The notes below the pieces were generated by a model. That model searched no databases, was not told the DNA's origin, and worked only from the letters and a program-made list of their open reading frames with translations. From Ulva prolifera (lineage: Eukaryota > Chlorophyta > Ulvophyceae > Ulvales > Ulvaceae), in NCBI GenBank assembly GCA_023078555.1, contig CM041199.1, positions 3,406,513 to 3,470,512 on the forward strand: a DNA stretch of 64,000 nt, in the 5' to 3' direction. Below, piece by piece: positions 1 to 64,000 of the stretch (positions within the stretch are counted from its first letter, which is position 1; the number at the start of each line of letters is the position of its first letter). The position numbers and the translations under genes were made by a program.

Positions 1-102
1 GTCAGTGTCCGATAGGATACGGCTCATTAAGCGCAGATTTACTTTACTTCACACATGAACGCATTTTGTGCACATTGACGATGATGCGTCATGGCCGCGC
101 AC

Positions 103-9516
<9,414 letters not shown>

Positions 9517-9552
9517 GATGATTAAGACCACGACGAGTAGAGCGCTGAGCAA

Positions 9553-11220
9553 CCATACAAATTCATAACAGACAATAGAGCTAACAGTGCGTCCTACCTA
9601 GCATCGTATCTGCGGGAAAGGTCCAGACAGTGCTGGCGACGACCTGGCAAGCAAACAGCAACGTGGCCTTGAAGCACTACAAAACGTCAAGACAGCCAAG
9701 ACAGGTCACCGCGGTTTCTTGTCTGCGGCCTCGTCAGCATGTGTGCGCCGGAGCAGATGGATCCATCTCGATTGCTAGGTGGCCTGCGGCGCAGTACAGG
9801 GCGCGGACGTGTACAGCGCCACGCCGCCCAGTGCTGCAGCTGGGTATGTGACAAGTTCCGGGTGCCTTCGTGTTCACAAGCCGCTGCGAGTTCTGAGGCC
9901 CGCGTACACGTCACTATATGCAGATCGCCAAATGCTGCCATATACGCAGTGGTTCAACGCATCGCAGTCGGTGCGCTAGCGCAGTACACGTGCACGGAAG
10001 AAGACGGGCGCAAGGCCTGGCTGGAATCGCGTGGCAACTTGAGATACACATGACACCAACTGGCCTGCATGAGTGCGCTGGCGCAATCGGTCAGCATGCA
10101 GGCTCGAGAGTGACGCATGCCGACGAGGCTGCGTGGCCCTCGCACACGTGGTGCAAGTGCTCACAGCGATCACACGCCCCGCATCAGCAGGCCTCCTCCA
10201 AGGCGTGACGGCTGCAGAGAGCTGCCGCATGTGGCCAATCATGAGCTCATGTACGGCTGTGCTGCAGAGGCGAGCAGCATGCCACTGTAGAGCTTCTGAA
10301 AAAGTCTCGTGCACGAGACTCATGAGCAAGTGCTCGACATGACGTCAGCTGACAGGCCAGTTCTGCTGGTCAGGCCTACAGCCTGGAGATCAGCTCTACG
10401 GCTGTGCTGACCACAAGCAGGCAAGCGAGTCTTATAGGCCAGGCTTGGCAGACTTATAAGGGCAGCATCAACGACCAGAGTACTGCATTGGTGCATCAGC
10501 TACACGTCAGAGCACCGTCGATGGGGCCACAGTATTGAGCCACAATATTGAGCTCAATCTGAAGGCGATAGACCTCAGGACCTCAGCCACACCTGATCCA
10601 CATCCGATGTCAGCTACACCATGCAGATCCCATTGTTACTACCATATGCACTCGTGACTCATGAGGCAGCCAGTAGGCAATCAACATCATGGGATGGTCA
10701 CAGACAACCCACCATCGTGGACCAACTGTGCACAGCAGTGTTGGCCGATGCATCGGGCCAGGTCACATGGAACAATTCCGAGTATCCAGGTCTGATTTTT
10801 GGGTGGCAGCCCTGAAAATGCTGCAAAGCGGTCCAATACTGCTGCGCACATACAGTCGATATGGCCGGGTGCATCATCCGGAGGAAACGACGCAGTGCTC
10901 CCAGGGATATACAGGCCATACGTTTGTCGGGAGACTGTGCGCTAGAGTGGCTGGGGTGACGTGGGACTGGCCGCGGCTGCCGGCGTAGGATATTGTGCAC
11001 GTGATCATCACATGATGGGGCACCGCGGTGCTGAGATACGCTTGCGCCGTGCTGCAACGCGACGCCTGAGGTGCAGCCAGCATCTCTGATATCGAACTTT
11101 AACAAGCACAGACTATGTGTGCTGGCCCTCTGAGGCGGGCTCAGGGGCATGCCATACGCATAGGCCTGGGCATGCAGGGGGCAGGCGGCCTGTCCGGCTG
11201 TAAGAGGCGCGGCTCTGAGG
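9553..11220. other. Intergenic region without recognised gene
   Basis: Only short unrelated open frames are present. It contains one copy of the dispersed repeat described at 10727-10860. It lies 5' of the ABCC gene, so its promoter should be near 9.55-9.7 kb, but no clear core element was seen. Confidence 0.6.
10727..10860 (-). repeat. Dispersed SINE-like repeat, copy 1
   Basis: About 120-130 bp that recur, diverged, at 34725-34850 (opposite orientation) and 38085-38240. Shared landmarks are CCTGAAAATGCTGCAAAGCG, a (T)GGGTGGCAG/GGGTGGGAC block and a GGCCCGAT..CA block. No poly(A), inverted repeats or target duplication identified; class unknown. Confidence 0.6.
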
Positions 11221-11228
11221 GTCTCAAA

Positions 11229-12808
11229 AGGGGGTCAACCACTCCCGCTACATGGTGGGCCCACCTACGGCGCGCAAGATCGGCTGCGATTTTGGCCGCT
11301 TGGGGAAGACTTTGGCTGTTGTCTATGTTGAATGGGCATTCGTAGTGTATCATCTCGCTGTTGGGGAGTCTCCCCATCGCAAACCCGGGTTTTGTCGAAT
11401 TTCCGCGCTTTTCCCCAAACGAGGGTCGTTCATGCCCAAACGTGTGCCATTGCATCGAGAACACGTAGCACACTCAAAATATGCTATAATACTCACCGGG
11501 TTATGACATATTGCTTCTGTCACATTTGTGGGTAGCGTTCGGCAAGTGAGGCACTATTCAACGGCGCGCTAGCTGATCGGGCCGACATGGCGGGCCGCTC
11601 ACGCACTGGTCAGGCGACATGTCAGCATTGATTGGCAGCATATTGCGTGTTGAATATTGCGTGTTGAATATTGCGTGTTGAAGGACCCTGCCTCAATTTT
11701 ATGTGCAATGGGGATGCCCATGTTTTGTAATGCACCGTCACATCTACACCTTATTTCACAGCATGTCACTCTAATGATACCGCAAATGCGCATCAATGAT
11801 GTATCCACCGTGTATCCAGCATCCACCGCTCTATTGAAATGATTCATTAGTGTACAATGGCGAGGCATGATCACAGCAGGCCAGAGTAACTCAACACGTC
11901 TCCAGTGACACTACGCAAAAGATGACCTAAGCATACCTACGCTGACGTCTTCGTTGAGAAGTACACACCTAGCAGGTGGACTGCAAAGCTCCGGATCATG
12001 CTCCATCACAAGGGCCTGTCAGGCCTGTCACAGGAATCAAGATACTCATGCGCCCCATGCCGATATCAAAAGTTCTACGAGAGTGACGATCAATCAGGAT
12101 CAGGCAGTGAAGCTTTGATATCTCGTGTATAATTCAGTTTGAGCCACTATCCCATGCTACACACAGATCGCAGGTAGGACGCCCTGTCCGGATATCCAGA
12201 GATTCGGACCTATCCAGCATTATTAGAGGGATTAATACGACTCAAATTGCATAGCGTGCGTCACTAGTGACCAGCCTCCAGGAAACTCAGCAGTATACAG
12301 CTTCATGAAGCCTCACCAACGAAAAAAATGCACATACAGCCTTGCGATCACCAACAAGAGCTTTAAAGAGCTCATTTTAAAGGCGTTTGGGGACGCCTGC
12401 GAATGTTTGGGGAGGTTTGGGGAGGCGACTGAGCGTCTGGGCCGGTTGGGGAGCCAGCGTCGCGAAAGGCCGATTTTCCCCAACCAGACGAGCCATATGG
12501 ACGATCATGGGCCATTTTCCCCACCCGAGTGATCAGATGAGATGACTCACTACGAATCCCTCATGGTCACGGCACAGCTTCGAGATGACATTTGGCCCAG
12601 CCTCACCATCGGCTAGTTGTTTTATGGCGAGAGTGCGGGTAGGGACTGTAACCTAGTATCCCCACGAGCTGGCTCCAGATGAGATGACACACTACGAATC
12701 CCCATTCAACATAGACAATAGCCAAAGTCTTCCCCAAGCGGCCAAAATCGCAGCCGATCTTGCGCGCCGTAGGTGGGCCCACCATGTAGCGGGAGTGGTT
12801 GACCCCCT
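11229..12808. mobile_element. Non-autonomous hAT-like TIR DNA transposon, 1,580 bp
   Basis: Perfect 8-bp flanking duplications GTCTCAAA lie at 11221-11228 and 12809-12816. The terminal inverted repeats are about 128 bp (11229-11356 and 12681-12808) with only 3 mismatches, beginning AGGGGGTCAACCACTCCCGC. The 8-bp duplication fits the hAT consensus nTnnnnAn; other superfamilies that make 8-bp duplications (P, Merlin) are not excluded. No transposase was recognised inside, so it probably moves in trans. Subterminal blocks rich in TTGGGGA/TTCCCCAA are shared with the element at 51701-53110. Near the right end a direct repeat CAGATGAGATGAC..ACTACGAATCCC frames about 130 bp, which looks like an internal duplication. 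Confidence 0.85.
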
Positions 12809-12859
12809 GTCTCAAAGGTGCAGTGCTGCTGACCTCAGCCTTGCAACCGAGTCAGGTGA

Positions 12860-13450
12860 CGGTCACTTCTACGTTGTATACTACAACGTATAGTATGCTA
12901 GTATACCATACCGCCGCGGCATCGGAGGAAATACTGATTCTTAGTAATTACTAAGATTCAGGTTTTCTTAAGAATTCTTAAGAAATAGCTATAGGTCGTT
13001 CGCCAATCATTGCGTGATGCCGCGGCGCGGCCGCTCCGGGGCCCCTGCTGGAGCTACCGCAATTCATTCTGGCGCTTTAAAAGGAATTGCCCATGCTGCA
13101 GCTGGGCAAAAAGCGCCAGCTGAATTGCGGCGTCTGCGAATGTCACACGGTGGCAATCCAGTGATATGGCCGCTGTACCACTGGATTGCCACAGCGAACG
13201 AGCTGCCAGTGGCCATGGGTGACGGGGCAGGTGTGCGTCATCTGTCTGGCAGTAAGCTTTGGTGGCTCAAATTAACTAGTTTAAACCGAGGCCCGTTTGG
13301 TGCAGCTATCATGCTTGATATGTGTTGACAATCCTCTTTCTATATTCTGGCCGGCAGCCACGCAGCTTATCAGTTGCAATTGATTGCACAGATTCAAGTT
13401 AGGTATGCCCCTGTAGCTATAGCTATAGCTATAGGGTGTGGCATACCTGT
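12860..13450. repeat. Cluster of perfect palindromes and hairpins
   Basis: Found here: arms TACGTTGTA at 12870-12878 and 12882-12890; a 16-bp palindrome CTTAGTAATTACTAAG at 12940-12955; a 22-bp perfect palindrome at 12964-12985 centred on GAATTC; a bulged stem of about 21 bp between 13057-13078 and 13109-13130; a perfect 14-bp stem GTGGCAATCCAGTG at 13150-13163 with its complement at 13179-13192; and AGGTATGCC/GGCATACCT at 13401-13409 and 13440-13448. Confidence 0.8.
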
Positions 13451-14110
13451 AGGGGCCGATTCCCCAGAACGATATCAGGGCGCAGCAAGGGCAAATGTGG
13501 CAGCCTTGTGATATGACTGCCATGACACTGAATTACCAAGTGCCACAGCTAGCAGACTCCTTCTCAACCAGTGGCTCAGCGTAGGTCATGATCTTTAGCA
13601 GGTTTTCAATGATCGCGTGAGTGATAACGCGGGGTCAAGCCGCCGCATGCAGCAGCTGATGTGCACATGTAGAGCTCTGCAATATGAATCACGCCACCTC
13701 TGGAATCGATCTCAAGAGCATATATAAGAGATCAACTACAGGCCTGTGAGTCGGGGGCAGAATTTGTGAGCCTACGTGGCTATCCCTACAGCGGGACACC
13801 AGGGCGTAGGCCTGTGCTGACCACAGACAGATATAGATGTTGACATCCATGTCCATGTTGTGTTGCCGGCGGTTGCTTGTGGTGCCCTTGCGGACATGTT
13901 TGCGCAAACAAAGCCCAAGCAATTGCAAGGATCCTGCGATGCTGCGTGGCATCGCAGGACGCCGCCAGAGAGGCAGGCCGGAGCCTCCTGAGGCGCCTGG
14001 CCGGCCCTTGCACTGGATACGTATACGTATATATATACCACTGGGTACGAATACGCCCAAGATGGCACCTCCACCTCTAGTGCGGCCAAGGTGGCCCGGC
14101 CGCGGAGCGC
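13451..14110. other. Gene-free stretch
   Basis: No coding region supported. It contains short open frames on both strands and TATATAAG-like words near 13720 with no gene following them. Confidence 0.5.
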
Positions 14111-14144
14111 CCGGCTACCGCCTGCCCCGCAGCATGTGTGAGGT

Positions 14145-14180
<36 letters not shown>

Positions 14181-14525
14181 TGTCCATGTATACTATGCAG
14201 CAGTAGCTGAACCCGAACCAGACCACTCGCTCACCCCCAGAGCGAAACATGCGCGGGCACTGAGCCAGCGACAACGACGCCACCCAGCACGCCTTACCAC
14301 AGTCCCTCACCCAAGCCGCCGCAAGCACAGCGGTAGCATCGGGCCTGGGCTGTGCCTGGGCGGCCCGCCCACTGGCATCCGGTGGGACGTACACACCTAT
14401 CGTTGCGATCGGACATGCTGGGGCCAACAAACATGTCGTCGCCCAGTGTGAGAACGCCGCCTGGCAAAGCGGAGAGGAAGGCGCCTGCCGGTCACCCCCG
14501 ACGCGCTCCTGAGCCACGCCGCTTC
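14110..14525. mobile_element. Scrambled fragments of the non-LTR retrotransposon with a 31-base poly(C)
   Basis: 14365-14525 on the minus strand matches the coding region at about 18968-19115 (the stretch before the zinc-knuckle-like motif) at high identity. 14150-14225 on the plus strand resembles about 19112-19175 of the same ORF; a short C run there corresponds to a 31-C tract here (14147-14177). So adjacent parts of one ORF lie here in opposite orientation. Frames are broken; it is dead. Confidence 0.65.
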
Positions 14526-15340
14526 CTGCCTGCAGTCCTTGCTGATGATAGGAATGTACATGTACATCCAACTTCATATTCTGATCGCTTTTGATGAACA
14601 TTCCTGGTCGGTGGTGCTGCTGTCCCTGCAATCTAAAGGTGTAAAGGAGCACTGCTATGCAGTGTAGCATACTACATTGACTGATCCGGAGGTTCACGCA
14701 GTACGGTATGGACAGGCATCAAATTGTAAGTAGTCTGACAACATACTGTTTGAAGGTGAAGCTCACAACACTGGCTGCTGCGATGTTTCGAGTCTCTCTC
14801 TGTAAGGAGCACCTCGTTCATGTGCTTTTTGTTCACCACACAAGACAGCTGCATATTTACTAATAGTTCGGTAAGCTCGCGGAAATCATGGTACTCGTTG
14901 GGATTCATCCCGCCAGTATGGTCGCCCGCCATGATGCTGGTCGGACGCGAACACCGCACGGTGACACAAGTGGAGTTGGCAGACAGTGGAACATCAGTGC
15001 ATAACATTATAGTGTCTTTCGAGTGCTCTCTGCCCACTGATCACGATGGACATACGCTGGGCACCGTTTGAGGCCATCTGAGCCGTCGCTGGGCGAAACG
15101 GGGGGGTTTGGTCCAAAAACCCCGGTTTCGCTGGGCGTTTTCACTTGTTTCGACCAGACTACTTATAATCGATTCAAGAGGTTACTGTGAGTCTATAGGA
15201 CGTTTCCGCGCTGTCTGGAGCTTTCTGAGGTGCTCGCGGTTCATTTGGACGTGCATGAGGCCTGAGTGCCGACCCCCCTCGCTAGCTACATGCTGATAGC
15301 TTGAATGCAGTCATCTATATCTGCACCATACGCTTGCAAG
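14526..15340. other. Gene-free stretch
   Basis: No conserved coding region recognised on either strand. Open frames are short and low-content. Confidence 0.5.
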
Positions 15341-15344
15341 GAGT

Positions 15345-15395
15345 TACATAAGAGTGAACGGGAGTAGACAAATACCACACGTTTGCGTAGAGTCG
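15345..15395 (-). mobile_element. Short 3'-end relic of the non-LTR retrotransposon (minus)
   Basis: The complement reads TTTGTCTACTCCCGTTCACT followed by CTTATGTAAC, matching the 3' terminus of the element. Flanking duplication not clear. Confidence 0.6.
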
Positions 15396-15638
15396 GTCTC
15401 TCTGCGACAGGCGAGCACTCGGATCGATAGAGATATCTCTAGAGCTCGAGGCTGCATATCTCGAGATACGTCGACGCATGCATATGCAGCGCAGCTCGCT
15501 AGCCGAGCCTCTGACAGATACATCGACCGCTGCAGCTGAACAGTCGCGGCAGGATCGCTGACAGCACACTCCTTCATCGCGCACCTGTCATGATCAGCGG
15601 AGCATGGTCCGTGGGCTGTCGACTGCCCTGCCGGCAAG

Positions 15639-15685
15639 ATTCGGTCTCAGTGTTTGTTTTCTCCGGGCCCGTTCACTCTTTTGTA
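15639..15685 (+). mobile_element. 47-bp 5'-truncated retrotransposon insertion with 17-bp target duplication
   Basis: The insert consists only of the last bases of the element's 3' UTR (ATTCGGTCTCAGTGTTTG through CACTCTTTTGTA). It is flanked by identical ACTGCCCTGCCGGCAAG at 15622-15638 and 15686-15702. This is the signature of target-primed reverse transcription with extreme 5' truncation. Confidence 0.85.
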
Positions 15686-15734
15686 ACTGCCCTGCCGGCA
15701 AGGTGAACTCCAGAGTTTTACTAGTATAGCTCCA

Positions 15735-15832
15735 GGCGCTGCTGTAGTGTGGCCGTGTGCGTGTATGGCTGTTAACTTGGACGAGATTCTTCTGTTGTGC
15801 TTGTCTGTTCTTGTTTACTCTTCTGTAAACAC
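15735..15832 (+). mobile_element. Retrotransposon 3'-end relic, subfamily with GCTGCTGTAGTGTGGCCG
   Basis: Begins with GCTGCTGTAGTGTGGCCG and ends CTTGTTTACTCTTCTGTAA. The same leading block occurs at 20410-20500, so it represents a second subfamily of 3' ends. Confidence 0.6.
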
Positions 15833-15875
15833 TCCAGGTGAGCGCTAGCTCCGAGTCACCAGACCCTGCTCGAGG

Positions 15876-16015
15876 TACCGGACTGAGGCAGGCCTGGAGG
15901 ACGCGATCCTGCCGAACTGAGGTGGGGGTGCGGTTGAAATCGTTTGTGTATATGTTGCTGTTTCTCCGGATGAGATTCAGTTTTGGTGTTTGTACAAACA
16001 TGTCTTCTCCCGATC
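15876..16015 (+). mobile_element. 5'-truncated retrotransposon copy directly upstream of the intact one
   Basis: Encodes the final residues GLEDAILPN and a stop, as in the intact ORF (GLEDAILPD), followed by a diverged 3' UTR. The next, full-length copy starts within about 150 bases, so two copies sit head-to-tail. Confidence 0.75.
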
Positions 16016-19000
16016 AGCCCGAATCTCGAGGTTGCTGTGTTTTCGTTGCTGGTCGTGTCGATTGACCCCGTCCACGGCATGGCAGTCGAGCCCCCGGAGG
16101 CTCGGCGCTTGGCATTTGATAATACTTGTTAGGCCATATCTGCAATGCTAGGGTCCCATGGGCAAGCCGAAGCGGAAGGAGCCGTCAAAGGCAAAGCTGA
16201 GCGACCTGAACCGCCAGCACGCTTCGCAGTCGCCCGTGCGACCTAGCCTATTGATTACAGACCAACGTAGCATCCTAGATACTAATGAAGTTGTTAACTG
16301 CAACAATGGACAGCTCGCAGTCGTGCAGCGCGAGTCACCGCGCGGGTCTCCACAGCCCAAGCGCCGGCGCGCAGCACCTGCCAGCGGGACAGCTACTGAG
16401 GCTCATCTCTCTGCAGATACAAGCAAACAGGTAACATCGGCGCTGAATGTGGTGCCTGGTGAGACTCAGCTCGCCACGGCTGCCCCTCAGCAGCCGCCAG
16501 CCACCAGCAACGACCAGCACGACAGGGCTCACGGCACTGCACAGTGCCACCATCCACCCCCGCCCGCCTCCGCCGACACCCCTTCCCCGCCCCTTCCCCC
16601 ACCTCCTGGCCTCGCAGGCGCAGCAGCCAAGCAGTCTGCTACCCGCCGGCCACATCGCCAAGCCGCAGCAGCCGCCGGCGCACCCCCCCCTGCGCGGGCC
16701 AGTGGGGGCACGGGCGGCAACGCCAAGCAGCAACGTGCCCGGCGGGGAGGTAAGAAGAAAGGCAAGGGACGGGGAGCAGGTAGCCAGTCGACGTCGCAGC
16801 GGGCGGGCCCCCGCAGACAGGCCGGGCTCCGTGCGGCTGCATCTGCCCCGCCAGTGCAGCGGGCCAACGCGGCCCCACGGCTGCGCCTGCCGCAGCATGT
16901 CCCCCCAGCCGCCCGGCTGGGGTGGGCCGAGTCGTGCACCAGGGTGTGGGAGCTGGTGGCCGACGCGTGCACGCATGCGCGCGGCGACAGCGCGCGAGAG
17001 GAGGTTGTTGCCGCTTTCGAGGAGCTCATGCGCCTGCCCATGCGCCTGCTAGCGTACAGCAGGGGGCGGCGCTCTGGGAAAGCGGCGGCAGGGCGGTGCC
17101 GCGACTACGCCCTCGGGCTGCCCGTGGAGATGTGGGAGGACACGCCGCCCGGCCGCTGGCCCGGGAGGCGCAAAGCTCCCATGTCTGCAGATCAGCTGCG
17201 GGCGCAACACATCGACAGATGTTTTCGCATCAAGCGCTCCATTCACAAAGCTGGCCGCGGATTGCAGGAGGGCAAGCCCGCAGATGCACGGTCCCCGGAG
17301 GTCCAAGCCGATCTGCGCGCATTGTTCCCGCCAGCAGATCCGCCGGTCCCTCTGGAGCCGAACCCGGATGTCCCCGCTCTGTGCCTGACACGGGAGGCGC
17401 TGGTTGCGGCGGTGGCCGCCGTGAGCGCACACCATCGAGGGTCGTCGGCCGGCCCGTCCGGCTGGCCGTTCGAGATGATCCGCGCAGCATGCCAATCCTC
17501 GGACGCAGCCACCGACGCGCTGCTGGCGGTCGTCAACCACATGCTGTCCGGCATGCTGCCACGGGAGACGTTCCTGCTGGACGGGCTCCTCATCGGCCTG
17601 GAGAAGCCGGACGGTGGCACGCGGCCGATCGCGGTGGGGGAGACCTGGTACCGGTTCGCGGCAGTGTGCGCCCTGCGCGAGTACGGCCGCGACATCGGAG
17701 AGAGCCTGGCGCCGCTGCAGGTCGGCGTTGGCACACGGGGCGGGACCGAGACAGTCGTGCACGGCCTGTCTTCTGCTCTGGCCGAGGGCGCTTCGGTGTT
17801 CTCGGTCGACATGAAGAACGCCTTCAACTGCATCGACCGCGCGGCCATGTTCGCTGCCGTGAAGGAGCGTGCCCCGGCGCTGCTGCCCTTCACGCAGTGG
17901 GCGTACGGCGCCGGGACCCCGCTGCGCATCGCGGGCGCTCCGGAGGACGTCGAGCCGGTCCTCTGCCAACGTGGCGTCCGCCAAGGTGACCCCCTGGGCC
18001 CCCTCCTGTTTGCGTTGACCCTGCAGCCTGTCTTGGAGCGCGTCGACGCGTCAGGCGCCGGCGCACCTGTGGTGGCGTACCTGGACGACATCAGCATTGC
18101 GGGCGACCTCGCGGCTGGAGCTGCCGTGTTCCGGCGGCTGTGCGTGGAAGCTGACGGCGTGCGCAGCATTGGGCTTGAGGTGAACCCGGCAAAATGCGGC
18201 GTCAACAGCGCCGACGCCGAGGCGGCGGCCGCCGTGGCCGCAGAGCTCGGCATTCGGGATCTGCACGCGGGCTTCAAGGCTGTCGGCACGCCGCTGGGCA
18301 CCCCGGAGTACGTCGCCGAGGTGCTGGACAAGCGGGCGCGCGAGGTCGAGGGCCTCGTCGAGACCCTCGTGCGCATCCCGCTCTCAGTGCAGGCGCAGTT
18401 CCTCCTGCTGCGTGTGTCCTTGAGTGTGCGCATGACGCACCTGATGCGGACGGTGCCGTATGCCGTGCTCGAGCCGCACATGCGCAGGGCGGAGGCCGCT
18501 GTGTGGCGCGGTGCCGCCGCAATCCTGTGCCTGCCGCCGGCGGTTGCGGAGGCTGCTGCCGCGTCTGACAACTCGGCCACTGACGCTGAGACGCGGCGGC
18601 TTGCCTACCGGCTGATGTCCCCTGTCAGGCATGGCGGACTCGGACTGACGATGCTGGTGGACAGCGTCGCTGACGCGGCTTTCCTGTCGGGGGCCGGCAC
18701 GGCCGAGCGCAACCTCGCCGGCTGCCCGGACCTGCTCCGCCCCCTCCGCGGCCACAGCCGGGGCAGTCTGTTGCAGCGCTGGCAGGGCCTGTTCGACGAG
18801 CTGCATGAGCTGCTGGGGTGGGAGGCGGATGCCCGTGACCTGCCGGACGAGTTCGTCTCGGGCAAGCTGCTAGCGGCCCAGCGCGAGGTGGGGCGCGCGG
18901 TCGCGGACCATGCGGCCTCGCTCGTGCTACAGGGCATCGACCTCGACACGCCGGCCGGCAGGCGGGAAGCGGCGTGGCTCAGGAGCGCCTCGGGGGGGCC

Positions 19001-19905
19001 TGCAGGCGCCTTCCTCTCCGCTCTGCCGGGCGGCATTCTCACCATGGGCGACGACATGTTTGTCCTGGCGGTGTGGCACCGCCTGCGATTCCGCGTCCCG
19101 ACGGACGTCCCCCCCCCTCCGTGCAAATGCAGTGCAGGTGTTGCCGCCGAACCAGACCACGCCATGGTCTGCAAGAAGGTGGCAAAGGAGACCCAGATGC
19201 GCCATGATAACCTGGCTCGTGCCTTGCGCCTGGTCGCCTCTTACGCCGGACTGCAGTCTGCCCTGGAGCCGCTCTACCGTGCCCTCGCGAGGGGCGCGGG
19301 TGTTGAGCTGAATCGCCGCGGGGACGTCGTCGTGGTCATGCCGCGCCTGGAGATGGCGGCCGTGGACGTCGTGGTCACGCATGCGCCGGCGGCCTCATAC
19401 GTGGCCGCTGCGGCGCGGGAGACGGGTGCGACGGCGGAGCGGGCGGAGGACAGGAAACGGGACCGCTTCCGGCGGGACGTGCCTGACCATGCCGCGTTCC
19501 GGTTTGTTCCGTTTGCGGTCGAATCGTGTGGCTTCATGGGCACGGCTGCCGTGAGGTTCGTCGGTCAGTTGGGGGATGTGGCCGCTGCCAGTGGGCGCAT
19601 CTCCAAAGGCGCGTTTGTCCAGTGGGCGCTGCGGGTGTTGTCGGTGTCATTGCAGCGCGGCAATGCGGATATGTATCGGAAGTCTGGGCTTGTCATCTCT
19701 CGGGAGCAAGGGTTGCGATATGATGCGGGCCTGGAGGACGCGATCCTGCCGGACTGAGTTGTGAGTGCGGTTGTGGCGTTCGTGTGTGTGTGTGAGTGTA
19801 TGTTGCAGTTGATTCGGGTGAGATTCGGTTTCAGTGTTTGTTTTCTCCCGTTCGCTCTTTTGTAAAGACAATCTTCTCCCGTTCACTCTTTGTAACCACC
19901 GCTCC
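16016..19905 (+). mobile_element. Non-LTR retrotransposon with restriction-like endonuclease, apparently intact
   Basis: One long ORF (16158-19757), a short 5' leader and a roughly 150-base 3' UTR. The 3' UTR ends in two near-copies of TTCTCCCGTTCRCTCTTTTG followed by TAA, and no poly(A) tail follows. The 5' edge is estimated from where the upstream relic ends. Many short relics of the same 3' end lie nearby (15.3-21.8, 29.8 and 31.5 kb). No flanking duplication could be fixed for this copy. Confidence 0.8.
16158..19757 (+). CDS. Reverse transcriptase/endonuclease polyprotein of non-LTR retrotransposon
   Basis: 1,199 residues, uninterrupted. It copies the element's RNA at a nicked target by target-primed reverse transcription. 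The N-terminal 250 residues are low-complexity, Pro/Ala-rich and basic, with possible nuclear localisation clusters (GKPKRKEPSK, QPKRRRA, RRGGKKKGKGRG). The RT domain lies at about 413-720: FSVDMKNAF with Asp551, RQGDPLGPLLFAL near 604-616, and AYLDD with Asp643/Asp644. A knuckle-like CKC..H..C lies at 989-1005. The C-terminal 200 residues show a PD-(D/E)XK-like order, GD near 1056, VDVVV near 1069 and AEDRKRDRF near 1100, then PFAVES, typical of elements with a restriction-like endonuclease (R2/NeSL/Dualen grade). No apurinic-type endonuclease or RNase H seen. GC-rich third positions match the host exons. Start chosen as the first ATG after an in-frame stop. Confidence 0.9.
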   Translation: MGKPKRKEPSKAKLSDLNRQHASQSPVRPSLLITDQRSILDTNEVVNCNNGQLAVVQRESPRGSPQPKRRRAAPASGTATEAHLSADTSKQVTSALNVVPGETQLATAAPQQPPATSNDQHDRAHGTAQCHHPPPPASADTPSPPLPPPPGLAGAAAKQSATRRPHRQAAAAAGAPPPARASGGTGGNAKQQRARRGGKKKGKGRGAGSQSTSQRAGPRRQAGLRAAASAPPVQRANAAPRLRLPQHVPPAARLGWAESCTRVWELVADACTHARGDSAREEVVAAFEELMRLPMRLLAYSRGRRSGKAAAGRCRDYALGLPVEMWEDTPPGRWPGRRKAPMSADQLRAQHIDRCFRIKRSIHKAGRGLQEGKPADARSPEVQADLRALFPPADPPVPLEPNPDVPALCLTREALVAAVAAVSAHHRGSSAGPSGWPFEMIRAACQSSDAATDALLAVVNHMLSGMLPRETFLLDGLLIGLEKPDGGTRPIAVGETWYRFAAVCALREYGRDIGESLAPLQVGVGTRGGTETVVHGLSSALAEGASVFSVDMKNAFNCIDRAAMFAAVKERAPALLPFTQWAYGAGTPLRIAGAPEDVEPVLCQRGVRQGDPLGPLLFALTLQPVLERVDASGAGAPVVAYLDDISIAGDLAAGAAVFRRLCVEADGVRSIGLEVNPAKCGVNSADAEAAAAVAAELGIRDLHAGFKAVGTPLGTPEYVAEVLDKRAREVEGLVETLVRIPLSVQAQFLLLRVSLSVRMTHLMRTVPYAVLEPHMRRAEAAVWRGAAAILCLPPAVAEAAAASDNSATDAETRRLAYRLMSPVRHGGLGLTMLVDSVADAAFLSGAGTAERNLAGCPDLLRPLRGHSRGSLLQRWQGLFDELHELLGWEADARDLPDEFVSGKLLAAQREVGRAVADHAASLVLQGIDLDTPAGRREAAWLRSASGGPAGAFLSALPGGILTMGDDMFVLAVWHRLRFRVPTDVPPPPCKCSAGVAAEPDHAMVCKKVAKETQMRHDNLARALRLVASYAGLQSALEPLYRALARGAGVELNRRGDVVVVMPRLEMAAVDVVVTHAPAASYVAAAARETGATAERAEDRKRDRFRRDVPDHAAFRFVPFAVESCGFMGTAAVRFVGQLGDVAAASGRISKGAFVQWALRVLSVSLQRGNADMYRKSGLVISREQGLRYDAGLEDAILPD

Positions 19906-20305
19906 GGACTCGGACCGCTGCTGCATGATCGACAGCTGCCGCTGCATCCAGCCAAGCTTGAGCCTGCATGAACAGCATGCACACTGTAATTTCTCGGTTG
20001 CCGATGCCGCACCCCCACGAGCACGAGGAGCGCTGCTGTCGTTGCATATGGGTATATACATGCATCACCGAGCTCGGGGAGACCGCAAGCCAGGTCACAG
20101 ACATACAGAAAAAGAATGCAGGCAATCCTTCGCCAATTGTTGACAGCGCCTTTCGGGAACATGATCTGTACATCTGCTTCAGCCACCCACCTTTCTGTAC
20201 CAGTGCAGTGCATGGTAGTCTTACGCTAAGCTGGATATGTTAACAAGTGCCGCGTACGTCAGATTCACCGCGGCCGCCATGTTACACACCAATATGACGC
20301 CCGCT

Positions 20306-20358
20306 TCGGATGGGATTCGGTTTTGGTGTTTGTCTTCTCCCGTTCTTTCTGTGTCACT
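20306..20358 (+). mobile_element. 53-bp 5'-truncated retrotransposon insertion with 18-bp target duplication
   Basis: The insert runs from TCGGATGGGATTCGG to TTCTGTGTCACT. Flanks ACCAATATGACGCCCGCT (20288-20305) and ACCATTATGACGCCCGCT (20359-20376) differ at one base. Confidence 0.8.
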
Positions 20359-20404
20359 ACCATTATGACGCCCGCTCCTGCGCGCATGCCGGGCTCATGA
20401 GGCG

Positions 20405-20500
20405 TGTGCGCTGCTGTAGTGTGGCCGCGTGTATGCGTGACCGTTGATTCGGAAGCTATTCTTTTGTCGCGCATGCGCCTTCCCGTTCCCTCTTCTGTGC
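20405..20500 (+). mobile_element. Retrotransposon 3'-end relic, second subfamily
   Basis: Shares GCGCTGCTGTAGTGTGGCCG and the following block with 15735-15832 and ends CCCGTTCCCTCTTCTGTG. Confidence 0.55.
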
Positions 20501-21318
20501 ATGATCACCATCACGATGGTACAGCGCAACGGCAGCGGCTTCACGGCGTCAGGCTCGTGCTGCAGGTCACAACTGGCGCCGCATACATGACGCCGGACGG
20601 CGCTCAGGATCATGCCAGCGATCGACGTCGACCTAGCCTGGCGGAGAATGATCATTCGGTCGACCGCCGAGACAGGCAGCAAGCCACGATAGGATGCGCG
20701 GCGCCATCGCAATTCAGGGCTCGCTCGGGCTCGAGCACAACTGCAAGCATCACATCGATGGCTTCCAGGCTGCCTCCCCACGCCACGCACTGTGTGACGA
20801 TACGTCACACGCATGGAGATGCATGGCTTAGAGTATTCTGGAAGCCTCCGGAATGTCCCGTCAGTCCACGTGACCGTGGCTGGCAGTATGGGACTCTGTT
20901 AACAGTGGTCGCCAGACTCGTCCTGCTGACGCAGGCGGGCCATCGAGGCACTGCTCTGGAATTCTCCAGAAGCATTGCAAATGTCCGGCGTATAGGCGGA
21001 CACGATGGGAGCCTCTGGTGTGTACGGGGTCAGTGAGCTGAGCACAGCGCACTGTGGCAGGTGTCGTACACAGGCTAGCTTACAGTATATAAGCAGCTGG
21101 ACCTTAAAGGGTATTCGACAGATCTCACACTCCATGTCTCTTGACTAACAGTCTTTACACACTGTGACGGCGGTGACGCCATGCAAGCGGGAGATCATGA
21201 TGGACATGCTACAGGTGCTTCACAACCACGCATTGTACCAGAAACTGCACGTGCATGTACGAGCAGTTGGTGATTGTGTGGAATATAGAAGTTCCCATGG
21301 GATTGGCCCACTAGGAGA

Positions 21319-21579
21319 ATGGTGACATTCCGGGGCGGAACCGAAGGCGTTCCGCTGACAGAGGAACATTCCTACGAGGCTGTTGACCTTCCGCCCGCGT
21401 CCGTATGCTTCACAAGGAACGATCGTGGCGGAATGTCCTATGGCTTCCTTGGTGGCAGCGGAATGTCCTATGGCTTCCTTGGTGGCTGCGGAATGTCCTA
21501 TGGCTTCCTCGGCAACAGCGCTGACATGATTGTGTGCTCTTCCATCGCGCGAGACAGGCCAATCAGTCTCCGCAGATGA
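21319..21579 (+). other. Short open frame with three 30-bp repeats
   Basis: 86 codons. 21429-21517 holds three near-identical 30-bp units encoding GMSYGFLGG. No homology recognised. It may be chance translation of a minisatellite, since the unit length of 30 keeps frame. Coding status unsupported. Confidence 0.3.
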
Positions 21580-21631
21580 AAAGCACTGGAAATCCATTGC
21601 GTACTGAGGCGAACGCAGCTGCGCACAAATA

Positions 21632-21770
21632 AAAACATTACAAACGAGCACATGGAAGAAGACAAACATCAAAGAAGCTGCGCCCATGTACGTCCAGCAG
21701 TCCGACTGCTCAGAGTTTGAGCTGGAACAAGTTTACAAAAGAGTTAACGGAGAAGACATACATGCATGTA
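21632..21770 (-). mobile_element. Two minus-strand retrotransposon 3'-end relics
   Basis: Complements of about 21632-21668 and 21733-21770 read (TTTG)TCTTCTTCCATGTGCTCG..TTGTAA and GTCTTCTCCGTTAACTCTTT..TGTAA, diverged matches to the element's 3' end. Confidence 0.45.
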
Positions 21771-21969
21771 CACCAAAGGATATTGAAAAGGATTGAGCAC
21801 TCATGCCTGCATATCCGATGCCCACGGAAGACGAGGACGTGCCTGACAAGTTGGTGCTACTCTCCTTTAGGTGGTCAAGCATGAACCGCGTTCAGAGGAG
21901 ACAAATGGCGTGCTCCTGTCGCTGAGTGGTCAGTGTGGCACCGTCCATTCCGGTCTGAATCGATGCAAG

Positions 21970-22070
21970 TGTGCCCAGTCAGCAACATCGTGGAATGGTC
22001 GGTGCCTCACCGACCATTACGGCCCAGTCAGCAACGTCGTGGAATGGTCGGTGCCTCACCGACCATTACG
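21970..22070. repeat. Tandem doublet of a 25-bp palindrome
   Basis: Two 49-bp units. Each holds arms AATGGTCGGTG and CACCGACCATT around CCT (21994-22018 and 22043-22067), preceded by CAGTCAGCAAC(A/G)TCGTGG. The arms are one base pair different from those of the array at 29.9-30.8 kb, with both strands changed together. Confidence 0.85.
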
Positions 22071-22440
22071 GGGTCGAGTAATGCATGCGCTAGTCACCAC
22101 TGCAGTGTCGATGGATAGCCCACGAGCATTGCATCTCGCCATCAACGATCTCTGGAGCGAGTATAGTACCAACGGAGCATCTTCCCACAGCAATGTAAGC
22201 CAATTCATATGAGCTATTATAAGCGTCTGGAGTCTCTCGGCGTCGGCGTCGATATCGTCTCATGATAATGCATTTCTAGTTTATTTGTATCGACTCTCTT
22301 TGTATTTCTCTGGTACTGTCCTGACGTGCAGGGAGGCTAGCTGAAGGTTAACAGCATGTGGCACGAATAATGCTTGCGATTCATTTGTATAGCGTGGCAT
22401 AACATGTCTGGCTTGGGTGGTGAGGGCGCTGTGGCCTGTC
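22071..22440. other. Gene-free spacer before the satellite
   Basis: No coding region recognised. Confidence 0.4.
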
Positions 22441-25400
22441 TTTAAGGCGATGGTCAGCCTGACCCTGGCGTGGCAGCACCCAGACATGAAGGGGGCAGAG
22501 GGCATAACAACACAGAAACACCAAGTGCCACTGTGATTCAGCAACGATGGGCAGCACCACTGTCAACCACGCTGCACTGCGTGGGGGGGCAGAGGGGGTA
22601 ACAGCACAGAAGGACCAGGTGCCGCTGTGCTACGGCAACGATGGGCAGCAACACTGTCAACCCCGCTACACTGCGTGGGAGGGCAGAAGGGGTAATTATA
22701 ACAGCACAGAAACACCAGGCGCCACTGTGCTGCGGCAACGATGGGCAGCATCACTGTCATCCCCGCAGCACTGCGTGGGGGGGCGGAGGGTATAACAGCA
22801 CAGAAACACCAAGTGCCACTGTGCTGCGGCAGCGATGGGCAGCACCACTGTCAACCCCGCTGCACTGCGTGGGGGGGCAGAGGGGGTAACAGCACAGAAA
22901 CACCAGGTGCCACTGTGCTGCGGCAACGATGGGCAGCACCACTGTCAACCACGCTGCACTGCGTGGGGGGGCAGAGGGGGTAACAGCACAGAAGGACCAG
23001 GTGCCGCTGTGCTACGGCAACGATGGGCAGCACCACTGTCAACCCCGCTACACTGCGTGGGAGGGCAGAAGGGGTAATTATAACAGCACAGAAACACCAG
23101 GCGCCACTGTGCTGCGGCAACGATGGGCAGCACCACTGTCATCCCCGCAGCACTGCGTGGGGGGGCAGAGGGGGTAACAGCACAGAAACACCAGGTGCCA
23201 CTGTGCTGCGGCAACGATGGGCAGCACCACTGTCAACCCCGCTACACTGCGTGGGAGGGCAGAAGGGGTAATTATAACAGCACAGAAACACCAGGCGCCA
23301 CTGTGCTGCGGCAACGATGGGCAGCATCACTGTCAACCCCGCTGCACTGCGTGGGGGGGCAGAGGGGGTAACAGCACAGAAACACCAGGTGCCACTGTGC
23401 TGCGGCAACGATGGGCAGCACCACTGTCAACCACGCTGCACTGCGTGGGGGGGCAGAGGGGGTAACAGCACAGAAGGACCAGGTGCCGCTGTGCTACGGC
23501 AACGATGGGCAGCACCACTGTCAACCCCGCTACACTGCGTGGGAGGGCAGAAGGGGTAACAGCACAGAAACACCAGGTGCCACTGTGCTGCGGCAACGAT
23601 GGGCAGCACCACTGTCAACCACGCTGCACTGCGTGGGGGGGCAGAGGGGGTAACAGCACAGAAGGACCAGGTGCCGCTGTGCTACGGCAACGATGGGCAG
23701 CACCACTGTCAACCCCGCTACACTGCGTGGGAGGGCAGAAGGGGTAATTATAACAGCACAGAAACACCAGGCGCCACTGTGCTGCGGCAACGATGGGCAG
23801 CATCACTGTCAACCCCGCTGCACTGCGTGGGGGGGCAGAGGGGGTAACAGCACAGAAACACCAGGTGCCACTGTGCTGCGGCAACGATGGGCAGCACCAC
23901 TGTCAACCACGCTGCACTGCGTGGGGGGGCGGAGGGTATAACAGCACAGAAACACCAGGCGCCACTGTGCTGCGGCAACGATGGGCAGCATCACTGTCAT
24001 CCCCGCAGCACTGCGTGGGGGGGCGGAGGGTATAACAGCACAGAAACACCAAGTGCCACTGTGCTGCGGCAACGATGGGCAGCATCACTGTCATCCCCGC
24101 AGCACTGCGTGGGGGGGCGGAGGGTATAACAGCACAGAAACACCAAGTGCCACTGTGCTGCGGCAACGATGGGCAGCATCACTGTCATCCCCGCAGCACT
24201 GCGTGGGGGGGCGGAGGGTATAACAGCACAGAAACACCAAGTGCCACTGTGCTGCGGCAGCAATGGGCAGCACCACTGTCAACCCCGCTGCACTGCGTGG
24301 GGGGGCAGAGGGGGTAACAGCACAGAAACACCAGGTGCCACTGTGCTGCGGCAACGATGGGCAGCACCACTGTCAACCACGCTGCACTGCGTGGGGGGGC
24401 AGAGGGGGTAACAGCACAGAAGGACCAGGTGCCGCTGTGCTACGGCAACGATGGGCAGCACCACTGTCAACCCCGCTACACTGCGTGGGAGGGCAGAAGG
24501 GGTAATTATAACAGCACAGAAACACCAGGCGCCACTGTGCTGCGGCAACGATGGGCAGCATCACTGTCAACCCCGCTGCACTGCGTGGGGGGGCAGAGGG
24601 GGTAACAGCACAGAAACACCAGGTGCCACTGTGCTGCGGCAACGATGGGCAGCACCACTGTCAACCACGCTGCACTGCGTGGGGGGGCAGAGGGGGTAAC
24701 AGCACAGAAACACCAGGTGCCACTGTGCTGCGGCAACGATGGGCAGCACCACTGTCAACCCCGCTGCACTGCGTGGGGGGGCAGAGGGGGTAACAGCACA
24801 GAAACACCAGGTGCCACTGTGCTGCGGCAACGATGGGCAGCACCACTGTCAACCACGCTGCACTGCGTGGGGGGGCAGAGGGGGTAACAGCACAGAAGGA
24901 CCAGGTGCCGCTGTGCTACGGCAACGATGGGCAGCACCACTGTCAACCCCGCTGCACTGCGTGGGGGGGCAGAGGGGGTAACAGCACAGAAACACCAGGC
25001 GCCACTGTGCTGCGGCAACGATGGGCAGCATCACTGTCAACCCCGCTGCACTGCGTGGGGGGGCAGAGGGGGTAACAGCACAGAAACACCAGGTGCCACT
25101 GTGCTGCGGCAACGATGGGCAGCACCACTGTCAACCACGCTGCACTGCGTGGGGGGGCAGAGGGGGTAACAGCACAGAAGGACCAGGTGCCGCTGTGCTA
25201 CGGCAACGATGGGCAGCACCACTGTCAACCCCGCTACACTGCGTGGGAGGGCAGAAGGGGTAATTATAACAGCACAGAAACACCAGGCGCCACTGTGCTG
25301 CGGCAACGATGGGCAGCATCACTGTCATCCCCGCAGCACTGCGTGGGGGGGCAGAGGGGGTAACAGCACAGAAACACCAGGTGCCACTGTGCTGCGGCAA

Positions 25401-27826
25401 CGATGGGCAGCACCACTGTCAACCACGCTGCACTGCGTGGGGGGGCAGAGGGGGTAACAGCACAGAAACACCAGGCGCCACTGTGCTGCGGCAACGATGG
25501 GCAGCATCACTGTCAACCCCGCTGCACTGCGTGGGGGGGCAGAGGGGGTAACAGCACAGAAACACCAGGTGCCACTGTGCTGCGGCAACGATGGGCAGCA
25601 CCACTGTCAACCACGCTGCACTGCGTGGGGGGGCAGAGGGGGTAACAGCACAGAAGGACCAGGTGCCGCTGTGCTACGGCAACGATGGGCAGCACCACTG
25701 TCAACCCCGCTACACTGCGTGGGAGGGCAGAAGGGGTAATTATAACAGCACAGAAACACCAGGCGCCACTGTGCTGCGGCAACGATGGGCAGCATCACTG
25801 TCATCCCCGCAGCACTGCGTGGGGGGGCAGAGGGGGTAACAGCACAGAAACACCAGGTGCCACTGTGCTGCGGCAACGATGGGCAGCATCACTGTCATCC
25901 CCGCAGCACTGCGTGGGGGGGCGGAGGGTATAACAGCACAGAAACACCAAGTGCCACTGTGCTGCGGCAGCAATGGGCAGCACCACTGTCAACCACGCTG
26001 CACTGCGTGGGGGGGCAGAGGGGGTGACAGCACAAAAGGACCAGGTGCCGCTGTGCTACGGCAACGATGGGCAGCACCACTGTCAACCCCGCTACACTGC
26101 GTGGGAGGGCAGAAGGGGTAATTATAACAGCACAGAAACACCAGGCGCCACTGTGCTGCGGCAACGATGGGCAGCATCACTGTCATCCCCGCAGCACTGC
26201 GTGGGGGGGCAGAGGGGGTAACAGCACAGAAACACCAGGTGCCACTGTGCTGCGGCAACGATGGGAAGCATCACTGTCATCCCCGCAGCACTGCGTGGGG
26301 GGGCGGAGGGTATAACAGCACAGAAACACCAAGTGCCACTGTGCTGCGGCAACGATGGGCAGCATCACTGTCATCCCCGCAGCACTGCGTGGGGGGGCAG
26401 AGGGGGTAACAGCACAGAAACACCAGGTGCCACTGTGCTGCGGCAACGATGGGCAGCACCACTGTCAACCACGCTGCACTGCGTGGGGGGGCAGAGGGGG
26501 TAACAGCACAGAAACACCAGGCGCCACTGTGCTGCGGCAACGATGGGCAGCATCACTGTCAACCCCGCTGCACTGCGTGGGGGGGCAGAGGGGGTAACAG
26601 CACAGAAACACCAGGTGCCACTGTGCTGCGGCAACGATGGGCAGCACCACTGTCAACCACGCTGCACTGCGTGGGGGGGCAGAGGGGGTAACAGCACAGA
26701 AGGACCAGGTGCCGCTGTGCTACGGCAACGATGGGCAGCACCACTGTCAACCCCGCTACACTGCGTGGGAGGGCAGAAGGGGTAATTATAACAGCACAGA
26801 AACACCAGGCGCCACTGTGCTGCGGCAACGATGGGCAGCATCACTGTCATCCCCGCAGCACTGCGTGGGGGGGCAGAGGGGGTAACAGCACAGAAACACC
26901 AGGTGCCACTGTGCTGCGGCAACGATGGGCAGCATCACTGTCATCCCCGCAGCACTGCGTGGGGGGGCGGAGGGTATAACAGCACAGAAACACCAAGTGC
27001 CACTGTGCTGCGGCAACGATGGGCAGCATCACTGTCATCCCCGCAGCACTGCGTGGGGGGGCGGAGGGTATAACAGCACAGAAACATCAAGTGCCACTGT
27101 GCTGCGGCAACGATGGGCAGCATCACTGTCATCCCCGCAGCACTGCGTGGGGGGGCGGAGGGTATAACAGCACAGAAACACCAAGTGCCACTGTGCTGCG
27201 GCAACGATGGGCAGCATCACTGTCATCCCCGCAGCACTGCGTGGGGGGGCGGAGGGTATAACAGCACAGAAACACCAAGTGCCACTGTGCTGCGGCAACG
27301 ATGGGCAGCATCACTGTCATCCCCGCAGCACTGCGTGGGGGGGCAGAGGGGGTAACAGCACAGAAGGACCAGGCGCCACTGTGCTGCGGCAGCAATGGGC
27401 AGCACCACTGTCAACCCCGCTGCACTGCGTGGGGGGGCAGAGGGGGTAACAGCACAGAAACACCAGGTGCCACTGTGCTGCGGCAACGATGGGCAGCACC
27501 ACTGTCAACCACGCTGCACTGCGTGGGGGGGCAGAGGGGGTAACAGCACAGAAGGACCAGGTGCCGCTGTGCTACGGCAACGATGGGCAGCACCACTGTC
27601 AACCACGCTGCACTGCGTGGGGGGGCAGAGGGGGTAACAGCACAGAAACACCAGGTGCCACTGTGCTGCGGCAACGATGGGCAGCACCACTGTCAACCCC
27701 GCTGCACTGCGTGGGGGGGCAGAGGGGGTAACAGCACAGAAACACCAGGTGCCGCTGTGCTACGGCAACGATGGGCAGCACCACTGTCAACCCCGCTGCA
27801 CTGCGTGGGAGGGCAGAGGACGCACT
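22441..27826 (+). repeat. 94/100-bp satellite array, about 56 units
   Basis: Units begin ATGGGCAGCA(C/T)CACTGTC at 22547 and recur every 94 bp, or 100 bp when the unit carries a TTATAA insertion (GTAATTATAACAG against GTAACAG). The last full-phase start is 27771; a degenerate unit precedes 22547. At least four variants (AACCACGC, AACCCCGCTAC, ATCCCCGCAGC, AACCCCGCTGC) alternate in a loose higher-order pattern. Because 94 is 3n+1, every unit changes frame; the overlapping 80-codon frames that result are artefacts. Each unit has a short CCACGC..GCGTGG inverted repeat. Function unknown. Confidence 0.95.
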
Positions 27827-27829
27827 TTT

Positions 27830-29825
27830 GCCGACATCCCAATACATTGCCGAGCCATTGCTGCTGTAGCATGCTGCGTCACAGCCATACTATGCGCCTC
27901 TGCCATCTGAGAGGGGGGAGGCCACGCGACACATGATGCCCACCCGCACAAACACGCATGCACACCCACATTGGTACAACGTTCAACGGTACGTACTGCA
28001 GCAGCGGTGCATATACTACATTTTTGCCCGACTTGTCTTGCATCGGAACCACTAAAACGATTTTATTACTTTACCACGTACATATGTATGGCTCATACTT
28101 CCGTTGTGTCTCTGCTTTCGGTGTCGCCAATCATCCGGGGTTCATGCTAGCGCCAGGAGGCACCATGAGATCTGTGTAATGGTGGCCTGGGGCTGTTTGG
28201 GTTGCGTGCATGGCTGGGTCCACTAACGCCACACTCACCGCGATGCTGTTTTTGCATGCATGCGTGCATGCGATGTGTGGCGGTAACGCTCGCCATTCCA
28301 GGCGCGATCTCCATATGTGAGCTGTCAAAACCTAAACATTGCATCAGTGAGCATAAATGTATTATCAATTCGTTGTGCTGTCTCAATGCGTTGGAGTGCA
28401 AGCCATGACATCCGTACTGCGTGTGCGGGCGCACCGACATGATCATTGCGGCGTACCTGGTTGAACAAAGCGCCTGAAGTCTTCTACAATCTCTGTCTGT
28501 GGGTATTATTGTATAATGTGGTGTGAATCGTAGGCGGGTCTTTCACTCCCGGGCTGGCGTCTAATTGTTAGCAAGCAGCAGCCGCAGGCGTCATCGCCGC
28601 TGCTCAACTTCCGACATGCTCAATTGAAGTATGCTGCAAGGTGTGACGTTTGTATATGTCTGACGGCGCTGTCGTGGACATCACTTCCTTGCGAAGGCGC
28701 CGAAGACGCAGCTGATGTGCCGATATCGATGGTCGAGGCGCACACATTGTTCTGTTCGAGATGGCACCTGCCACCAGTTTAGAACTACTTCGTATATCAT
28801 ATATGCTGTAGCTGTATGCTGTAGCTTTGGATATGTTGTAGCTTCGGATGTGCGATGGCGCCCGATCGCATGAACCACGTTCACCTTGCTTGCAGAGCAG
28901 CTGCTTGAGGTGATTGCCGTCCGACTCCGTGTCTCAAACAAACTGACATTCTTAGAGTGCGCGTAAGCAGTAATGTTACTTGGAGCCTATCTACGCTTGC
29001 TTCTCTGCTGCTCGATCGAGATCATTGTGGTGCGCCTGGCATTTGCGTGCACCATCGGTTGTTGACCAGGTGTGTTTTCGCAGGTCACGGGTATCAGCAT
29101 CTTCCGGTATACCTACGTAGCCTACCTGAGGAACACACACTCACGTGGAAGTTATTTCGAGCCGGCCATGGGATCGTGACATCAAGCAAAACCGCATGGC
29201 ATGGAGGTGGTGCGATCCTATACCAAGTGCTTCCATTGTGGAGAGCAAACATATGGAGTATGTTCTAGATTGACTATGGTTGGACAGTACCGAACACTCT
29301 CGCGAGACTTGCATAAATCTCGGCGAACAAAGTTTACATGCACAACTGCCATCGACAGTTACTTCGTGGCAACAAGCAGGCGCCCAAACATCGCATTTGT
29401 GTGTGCACACGTGCGTCCAAGTTTGACCTCGTTAGTACCCGCAGGGCGTCTATAAGCATGCATGGGATCAAAACTGTAAGACAAGGCAGCCAAAGGATTA
29501 AGAGGACCGGAATATGTCGACAGAAGTGAGGGCTTAGAGAATTATCCGGCGCGTTCCTTGTTTGAGTGCGTTGTGTTGGGGTTGCAATCCTTCGAGTGTA
29601 TACATGTATCATTTAGCTGCGTACGTGGTGCCTCCACGTGGTGTCCTGTCGACAGACGTCTCGCCTTGATAGCTGATGCACATTGCATATCCCAAGAGGC
29701 ACGCGGAATACATCTGCACCATCGTAAGTTCGTTTAGTGTTCTTCTGCATGCCTGCTAGAGCGGGCAGTCCCGCACCGTTCATTTTCAAGAGTCCGCGAG
29801 AGCGGATGGTGGAGCACCGTCCATT
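27830..29825. other. Gene-free stretch between the two arrays
   Basis: About 2 kb with no recognisable coding region, lower in GC than the genes. Short open frames only. Confidence 0.5.
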
Positions 29826-29829
29826 CGTA

Positions 29830-29875
29830 GTTACAAAAGAGTGAACGAGAGAAAAACAACACTGAAATTCTTAGT
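29830..29875 (-). mobile_element. Retrotransposon 3'-end relic beside the palindromic array
   Basis: The complement reads GAATTTCAGTGTTGTTTTTC then TCTCGTTCACTCTTTTGTAA, matching the element's 3' terminus. It lies 40 bp from the first palindrome. Confidence 0.7.
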
Positions 29876-29914
29876 CGCCACGCCGCGCATGGTTCGTCAC
29901 ATGCATGACTACTG

Positions 29915-30775
29915 GAATGGTTGGTGCCCCACCAACCATTCCGGGGAGCTTGGATCATGACATGCATGACTGCCCGAATGGTTGGTGGCCCACCAACCAT
30001 TCTTGTGCGTCGCGCCGTGCATGGATGCTTACATACATGACTGCCCGAATGGTTGGTGGCCCACCAACCATTCCGGGGAGCCTGGATCATGATATATGTC
30101 ATGCACATGCATGACTGCCCGAATGGTTGGTGGCCCACCAACCATTCTTGTGCGTCGCGCCGTGCATGGATGCTTACATACATGACTGCCCGAATGGTTG
30201 GTGGCCCACCAACCATTCCGGGGTGCCTGGATCATGACGTATGTCATGCATATGCATGACTGCCCGAATGGTTGGTGGCCCACCAACCATTCTTGTGCGC
30301 CGCGCCGTGCATGGATGCTTACATGCATGACTTCCCGAATGGTTGGTGGGCCACCAACCATTCTGGGGAGCCTGCATCGTGACATGCATGACTGCCCGAA
30401 TGGTTGGTGGCCCACCAACCATTCCGGGGTGCCTGGATCATGACGTATGTCATGCATATGCATGACTGCCCGAATGGTTGGTGGCCCACCAACCATTCTT
30501 GTGCGCCGCGCCGTGCATGGATGCTTACATGCATGACTTCCCGAATGGTTGGTGGCCCACCAACCATTCTCGGGAGCCTGCATCGTGACATGCATGACTG
30601 CCCGAATGGTTGGTGGCCCACCAACCATTCCGGGGAGCCTGGATCATGATATATGTCATGCATATGCATGACCGCCCGAATGGTTGGTGGCCCACCAACC
30701 ATTCTTGTGCGCCGCGCCGTGCATGGATGCTTACATGCATGACTTCCCGAATGGTTGGTGGCCCACCAACCATTC
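29915..30775. repeat. Array of 13 copies of a 27-bp palindrome
   Basis: Arms GAATGGTTGGTGG and CCACCAACCATTC flank a single central base. Copies start at 29915 (one arm imperfect), 29976, 30047, 30121, 30192, 30266, 30337, 30398, 30472, 30543, 30604, 30678 and 30749. Spacing is 61, 71 or 74 bp, set by three recurring spacer types of 34, 44 and 47 bp, which themselves carry CATGCATATGCATG-like palindromes. Periods alternate, so a higher-order unit was duplicated. Confidence 0.95.
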
Positions 30776-30954
30776 TCGGGCGCCGCGCCCCACATTCCCT
30801 GACAGACCCATCTGATGTAGACGTTGTGCTACTGCAAAACAAACACATTGGGCAACAACATACCAGTGCGCGTGAATGAGCGCAAGCCACCGACACATAA
30901 CCTATCCATGCAGTTGTCCAGACTCGGAGCGAGGACTGCTGACGGCGAGGGCAC

Positions 30955-31144
30955 GATGAAGCCGGCCGCGCAGTGGGCACAAGAAGACGGACTGTACGTG
31001 GCTGACTACGAGTACTTCAAGAAATTCATCCTTGGCGCACTAAAAACGGAGGGGACAGCGGAATCTCCGTTGCATCCCACCCATAAGAGGAGCCAGAAGG
31101 TTGGCCTCGCGTTGAAGATTACCCGGAAGAAGTATGTCGATTAG
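30955..31144 (+). CDS. Small hypothetical protein or gene fragment
   Basis: 62 residues from an ATG (MKPAAQWAQEDGLYVADYEY..) to a stop. The frame stays open upstream to about 30824. The composition (charged, aromatic, lysine-rich C-terminus ending KITRKKYVD) looks more protein-like than its neighbours, but I recognise no family. It may be the last exon of a decayed gene or mobile element near the palindromic array. No promoter or splice site could be assigned. Confidence 0.3.
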
Positions 31145-31517
31145 TTGTATACCAACGTGGGCTCGGAAAGAAACTGTACACATGCGGTGATCGTGATTAA
31201 ATGTATGAGTGGAGTATATGACATGTTAGAGGTGGCACTACATGTGATCGTAGTATCATCGTTCCTTATGGACATGATGAGGGCACCCAAGGTGACGAGA
31301 TATCAATGTAAGCAATGTCTATGATATGCCTATGCAAGCCATGACCACCCCTGCCTACGAGCTCGTGTGAACACATCAATAAACCTGTCTTGTTCCGGAA
31401 TCACGGTGTACAGTTGATGACATGCTGCTTGTATATGCACTCGAAACTGCCTTTCCCGCAGGACCGTATGTCCTGTGCACTAATCGCGATTCTCTGTCGA
31501 AAACGTGGTACACATGT

Positions 31518-31584
31518 TACAATAGAGTGAATGGGAGAGAACAAACATTGAGACCGAGTTGCATCCGAATCAACGGCAACCTAC
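31518..31584 (-). mobile_element. 67-bp 5'-truncated retrotransposon insertion with 15-bp imperfect duplication
   Basis: The complement matches the element's 3' UTR (GTTGATTCGGATG.. through CATTCACTCTATTGTA). Flanks ACGTGGTACACATGT (31503-31517) and ACGTGGCACGCATGT (31585-31599) differ at two bases, so it is older than the copies at 15.6 and 20.3 kb. Confidence 0.75.
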
Positions 31585-31679
31585 ACGTGGCACGCATGTA
31601 AAGAAGGCCTTGATGACCTCACCACTTACGTAATCTGTCTCCAGCACATCCGGGCAGAGATTAACCTCTCACGAACCAT

Positions 31680-31995
31680 CCTGTTCTTCCAGGCTTCCGG
31701 GAGGCTTCCGCAAGGCTCTGCCGGAACGTTATCGGATCCGTAACCATTCCGAAATTTTAAGCATTCTTCCTCAAACAGTCCTCTGGAAGCATTGCGGATC
31801 CTTCGCACGTTCCGGCATCACTCCGGAAACGTTCCGGCGGAACCCCCACGTGGAGTGCCCGTTGAAACACCCCGTCCGGAACGCTCGCGGAACTTCCGTC
31901 CACAATCCGGGCTGCCTTCCGGGCGCTCCGCCAACGGTCCTTTCGCCGTTCCCGGGGTTCCGCCAGGCCTCCGCCACTCTTCCTCAAACCATCCT
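31680..31995. repeat. Block dense in TTCCG/CGGAA words
   Basis: About 315 bp in which TTCCG, TTCCGG or CGGAA recurs roughly every 15-20 bases at irregular spacing (GCTTCCGGGAGGCTTCCG, TTCCGGCATCACTCCGGAAA). It is not a simple tandem repeat, and its composition differs from its surroundings. Confidence 0.65.
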
Positions 31996-33540
31996 TGCAC
32001 CTTCCTCACCACCACGTCACCATTCTCCTAGTGGCCAATCCCATGGGATGGGTTGAGTTTCTGGCTTGGGACCCCAGCTGGGATTGGCTGACTTGTGGAC
32101 TTGCAACATGAGTGCATGCATCCAGGTCTCCTCGAGGAGTGTGTGTGTGTGTGTGTAAAACAAAGTAAATCTTAATTTACTTGTGTTAGAAGGACAAAGC
32201 CGGAGTGAAGAGTGAATGTCGCAATCCAGTGATACAGTGGCCACACCACTGGCTCCAGTGGTTTCGTAAACAATTTGCACACAAGGATCTATAGCTATAT
32301 ATATAGTGTAATTATAGCTGCACTGGCATTGGGGATCCGGAGCAGAGTGGCATTCCAACGCGTTTCTTGCGATGAAACACGTTCCCCACGCACTTGTGAC
32401 TTCATGTAATGTTGGACAACGTATGATACGCTGGCATGCCGGGTCTAACCGAGTACAGGACGGCTCCAGGCAAATATTCTCTGCGCTGCACCCGTAGCCA
32501 CGCTGCATGGGCACCATGCATACCGGCGTGTGGTGCACTCGAAGCCACGAGGCGTTGGAAGGCCCTGAAGAGCAGCCCTTGTAAACAACAGTTCAGCACA
32601 TGCCATAGAAACATCGCACAGTGAACATCTTACCACACAATTCAATAGATATTGCATGCAGTGTGTCAGACCATAGGCTGCACAGATCGCTGCACATGTG
32701 TAGTGCTCGTGCGGTCAGGCAAAAGCTAATGGGGTCATTCAACTCTGTGAATCATCAGGCCCACCCGCACACTGCCTGGCGGAATGCACAGCAGTCAAGC
32801 CCCATAGACTATACTAGAGTCTAGTGGAGCAGACTGTGCTGTTTGTGTCCAAAGGACAGGATTGTTGCGCAGCTAGCGCTGTGGCCCGGGCGGCAGGGGT
32901 GTCACGATCAGAGCGGTGATCAGAGCGGTGTATGGGTGCGGAGCTGCATCCCCGGGTGGCAGCCAAGCCTGCTGAGAGCGCAATCAGCCGCGACTACACA
33001 GATCGCCTGATTTATGTCTGAAATTTTTACAGACAACATATCACCCACTGCCTTATGTCTCCACAAACTCTCGTCGGTACGAGTCTCCGTACCAGCCCGG
33101 TGGCATTTCAGACTCTCTAGAGTCGCCAGGTCCACGACAGCGTTCGAAAGCTTATCCAGCACCATATTGCTATCATGGATCCGAGATCTGCCCAACGAAC
33201 CCGCCACAGGCTGCTCGATAAATTACATAACGGATGTTCTCAGGGCAGCCAACCCGCCATGCCGGCCCTCACAATGCACCCTATCACCTGTGCGAGCATC
33301 GTGAGTCGTGAGACTCACAAAAACGCCCTCTACTCAACTACTGCCATCCACGCCTGCTCTCGTGCACTACAGATGCCTGTCGTTCTGGGCGTCGCTCTCC
33401 CATGCATAAGTGCATATACACATCGTGCGTGCTGGCCAGCTGCGCCCTCAGGGCTGATGGTGCGCCCTGAGCTTAGCCCACCTTGGATGCTACTTAAGTA
33501 ATTACAGTGTCGTCTACAGCGAACGGCCCGAATAGCGATT
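31996..33540. other. Gene-free stretch
   Basis: Short open frames only. 32154-32190 holds a copy of the AAGTAAATCT..AATTTACTT dispersed word also found at 1-60 and 57312-57378. Confidence 0.45.
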
Positions 33541-33548
33541 TTCTGACC

Positions 33549-33888
33549 GCATGATGCATGTGCATGTGCACTGCAGTGGGCACTGTACATGCATCATGCG
33601 CACTACACACGTGCAAATTTGAACAGGGTCGCTTGGCGCCAAGATGCGGTCGGCGCCAAGCAGTCATTTTACCTACGCATCGATTTTGATGCTGCGCCAA
33701 AATGGAAGAATACGTTTCTATCGCGTTTTTCATTCTAGCGGTTTCATTTCATGACGGCTGATTGCAATTATGCGGGGCAGGCTCCAAGCCCTCATGCATT
33801 GCTATAGATGTATCGCGTGTGTCTGGCGACTGCTCAACTACTAGTTGAGCAGTGACAACAAAGTGATCCTAGTAGGATCACTTTGTTG
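33549..33888. repeat. Cluster of long perfect palindromes
   Basis: 13-bp arms GCATGATGCATGT (33549-33561) with complement at 33587-33599. 10-bp arms GCTTGGCGCC at 33631-33640 and 33652-33661. A 23-bp palindrome at 33830-33852 (arms CTGCTCAACTA). A 33-bp palindrome at 33856-33888 (16-bp arms CAACAAAGTGATCCTA). The last two are only 3 bp apart. Confidence 0.85.
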
Positions 33889-34215
33889 CTGCCTGCTTGC
33901 AAAAATAATAATGTGATGCATTAGGTGTGGAGAGGTGTTGACGTGAAGCTGTGTGCGTGGGTGGGTGGGTTTGGCAGCGTGAACGTGAGACGAAGCTATA
34001 GCTTCAGCTGCAGTGTCTAGACCCCCCTTAGGAGCCGGTCTCTATGGACTGATGGCGCCGGTGGTGGGTGTGTGATGTCATTTATCTTGTAATTAACAGA
34101 GATGATGCGTGCCGACATGCATTTCTGGTTTGACCACTCCGCTCAATTGCAGCTGCAGCATGCGGCACATGCATCATGATGTGCAGATCCTCCGGAGTCA
34201 TACACCGAGTCGACG

Positions 34216-37200
34216 ATGCCTGCACCTGCGAGAAGCACAGCCGCTGCCGCACATGCCACGTCCGGATCCAGACAGATCGGAAGCAGTGATCTTGATTACG
34301 TCCAGGCCGGCCCGGAGCACCGTGGCGCAGAGGGTAGCTCCACAACCCTGACCAGCGCTGATTTGGTCGCCGGCGCAGATGAGGGCACGGAGCACACGCA
34401 TGGTGGCAATGCACAAGGCAGCGGCCGCCTCGCTGTCAGGGCTTGCGGCATGGCGACGGTCTGTGACGCAGCGATCGCAGGGCCTACAGCCGATATCGCG
34501 AGCATGGCAAGTTTGCATGTGTCCAGCGACGACGACGTGTCCACGAAGGCCGGCCCGCGGCTGCTTGCGGGAAGCACCGCGTCGTTCGTACAGCTGGACT
34601 GCGGCGCCCTGTCGGAATCGTCCGACACGGCCCACTCCCCCAAATGCTTGCATGGGCCACCAGCGGTGCGCGCTCCAGTGATTCACAAACGTCCACCGAT
34701 GAATGCGCGAGAGACCTGCGCGTGCGTACCAGTGTTGGGTCGCTTTGTAGCATTTCCAGGTCTGCCACCCAGAAATTATACCTGAATATTCGGAATTGTT
34801 GCATGTGATCGGGCCCGACGACCCGACACTGGTGCGCACCGACAAACTGATGTCGCCAGTACATCACTATCCGGTGATAACATGCCAGCCTCATGCTGGT
34901 CACAGCTAGCTACTCCAACACCGTATTTAAGTGTATACCTCCGTATAGAGCAGACAGGTCTCCCCCCCAAACCTCCTTGAAAAGTAAGTCTTCATCAGAT
35001 AGCACATGCGTGCCATGGCCAGCTGCCGCAGGTGGTGATGGATTGCTGAAAATAGTGCAAGTGGTGCAGAGCATGCGCATGGCGACCGCTGCGATACTGG
35101 AGCCTCTTTTGCCGACATCATCGCCGCCCGGCGCCGCTGTCGCGGCGGCCGCCGCCGCGCTGCCGCCGCCGCAGGACGACGTGATAGCGGGAATGCTCTA
35201 CTATGCTGCCTCCTCCGTCTTCTTTGCCGGCATGAGTGTCTGCTCCAAGGTGCTGCAGGATGAGGGCTACCCGGTCTGGGAGCTCACGTTCCTCCGCGCC
35301 CTCCTCGTCCTCTCGATCAACCTGCCCGCGATTCTCTCTGCCGGTGCAGCTCCCCAGCCTGTGCAGCGCTGTGGTGAACATGCATGCCGTGTGTGTAAAG
35401 TTAGGAAGATTTGCTCAGCAGAGATCCTAAACGCACATTGACAACTCCGAATTACGTAGACCGGGACCGCACTTGCCGCTGCCACTGCTCTCTCGTCTGT
35501 GTGTCGATGGAACGGCACCGGGGTGCTGCGTGCTGCAGTCGCGCTGGGTGCTCCCAGCATGACATTGCTTGATCATGCTGGGGATCTGCTGCTCTCAGCC
35601 CCCCCCCCCCCCCCCCCCCCCCCCCACCCTAGCTGGGCCACAAATGCCGCCACTGGCGCCTGCCAGAATCAGTGATTCCCCAACGGTGCGAGGGTGTGTA
35701 CCTGTGCACAGCAGTGAGCACACAAACTCAGGCTACGTAAGTATCATACTTACGTATCCTGAGTTAGCCTGAGTATGAAACCCCTCTAGCTGGCAGCTGT
35801 CATGTGCCTCTGCAGACTGCATTTCCTCTGAAAGCGTGAGTAACTGCTGTGAGCGGGTGTGCAGGCGACAGCCCGTGGGGTGTCCGGAGGGGACTCCTGT
35901 ATGTGCGCGGCACCCTCGGCTACGCGAACATCACGCTGATCTTCTCCGCCTGCTACTTGCTGCCCATCGCCACGGCCACCACCTTCTCGTTCTTTGCGCC
36001 CCTCATTGTCGCGCTGCTCAGCCCGTTGCTCCTGCGCGAGGCCGTCAGCCCGGCGGCCGCGGCCGTCATCCCGCTGTGCATTGTCGGCGTCGTGCTGTGC
36101 ACGCAGCCGCCGCTGCTGTTCGGTACGGGGGCCACCGCAGTCACTGCGACCGGGCTTGCGGCTGGCCTCGCGCAGCCGGTTTTTGCCGCCACGGCCAAGG
36201 TGAGCGGCCGCCCCTTGGGGAGTTGAATGCACATGTATACAAACACCGCAAGCAAGACATATATGTTCCAATCGGCAAGAGAATGTTTCACTGGAAATCC
36301 AGCGATTGTGCAACGGCAACACCTTCACCTCGGGCCGACCTCCTGGACCTGATAATGAAACAGGAGCTGCCCCCGCCCTCAAAGATGTATCCCCGCAATG
36401 CATGCACTTAGACGGCGGCGGCATTTGCATATAGATCACGGCGTATGTTACGTAAACAATCATAGTCAGCGTCAGGCTTCAGAAATTCCACCCTCAATGT
36501 TCCCAAGGACTCGGATACGGATGCAATATTTTTGCCCGTACAAACACACACTGTTGAGCAAGTTTAGTACTTTTGGTGAGTATTCATGAAGCAGTGATCA
36601 CGACACAGAATCGTGCAGCAATACTTCATCGACCCCGCCACATTCACCCTCACCCTGGCCGGGGCGAGGGTTTGCCATCCCGGGATGGCACAGGGCCCAC
36701 GCCCAATGCGTTTACATGCGTGGTGCAGTCGCAACTGCATGATGCATGGAGGGGCTATGCATGGTGCAGTCGCACCTGCATGATGCATGGAGGGGCTGTG
36801 CATGGTGCAGCCGCACCTGGTGTGTCCCATCACCAAGGCGGCGCACGAAGGCTCTAGAATGCGTGGTGCTGCATTTGATGGATCGCCGGATCTACTTTTG
36901 GTGCCCGGTGATCGTGCTGCCACGCATGCAGATGACCGTCCGGGAGCTGCGCAAGACCGAATCCACCCAGGTCATCATCTTCTACCTCGTCATCTGCAGC
37001 CTGGCCTACTCCACTGTCGGCTGCGCCTTCACGTGGCGCCAGCTCATCACCCCCCGCAGCGGCCGCGACTGCGCGCTCCTGCTTGCCCTCGGAGTGTGCG
37101 GCTACTGCAACTCGTTGTGCTCGACGAAGGGCCTCGCGAAGGCCAAGGCGGCGTCGGTGATGAGCATGCAGTACTGCTCGCTGGTGTTCAGCCAGCTTGC

Positions 37201-37315
37201 GGGGGTGGTGCTGTTTGCGGAGTACCCCTCGCTGCCGGAGGGCATCGGGATGGTGGTGATTGTCGCGAGCATGCTGGGGTACCTGTGGTACGAGGCTCGC
37301 GCGAACAACAGGTGA
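34216..37315 (+). CDS. DMT/EamA-family membrane transporter, copy 1 (four exons)
   Basis: Drug/metabolite-transporter superfamily protein, expected to carry a small metabolite across a membrane; the substrate is unknown. Exons 34216-34665, 35070-35343, 35865-36199 and 36932-37315 give 480 residues with consistent phases (0, 1, 0). Exon 1 encodes a Ser/Asp-rich cytosolic N-terminus with SESSDT. Exons 2-4 encode about ten helices in the two-EamA arrangement (GMLYYAASSVFFAGMSVCSK; GTLGYANITLIFSACYLLP; FAPLIVALLSPLLLREA; AKAASVMSMQYCSLVFSQLA). The acceptor used by copies 2 and 3 for exon 2 would here read into a TGA, so I chose the next phase-correct AG (35069). Intron 2 holds a 27-C tract and a foldback at 35726-35764. 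Intron 3 holds a 43-bp tandem repeat near 36718-36818. A TGTAA lies about 255 bp after the stop. Confidence 0.8.
34725..34850 (+). repeat. Dispersed SINE-like repeat, copy 2 (in DMT copy 1 intron 1)
   Basis: Complementary in orientation to the copies at 10.7 and 38.1 kb. Recognisable from CCAGTGTTGGGTCGCTTTG and GTGATCGGGCCCGA. Confidence 0.6.
35435..35460 (+). repeat. Short copy of the AACTCCGAATTA repeat
   Basis: ATTGACAACTCCGAATTA is shared with 57358-57378. It lies in DMT copy 1 intron 2. Confidence 0.5.
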
Positions 37316-38670
37316 CGCTGTACATGTCTCACGAGGATGTGCCGAGGACGGGTTTATTTGTCATCTCACACCCAAGGCTAAGGAATATCGCACAGGTATA
37401 TACACGGAGATAGCTTGCACATCCGGCAGCACCAAAGCCACACCAACGAGCGCTTGCTCGCTGGCTAGCATTGATATGATCCTGAGGAAGGGGTCTGCTG
37501 AGTATGAGCCCCGCGGAGGGCCCACGGCTGGCGTCTGACTCACTTTGAAAGTTTCAGATCAAAACTGAGTGTAACGTATACTGAGGGCCGTGTTGGCTGG
37601 TAAGAGTGAAGCTTAAGTCCTTTAGAATTCAGGACGCCTCTATGGGGTGCAGTGCCGGCATGCAGAAAGGAGTGTAGGGCTGCTGCGGCCGTGCTGTGCA
37701 CGCTGGTGTGTGTGGCCAGGGGGTGAGGACCTCTGCAGTAAGGAATGATGAGTGGTGCCGGTAAACTTATTAGGCTGTAAACCACTGGCATCGTAGCATG
37801 TTTCTTATGATGCATGCATTGGATGGCGTCATTGCAAAGCCATAGATGCACAATTCTGACATGCATGTGGTTCGCGCACATGCATTAATGTGCAGTAAAT
37901 ATGAATGTTTGAGGTAGACCTGGAGGCCGAGGCTACCAATTGCAGCGGGTGTGTGGTATATATGTAGACTACATCGGTACACACACCTGGACTGGTACAT
38001 GAATGTAATCATTACATATGATATGATATGTCCGATACATGCATTGATACGGAGCAGGCCTGCAATGCCACGACGGCCGCCCTCACAGGCGTAGGCATCA
38101 GTGTACACGACGTCGAGTCATCAGGCCCGATCACACAGAACAATTCATTCCGAACTTTTAGAACAATGCCTACTATTCCGATGTAGTTTCGGGGTGGGAC
38201 CCCTGAAAATGCTGCAAAGCGTCCCAACACTGGTAGGCATGTGAGGCACCAGCAGTGATATGTGGAATCACATCGAAGGTTGCCAGGACCTACACTCATT
38301 GATGGCTCCAGCTGCACCTAGGTTGGACGGATGGGCGTAAGAGCGTCGGTGCTGTGAAATCTAGATCTAGATGTTATAACATCTGTATACAAGCTGCAGT
38401 GCTGCAGTACTCAGGCTGCAAACCTTCCTGTAGTGCTGTAGCAGCACTGCTATGGTACTTTACTGCTGAAAATTTGAAAGCCACCTTGTGCATATATGTG
38501 ACGTATATACATATATACGTTGGCCTTGGCGCCCGCGGGCTGAACGCCTCTGGCCATCGCGGTGTGTGCATTAATTGTTGCTGCATGGCTTAAGTGTGAG
38601 TTCTCTGTTACACATATCGGGCCATTATATGGCAAAGCAAACAAATACATCAAGCCAAAGAGCGACATGG
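37316..38670. other. Intergenic region
   Basis: No gene recognised. Holds dispersed-repeat copy 3 at 38085-38240 and AT-rich palindromic stretches near 38360-38520. Confidence 0.5.
38085..38240 (-). repeat. Dispersed SINE-like repeat, copy 3
   Basis: Shares CCCCTGAAAATGCTGCAAAG and a TCAGGCCCGATCACACAGAA block with the other two copies. Confidence 0.6.
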
Positions 38671-38677
38671 CTTCAGT

Positions 38678-39826
38678 GTGGTGATTGTGCCTCGTTCAGC
38701 ACAGCCCTGTCCGTACGTGACATGGCCTAGTGTCGGCTTCGGAGGGCAGCGCGGCGATGGCACGTGGGTTGGCCGCGTCGATGTGCAGGGCCATCTTGAA
38801 GGGGTGGGGGGCTGCAGCCCCGTGCAGGCAGGCAGCGCCTCACATCGGCCCGCGTCGGCGATCGGGCGAGGCCTTGGTGCCACAGGCGTGTGTCTGTGGG
38901 TGCACCCATGCATGCGTACCGGTGTGCAGGTCATTTCGGAAGAGTTGAACGGAATTCCGAAATTATTCAAAATGGTATTAGCGAAACAGGCAAACCCAAC
39001 AAAAGAATTTCGTCCGGATGAACAGCCACACACGCCGGCAATCCCCCCTACCCCACCCCCACAATCACACCCGCACGCCCACCCCCGTTCGCACCACGCC
39101 CACCAGCCCGGCTCCAGATCTCTAGAGCCCCGAATTCCTTCGAAGGAACACACAGCCGCGGCTGCAAAGCCAAACACACCGAGACGCCAACAACCCCCCC
39201 CCCCCCCCCCCAAAAGCATACCCCGCCGGTGCCCCGCCCAGCACCCGCACACCACGCCGCCCACCCGTAAACCCAGACCCCCAATCCGCAATCCCCAATC
39301 CCCAGCCCGGCCTGCCCGAACCTCCCGGTCGCGCCCCGACGGCGGGCCACATGCAAGCGAACGGCAAGTGCGGCGCGCCAAGCAAGGCCGGTCACCCAAG
39401 GTTGACGGGGCCGCGTGTGCATGTAGCGGCAACCGCCCAACAGGCCTAGGCAGCCAGGGCGCGCAGTGCCGCTCACGCCGGGCCGCTCAGGCCAGGTGGC
39501 CTGTGAGCTGTGTGAGCCCTAGGTCATCGGACGGCCCGCCAGCCCCGTCAAAACTGCCTTGCCCGCATGACCTGCCATCAGCGGGGCAGCGGCCTGCACC
39601 TGCCGAGCCACCGACGTGGCTGTGCACATGTGCCTGGGCGTGTTGCAGCTGTTCCGAGAGATGCATATGTCAGGGTGCTGCCTTGTTTCATGCCTGGTCA
39701 CTCTTCGGACACAAAACACAACGCGGCAATTGTTGCAACATACTTTTGCTTGTCTTCATGTGCACTAGTGTAACCGCAGCTGCGTTTATTCATGCCAGTT
39801 CAAAATTATTTACGACTCTTCTGTGA
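38678..39826 (+). other. Long low-complexity open frame, probably not a gene
   Basis: 382 codons open, Pro/His/Arg-rich in the middle because of C-rich repeats (including 18 C at 39194-39211). The opposite strand is equally open as Gly/Cys/Trp-rich sequence. An AT-richer 90-base insert at about 38940-39030 reads ELNGIPKLFKMVLAKQANPT, unlike the rest. No domain recognised. Confidence 0.25.
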
Positions 39827-41750
39827 TCATGCTATAGTGATCATGCTAGCTAGCATAGTCACTAACGATTAACGCTGTCACGTATCCGCTTACAGCCTGA
39901 GAAGAGGGGACGGACACGAGCATTACAAACAAGAGAATCTATTGCGAACCGGGTTCCCCAATCACCGCACTCCAACAGCAGCTCCAACGTTGCAGCGTTA
40001 ATGCTCCCACCCCCACGCCCGTGCATGGCTGTCGCGCGCCCGCTGCCACAAGCCGCGACTGTGCCCAGGCTGCTACTGCGCGTGCCATAGCCACAAAAAA
40101 CGCTGCCATTGTATCGCGGAGACCTGACATATGCGAGATCACGCCGGACATGCAGCATGGAACGCCAAATGCGCTGCACGCACGCGTGCACCGGTCGCAA
40201 GCGGTCCTCGTGCGCTCGAGGTCGAACACGGCTGTCGCAGTAGTCCTTACAAAAGACGGGATGGGTTTGAAAATGCACTGCATACCTTCCTCTGTTGCAT
40301 TAGTTTCCACATGTGCAGCAGCGGTGCAGCAGCGGTAGTCGCGCATGTCGATCGCTCGGGCAGCGTGTGTCAGGCCAGCACTGATTATTTACGGCAGGAA
40401 CATCCGCTGCACAGCATTTGATATCAAAAATTGCTCAGCCTACTGTCGTCCGAGTTGCATGCGTGCGTAGCTAGCTGTGCAAACGGATGGCAAGGTCATC
40501 GCGCGCCATTGCGGATTGCTGCCGGCGCTGCTGCATGGAGCGCACGCTTGACAGCGAATGATATCGCCGGATCTACGTGCACATCCAAATATCTGCTTCT
40601 GTTGCCTGCCCAGATTGCGCTACATAGAGGTATGTTGCAGTCTCAGCATCTGTCTGCCGCCTCAGGCGGGCCACGTGCGAGCAGTGTGTGCATAGCCATC
40701 GACGGGAATATTCGTCCCTCTGGATTCGAACGTGAATTCACGCAAACGAAGGCGAGATCTTCGAAGATGCAAGCCACGAGCTGCTGCTTCGCTGAAAGAG
40801 ACTTGTGCTGCAGGTCACACCCGAGGCGCTATGACAATGGCTGGGGCTCATGATCACGTCCATCCCAGCGATCGATTCAGCCTGGCCGAGCACTCGAGCC
40901 ACGACAGCCCAGCGCCACATCTCACGCCACCGTTGCGAAGCAGCGCTAGCTCGACCGGCTTCACAAGCACCACCCCAACACCATGGAAAGCCGGCAAGCT
41001 CCCCGACTCTGATGATGGCTGTAGCCAGGCCGTGCACGCGGAACCTGCATACCATGGCCGCGGAAGTGGTGCAGGTGCATTCTTCATAGCTCGTCGTGAA
41101 GGCACATGAGCGGTCCAAGCTTCAGCAAGCCTGCAGCAGATCGAAAGGGTCTAAACAAGTCTGCACATGATCGCGGCTAAGGTTGTATGTCTAATGAGAT
41201 CTAGTATTGTATGTAGTTATAAAGGACAGAGGCCGGGCATCGGGCCATTGCTAGAAATCCACTCGCAAACCCACTCACTCGTTCATCGCTCATTGTATTG
41301 TATGTATGTATGTACGTATGTTTTTTGTGTAATGAGATACAACGTCGTGTACAGGCCAAGACAATTTTAAACAACATGTGGCTGCCAAAGTGTCCTTGCT
41401 AGATCTCAGCAACGCAGAGTTGCAATTCCTGGCAGTAACATGCTCCCAAGCCGTGCAATGTTTCGTAACTGTGTTGATGGTGTAATCACATAGACTCCCA
41501 CAGCACAGCCACTAGTGCTCAGGAGAGCTAGGTGTGGAGGCACATGTGCATCGAGTGTTGCAACACCCGATGAATTGCATCTTCCTAGGAAGAGTCTATA
41601 GTCACCGGAGCAGCTGGCTCGCTTCATGCTGGCTTTCCATGCAGCTTCGAGCACGCGCACCTCTGACGGCTCACTGCAGCATCTTCTCCACAGGGTCAGC
41701 TGGGCCACGCAGCGCATGCATGTGCAGGTGCGCCGGGGCCTGCCTCGGCG
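39827..41750. repeat. Intergenic half of a ~7-kb tandem duplication (unit A)
   Basis: From about 40020 this region aligns in blocks with 46630-47760: a CATGCATGGCTGTCGCG block, GGTATGTTGCAGTCTCAG-like blocks and TTGTGCTGCAGGTCA blocks keep the same order and an offset of about 6.6-7.0 kb. It leads into DMT copy 2. A GTATGTAGTTATAAAGGACA repeat, related to 54231-54640, lies at 41205-41290. No gene of its own recognised. Confidence 0.65.
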
Positions 41751-44579
41751 ATGCCTGCGCTAGCAGCTGGAACCGCCACTGCAGCGCACGCCTCCTCGGT
41801 CAAGAATGGCCGCGGACTTTCGAAGAAGTCTCACACCTGCGATGTGTGCCGGGGTGCCCGGGACGATTTCACTGAAAGCCCCACGCATCGCCACAGTGCT
41901 GACATGGCCGGCGCCACGTCGTCTGAATTGTCAGCACCTGTAGACGGAGAAGGGGGCACACAACAGATGCATGGGGGGCATGCAACTGGCGGCAGCAAGC
42001 CCCTCTCGGTCTGGGTCCGCAGCACGTCGACGCTCGACAGCGCAGCAAGCATGATGAGCATGCATATGCCCAGCAGCAACAGCGAGACAGCGGATGCCGG
42101 TGTGCAACACGTCGGCCGGCTGCCAGTGGGGGGCAGCACTTCGTCGTTTGTGAAGGAGGACCACGGCACCCTCTCTGCATCTTCAGACACATCCGAGTCC
42201 CCCATGTACATGCATGATCACGAGCCGTCAGAGGTGCGCACCGAGTCGATCGCCAGCTTCCAGATTGCATGCATGGCAAATGCATGCATACTGCCACTGC
42301 CTCCGAGTCAATGCTAGGTGCTCTCATGGTGGCAGCCTCGTATGGCAACGGTGGCCACAGCTTGGTATCGACAAAGCGATCATGGCGAAGCAGCATCGTT
42401 GAGGTCAGGTCTGCAGCCGCCGGAATTCTGCTGCCGCATGCTGAACGTGGGTCGACTGCCGCAGGTGCTGCTGGAGTCGGTGCACGTGGTCCACGGCAAG
42501 GTTGCCACCGAGCTGCTGGAGCCGCTGCTGCCGCCGTCGGCGGCCATCACCGCCGCGGCGGCGGCGCAACCGCCACAGGACGACATCAGGACGGGCATGC
42601 TGTACTACGCGGCCTCCTCCGTATTCTACGCCGGCATGGCCGTCTGTTCCAAGGTGCTGCAGGCGGAGGGCTACCCGGTGTGGGAGCTCACGCTCTTCCG
42701 CGCCCTCGTCATCCTCACCGTCTCGCTGTCCGCGATCCTCTCTGCCGGTGCGGGCCGAAGAGGTGAACATGCATGCTGCGTGTACTGGGCTCTCCTCGCT
42801 GCCGCTGCTGCGCAGGTTTGCAGAGTGGCATGGAAACCAGATCTAGAATGGAATCCCTGTCTCATAACACATACAGCAGCAGTGCTTGTGGATCGCTCCG
42901 TATCAAGTCGACACCTTCCCCATTTGAGTTGTACAATGCCCCCCCCCCCCCCCCCCCCTCGCGATCTTACATCGACATCCGACCTGTCATATCTGGTGTG
43001 CAGGTGGCAGTCCGTGGGGTGTGCGGCGGGGTCTCCTCCTCCTCCGCGGCACCCTCGGCTACGCGAACATCGCACTCTTCTTCTCCGCCTGCTACCTCCT
43101 GCCCATCGCCACGGCCACCACCTTCTCCTCCTTCGCGCCCCTCATCGTCGCGCTGCTCAGCCCGTGGCTCCTGCGCGAGGCCGTCAGCCCGGCGGCCGCG
43201 GCCGTCATCCCGCTGTGCATCGTCGGCGTCGTGCTGTGCACGGAGCCGGCGGCGCTGTTCGGCGAGGGGGCCGTCGCCCTGAGTACTATGGGTCTTGTGG
43301 TCGGGCTGGCGCAGCCGTTCTTCGCCGCTGCGGTCAAGGTGAGCGTCGTGTTGGTGCCGTGTGTCTGCATGCGTGCTCATGCATCATATGCCCCACTTCT
43401 CAGAGAATCGGGAGCGCGACATCGACGCGAGTGACATATTTCGTCGATCTGTTCGCCTGACATGATGGGCCTCATGCTGCCGTGTGTGCAAAAGCGGCGG
43501 CGTGCACATCATGATGTGCGGCCACATTCTCTTCTGTAGACGACTGCACGATGTCATGCGCTCGCGAACATTGCATCTTTCATCGAGGAAAGAGCCGGAG
43601 ACGCAGCTGCAGGTCGCACCGCAGGCAGTGCACAGCGGGACACGGCACACCAGACACAAGAGTATGGTTGTCCACTGCCATGTGGTGCAAAGTCCTGGCA
43701 TTCATGCGCTGCGGGTCTAGCAGGCTGGGACCATGCGGTGACTTCCTGCCGATCCATCATGATGGTCATTGCTCCAAGCACCTCGACACTTGGTACTACC
43801 TGGCAATAGTGTACCAGGCGATTCTATACAGACGAGCCGGCCCTTGACGAGGACCCTCTGTGTGTTAACATGCGTGTATTGTGCTTGAAAGCATCCCAAG
43901 GGGCTGGTGTCGTTGGTTCGGCGCTGTGGCGTGCACTCGCCCCTGTAACACATACACATATGCCGCATATGCGGCACCCCATTCAGTCTGGGGAGCACAT
44001 GCTGGACAACTCCAACACCGCGGCCTCAGGCTGCTGTGAGATGCTGACTGGGATGCGATGCAGCCAAACCTTCAAGTTTGCACCGTGTTGTGACACGACA
44101 GGCTGGACTCATGCGACACACACGCTCTCATGAACTCGTAAACCCTGACTGACAGGATGCCTGGTCGTCGGCTGATCCCGCCCGCACACATGCAGATGGT
44201 CATCCGGGAGCTGCGCAAGACCGAGGCCACGCAGGTCATCATCTTCTACCTCGTCCTATCGACCCTCGGGTACTCCCTGCTCGGCTGCGCCTTCACGTGG
44301 CGCCAGCTCATCACCCCCCGCAGCGGCCGCGACTGCGCGCTCCTGCTCGGCCTCGGGCTGTGCGGCTACGGCAACCAGCTCTGCACCACGAAGGGCCTCG
44401 CGAAGGCCAAGGCGGCGTCGGTGATGAGCATGCAGTACTGCGCCATCGTCTTCACGCAGCTCGCGGGGGTGGTGCTGTTTGCTGAGTACCCCTCGCTGCC
44501 GCAGGCCGCCGGCATGGCTCTGATCGTCGCGAGCATGGTGGGGTATCTGTGGTACGAGGCCCGTGCGAAGAACAGGTGA
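41751..44579 (+). CDS. DMT/EamA-family membrane transporter, copy 2 (four exons)
   Basis: Paralogue of the genes at 34.2 and 48.7 kb, probably a metabolite carrier of unknown substrate. Exons 41751-42233, 42465-42747, 43004-43338 and 44196-44579 give 494 residues; donors GTGCGC, GTGCGG and GTGAGC occupy the same places and phases as in the other copies. The N-terminal exon (161 codons) is soluble and conserved mainly around SSFVKEDHGTLSASSDTSES. Two EamA repeats follow: LYYAASSVFYAGMAVCSKVL, GTLGYANIALFFSACYLLP, FAPLIVALLSPWLLREAVSP, RQLITPRSGRDCALL and QYCAIVFTQLAGVVLFAEYP. Exons 3 and 4 are almost identical in DNA to copy 3, while introns do not align. Intron 2 carries 20 C (42939-42958) 45 bases before its acceptor. 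The ATG sits at the site that is TTG in copy 3. Confidence 0.85.
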
Positions 44580-46440
44580 TGCCGCCTGTCTGGAGGGGGG
44601 TGGGAAGTGCTGCAGGCCTGCAGTAAGCGCTTATGCATGTCCTCAGATGCATATGAAGGTTTAGATTGGTCATAGAACGGGGCCAATGGCCTCTTCTGGA
44701 TACAGCTCAGTAATCTTGAGTTACTTTCCTTTTACTTCACACTGCTTGATGCTAATCTGTGTAGTCAAGGTCGGGATGATTTTGGGTCCATCTCTGGTCT
44801 ATGTTGGTTGTTTTGTGGCGTTTTCGGGGTATTGTAATTTTGTTCTTTGTCTAGTCTTGCCCTAGGTCCCCACATGGACCTATGAGCTCGCGCAGGCTCA
44901 CGGCCTCTCATGGGGTCTATGGTTTGTGTGGGTGGGGCGAAATATTGTCATCACACAATGATCGTAAGCACTGCAGCACATCGGTCATCCCTCAAATTTG
45001 AAGGCTTTTTAAGGCTGCACAGTGTGCAGAGCGCCCCAGCAAAACTGCATGCCTTCTGAAGCGGCACGAGCATGGCATTGCAGCTTGCTTCACAGAAGCG
45101 TGATGGCGTTTCAGCCAGCCTGTCTAATGGGCCCCTCTCTGTAGGCCGAGCTCTGCTTCCGGTGTGGCGACCGGGTGTGGATCCTGCAGAGGTTGCAGTT
45201 CTTGCACGTGCGTAGATGGTACATGCTGGGTCCAGAGATTGGGGGAAAGACTAGCGATGAAGCGCCACAGGATGTGCACGAGGCCATGTGCATGCTCAGT
45301 CGGCCGAGCTCTGCAAATGCGTCGAGCCCGCGGCTGGGACAAGGGGACAATCTGCAACTGGACCCGGTGGTGAACGGCCAGGCCGATACTGCGCATGCGC
45401 GCACTGCGGCATTCCACATGGTGTACATGACATGGCGCCACAGGCGTGGTGACTGTGATGGCTGCTGCGGCGACCGCGTGTAGGCCTATGCAGGAGCAGG
45501 GCGGCCCGGTGGCGGGGCGGTCGTGGCGGGTCCCAGGCAAGGCCTTCCCACCAGTCTGGCTGCAGCTATCACTTCTGCATGCATGCATGGTCGCAACTCC
45601 CACGTTGCAGTCTTCTTTGGTGCTCTGCCATGCAATCGCCTGAGCTGACGTGCTGCGTTTGGCGGGAGCCCAATGCATGGGGTTATCTCCAAGGAGGCAG
45701 TTCACTCGTGGATAGTGTGTGTAGTGACACCTTCAGTTCCTGCAGGCGAATGGCCGAAACAGCACGACCAAGCCCATTCGACCACATCGCAATCCTCAAT
45801 TTGCTGTTGGTAAATCGGCTTGCTGCGCGTATTTTGGCCTGAAAGTACACAGAGCCATCTAGCGAGCTCCAGCAATCGGTGTGGGTGCGACTGTCAACTG
45901 CGGCCCCAAAGATTTACTTCGGCACAGTCTCGATGATCCAGGTCTCAGCCTGGAATGGCGTACATCGTCTCTTGCATGAGAACAGCAACATGCCATGATG
46001 TGTGTGTTGATTGCTTGGGTCACGTAGATATCTGATGACGCCAGTCAACAAGGCCGAAAGATGGCATAATCATCCGTGATTGTCATATATAAAGCAGCAG
46101 TCAGTGAACGTTTTACCTCAGATAGTGCAAGATGTGGCCATTGGCCACTTGAACGCGTGACCTTGCTTGCTGCGGTGACTGAGCTGGCTCTGACGGACCA
46201 GATGCCAGACGGTGCCTCATCGATTGCTTCGACACCATCCGCATATGGACCCATTTAATCGATGTCCGATCATTTTTCTGCGCGGTTGCTGCCACATGCA
46301 CGTGTCTACTGCCGAGCAGCTTTGGCTTCCTGCGGGTCAAGACTCGACTCACGCTGAAGTGGTTCCACGCTCAGCTGGCCTCAGTATAGCAGAGTGAATA
46401 GATCTAGACCAACGTAGCGCTACTTACAATCTCGACGCGT
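44580..46440. other. Intergenic region
   Basis: No gene recognised. An open frame at 45175-45483 shows no family resemblance. A possible TGTAA poly(A) signal for DMT copy 2 lies near 44832. Confidence 0.5.
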
Positions 46441-48728
46441 GCTGCGATGCGTGGCAACACATCAGCAGGCGAATTGCAGATCCTGCTGCCATCGCTGAAA
46501 TCGACCGCGGCACTGGAACATAGTAAACGGTGGGCGGTTGCGGCTGGCCATACGCTCACGCTCACTGCCGATCATACACCTTTGCTGCCTGCATGCACGA
46601 GGCAGAGACATCGATCGCTAGATCCCATGCCATGCATGGCTGTCGCGTGCCCGTCTCCACAAGGCCCAGGCCGATGCTGCGTGCGTCATGGCAGCCACAC
46701 AATCGCACCTGTCGAGATCTGATGTATGCAAGGAAATCTCTTCACCCGCAGACATGTTGAGGTGGAGCACGTTTACGGCGCGGCGCTGACTAGGCCCCCA
46801 TTGCAAGCAGCTGCAGGCCGCGAGAGCTCGAGGTCGTACAGGCCTGGTCAAACTTTGACCGTCACACGCAGCTCGCTTGCTCAGCTTCAGCTTGCGGCAG
46901 GTCACCGCTGGGTACTTAAGGATCAGCTATTCTTGGCACGCATTGACACGCAGCCTGGTGGTAAGGCACTGTACATGTGCGCGTGCAGTCGAGTGCCCGT
47001 TTGGCAAGGTCAGTGCCCTTCTGAATTCCGGCCCTGCTGCATGGAGGCCACCCTTGACACCATTTCTGCCATTCCTGCATGCCCAGCAAGACCTCTGTAG
47101 CCTCTTGATTGCCAAAGCTGCGCTTCGACGAGGTATGCTGCAGTCACAGCTCACAGCATCTGTCTGCCACCGCTGGCTATGTGTGCATGCATAGGACGGA
47201 ATGTCCTTGTTGTCCAGCAACACGAGCGAAATTCCACTCCATGATCCGGCATACATATCAGTTGGATGTGGCTCCTTCTGGGACACATCCACGACGTGCA
47301 GTGTCCGGGCTTTGGAGCCAGCGTCTCTCACAGTTCAGTGTCGCTGGAATCCGCGTCATGAGTAGTTTGAATCATTTGTCCGTTGTCGCACCTCGACGAC
47401 AGACTGCAGCCAGGTCAGTCAACTTCGAGTGAAAGTGGATGTGAAAATGACCTATGAATCAGGCTATGATCACGTTCAGTAGGCCACGCTGCCGCGCTGA
47501 AGCTGATGCTCGCGTCACGTTTGACGCCATGGGCCTCAGCGGTATACCGCGGTACCAGCATGGCTCTAGCCGAGAAGATGGTTCCTATATCGGAATATCC
47601 AACACTGACAGCCAGGTAGCGAGCTGTTGGAACGACCCGCTGCAACAGACCTGTGCTGCAGGTCAAACCTGAGTCCCCATGCTAGGGGCTGGTGCTTAGA
47701 TCCATGCCATCGGGCAATCCAACCTAACTGAGCACATGAGCCAAGACAGCCAAGAATCGACACCAAATTGGGCGGAGCAATTGCAGTGCAGTGCTCGCTT
47801 GGACTCTGGCGCACACACCGGATCCACAGCTTTCGACGCCTCCATGTCTATAGACATGTATACTGGCTGTGGTAGCGCCTGTGACCAGGGCGAGCAAGTG
47901 GGAGATGGAGTTGATCTCAGAGATACGGGTGCTTCACAACACCTCTATGTGCCTGTAGCTGTATATTTGTTGAAAGGTGGGTCATTGTTGAAGAGCCCGA
48001 GGCACCATTCGAATCTGGGGTGCACATGTGGGGCACCATGGCTGGGATAGGGTTTGTTGTCAAAGGAATCTGTTGTCAGGGTCTCCATGGCTTTGGCAGC
48101 CTCTTGCCTTGAACCCTTCTGCGTCAATGGGGTGGCTTGGGTGTGGTGTCTTCCTATGTGATTCACACGGTGCGACCTGCTCCTCTGATCGTGTAGCTGC
48201 AACATAATTTGGCCCACATGCGGCAGTAGTCACGGCACTTCCGGATCGCCGCTCCTGCTGCAACTCGATGCCGTTGTAGCTCAATCAGCCTGGCATCGAA
48301 TCTGGTGCCGTGTGCTCATGATTCGGACACACAGCATATCACTACACTGCTGCTGAAGCTCGACGTGGGTGCTCTCTCGGCTATGTACATAGCCGAGTAC
48401 ATGTACTTCCTGAATTGTGTATTATGTAGTAATGTAGAGGCGCACATGCAAAGCATGCCTTCCCGCGTGGAGAGCTATCTGGAACCTTGTTAGCGGCCAG
48501 ACTTCGCACCGGCCTGTCAAGGAGGAGTGACTGCCTGAAAAGCACGGCTGCTCTCGCATTTGCTGGATTCCTAGGCCTATCACAAAGGGGCCTCGCCGGA
48601 GCGCACCATGGTGTATGTGTGGAGGCTGATCTGCAGCGCTGGGGTGACTATGTTCTCCTCGGACAGCACCCTGTCGACACTGCCTGTACCACGCAGCGCG
48701 TGCTTGTGCAGGTCCGCCGGTGCAAGAC
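46441..48728. repeat. Intergenic half of a ~7-kb tandem duplication (unit B)
   Basis: Collinear, diverged counterpart of 40020-41750 leading into DMT copy 3 (offset 6.6 kb at the left, 6.98 kb at exon 1, 7.08 kb at exon 4). No gene of its own recognised. Confidence 0.65.
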
Positions 48729-51658
48729 TTGGCGCCGCCTGTAGCCGCGAACGGCTCAGTCGCTGCAACGCACGCCCCGTCCATCCAGATCGACGCCCGA
48801 GGTCTAGATCGACTCGAGGTCCCCCAGGATCACTGCAGCGCTGACGTGGCCACGTCCGCTGACTTGTCACCTTCCGCAGGCGCAGGTGAGGGAACGCATC
48901 GCATGCATGGCGACCATGCACCAGGTGGCAGAGGCCGCCTCGCAGTCAGGGTCCGCAGTATGGCGACGGTCAGCAGCGCAGCAAGCATGACGAGCATGCA
49001 TTCGCCAGGTGGCAACGATCAGTTCACGGACGCCGGTTCGCATCATGGCTGCCTGCGAGGGGTCCGCGCCGCGTCGTTTGTGAAGGAGGACTGCCGCGCG
49101 CCCTCGGAATCGTCCGACACGTCCGAGTCGCCTGTGCGCATGCATGAGCAGCCAGAGGTGCGCACGCAACCTAGTTGAGTCAGGATTCCGACTGCATGCA
49201 CGCATGTAGACCTGCACACTGCGATCACCAAGATCGCCAGCACGGCGCTAGATGCTATTAATGTTGCACCGGAAACCTCATAAGGCGACTCTGTGACAAC
49301 GGATCCTACCCCCATGATCCCTCTAAGCCCCCCCCCCCACCCCCCCCCCTGATTGTGTGGTGGCTGCCGCAGGTGGCCCTGCAGACCGTGCGTGTGGTAC
49401 CCGGCAAGACCATCTCGGAAGTGATGGAGCCTCTCCTCCCGACATCGACCCCCGCAACGGCGGCGGTGGCCGCCGCGCCGCAACCGCCACAGGATGACGT
49501 CAGGGCGGGCATGCTGTACTACGCGGCCTCCTCAGTGTTTTTCGCCGGCATGGCCGTCTGTTCCAAGGTGCTGCAGGATGAGGGCTACCCGGTCTGGGAG
49601 CTCACGCTCTTCCGCGCCCTCATCATCCTCGCGGTCTCGCTGTCCGCGATCCTCTCTGCCGGTGCGGGCCGCTGTGATGCACACGCGTGCTGTGCATGCT
49701 GGGTGAAGAGGCCCTGCTGTGCATGCTGGGTGAAGAGGCCCTGCTGTGCGTGCTGGGCCCTTGAGCGCAAGAGTGCCGAATGCCATAGATCAGTCGACTG
49801 ACTCACAGCCGGCATGCCTCATGGTCCGAGGCGGCAACAGATGCCGCCACACTGCGATGTTGGCGTGTGCTACGCATGCTGCGTGCTGCGTGCTGCCGGC
49901 GGTCTGGGAGGCCGCGTTGCCGCAAGCAACACCGCCCCGGAGGGGCGCCCCCGCCCTCCGCCGCAGCATGCTAACATTCCCACTAGCAGGTTTGCCTAGC
50001 CCCGGCGTTCCTGTGGACCGCCAATCTGGTCAATCAACATGGTACATTTCTGTGATCTAGACGTCTGTCTCCCCAGACGTGCAGGGGTGTCTCCCCTCAC
50101 GATGCCGTGACGCACGCTGCAAGGCGTGTGCGTAGTCAACACACTCAGCGTGCCCCATTCTCATGCGTCTGCAAGTCCATGATGTGTGTGAAGCGCTGCG
50201 GGATCCCGGCGTGCAGGTGGCAGTCCGTGGGGTGTCCGGCGCGGCCTCCTCCTCCTCCGCGGCACCCTCGGCTACGCGAACATCGCACTCTTCTTCTCCG
50301 CCTGCTACCTCCTGCCCATCGCCACGGCCACCACCTTCTCCTTCTTCGCGCCCCTCATCGTTGCGCTGCTCAGCCCGTGGCTCCTGCGCGAGGCCGTCAG
50401 CCCGGCGGCCGCGGCCGTCATCCCGCTGTGCATCGTCGGCGTCGTGCTGTGCACGCAGCCGCCGCTGCTGTTTGGTGGAGGGGCCACCGCGCTGAGCGCC
50501 GGCGGGCTGGTGGTCGGGCTGGCCCAGCCGTTCTTCGGTGCCACCGTCAAGGTGAGCAGCCCGCCCAGCAGTACTAGTAAGTCCATGCATGTACTTGACT
50601 TGTTCAAAGGTGAGGAGGCCGGTAGCTCTCTGCAGGAACAGCGCGTAGCATTGCAGCAGGCCCAGCATGCATGTGTGTGTTGTATACGCTTTTTACATAC
50701 GGTATGAGCACCGTGTGCGTGTGCCACCATTGACCCGGCAACGGTGTCACAGGCAACACGTGCAGCAGGGCCCTCTGGGTGTGTGTTCCCATCGTAGACT
50801 TCCTCTTTGCATGCGTGTGGATAGCACCTACGCTGTTATGTGCTGACGGTGCCTGGCCACAGACTATGTGACGAGGTGCACGGGCAGCATGTGTTGCACG
50901 GACATAGTCGGAACACTGCCGATAGATAGCACATCAGCATCGCATAGCAACACAGCAAAAGACAATGGCATCAGCGTTTTCCCACCCAACCCAGAGCAGT
51001 TGGAGGTCACCCCGGCCACACTGGGGCAGCCTAACAAACTGTACCACACCTCCAAGCTGGCCACACTGGTGCAGCCTCACAAACTGTATCACACCTCCGA
51101 GCTCTCTACCACCACGCGCCTCCACGCAGAGTTATTCACAGACACCCATATGTTCAACAACATGTGCGTGCCACTCGCCGCTTTGAGCCACGCAGCCCCC
51201 CCCCCCCCCCCCCCCCCGTCGTGTCTGGCTGGTACCTGATGGCCCTCTGACTGCTCTAGAGCTCATGCACGCAGATGGTCATCCGGGAGCTGCGCAAGAC
51301 CGAGGCCACGCAGGTCATCATCTTCTACCTCGTCCTATCGACCCTCGGGTACTCCCTGCTCGGCTGCGCCTTCACGTGGCGCCAGCTCATCACCCCCCGC
51401 AGCGGCCGCGACTGCGCGCTCCTGCTCGTCTTCGGGCTGTGCGGCTACGGCAACCAGCTCTGCACCACGAAGGGCCTCGCGAAGGCCAAGGCGGCGTCGG
51501 TGATGAGCATGCAGTACTGCGCCATCGTCTTCACGCAGCTCGCGGGGGTGGTGCTGTTTGCGGAGTACCCCTCGCTGCCGCAGGCCGCCGGCATGACGCT
51601 GATCGTCGCGAGCATGGCCGGGTACCTGTGGTACGAGGCCCGTGCGAAGAACAGGTGA
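48729..51658 (+). CDS. DMT/EamA-family membrane transporter, copy 3 (four exons, start uncertain)
   Basis: Third tandem paralogue. Exons 48729-49157, 49373-49661, 50217-50551 and 51275-51658, same phases as the other copies; about 479 codons if counted from 48729. The codon aligned with the start of copy 2 is TTG (48729), and no in-frame ATG exists between the upstream stop (48645) and the ATG near 48904. So translation either starts at a non-ATG codon, comes from an unseen 5' exon, or makes a shorter N-terminus. Membrane exons are fully conserved (EGYPVWELTLFRALIILAVS; GTLGYANIALFFSACYLLP; CGYGNQLCTTKGLAKAKAAS). Intron 1 has a C tract (49328-49349) 22 bases before the acceptor. Intron 2 starts with a 29-bp GTGCTGTGCATGCTGGG-type tandem repeat. 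Intron 3 has a 36-bp repeat pair (51017-51105) and 22 C (51196-51217). A transposon begins 42 bp after the stop. Confidence 0.8.
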
Positions 51659-51700
51659 AGATGGCTATCGCGACAGCCGGCTGATCGTGAGGATGGGGGT

Positions 51701-53110
51701 AGGGGGTCATCCACTCCCGCTAAAGGGTGGTCCCCCCCCGGGCGCGCAAAATCCGCTGCGAAACAGCCAAATTGGGGAAGGTTTCCACTATTGTTTAGGT
51801 AGGTTGGGAACTCGTAGTGTTCGATCTCAGTCTTGGGAAAAGTCCCCAAGGTTCGTACCCTTTTCGGCAAAAATCAGCCATTCTCCCCAATATCGACAGA
51901 ACGAAGAGATAACGTCCCCAATCACTCGCCATTGCTTCCAGAACACAAACCACGCCATAAATAAGCTATAATATGTTGCTATCTTTGTGGTTGGTGTATT
52001 TCCGTTTTATGCGGGTGACCCGACACAGTGTGTACAGTACGTAGTGTCGTTCGGCTGCCAATCAACTTGCTGGAGACGGCAAGCAAGCGTCGATCGATGG
52101 TTTTTTCGTTATATGTTAAGCAGTGTCGTTGATTAATGAGCCAACGCCGATTACGTGCGTCAACGGCTGTATGGCACGTTTCCACGCACAGTTCTTTCGT
52201 AACGCGACGCAACCACGTGCTCATCGCATACCAAAACACGACCATCAGATCAGCAGTCGGAACAAGCATTCTGCGCTGTTTGACAGCGTCCTCGCGAGAA
52301 GTAGCCCACATCGGAGGATGTCAGGCACTCATTCACCACGACAGACTCGCCACCTCACTAAACACATCGACCACACTACGCCACTTACTCCAGGCTTTGG
52401 ACTTGCATCCTGTATGTGGGCCCGTTAGAGCCTCGACCGTTGTTCAGCTCTGCAACTGCATTGGCTTGCACACTACACCATCACAAATGCTCCGAACGGC
52501 CGTGACTTGGTTCCAGTCGATGTCCAGGCAACAAAACGAGTTTATATGCTCTCGTGATTTTGCTTATGTTGTCAAGCAGGGTCCATTTGGTGCACCTCCG
52601 GGTCACCGTCTGCTGCCCTGTCAGAGACACAGGAACGATTCGAGAGCGCTGAAACTGCAGATGCCAAGACACGTAAAATGGTGTGAACATTTGCGAATGG
52701 ACACAGTCAAAGCTACTCGCTTTGTCTCACTTGTGCACTGTTACCCCTGCGTGCCGTCTCAAAGTGCACGAATCAGCTGCCTCCCATTTGACAAATTCGA
52801 TGCAGCGCGGCCGTCTAGGGGCAACATAACACAATAGCAAAGGTTGTAGAAGAAGTTTGGGAAAGATTGGGAAAGGAGCTGAGGCACTGGGCAACATTGG
52901 GGAGCCGAGGACGGCAAATCGAGTTTCTCCCCAACCAGACCGGCCATTTCGGCGATTGTGACCCATTTTGCCCAAGACTCCGAACTAAAAACACTACGAT
53001 TGTTCATTCAACTTAGACAATAGTGGAAACCCTCCCCAATTTCTCTGTTTCGCAGCGATTTTTGCGCGCCCGGGGGGGGACCACCCTTTAGCGGGAGTGG
53101 ATGACCCCCT
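51701..53110. mobile_element. Second hAT-like TIR element, 1,410 bp
   Basis: Flanked by perfect 8-bp duplications ATGGGGGT (51693-51700 and 53111-53118). Inverted repeats of about 121 bp (51701-51821 and 52990-53110) with several mismatches begin AGGGGGTCATCCACTCCCGC, the same family as 11229-12808. Both elements share subterminal TTGGGGA clusters and a TATAATA..TTTGTGG stretch. No recognisable transposase. It landed 42 bp after the stop codon of DMT copy 3 and may supply that gene's 3' end. Confidence 0.87.
52136..52837 (+). CDS. Hypothetical ORF inside the hAT-like element
   Basis: 233 codons beginning with ATG, filling much of the interior of the element. No DDE/hAT transposase motifs are visible. 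The segment reading SSREVAHIGGCQALIHHDRL resembles an armadillo-type helical repeat, but one such unit is weak evidence. It may be a captured host fragment, a decayed transposase or chance. The corresponding interior of the other element carries no matching frame. Confidence 0.3.
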   Translation: MSQRRLRASTAVWHVSTHSSFVTRRNHVLIAYQNTTIRSAVGTSILRCLTASSREVAHIGGCQALIHHDRLATSLNTSTTLRHLLQALDLHPVCGPVRASTVVQLCNCIGLHTTPSQMLRTAVTWFQSMSRQQNEFICSRDFAYVVKQGPFGAPPGHRLLPCQRHRNDSRALKLQMPRHVKWCEHLRMDTVKATRFVSLVHCYPCVPSQSARISCLPFDKFDAARPSRGNITQ

Positions 53111-53118
53111 ATGGGGGT

Positions 53119-54225
53119 GAAGGGGGCCCTGAGTGGTCCTGCATGCATGCGAACGTCCATACGCATGGACGGCCATATGCATGGACCCTGATGAGGCAGC
53201 ATGCGCTGTGAGTGTGTCATAAGGACACAGGGGTGCTGTGCAGGGAGGTGTGTGGAGGAGTGAGGCTGTAGCGGATGTTGTATAATGATGCATGGAGCGA
53301 ATGCATACACGGTGTGGATTGTGCGTGTGATATGCGAGTGGTTCAGTGATTTAGATGCAGGCTGAGGCGATAGGGTGCAGCAGGTGTGCAGTCGACACGC
53401 TGTGTTGCGTGTGCATCGACACAGCATGGCTGCGCTGTGTCAGGCAGGCAGCGATGCCGAATGCATGTGAGGTGTAAATTGAACGCCGCCTGGGTGTGCG
53501 GTACACCGCACGGTTGTCGGACACCTCCGGATGCATGAACAAAAACTGGAGCTGGTGCATGATACTGTAAATGTACAGGGTATGGGTGGTATGGGTACCG
53601 AATAGGCAGCAGCCATACGTGCCATGCGTGTCTCGAGATACGTGCCGAGCCGCAGTCGTGCAGGGTTGCTCAGCCCGGGTCATGATCAGCTGATCAGCTG
53701 CAGAGCGCATCTGGATCCCGCAGGCCACGAGCAGATTCCATTGATGACATGCCCTGGTGCGCGATTATTGCGCCCGAGATGCGGTCACGGGTTCGGCCAG
53801 AGTGGCAACACTGCATGCGCATGTGCAGCAGCAGGACCTGGAGGCGCCACAGGCTTCCGTGCTCGTCAGTCAAAGCCGCTTCCTGATTGGCGGATGCAGC
53901 GAGCCCCCATGCAGGGGCTGTGTCTATGGGTGATGACGGGCATGCTGTCTGCAGCTGTATGTGGCCCGGGTGCCTCGATCGGTCCTCCGGAGCAGACAAT
54001 ATGCCAATGGCTATGTCCGGTTGCATCTGGCTATATACCGATGCATACCTCCACAGATGCTGGCATGCCCCGTCCATGCAATTCAGTGGTGCCTTCACGA
54101 GAGCTCTCTCGGAGCATGAAGCTGAGGTTGCACGTGGGATGCCTTCTAATAGTTTGTTCACGACAACTACACGCAGCCCGCCGCTCATCAGTGAACAAGT
54201 GTAGTCGATATACTGGGCTGCTGCA
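53119..54225. other. Region without a recognised gene
   Basis: A 300-codon frame (53624-54526) runs into the repeats that follow and shows no domain; treated as non-coding. Confidence 0.45.
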
Positions 54226-54640
54226 CTGTCAGTATGTACTGACAAAGGACAGAGGCTGGGCATGCGACCGGTTCTCGGGGTCCATTCTCACCCACTTTCA
54301 CGCATTCACGGCACTGGGCCCGGCATGGGCTCGCACCACAGCCCTACCGGCAAAACCTGCCCTGTCCGTATGTAGTTACAAAGAACAGATGCCGGGCATC
54401 GAGCCGTTTCTCGAAATTCACTTGCAAATCCACTCACTCATTCACCAGTCCCGTGCACGCCCACAATGGGCAAGATGTCCGTATGTAGTTGCAAAGGACA
54501 GAGGCCGGGCATCGAGCCATTGCTAGGAACTCACACGCAAATCCACTCACGCAGTCGTGGCACTAGGCCGGGAACGAGCACGTACCACGGCCCGGCCGGT
54601 GATGTCAGCCAAATGATGTCCGTATGTATGCATGGTTACA
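54226..54640 (+). repeat. Three-copy repeat with GTATGTAGTTACAAAGGACA
   Basis: Copies near 54231, 54371 and 54480 share GTATGTAGTT(A/G)CAAAGGACA, then GAGGCCGGGCATCGAGCC, then CGCAAATCCACTCAC. A single copy lies at 41205-41290. The unit length of about 110-140 bp varies. It is unlike the retrotransposon 3' end despite the shared GTTACAAA. Confidence 0.7.
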
Positions 54641-57300
54641 TACATACAACACACGGAGGCACGTATCTGCACCTGTCAATCGCAGCCCACACACTTGCCA
54701 GCGTGGCCGCGGGTAGAAGCACTCCACAATGGTAGTGGCAGTGCAGTGGCTGGGTGATATGTGTTACAAGGACAAAGCCGGAGTAGCCGGCTGCACCGCG
54801 AGGATACCGGGCAAGCACACTAACAGCCCAATGCACGCGCGGCATTGCAGGAGAGTGGCATCCACGTCGAATGCGCCCGGACTCAGGGCCCCGTCACAGG
54901 AAGCACCCGCACACAGCGGCCCACCACAGCCTGACAGGCACCCACTGAACACGCACCCATGTACATACCCCCACACCACATGATGGATGATCCACGCACT
55001 CGTCCCCGCTCGAGCCCCCAACACACGCACCCCCGCGGCCGCACGCAATACAGCCCCGCCCAAGCTGGCAGCCGGGGGGCCTCCCCCCGGGGTGGGTAAT
55101 GTGCAGCGCCAGCAGTGTAGGTTGCACACATCTATCTCACGATGCATGAGATATCATGCATGCGCACGCGAGTGCATATTCTGGACATGGTCTCCAGGTC
55201 TCGGCCTGGAAGGCTTACATCGCCACCTACACTGCAAGATCCGCGTTGACATGGAGGTGGTGTTCAGCTGACTATTAGTATGGTGTTGAGAGCTGTTGTA
55301 GTGGCTTCGGCCTGCAGCACTGGCCAGCTGGGCGCCCAGCACTGGCCAGCACTTCGGCCTGCAGCACTGGCCATGGCCCCTTGCCGGCGCTTTGCTGTTG
55401 GGGCTTTTGAGGAGGACGACTGACAGGGATTCGCATTCCTCGTTACCTACAATGCACTGTATACAAACACACTATATGGATACGCATCTATATAGTTTGT
55501 TTGTGTTGTTTGACCTCGCAAACATTCAAGTCTGAATCTGCAGACATCTGGTTGAGCTGCTGGGTGGCCACATGACCGAACTGCCGAACAGTTGATGATA
55601 CTGGGTTGCTCAGCGTCAGCATCCAGCATGTTTCTCCCAGTCTCTTCTCACCGCATGGGACTGCAGCTGTTGAGCTAGCTGTTGTGAAAGCTTTTGCGAG
55701 TGCCTGTACACCACGGATGTAGGTGCTGAATGTGGCTGCCATGACGTCAACAATGGCCTGTCTGCAAATGCAAGTACCTCTGTGTATGCCTTGTTGCTGG
55801 GCACTCATGGCATTGAAGCTGCGACGCCAGCTTCTGCCAATGGCATGGATGCTGCAGTGCTTCATTAGTGTTCATTGAACTGGATGACAAGCTCAAGCCT
55901 CCGGCTTCACGCAGCATTGCACGGGCTCGAGCATCACTGTAAGCTGCCTAGAAGCAGTAGGTGCCGGTGGCATGCCAGTCTGCCATGTTATGGCTCTGCC
56001 ACGCAACCACCGCCATCGGCGTGGGAGTGCTGAACGTGCGAGCACAGTATTTCTAGGAAAGCCAAAGTGCTCCAGGAAAGCTCAAACGATTCGGTACAGC
56101 AGCCCGATGTGTCACAGATGCGGACAGGTCATATGGCAGAGCTGAGAGCCCAGGCCACGACACTGCGCTCGAGCTAGTGCTCGTAAGCGTAGTGTGAGCA
56201 GTGATCAAATATACCTCTTTAGTGCTGCTTCCAAAGGGATGTGTGCGTACCGATGACATTTGAGAATTCGGTGTGATATGACTCACGCAGCTGGTGTCCA
56301 CGAGCGCGTGCAGAGGTCCAGTCGGGAGCATGACACATCAGCATCCACCGCGGTGCTGTAGATCATGAAGCCGTGTCGCCTTGATCAGGCGTGCGAGCAA
56401 CTGCGCGTGCAGTAAGGCGGTACCAGCACCAGCATGCGGAGCTTCACTGCCTCAGGTGTACTGTCTGAGTCGCCGGGCTCGATCACATAGAGCACTTGAC
56501 ATGATATACATAATACTTTCTGATGCCGTTTCGAAGGTGAACAGCCTCAACAAATCAACGAAGCGGGCCAACTCCACTGCAGACCCGCCTGGAGCTTGTG
56601 GGACAGCTGCGCCAGACCTGCGCACTCGCAAAGCAGGCCAAGCAGGCAGACCTCATGTCAAATGTATCACGGCATTGCGTCCCAGCGGATGTTTCTGGAG
56701 TGGTGACGTTGGCCACGATCGAGTACTGCGCGCATTTCACATGCATATGTCCAGGCGGGTTTGTGCAAGGTTCACGCAAGCCTTCCGAAACGTGCGTGCG
56801 TACATATACGCAGCTAGTGCGTGCCTGCACCACATCTCCCGCTCACCTCGCCCCTCTCTGTACTTCCGTGCTGTACATCCGGGCGGACGGGCGTTGACGG
56901 TCAAGCACACATCCAGCACTACCGCGTTTGAATTCGCGACCACCACCGGCGACAGCGAAGAGCGTGTGGGACAGTCCCAGCCAATCGCACTCTACAAGTG
57001 AGAGAATGTCAAGGTAAGAATTCTGTCGCACAGCTGCACTTGGCCCGTGCCTGCCCGTTCACGCTGCTCCGCACAGGCGCAACGTTAACCAAGTTGAATA
57101 AGACACCGAGCTCTCGAGATTGTGCTTCGCGGTGTCCACAGCATGGCTAGGTGCTCGCCGGTCGTTGCAGCAGCCCAGCCACCACACTTCATGAGCACGG
57201 AGGCACAGCATTTGAACACATTTGGTAGTCCGTTGGGGCTGTACTGAAGAGGTTTGGGCCAATGCTGGCTGAGACAACCATGGTTGCAACTGCATGCACA
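54641..57300. other. Region without a recognised gene
   Basis: Several open frames up to 206 codons (56381-57001) but none with a family signature. 55310-55375 holds short CTGCAGCACTGGCCA repeats. Confidence 0.45.
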
Positions 57301-57311
57301 GCAGTCTGCCG

Positions 57312-57378
57312 AGGGTAAGTAAAGTAAATCTGAATTTACTGAGCCGTATCCTTTTGGAAATTGACAACTCCGAATTAA
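57312..57378 (+). repeat. Dispersed repeat, AAGTAAAGTAAATCTG..GAGCCGTATCC
   Basis: Matches the complement of positions 1-58 (AGTAAAGTAAATCTG, TGAGCCGTATCC) and, at its right end, 35438-35457 (TTGACAACTCCGAATTA). A third partial copy is at 32154-32190. Confidence 0.65.
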
Positions 57379-57624
57379 CAGGACCACCTATGCCGTGTGG
57401 CACTACACGTTTGTTGGCATTACTTGTCGTCGGTGTGGGTGGGGTTCGGGGTGCTGCTCAGCCTTGCCTGACTACCGGTAGGCCTGCCTCGTGACTTCAA
57501 CTGCCCGTGTGAGATATATTCCTTGTGACTCACCGTCTATGTGCCTTTGTCTGGTATGCCTGGGCCTGCAACAGCTGCCCTCGTTGCTCTGCCATCTGCC
57601 ATGTTGCTGCCCTGCTCTGTTATC

Positions 57625-57670
57625 GCAGATGTTGCTGCCCTGTGCCCTTTGCACCGGCAGCAACATCTGC
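57625..57670. repeat. 46-nt hairpin with 15-bp perfect stem
   Basis: GCAGATGTTGCTGCC (57625-57639) pairs perfectly with 57656-57670. The loop contains a further GTGC..GCAC stem, giving about 19 pairs in all. No transcript evidence. Confidence 0.7.
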
Positions 57671-57679
57671 AACACCATC

Positions 57680-58300
57680 TACAGCTGCACCACGCTGTCC
57701 GTGCAGTGCCAGCCATGCCTTGCCAACTGTGTGCATCCAGTCTTTTCCGGGCCTCCTTCACTCAGAGGCTGTCACACAAGGAGCTGTAGGAAGAGCTGTA
57801 CTGTTGATAGCACCATGCAGCTCCCAGCTGAGGGAGGAAAGCAGCCCTCTGCCCCTGCAACAGGGCATGTGTGTTACAAGGATAAACGGCATGTGTGTGA
57901 CACATTCGTGTAGCTGCTGGTCAGCCTAGCTTGCTGGGGCGGGCCCCCCCCACGGGCGCAGTGTCTCCATAGTGTCTCAGAGATGCGTAGAATGCAGCCG
58001 CATGCAGCCGGCGTACCGCCTCTCCTGCATGATATCCATCTCAAGCGCGCTGTGCCTCACTGAGCAGCCTGCCCATCCGCCCGCCCGCGAATCCCTGTCC
58101 AGACTGTTCCAAAGAGCCGTGCCCCCTGCAGTGTGATCATTGCTCATCATCGCCGGGTGTTTCAGTACACACGGATTTCCTGGCGCGATGCTGTCCCGTC
58201 CACTTTGTCCATTTCCGCCCCCACGCCGAATGTGCCGAGAAGCGCCGTGGTAGCTCGAGCGCGACACCGGCCGTTGGTGTATCACCCGGCTCCACGGCGC
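57680..58300. other. Upstream region of the Cys-rich gene
   Basis: No coding region recognised. Should contain the promoter of the gene starting at 58308, but no clear TATA element is visible. Confidence 0.4.
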
Positions 58301-58307
58301 ATGCAGG

Positions 58308-60964
58308 ATGACGGTCGTGAAGGCAGCCGCAGTCACATGCATGCTGCTGCCCCTCTTCTCCGCCGCCGCCGCCCGCGGCCCGGCTGTGTCCGAGCTCCCC
58401 CGCCTCAACCTGGCCACTGCCGCTGAGTCACGCGGGGCTGCTGACTCGCACGTCGCGCCCGGCCTCGGCCACGGCCACGCCTTCCACCGCCACCTCATGG
58501 ACTTTGACGTCTCGGCCGGCGTGGAGGGCGGCGGCTGCGGCGGCAAGCTGCAGCGCTGCTGCGATGGCGGCGCCTGTGACGGTGGCTTGCAGTGCTTCAG
58601 CGGCAGCTGCGTGAAGTGCGGCTCCAGCGGCCGGCCCCCCTGCTCGGGGGGCAGCCCGTGCGGCGCGGGTCTGGTGGAGAAGGGGGGAATCTGTGTGAAG
58701 GACAACGGGGCTCCCGGCTCACCGGGGACGTACGGGGGCAACCCTCCGGCCCCTCCTGGGTGCGCTGCTGGCCTGTTGCATGCATGTCTCTATAGAGCCA
58801 CGTGAGCAAGAGTGTGTCAAAGCTGCTGTGCACTGGCACCGTGCTGCTGTTGCTCGAAACGTGATGGCAGTCGCCTTGGCACGTCTTCGGATGTGCAGGC
58901 GAGCGGTCCAGGTTGTACCTTGTTCTTAGTCTGACGCATCACATTGATGGCTTTTCAGGTGAACGGTAGGTTGAGTGCACAGATGGACTGCCAGCTCTGC
59001 GGCAGGTCACACAGCCGCTGCCTGCACAGCCAGATGCTATATTTCACACTGACACAAGCGTTGTGTGTGGCCTTTGAGGGACTGTGTTGGCATATGCTCC
59101 ATGTGGCTGTTTGCGTGCGCGTGTGTCATGTCGGGCCCAGGCCTGTGCTCCATTGGCGTTGACGTCACTGCATGACAGCAACAGTTTGAAAGGATTCAGT
59201 TGACAGAGGTTCATACCTGGCAGAGTACGACTGTTCCCCGTGCGGAGACAATGTCACTGCCGAGCCCATTGTGCATAGACGCCGCCGCGCACACGTCAAG
59301 CAGTCAGGACTACAACATGTGCCCTTATTGTGACATGGTTCCCACTTGAACATTGGTTCGCGATCAGCGCTGCACTGCGCGATCGGCAGAGGTCCCCCGT
59401 CCTGGTGCACTTCTACACCGCCCGTTGCATCCGGAAGCCAAGAACAACAGCATTAGGTGACTAGGTTCCAGCTTGACCGAATCTCGAGATGCAAGATCAC
59501 CGATGGCATTGCGCATCATTGCAGCCGATTGGCAGCAAGAAAAAGCCCTCGCGTTGTTCACCTGTGCTGCGGTGCCACAAAGGGCACATGTGTCCAATAA
59601 TTCATAAATTACACGCCGCAGAGGTCATCACGGCTGCCTTGAGTGCGGCGTTGCGGTGTCATGTGGACGTTGCATGAGTTCGCTGGTCTCGTGGGCCTCG
59701 GCGACCTCGACTCGGCTTGCAATCAATGCATCGCGTTGCGGTTCCCTATCTCGCTTGTATCTAGCAATATCCCTGATCAACCCCACCTGTTGCTTGTGGT
59801 GAGTACCTGCATTTGGTGAACAATGCCAGGGGTGCAGCGGTGCAACCAGCCGGATGAATGTGTTTGACAGAGACCATGTCGAGAATCACGGGAGACGGTT
59901 ACATCGTCTCGCATAAAATCTAAGTCTGCAGACATCATGATGGCCACCTCGAGACGTGTCATGGTTGCAGCGCAAGATTGTGAGGGGTGATGGAGCTGCC
60001 TGTAGAAAGTGGTGCTGGGCCTGCCTGCCCAGCTGGCCTCAGCTTCCAGGTCAAAACTACTGGCGCCGAGGAGTTGATAGTGGCAATCAACACATGCACA
60101 CTCAAACGTCATGCTGGTGCTTGTCTGGTGCTGATTTTCAGGCTTGAGCCAGTTGGGGGAACTGGCTGCTCTTGCCAACACCAGAACGTTTGCCCAGGCA
60201 AGCTTGATCAAAAGAGTCAACACAGACATCATGTGCTTACGCCTGGTCCAGGTGCCCAACTTGGTAGAATGCAGCTGTCAAACCTGGCGTTCCAGGCTGC
60301 TCAGCTCCCGTTGGACTGCGTTCAAAGCGCCTGAGCTGTCTCTGAGATATGAATCCCGCCCCAGTCTAGTGCTGGGCCACCTGCGACCATCCGCTGCACC
60401 TCTGATCAGGCCAACAGGCACATCACCAGAGATGCCATTGCCAGTGGTGCTTGCTCCATGCCTTCTCTCAATGACAAAAAGACACTGCATCGAGTCCCCC
60501 CCCCCCCATCGACACCAAGTGCGCCAATGCTCTCTCCCACCCGACTTGCCCTCACCTCGCCGAACCTCATTGCTGCGCATGCATGCAGGGGCGGCGGCAG
60601 CGGTGGCCAGGAGTGCGGCGGCGCCCTCGCGCCGTGCTGCGCCGGCGGCGCCTGCTCCTCACCCGGCCTCACCTGCGGCTTCGCCGACATCTGCGTCACG
60701 TGCGGCAGCCTCGGCGAGACCGCTTGCGCCTCCGACCCCCCCTGCGATGCCGGCCTCACCGCCCGCAGCGGCACCTGCATCGAGGGGCTTCTGCCTTCCG
60801 GCCCCCCGGACGGTGACGACGGCGGGGCCCCCACGGACGGCGGCGACGGCTTCACCGTCACTGAAGGCAGCACCGGTACCGTCTCTGTTGACGAGGCCTC
60901 GTCGGTCTCGGACGGCAGCACAGATGCAAGCAAGGTGGAGGCCAGGCTGCGCGGCTTCCAGTAG
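58308..60964 (+). CDS. Secreted two-module cysteine-rich protein (two exons)
   Basis: Exons 58308-58759 and 60589-60964 join in phase 2 (donor GTGCGC, acceptor GCATGCAG) to give 275 residues. A signal peptide (MTVVKAAAVTCMLLPLFSAA) is clear, so it should enter the secretory route. Two homologous cysteine modules follow, one per exon: C-G-(x)n-CC-x4-C-x(4-6)-L-x-C-x(4-5)-C-V-x-C-G, then C..PC-x-x-G-L..G-x-C (GGCGGKLQRCCDGGACDGG; GGQECGGALAPCCAGGACSS). The shared spacing supports the intron joining them. The C-terminus is acidic and Ser/Thr-rich. I do not recognise the family; a disulfide-bonded extracellular or wall-associated protein is likely. Further small exons inside the 1.8-kb intron cannot be excluded. 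The start is the only ATG that gives the signal peptide. Confidence 0.7.
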
Positions 60965-62484
60965 CTTCTAGGCTGCGGAGGGCGTGGCCGGCGATGTGTG
61001 TTGCACCGGGTGCTGTACACCAGCTGGGTTGCCTTCCGGCATTCTTAGGGCTGCCATCCAGGAATCGGAGCTGAATAATCGGAAGTGTCCAACGCCTTCG
61101 GGTCCGCCTACCCTACGCAGCCGCACACGTGGGCGCGGTGGTAGGCGTCGACGTCGGTGCAGGTGGCATCGCTCTCATGCGGCAGCGTGCTGCCCATTGC
61201 TAGAGGGCAGACGGATCGTGCGGCTGCGGTTTTTGCGGCGGCGCGGAAAGTTGTGCCCCGTAGGTGCCAGGTGCCAAGCGATGGTGGTGGGTACAGGCAT
61301 GGGGACTGGGAGGGCAGGGAAGGCGGGATTGTCCGCTGCGCCTCCAACGTCGCACGGTGATTGCTGCTGTTGCTAGCGGGCCGGGGCGGAGGAGCCGCCT
61401 GGATCCCTCGCATGAGGCATGTGACTGCGTGGCGCATGAGGCCGCAGCACCGGCAGAAGTAGTTTGATTGTTTGCGTGGTTCTAGTTGCGTGCTATCCTC
61501 CTGCTACATTTTTTCAATTCATTCGTTCTCATTGAGCTGTCATCGTGTGATGTGGCCGGCTCGCGCTTGCCTGGCCCTGCCACCGCGGCTTACCGCCGCG
61601 AAGTGAGAGGTTGGGGCGGGCAGCAGAGACCGGGCAGGGTTTGTCCGTGCGCTGAAGTGATTAGCACCAAGTGGCTCCCTGCTGTGCTTGTGCTCCAGCG
61701 GATGGGCGTGCATGCGCATCACACATAGAGCTGTAAACCATTCCTGCGTCTCATGTCGGTGTTCATTTCAGGATGGCATGATGGTAGTTCAGGCGCGGGT
61801 GTGTGTCCACTGGCGGAAGCGACACAGGCAACCTTCCTGTTGCACGCATGCGGCTTCTGGACAAGCACAGTGCACTCGGTGCCGCAGCCTCTCCTGTGGC
61901 AGCTGCTTGTGTGGCGACACTCCGGCGCTGTGCGTGTGCAGGCCAGGCACACCTACGATCTGAGAGCCACGTCGTGAGCCCCACATACATATCCGCAGAG
62001 TCAATCTCTTTCTCCGTGGTTGTTTCGGTGTGCTGAGCTTGTCGATTTGCCTGAGTGTAAGCGTCAGGTGCGGGTGTGAATCGGCCACGTTGGTTCTGGG
62101 CTCCATGCAAATCGGGCACGCTTTAGCAGCACAGAGACAGGGTGAAATGTGCCGCTCGCGCTATGCCGAGTGACAGTGGCGTAGGTGATGACACAGGAGA
62201 TATTTGAATTGCGTTACCCTGAGACTAGTGTATTTCCTACAAGAGGATTGTGGCATTACACTTCATCGGGACTGTATCTGCTGTAATCTGTTCCTCAGAC
62301 GTATCACAGGGGCAACAATATGCCCACAGGCACTGTGACGTGTCAGACGATGATGATGCAGTGATGCAGACGCCTGCCACTCATCGCGGCATGCTGCTAT
62401 ACGAGCACCAGTGCACACCAATTACAGACTTGGTTCTATCACATCCAATATCATCATGTAATCTCATGAGACAAATTCAGCTGT
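60965..62484. other. Intergenic region
   Basis: No gene recognised. GCTGTAAAC at about 61731 contains TGTAA but is far from the preceding stop. Confidence 0.45.
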
Positions 62485-62880
62485 TCAAGAGGGAACCATG
62501 AGGCGCGTTCCCGTCGACGTGTCCGCCCGTGCATCCGCACACGGCCCATGCACCCGCGCAGGCCCCCCCGCGAACTCCAGCGCCGTGTCGTCGCAGAGCC
62601 GTTCCACGACAACTTCCCCAGATGCCGCGGCCCCTTCTTGCTGCGCGGGTGGAGCACCTCGTCTGACCCCCAGCGTCTTCCAGAGCCGCTGCAGCTTGGG
62701 CGTGTGAGGCAGAGCACCGATCGCCCGGAAGCCCTGGCCTGGCACGGCGTCAGAGAATAACGTCTCTACAACCTCTGGCGGTTTGCCCGGCATGGTGCGG
62801 ACGGCGGTGGCGTAATGCATGTGCCCAGCCACCAGCAGCACCGCCAGGACAAGCACCCTGCAGCACCAACACCACACCAT
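62485..62880 (-). CDS. Possible small secreted protein
   Basis: 131 residues from the ATG at 62880. It begins with a convincing signal peptide (MVWCWCCRVLVLAVLLVAG, cleavage likely after HMHYATA) and continues with a soluble, mixed-composition chain (PEVVETLFSDAVPGQGFRAI; ALEFAGGPARVHGPC). The frame is open upstream to 63108, but that part looks random. No family recognised. It could be the first exon of a longer gene reading leftwards. GC-rich like the other exons here. Confidence 0.4.
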   Translation of the reverse strand: MVWCWCCRVLVLAVLLVAGHMHYATAVRTMPGKPPEVVETLFSDAVPGQGFRAIGALPHTPKLQRLWKTLGVRRGAPPAQQEGAAASGEVVVERLCDDTALEFAGGPARVHGPCADARADTSTGTRLMVPS

Positions 62881-64000
62881 CTGGATTGTCTTTGAGATAC
62901 ACCATCCTCGTTCCGCGCGCCTTTGACGAAAAATGCTGCGTTGACACAGTTTCAGCTCTGAGGAGCGCAAAAATGAGGGAAAGTGCGCTGCGTGGTGTTC
63001 TTTTGGTGCATTTCGGCTTCGTCTCAATGCCACAAAGTGGCTGGAAGCACAGTGCAACCCCCGAGCAGATGACGTCGCATGGGACTCCAAACAACCAACC
63101 GAATGCATGGCTACACAGGTTCCTGTGCGTCCTCATAGCGCGCCCCTCTCAAGCACGCAAGCAGGAACGATAGGCTGATAAACGAGTGATTGCGATTCTG
63201 CTTCATGCTTTCGAATTGCTGCACGAAAGAGAGTTCATGCGTAAACAGAAGAGCCGCTGGTGCGATGTCCACATGCCAACTGGTAGCGAAGCTCTGTGCA
63301 GGTAGTGAATCACAGGATGCGCGGATAGTGATTCGCACAGCAGCTGCGAGCAGTTCATCACCATCGCCATCGAGCTGGCTATCTTGCACTGAAGAGCTGC
63401 AGTCGTGGTCGAGTCACAGCTGGAGTGAGGTCACGCCACCTGCATGCTGCCAAGGAGGCACCTGCACAGCACACCAGAAGGTGGCGGTGGCAGCATCAAA
63501 GTAGTTGCAGCGTAGAAATGTCATAGCACAGAGGTTCAGAGTGAAGGCTGTGCTGGCATGTGTGTGCGCGACTGAGACAGGCTGCTGCTGGCACCGTCAT
63601 GGCCAGCATGACTCTGCTACACTGCGCAGTGCTCACGTTCACCCATCTGCACTCAGATCAGGCAGCTATCTCAGAGACACGGGAAAGCCCTGCTGCTGAT
63701 GTCGGCATGCTGGGGAGCTCGCAAGCGATAGCACCAGGATGCGCTAAACCAACGCAGCTGTTGCACAGGGCTTGGCCAGTGGCAGGACTCCGGGACAGCT
63801 TCAATGCAAAAAATCTCAAATCATAAATAGCAATGCACAGCGAACCACCCATCACATGCCCGAGAGCTTCCGGGGCCAGCAGGCATCGCGTGGTGCCTTG
63901 GACACGATGTGGTGCGTCCGAGATCCACTGATCACGACGTTGCGATTGTTATGTTTTAGCACTATGCAGGGACACAGTTTTTAGTTCTGGTTGTTGTTGA
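62881..64000. other. Region without a recognised gene
   Basis: Only short frames on both strands; nothing supportable. Confidence 0.45.

Follow-up and report, generated by a model that had tools for sequence, protein, structure and literature searches.

In En/Spm transposons, excision depends on subterminal repeats to which the protein TNPA binds, and TNPA has a regulatory role in the element as well (PMC2613891). For the soybean element TgmR*, the authors infer that transposase binds at the motifs and that this binding is lost with higher methylation (PMC4219821), and plant CACTA elements bear DUF4218, joined in some types by Peptidase_C48 (PMC8978399). For the Schistosoma element SmTRC1, 7 of 14 copies have been described as having 2-bp repeats that suggest a duplication, and a size of 3 bp is thus not universal in the superfamily; these statements, and the comparisons that close this text, concern the parts of the published accounts on which we draw. 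Within the full-text literature, as covered by titles and the starts of abstracts, no green-algal CACTA element with palindromic arrays was recognised, most subscription journals and Repbase lying outside this coverage.

Here we describe how a locus of the green alga Ulva prolifera compares with these systems. In keeping with a green-algal host, a Rubisco small-subunit exon of this genome has the Chlamydomonas entries 1uw9 and 1gk8 among its best PDB matches, and the DNA is GC-rich with apparent introns. The window, by which we mean the whole stretch of 64,000 nucleotides that was analysed (contig CM041199.1), holds a palindrome array which is a well-formed new example of known CACTA architecture and not a new kind of thing. 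In our judgement, it is quite probable that the array represents the right-hand subterminal repeats of a CACTA (En/Spm)-type transposon that is non-autonomous, and that its palindromes are putative paired sites, multiplied in tandem, for an element-encoded protein that pairs the ends.

The array and its enclosing element

The initial annotation had reported thirteen palindromes, and a pattern search bears out their number and position: the array (Table 1) consists of 13 copies of GAATGGTTGGTG-NNN-CACCAACCATTC, and at up to 3 mismatches there are 26 matches on both strands, at 13 places, compared with 0 in shuffles of the window. The accompanying description of 13-bp arms around one base is accurate for 12 of the 13; the first palindrome, at 29915, has the centre GTGCCCCAC, which gives it 13-bp arms around a 3-base centre (29914-29942). 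Likewise, the spacings do fall into three classes, but they do not strictly alternate, the observed order being the irregular 61, 71, 74, 71, 74, 71, 61, 74, 71, 61, 74, 71 bp. Spacers of the 74-bp class contain CATGCATATGCATG. On a rough estimate the palindromes keep no consistent helical phase, and the window scanned with Rfam and for tRNA gave no match.

The element that encloses this array is bounded at both ends by CACTAGGAGAATGGTGAC, a perfect 18-bp repeat, exact and inverted, and when the window is compared with other array loci, homology with the other copies starts at 21304-21309 and ends at 32033-32035. Exact inverted CACTAGGAGAATGGTGAC ends together with GCC flanks are the standard CACTA (En/Spm) signature, which places the array inside a CACTA transposon. 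Indeed, the terminal inverted repeats (TIRs) start with CACTA, and subterminal motifs in direct and inverted orientation lie near both ends, as palindromes do in all eight of the elements that were mapped at both ends. In element coordinates, the left palindromes of the window copy have the offsets 616 (the decayed one), 685 and 734, and the right ones run from 8492 (decayed) to 9441. No transposase domain was found in the nine scanned of its 11 stop-to-stop open reading frames (ORFs) of at least 110 aa, and the window copy looks non-autonomous.

Table 1. Positions of the element, its ends and its repeats, in coordinates of the window
Feature	Position	Strand	Detail
Whole CACTA/EnSpm-like element	21309..32033	.	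10,725 bp, without recognised transposase; ends common to other copies
Target-site duplication, left copy	21306..21308	.	GCC, identical to 32034-32036
Left terminal inverted repeat	21309..21326	+	CACTAGGAGAATGGTGAC, exact, mirrored at 32016-32033
30-bp direct repeat, left end	21428..21509	+	2.7 copies, in a stretch common to other subfamilies
Left palindrome array	21924..22068	+	one decayed and two good copies (21993, 22042) of GAATGGTCGGTG-NNN-CACCGACCATTA
94-bp minisatellite inside element	22491..27819	+	about 56 copies; length differs between copies
Extra decayed palindrome (14th) preceding right array	about 29800..29826	+
Right subterminal array	29915..30775	+	13 palindromes, each two inverted 12-bp half-sites GAATGGTTGGTG with 3 bp between
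Right terminal inverted repeat	32016..32033	-	exact; homology of related copies stops at 32033-32035
Target-site duplication, right copy	32034..32036	.	GCC

The initial annotation had also suggested a protein-binding role or a foldback element. Membership of a mobile element stands, and protein binding is the best reading; the array itself is not a foldback transposon. Foldback (FB) transposons carry long terminal inverted repeats made of tandem units that reach the ends. Such an element is ruled out here, the exact TIR being 18 bp long with no array at the ends, and arrays start at least 0.5 kb from the left end in four elements (that of the window and three large ones). The spacers also speak against inverted arrays of the foldback kind, those of the left and right not being clearly inverted copies of each other (mean z 1.3). 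The symmetric GGATTGGCCAATCC target of the window copy raised the idea of a preference for palindromic targets, which was dropped, as mean symmetry at eight empty sites was 2.75 compared with 2.57 at random window positions (P 0.39).

Several other features of the window can be noted in their own right. The 94-bp minisatellite, whose + strand is rich in A (AT skew 0.2-0.3), has a shorter form in some of the other CACTA copies. Just left of the element, an ORF of 1199 aa (16158-19757, +) matches RVT_1 (E 9.8e-11) and probably belongs to a retrotransposon; a stretch at and past its end (about 19732-19865) recurs in a CACTA copy (L010:2298-2428) and in L023. At 33829-33888 two perfect palindromes adjoin, one with arms of 12 bp and the other of 16 bp, each around a single base and unlike the array in sequence, and at 1456-2571 (-) an ORF with an ABC-transporter transmembrane domain (E 3.5e-12) is probably an exon of a host gene.

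Distribution of the family and coding capacity of its larger members

According to the initial annotation, an array that was unique, transcriptionally silent and as quick to decay in its arms as in its spacers would be only a local minisatellite. Uniqueness does not apply: in the 88.9-Mb genome, GAATGGTNGGTGNCNCACCNACCATTC at up to 2 mismatches has 1101 forward and 1096 reverse matches, two sets that mostly coincide, as a palindromic pattern would have them do, and a reversed-pattern control has 0. For the TIR, at up to 1 mismatch, there are 104 matches in forward and 94 in reverse orientation, compared with 1 and 0 for the control. These roughly 200 TIR matches amount to a natural series of elements in which the spacers have diverged and the site is still recognisable in those read. 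From at least 100 places (all exact, up to contig C7), convergent intervals were paired by hand, giving, among the matches listed, 36 intervals, 16 of them of 6.0-10.7 kb and 20 of 15-27 kb.

Target duplications were read for 28 of the 36 pairs, the window included: 23 have a duplication of 3 bp, two of 4 bp and three have none. In the first set of eight end-pairs, seven have 3 bp and one 4 bp; the other set of 20 divides into 16 with 3 bp, one with 4 bp and three without, whereas shuffled pairing yields a mean of 1.2 identical 3-mers. The 4-bp duplications belong to two insertions (L032/L010 and L051/L052). Where the window copy aligns with others of its subfamily, the aligned stretches are about 91-96% identical, and one right-end stretch of 1016 bp reaches 99.4%; such sequence identity suggests that some movement or exchange may be recent.

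The palindromes follow the elements closely. On contig C1, 90 exact palindrome matches form 16 clusters, and 74 of the 90 lie within 3 kb of an exact TIR, as do 12 of the 16 clusters (0.15 expected at random); the four others comprise two internal arrays, one at 6 kb inside an element and one at 2.2 kb from a TIR with one mismatch. A stand-alone minisatellite is therefore ruled out, the window array lying within an element bounded by TIRs and target duplications, and all 16 clusters of exact matches on C1 lying beside or inside such elements. Four other copies of the window's own subfamily have the same three left palindromes and 10 to 23 right ones, so that the right-array counts in this one subfamily are 10, 13, 13, 16 and 23; in L025 there are repeated 206-bp units of three palindromes, and at the L048 end ten palindromes, one of them decayed. 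In three large elements (two of them read with gaps), the left array begins 499-511 bp into the element and the right array stops 2.2 kb short of the right TIR; together with the window copy and the four others of its subfamily, these are the eight elements mapped at both ends.

What might the larger relatives encode? A tblastn comparison of the window with five ORFs of a 19-kb relative (L022, L037, L023) finds nothing for four of them, and for the fifth the palindromes alone. A 469-aa ORF of this relative has a weak match to DUF4218 (E 0.0036, below the Pfam cut-off), and two other ORFs match Peptidase_C48 (E 0.063 and 0.001, also below the cut-off). Altogether six ORFs match DUF4218 with E 1.9e-4 to 3.6e-3, all below cut-off, and four of the six were chosen by the DUF4218 search itself; the genome ORFs fetched by that match have Pfam E values of 1.9e-4 to 7e-4. 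Four divergent DUF4218-like ORFs align with the 469-aa ORF at 32-38% identity, which makes them its relatives. The genome holds 60 DUF4218-like places, 12 of which fall in 12 of the 36 TIR intervals: 12 of the 20 intervals above 15 kb, and none of the 16 of up to 10.7 kb, have one, leaving eight large intervals without. Some of the 48 places outside paired intervals lie beyond the contigs with listed TIRs, some have an unpaired TIR nearby, and some probably belong to other transposon families.

A genome search for Transposase_21 (PF02992) gave no match, and the same search was silent in control genomes too. Among the ORFs scanned, no TnpA-like protein was identified, and two ORFs from a large element, compared by sequence with the PDB, gave nothing meaningful. 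An astrovirus-capsid match in an ORF overlapping the palindrome array is set aside as chance (E 0.0023, below cut-off, over 18 residues, with no stretch passing alone). In L014, L017, L020, L021 and L037, palindromes adjoin the 805-aa ORF or a relative about 50% identical to it, both inside large elements and near their left end, as if array and 805-aa-type gene had been duplicated together within the family.

Half-site geometry and competing readings

The geometry of the half-sites is nearly fixed. The window and 29 loci contain 482 half-sites at up to 1 mismatch, and where two of them stand head to head within 40 bp, 226 of the 227 pairs are separated by 3 bp and one, an intact unit in L010, by 2 bp. 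Distances between palindromes are variable, from 22 bp upward. A search relaxed to 5 mismatches recovers 238 units, whereas two control readings of this DNA give 4. The spacers were compared by selecting 12 from left, internal and right arrays: likeness is high between left spacers (mean z 11.9, 6 pairs), between right spacers (7.6, 21 pairs) and between internal and left spacers (16.9, 4 pairs), whereas the 28 left-right pairs have a mean z of 1.1 when read directly and 1.3 when inverted. Left and right spacers thus have little or no relation, and what both ends share is the 12-3-12 palindrome; single left-right pairs do reach z 2.8 direct and 4.8 inverted, which counts against our reading.

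We posit a dimeric DNA-binding protein, encoded by the larger relatives, that would bind each palindrome through its two inverted 12-bp half-sites GAATGGNNGGTG, which are separated by 3 bp. Sitting on many sites near both ends, this putative protein would pair the ends and lead to the cutting of the CACTA termini by transposase, and larger elements could mobilise the window copy in trans. The array would have grown and shrunk through tandem duplication of the unit with its spacer included. What carries this case is the element, together with its ends and the fixed geometry of the half-sites; a plan of the En/Spm kind would explain the near-fixed dyad, its presence at both ends, the one-sided excess and its retention in a copy without recognised genes. 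Perhaps the 12-3-12 palindrome is even one code with three uses: end pairing; in autonomous copies, an operator lying between the gene for transposase and the one after it; and a licence for the 15-27-kb relatives, with their diverged spacers and interiors, to move gene-less copies. This wider proposal is a tentative one, which we would not expect to hold in full.

The small internal array of the large elements would be superfluous for end pairing alone, and it is here that an operator enters the argument. In the two of the three mapped large elements whose middle was read, and in a fourth large element, that of L017, the interval from the DUF4218-like ORF to the 805-aa ORF that follows it holds two to three palindromes, and in two elements left arrays precede an ORF about 50% identical to the latter; maize TNPA, too, regulates its element, according to the part of PMC2613891 on which we draw. 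One could then speculate that the palindromes are operator or promoter arrays which chiefly control transcription of the element's genes, transposition being secondary. However, in the window copy the largest array is that on the right, which adjoins no recognised gene, and this copy retains both arrays without any recognised gene, which makes the operator reading unlikely.

Could the palindromes act instead as hairpins of RNA or single-stranded DNA, either in a foldback read-through transcript diced into small RNAs that silence the family, or in recognition at replication? The initial annotation had expected 13 hairpins. A lone unit does fold to a perfect 12-bp hairpin (DNA parameters), and the array folds far more stably than 20 shuffles (z -23, minimum-energy RNA fold); the latter fold, however, mostly pairs distant palindromes with one another, so that the expectation is met by the single unit and not by the array as a whole. 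The arms themselves are equivocal. Across 117 distinct units, positions 7-8 of each arm vary (TT, TC, CT, AT and others), and the other ten positions are 95-100% fixed, a fixity partly imposed by the search pattern. At positions 7-8 the arms agree in 77 of the 117 units compared with 56.4 under permutation, and in 44 of 79 compared with 32.5 once array type A is left out, with the reservation in both counts that units may be kin. From sequence, this agreement accords with a symmetric dimer site and is expected of a hairpin as well. On the other hand, none of the other 11 arm pairs has a two-sided Watson-Crick change in these 117 units, changes being rare and one-sided, with the reservation that the pattern used to find the units restricts what can vary at these positions; the 3-base centre is almost fixed, a constancy that hairpin loops do not need; and placement near both ends tracks the element, not a transcript. 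We therefore consider a hairpin function improbable.

The comparison of arm and spacer decay, by which the initial annotation proposed to recognise a minisatellite, has a mixed outcome. Over all arrays the arms are less variable than the spacers (differences from class consensus at 86 of 5103 sites and 234 of 7502, respectively), but only two of six array types drive this: type A, to which the window's array belongs (6/1836 in arms, 87/2848 in spacers), and type B (5/459 and 52/688). That the excess is confined to A and B is a point against our preferred reading. In types C, E and F arm and spacer variation is level, and in type D the arms are if anything more variable (15/486 compared with 11/720, P 0.07), such P values not being clean probabilities, as units are related by duplication. 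The count drops seven units in spacing classes of fewer than three members, and units were found through the palindrome itself, so decayed ones could be hidden; the sole long gap seen inside an array holds an intact unit. A functionless minisatellite grown from a chance palindromic seed inside the transposon would agree with the four of six types lacking a significant excess of arm conservation, with unit numbers of 10 to 23 in one subfamily, with the 206-bp units of L025 as ongoing tandem duplication and with the 94-bp minisatellite in the same element, but we give it very little credence, since the same palindrome stands left and right in every array type read despite spacers of little relation, half-site spacing is near-fixed, and independent minisatellites are not expected to converge on one palindrome.

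Comparison with described CACTA systems

Our preferred reading, a subterminal array of sites for an end-pairing protein, places the algal family beside several described systems, each compared from part of its published account. The Jozin-type CACTA elements of Chenopodium carry DUF4218, together in some types with Peptidase_C48, two domains to which the algal matches are below cut-off; they also have Transposase_21, TAD and DUF4216, none of which Pfam reports in the 20 algal ORFs scanned (PMC8978399). With soybean TgmR*, a 13-kb CACTA element, the likeness extends to a 3-bp duplication and to subterminal direct and inverted motifs that can form stem-loops. TgmR*, however, is an angiosperm element with two ORFs, and its motifs are related to those of other soybean elements, whereas the window copy is without recognised transposase (PMC4219821). 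Maize En/Spm shares the cis layout and offers the scheme of two proteins, a transposase and a binding protein, that we propose here. Its En-1 motif, of 12 bp, is largely unlike the soybean motifs in sequence (PMC2613891).

A close correspondence is with soybean Tgmt*, which has two left and 12 right stem-loops, the same layout as the two good left and 13 right palindromes of the window copy (PMC2613891). Algal elements are of 6-27 kb with palindrome arrays near both ends. There are also differences: the Tgmt* motifs as printed (TTGGCAG, AATCTTACAG) differ from the algal motif, by eye; its repeats are no further than 159 and 732 bp from the TIRs, whereas the algal ones lie 0.5 to about 3.1 kb in; and its 13-bp TIR has mismatches, whereas the algal 18-bp TIR is perfect (PMC2613891). 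Unlike those of Tgmt*, as far as the part of that account on which we draw extends, algal palindromes are tandem units with long spacers, and some large algal elements hold extra internal arrays (PMC2613891). The palindromic subterminal layout of the soybean type is thus also present in a green alga, where the motif is cleaner than in soybean, with two matching half-sites at a nearly fixed spacing, so that both the binding site and its putative binding protein are directly testable.
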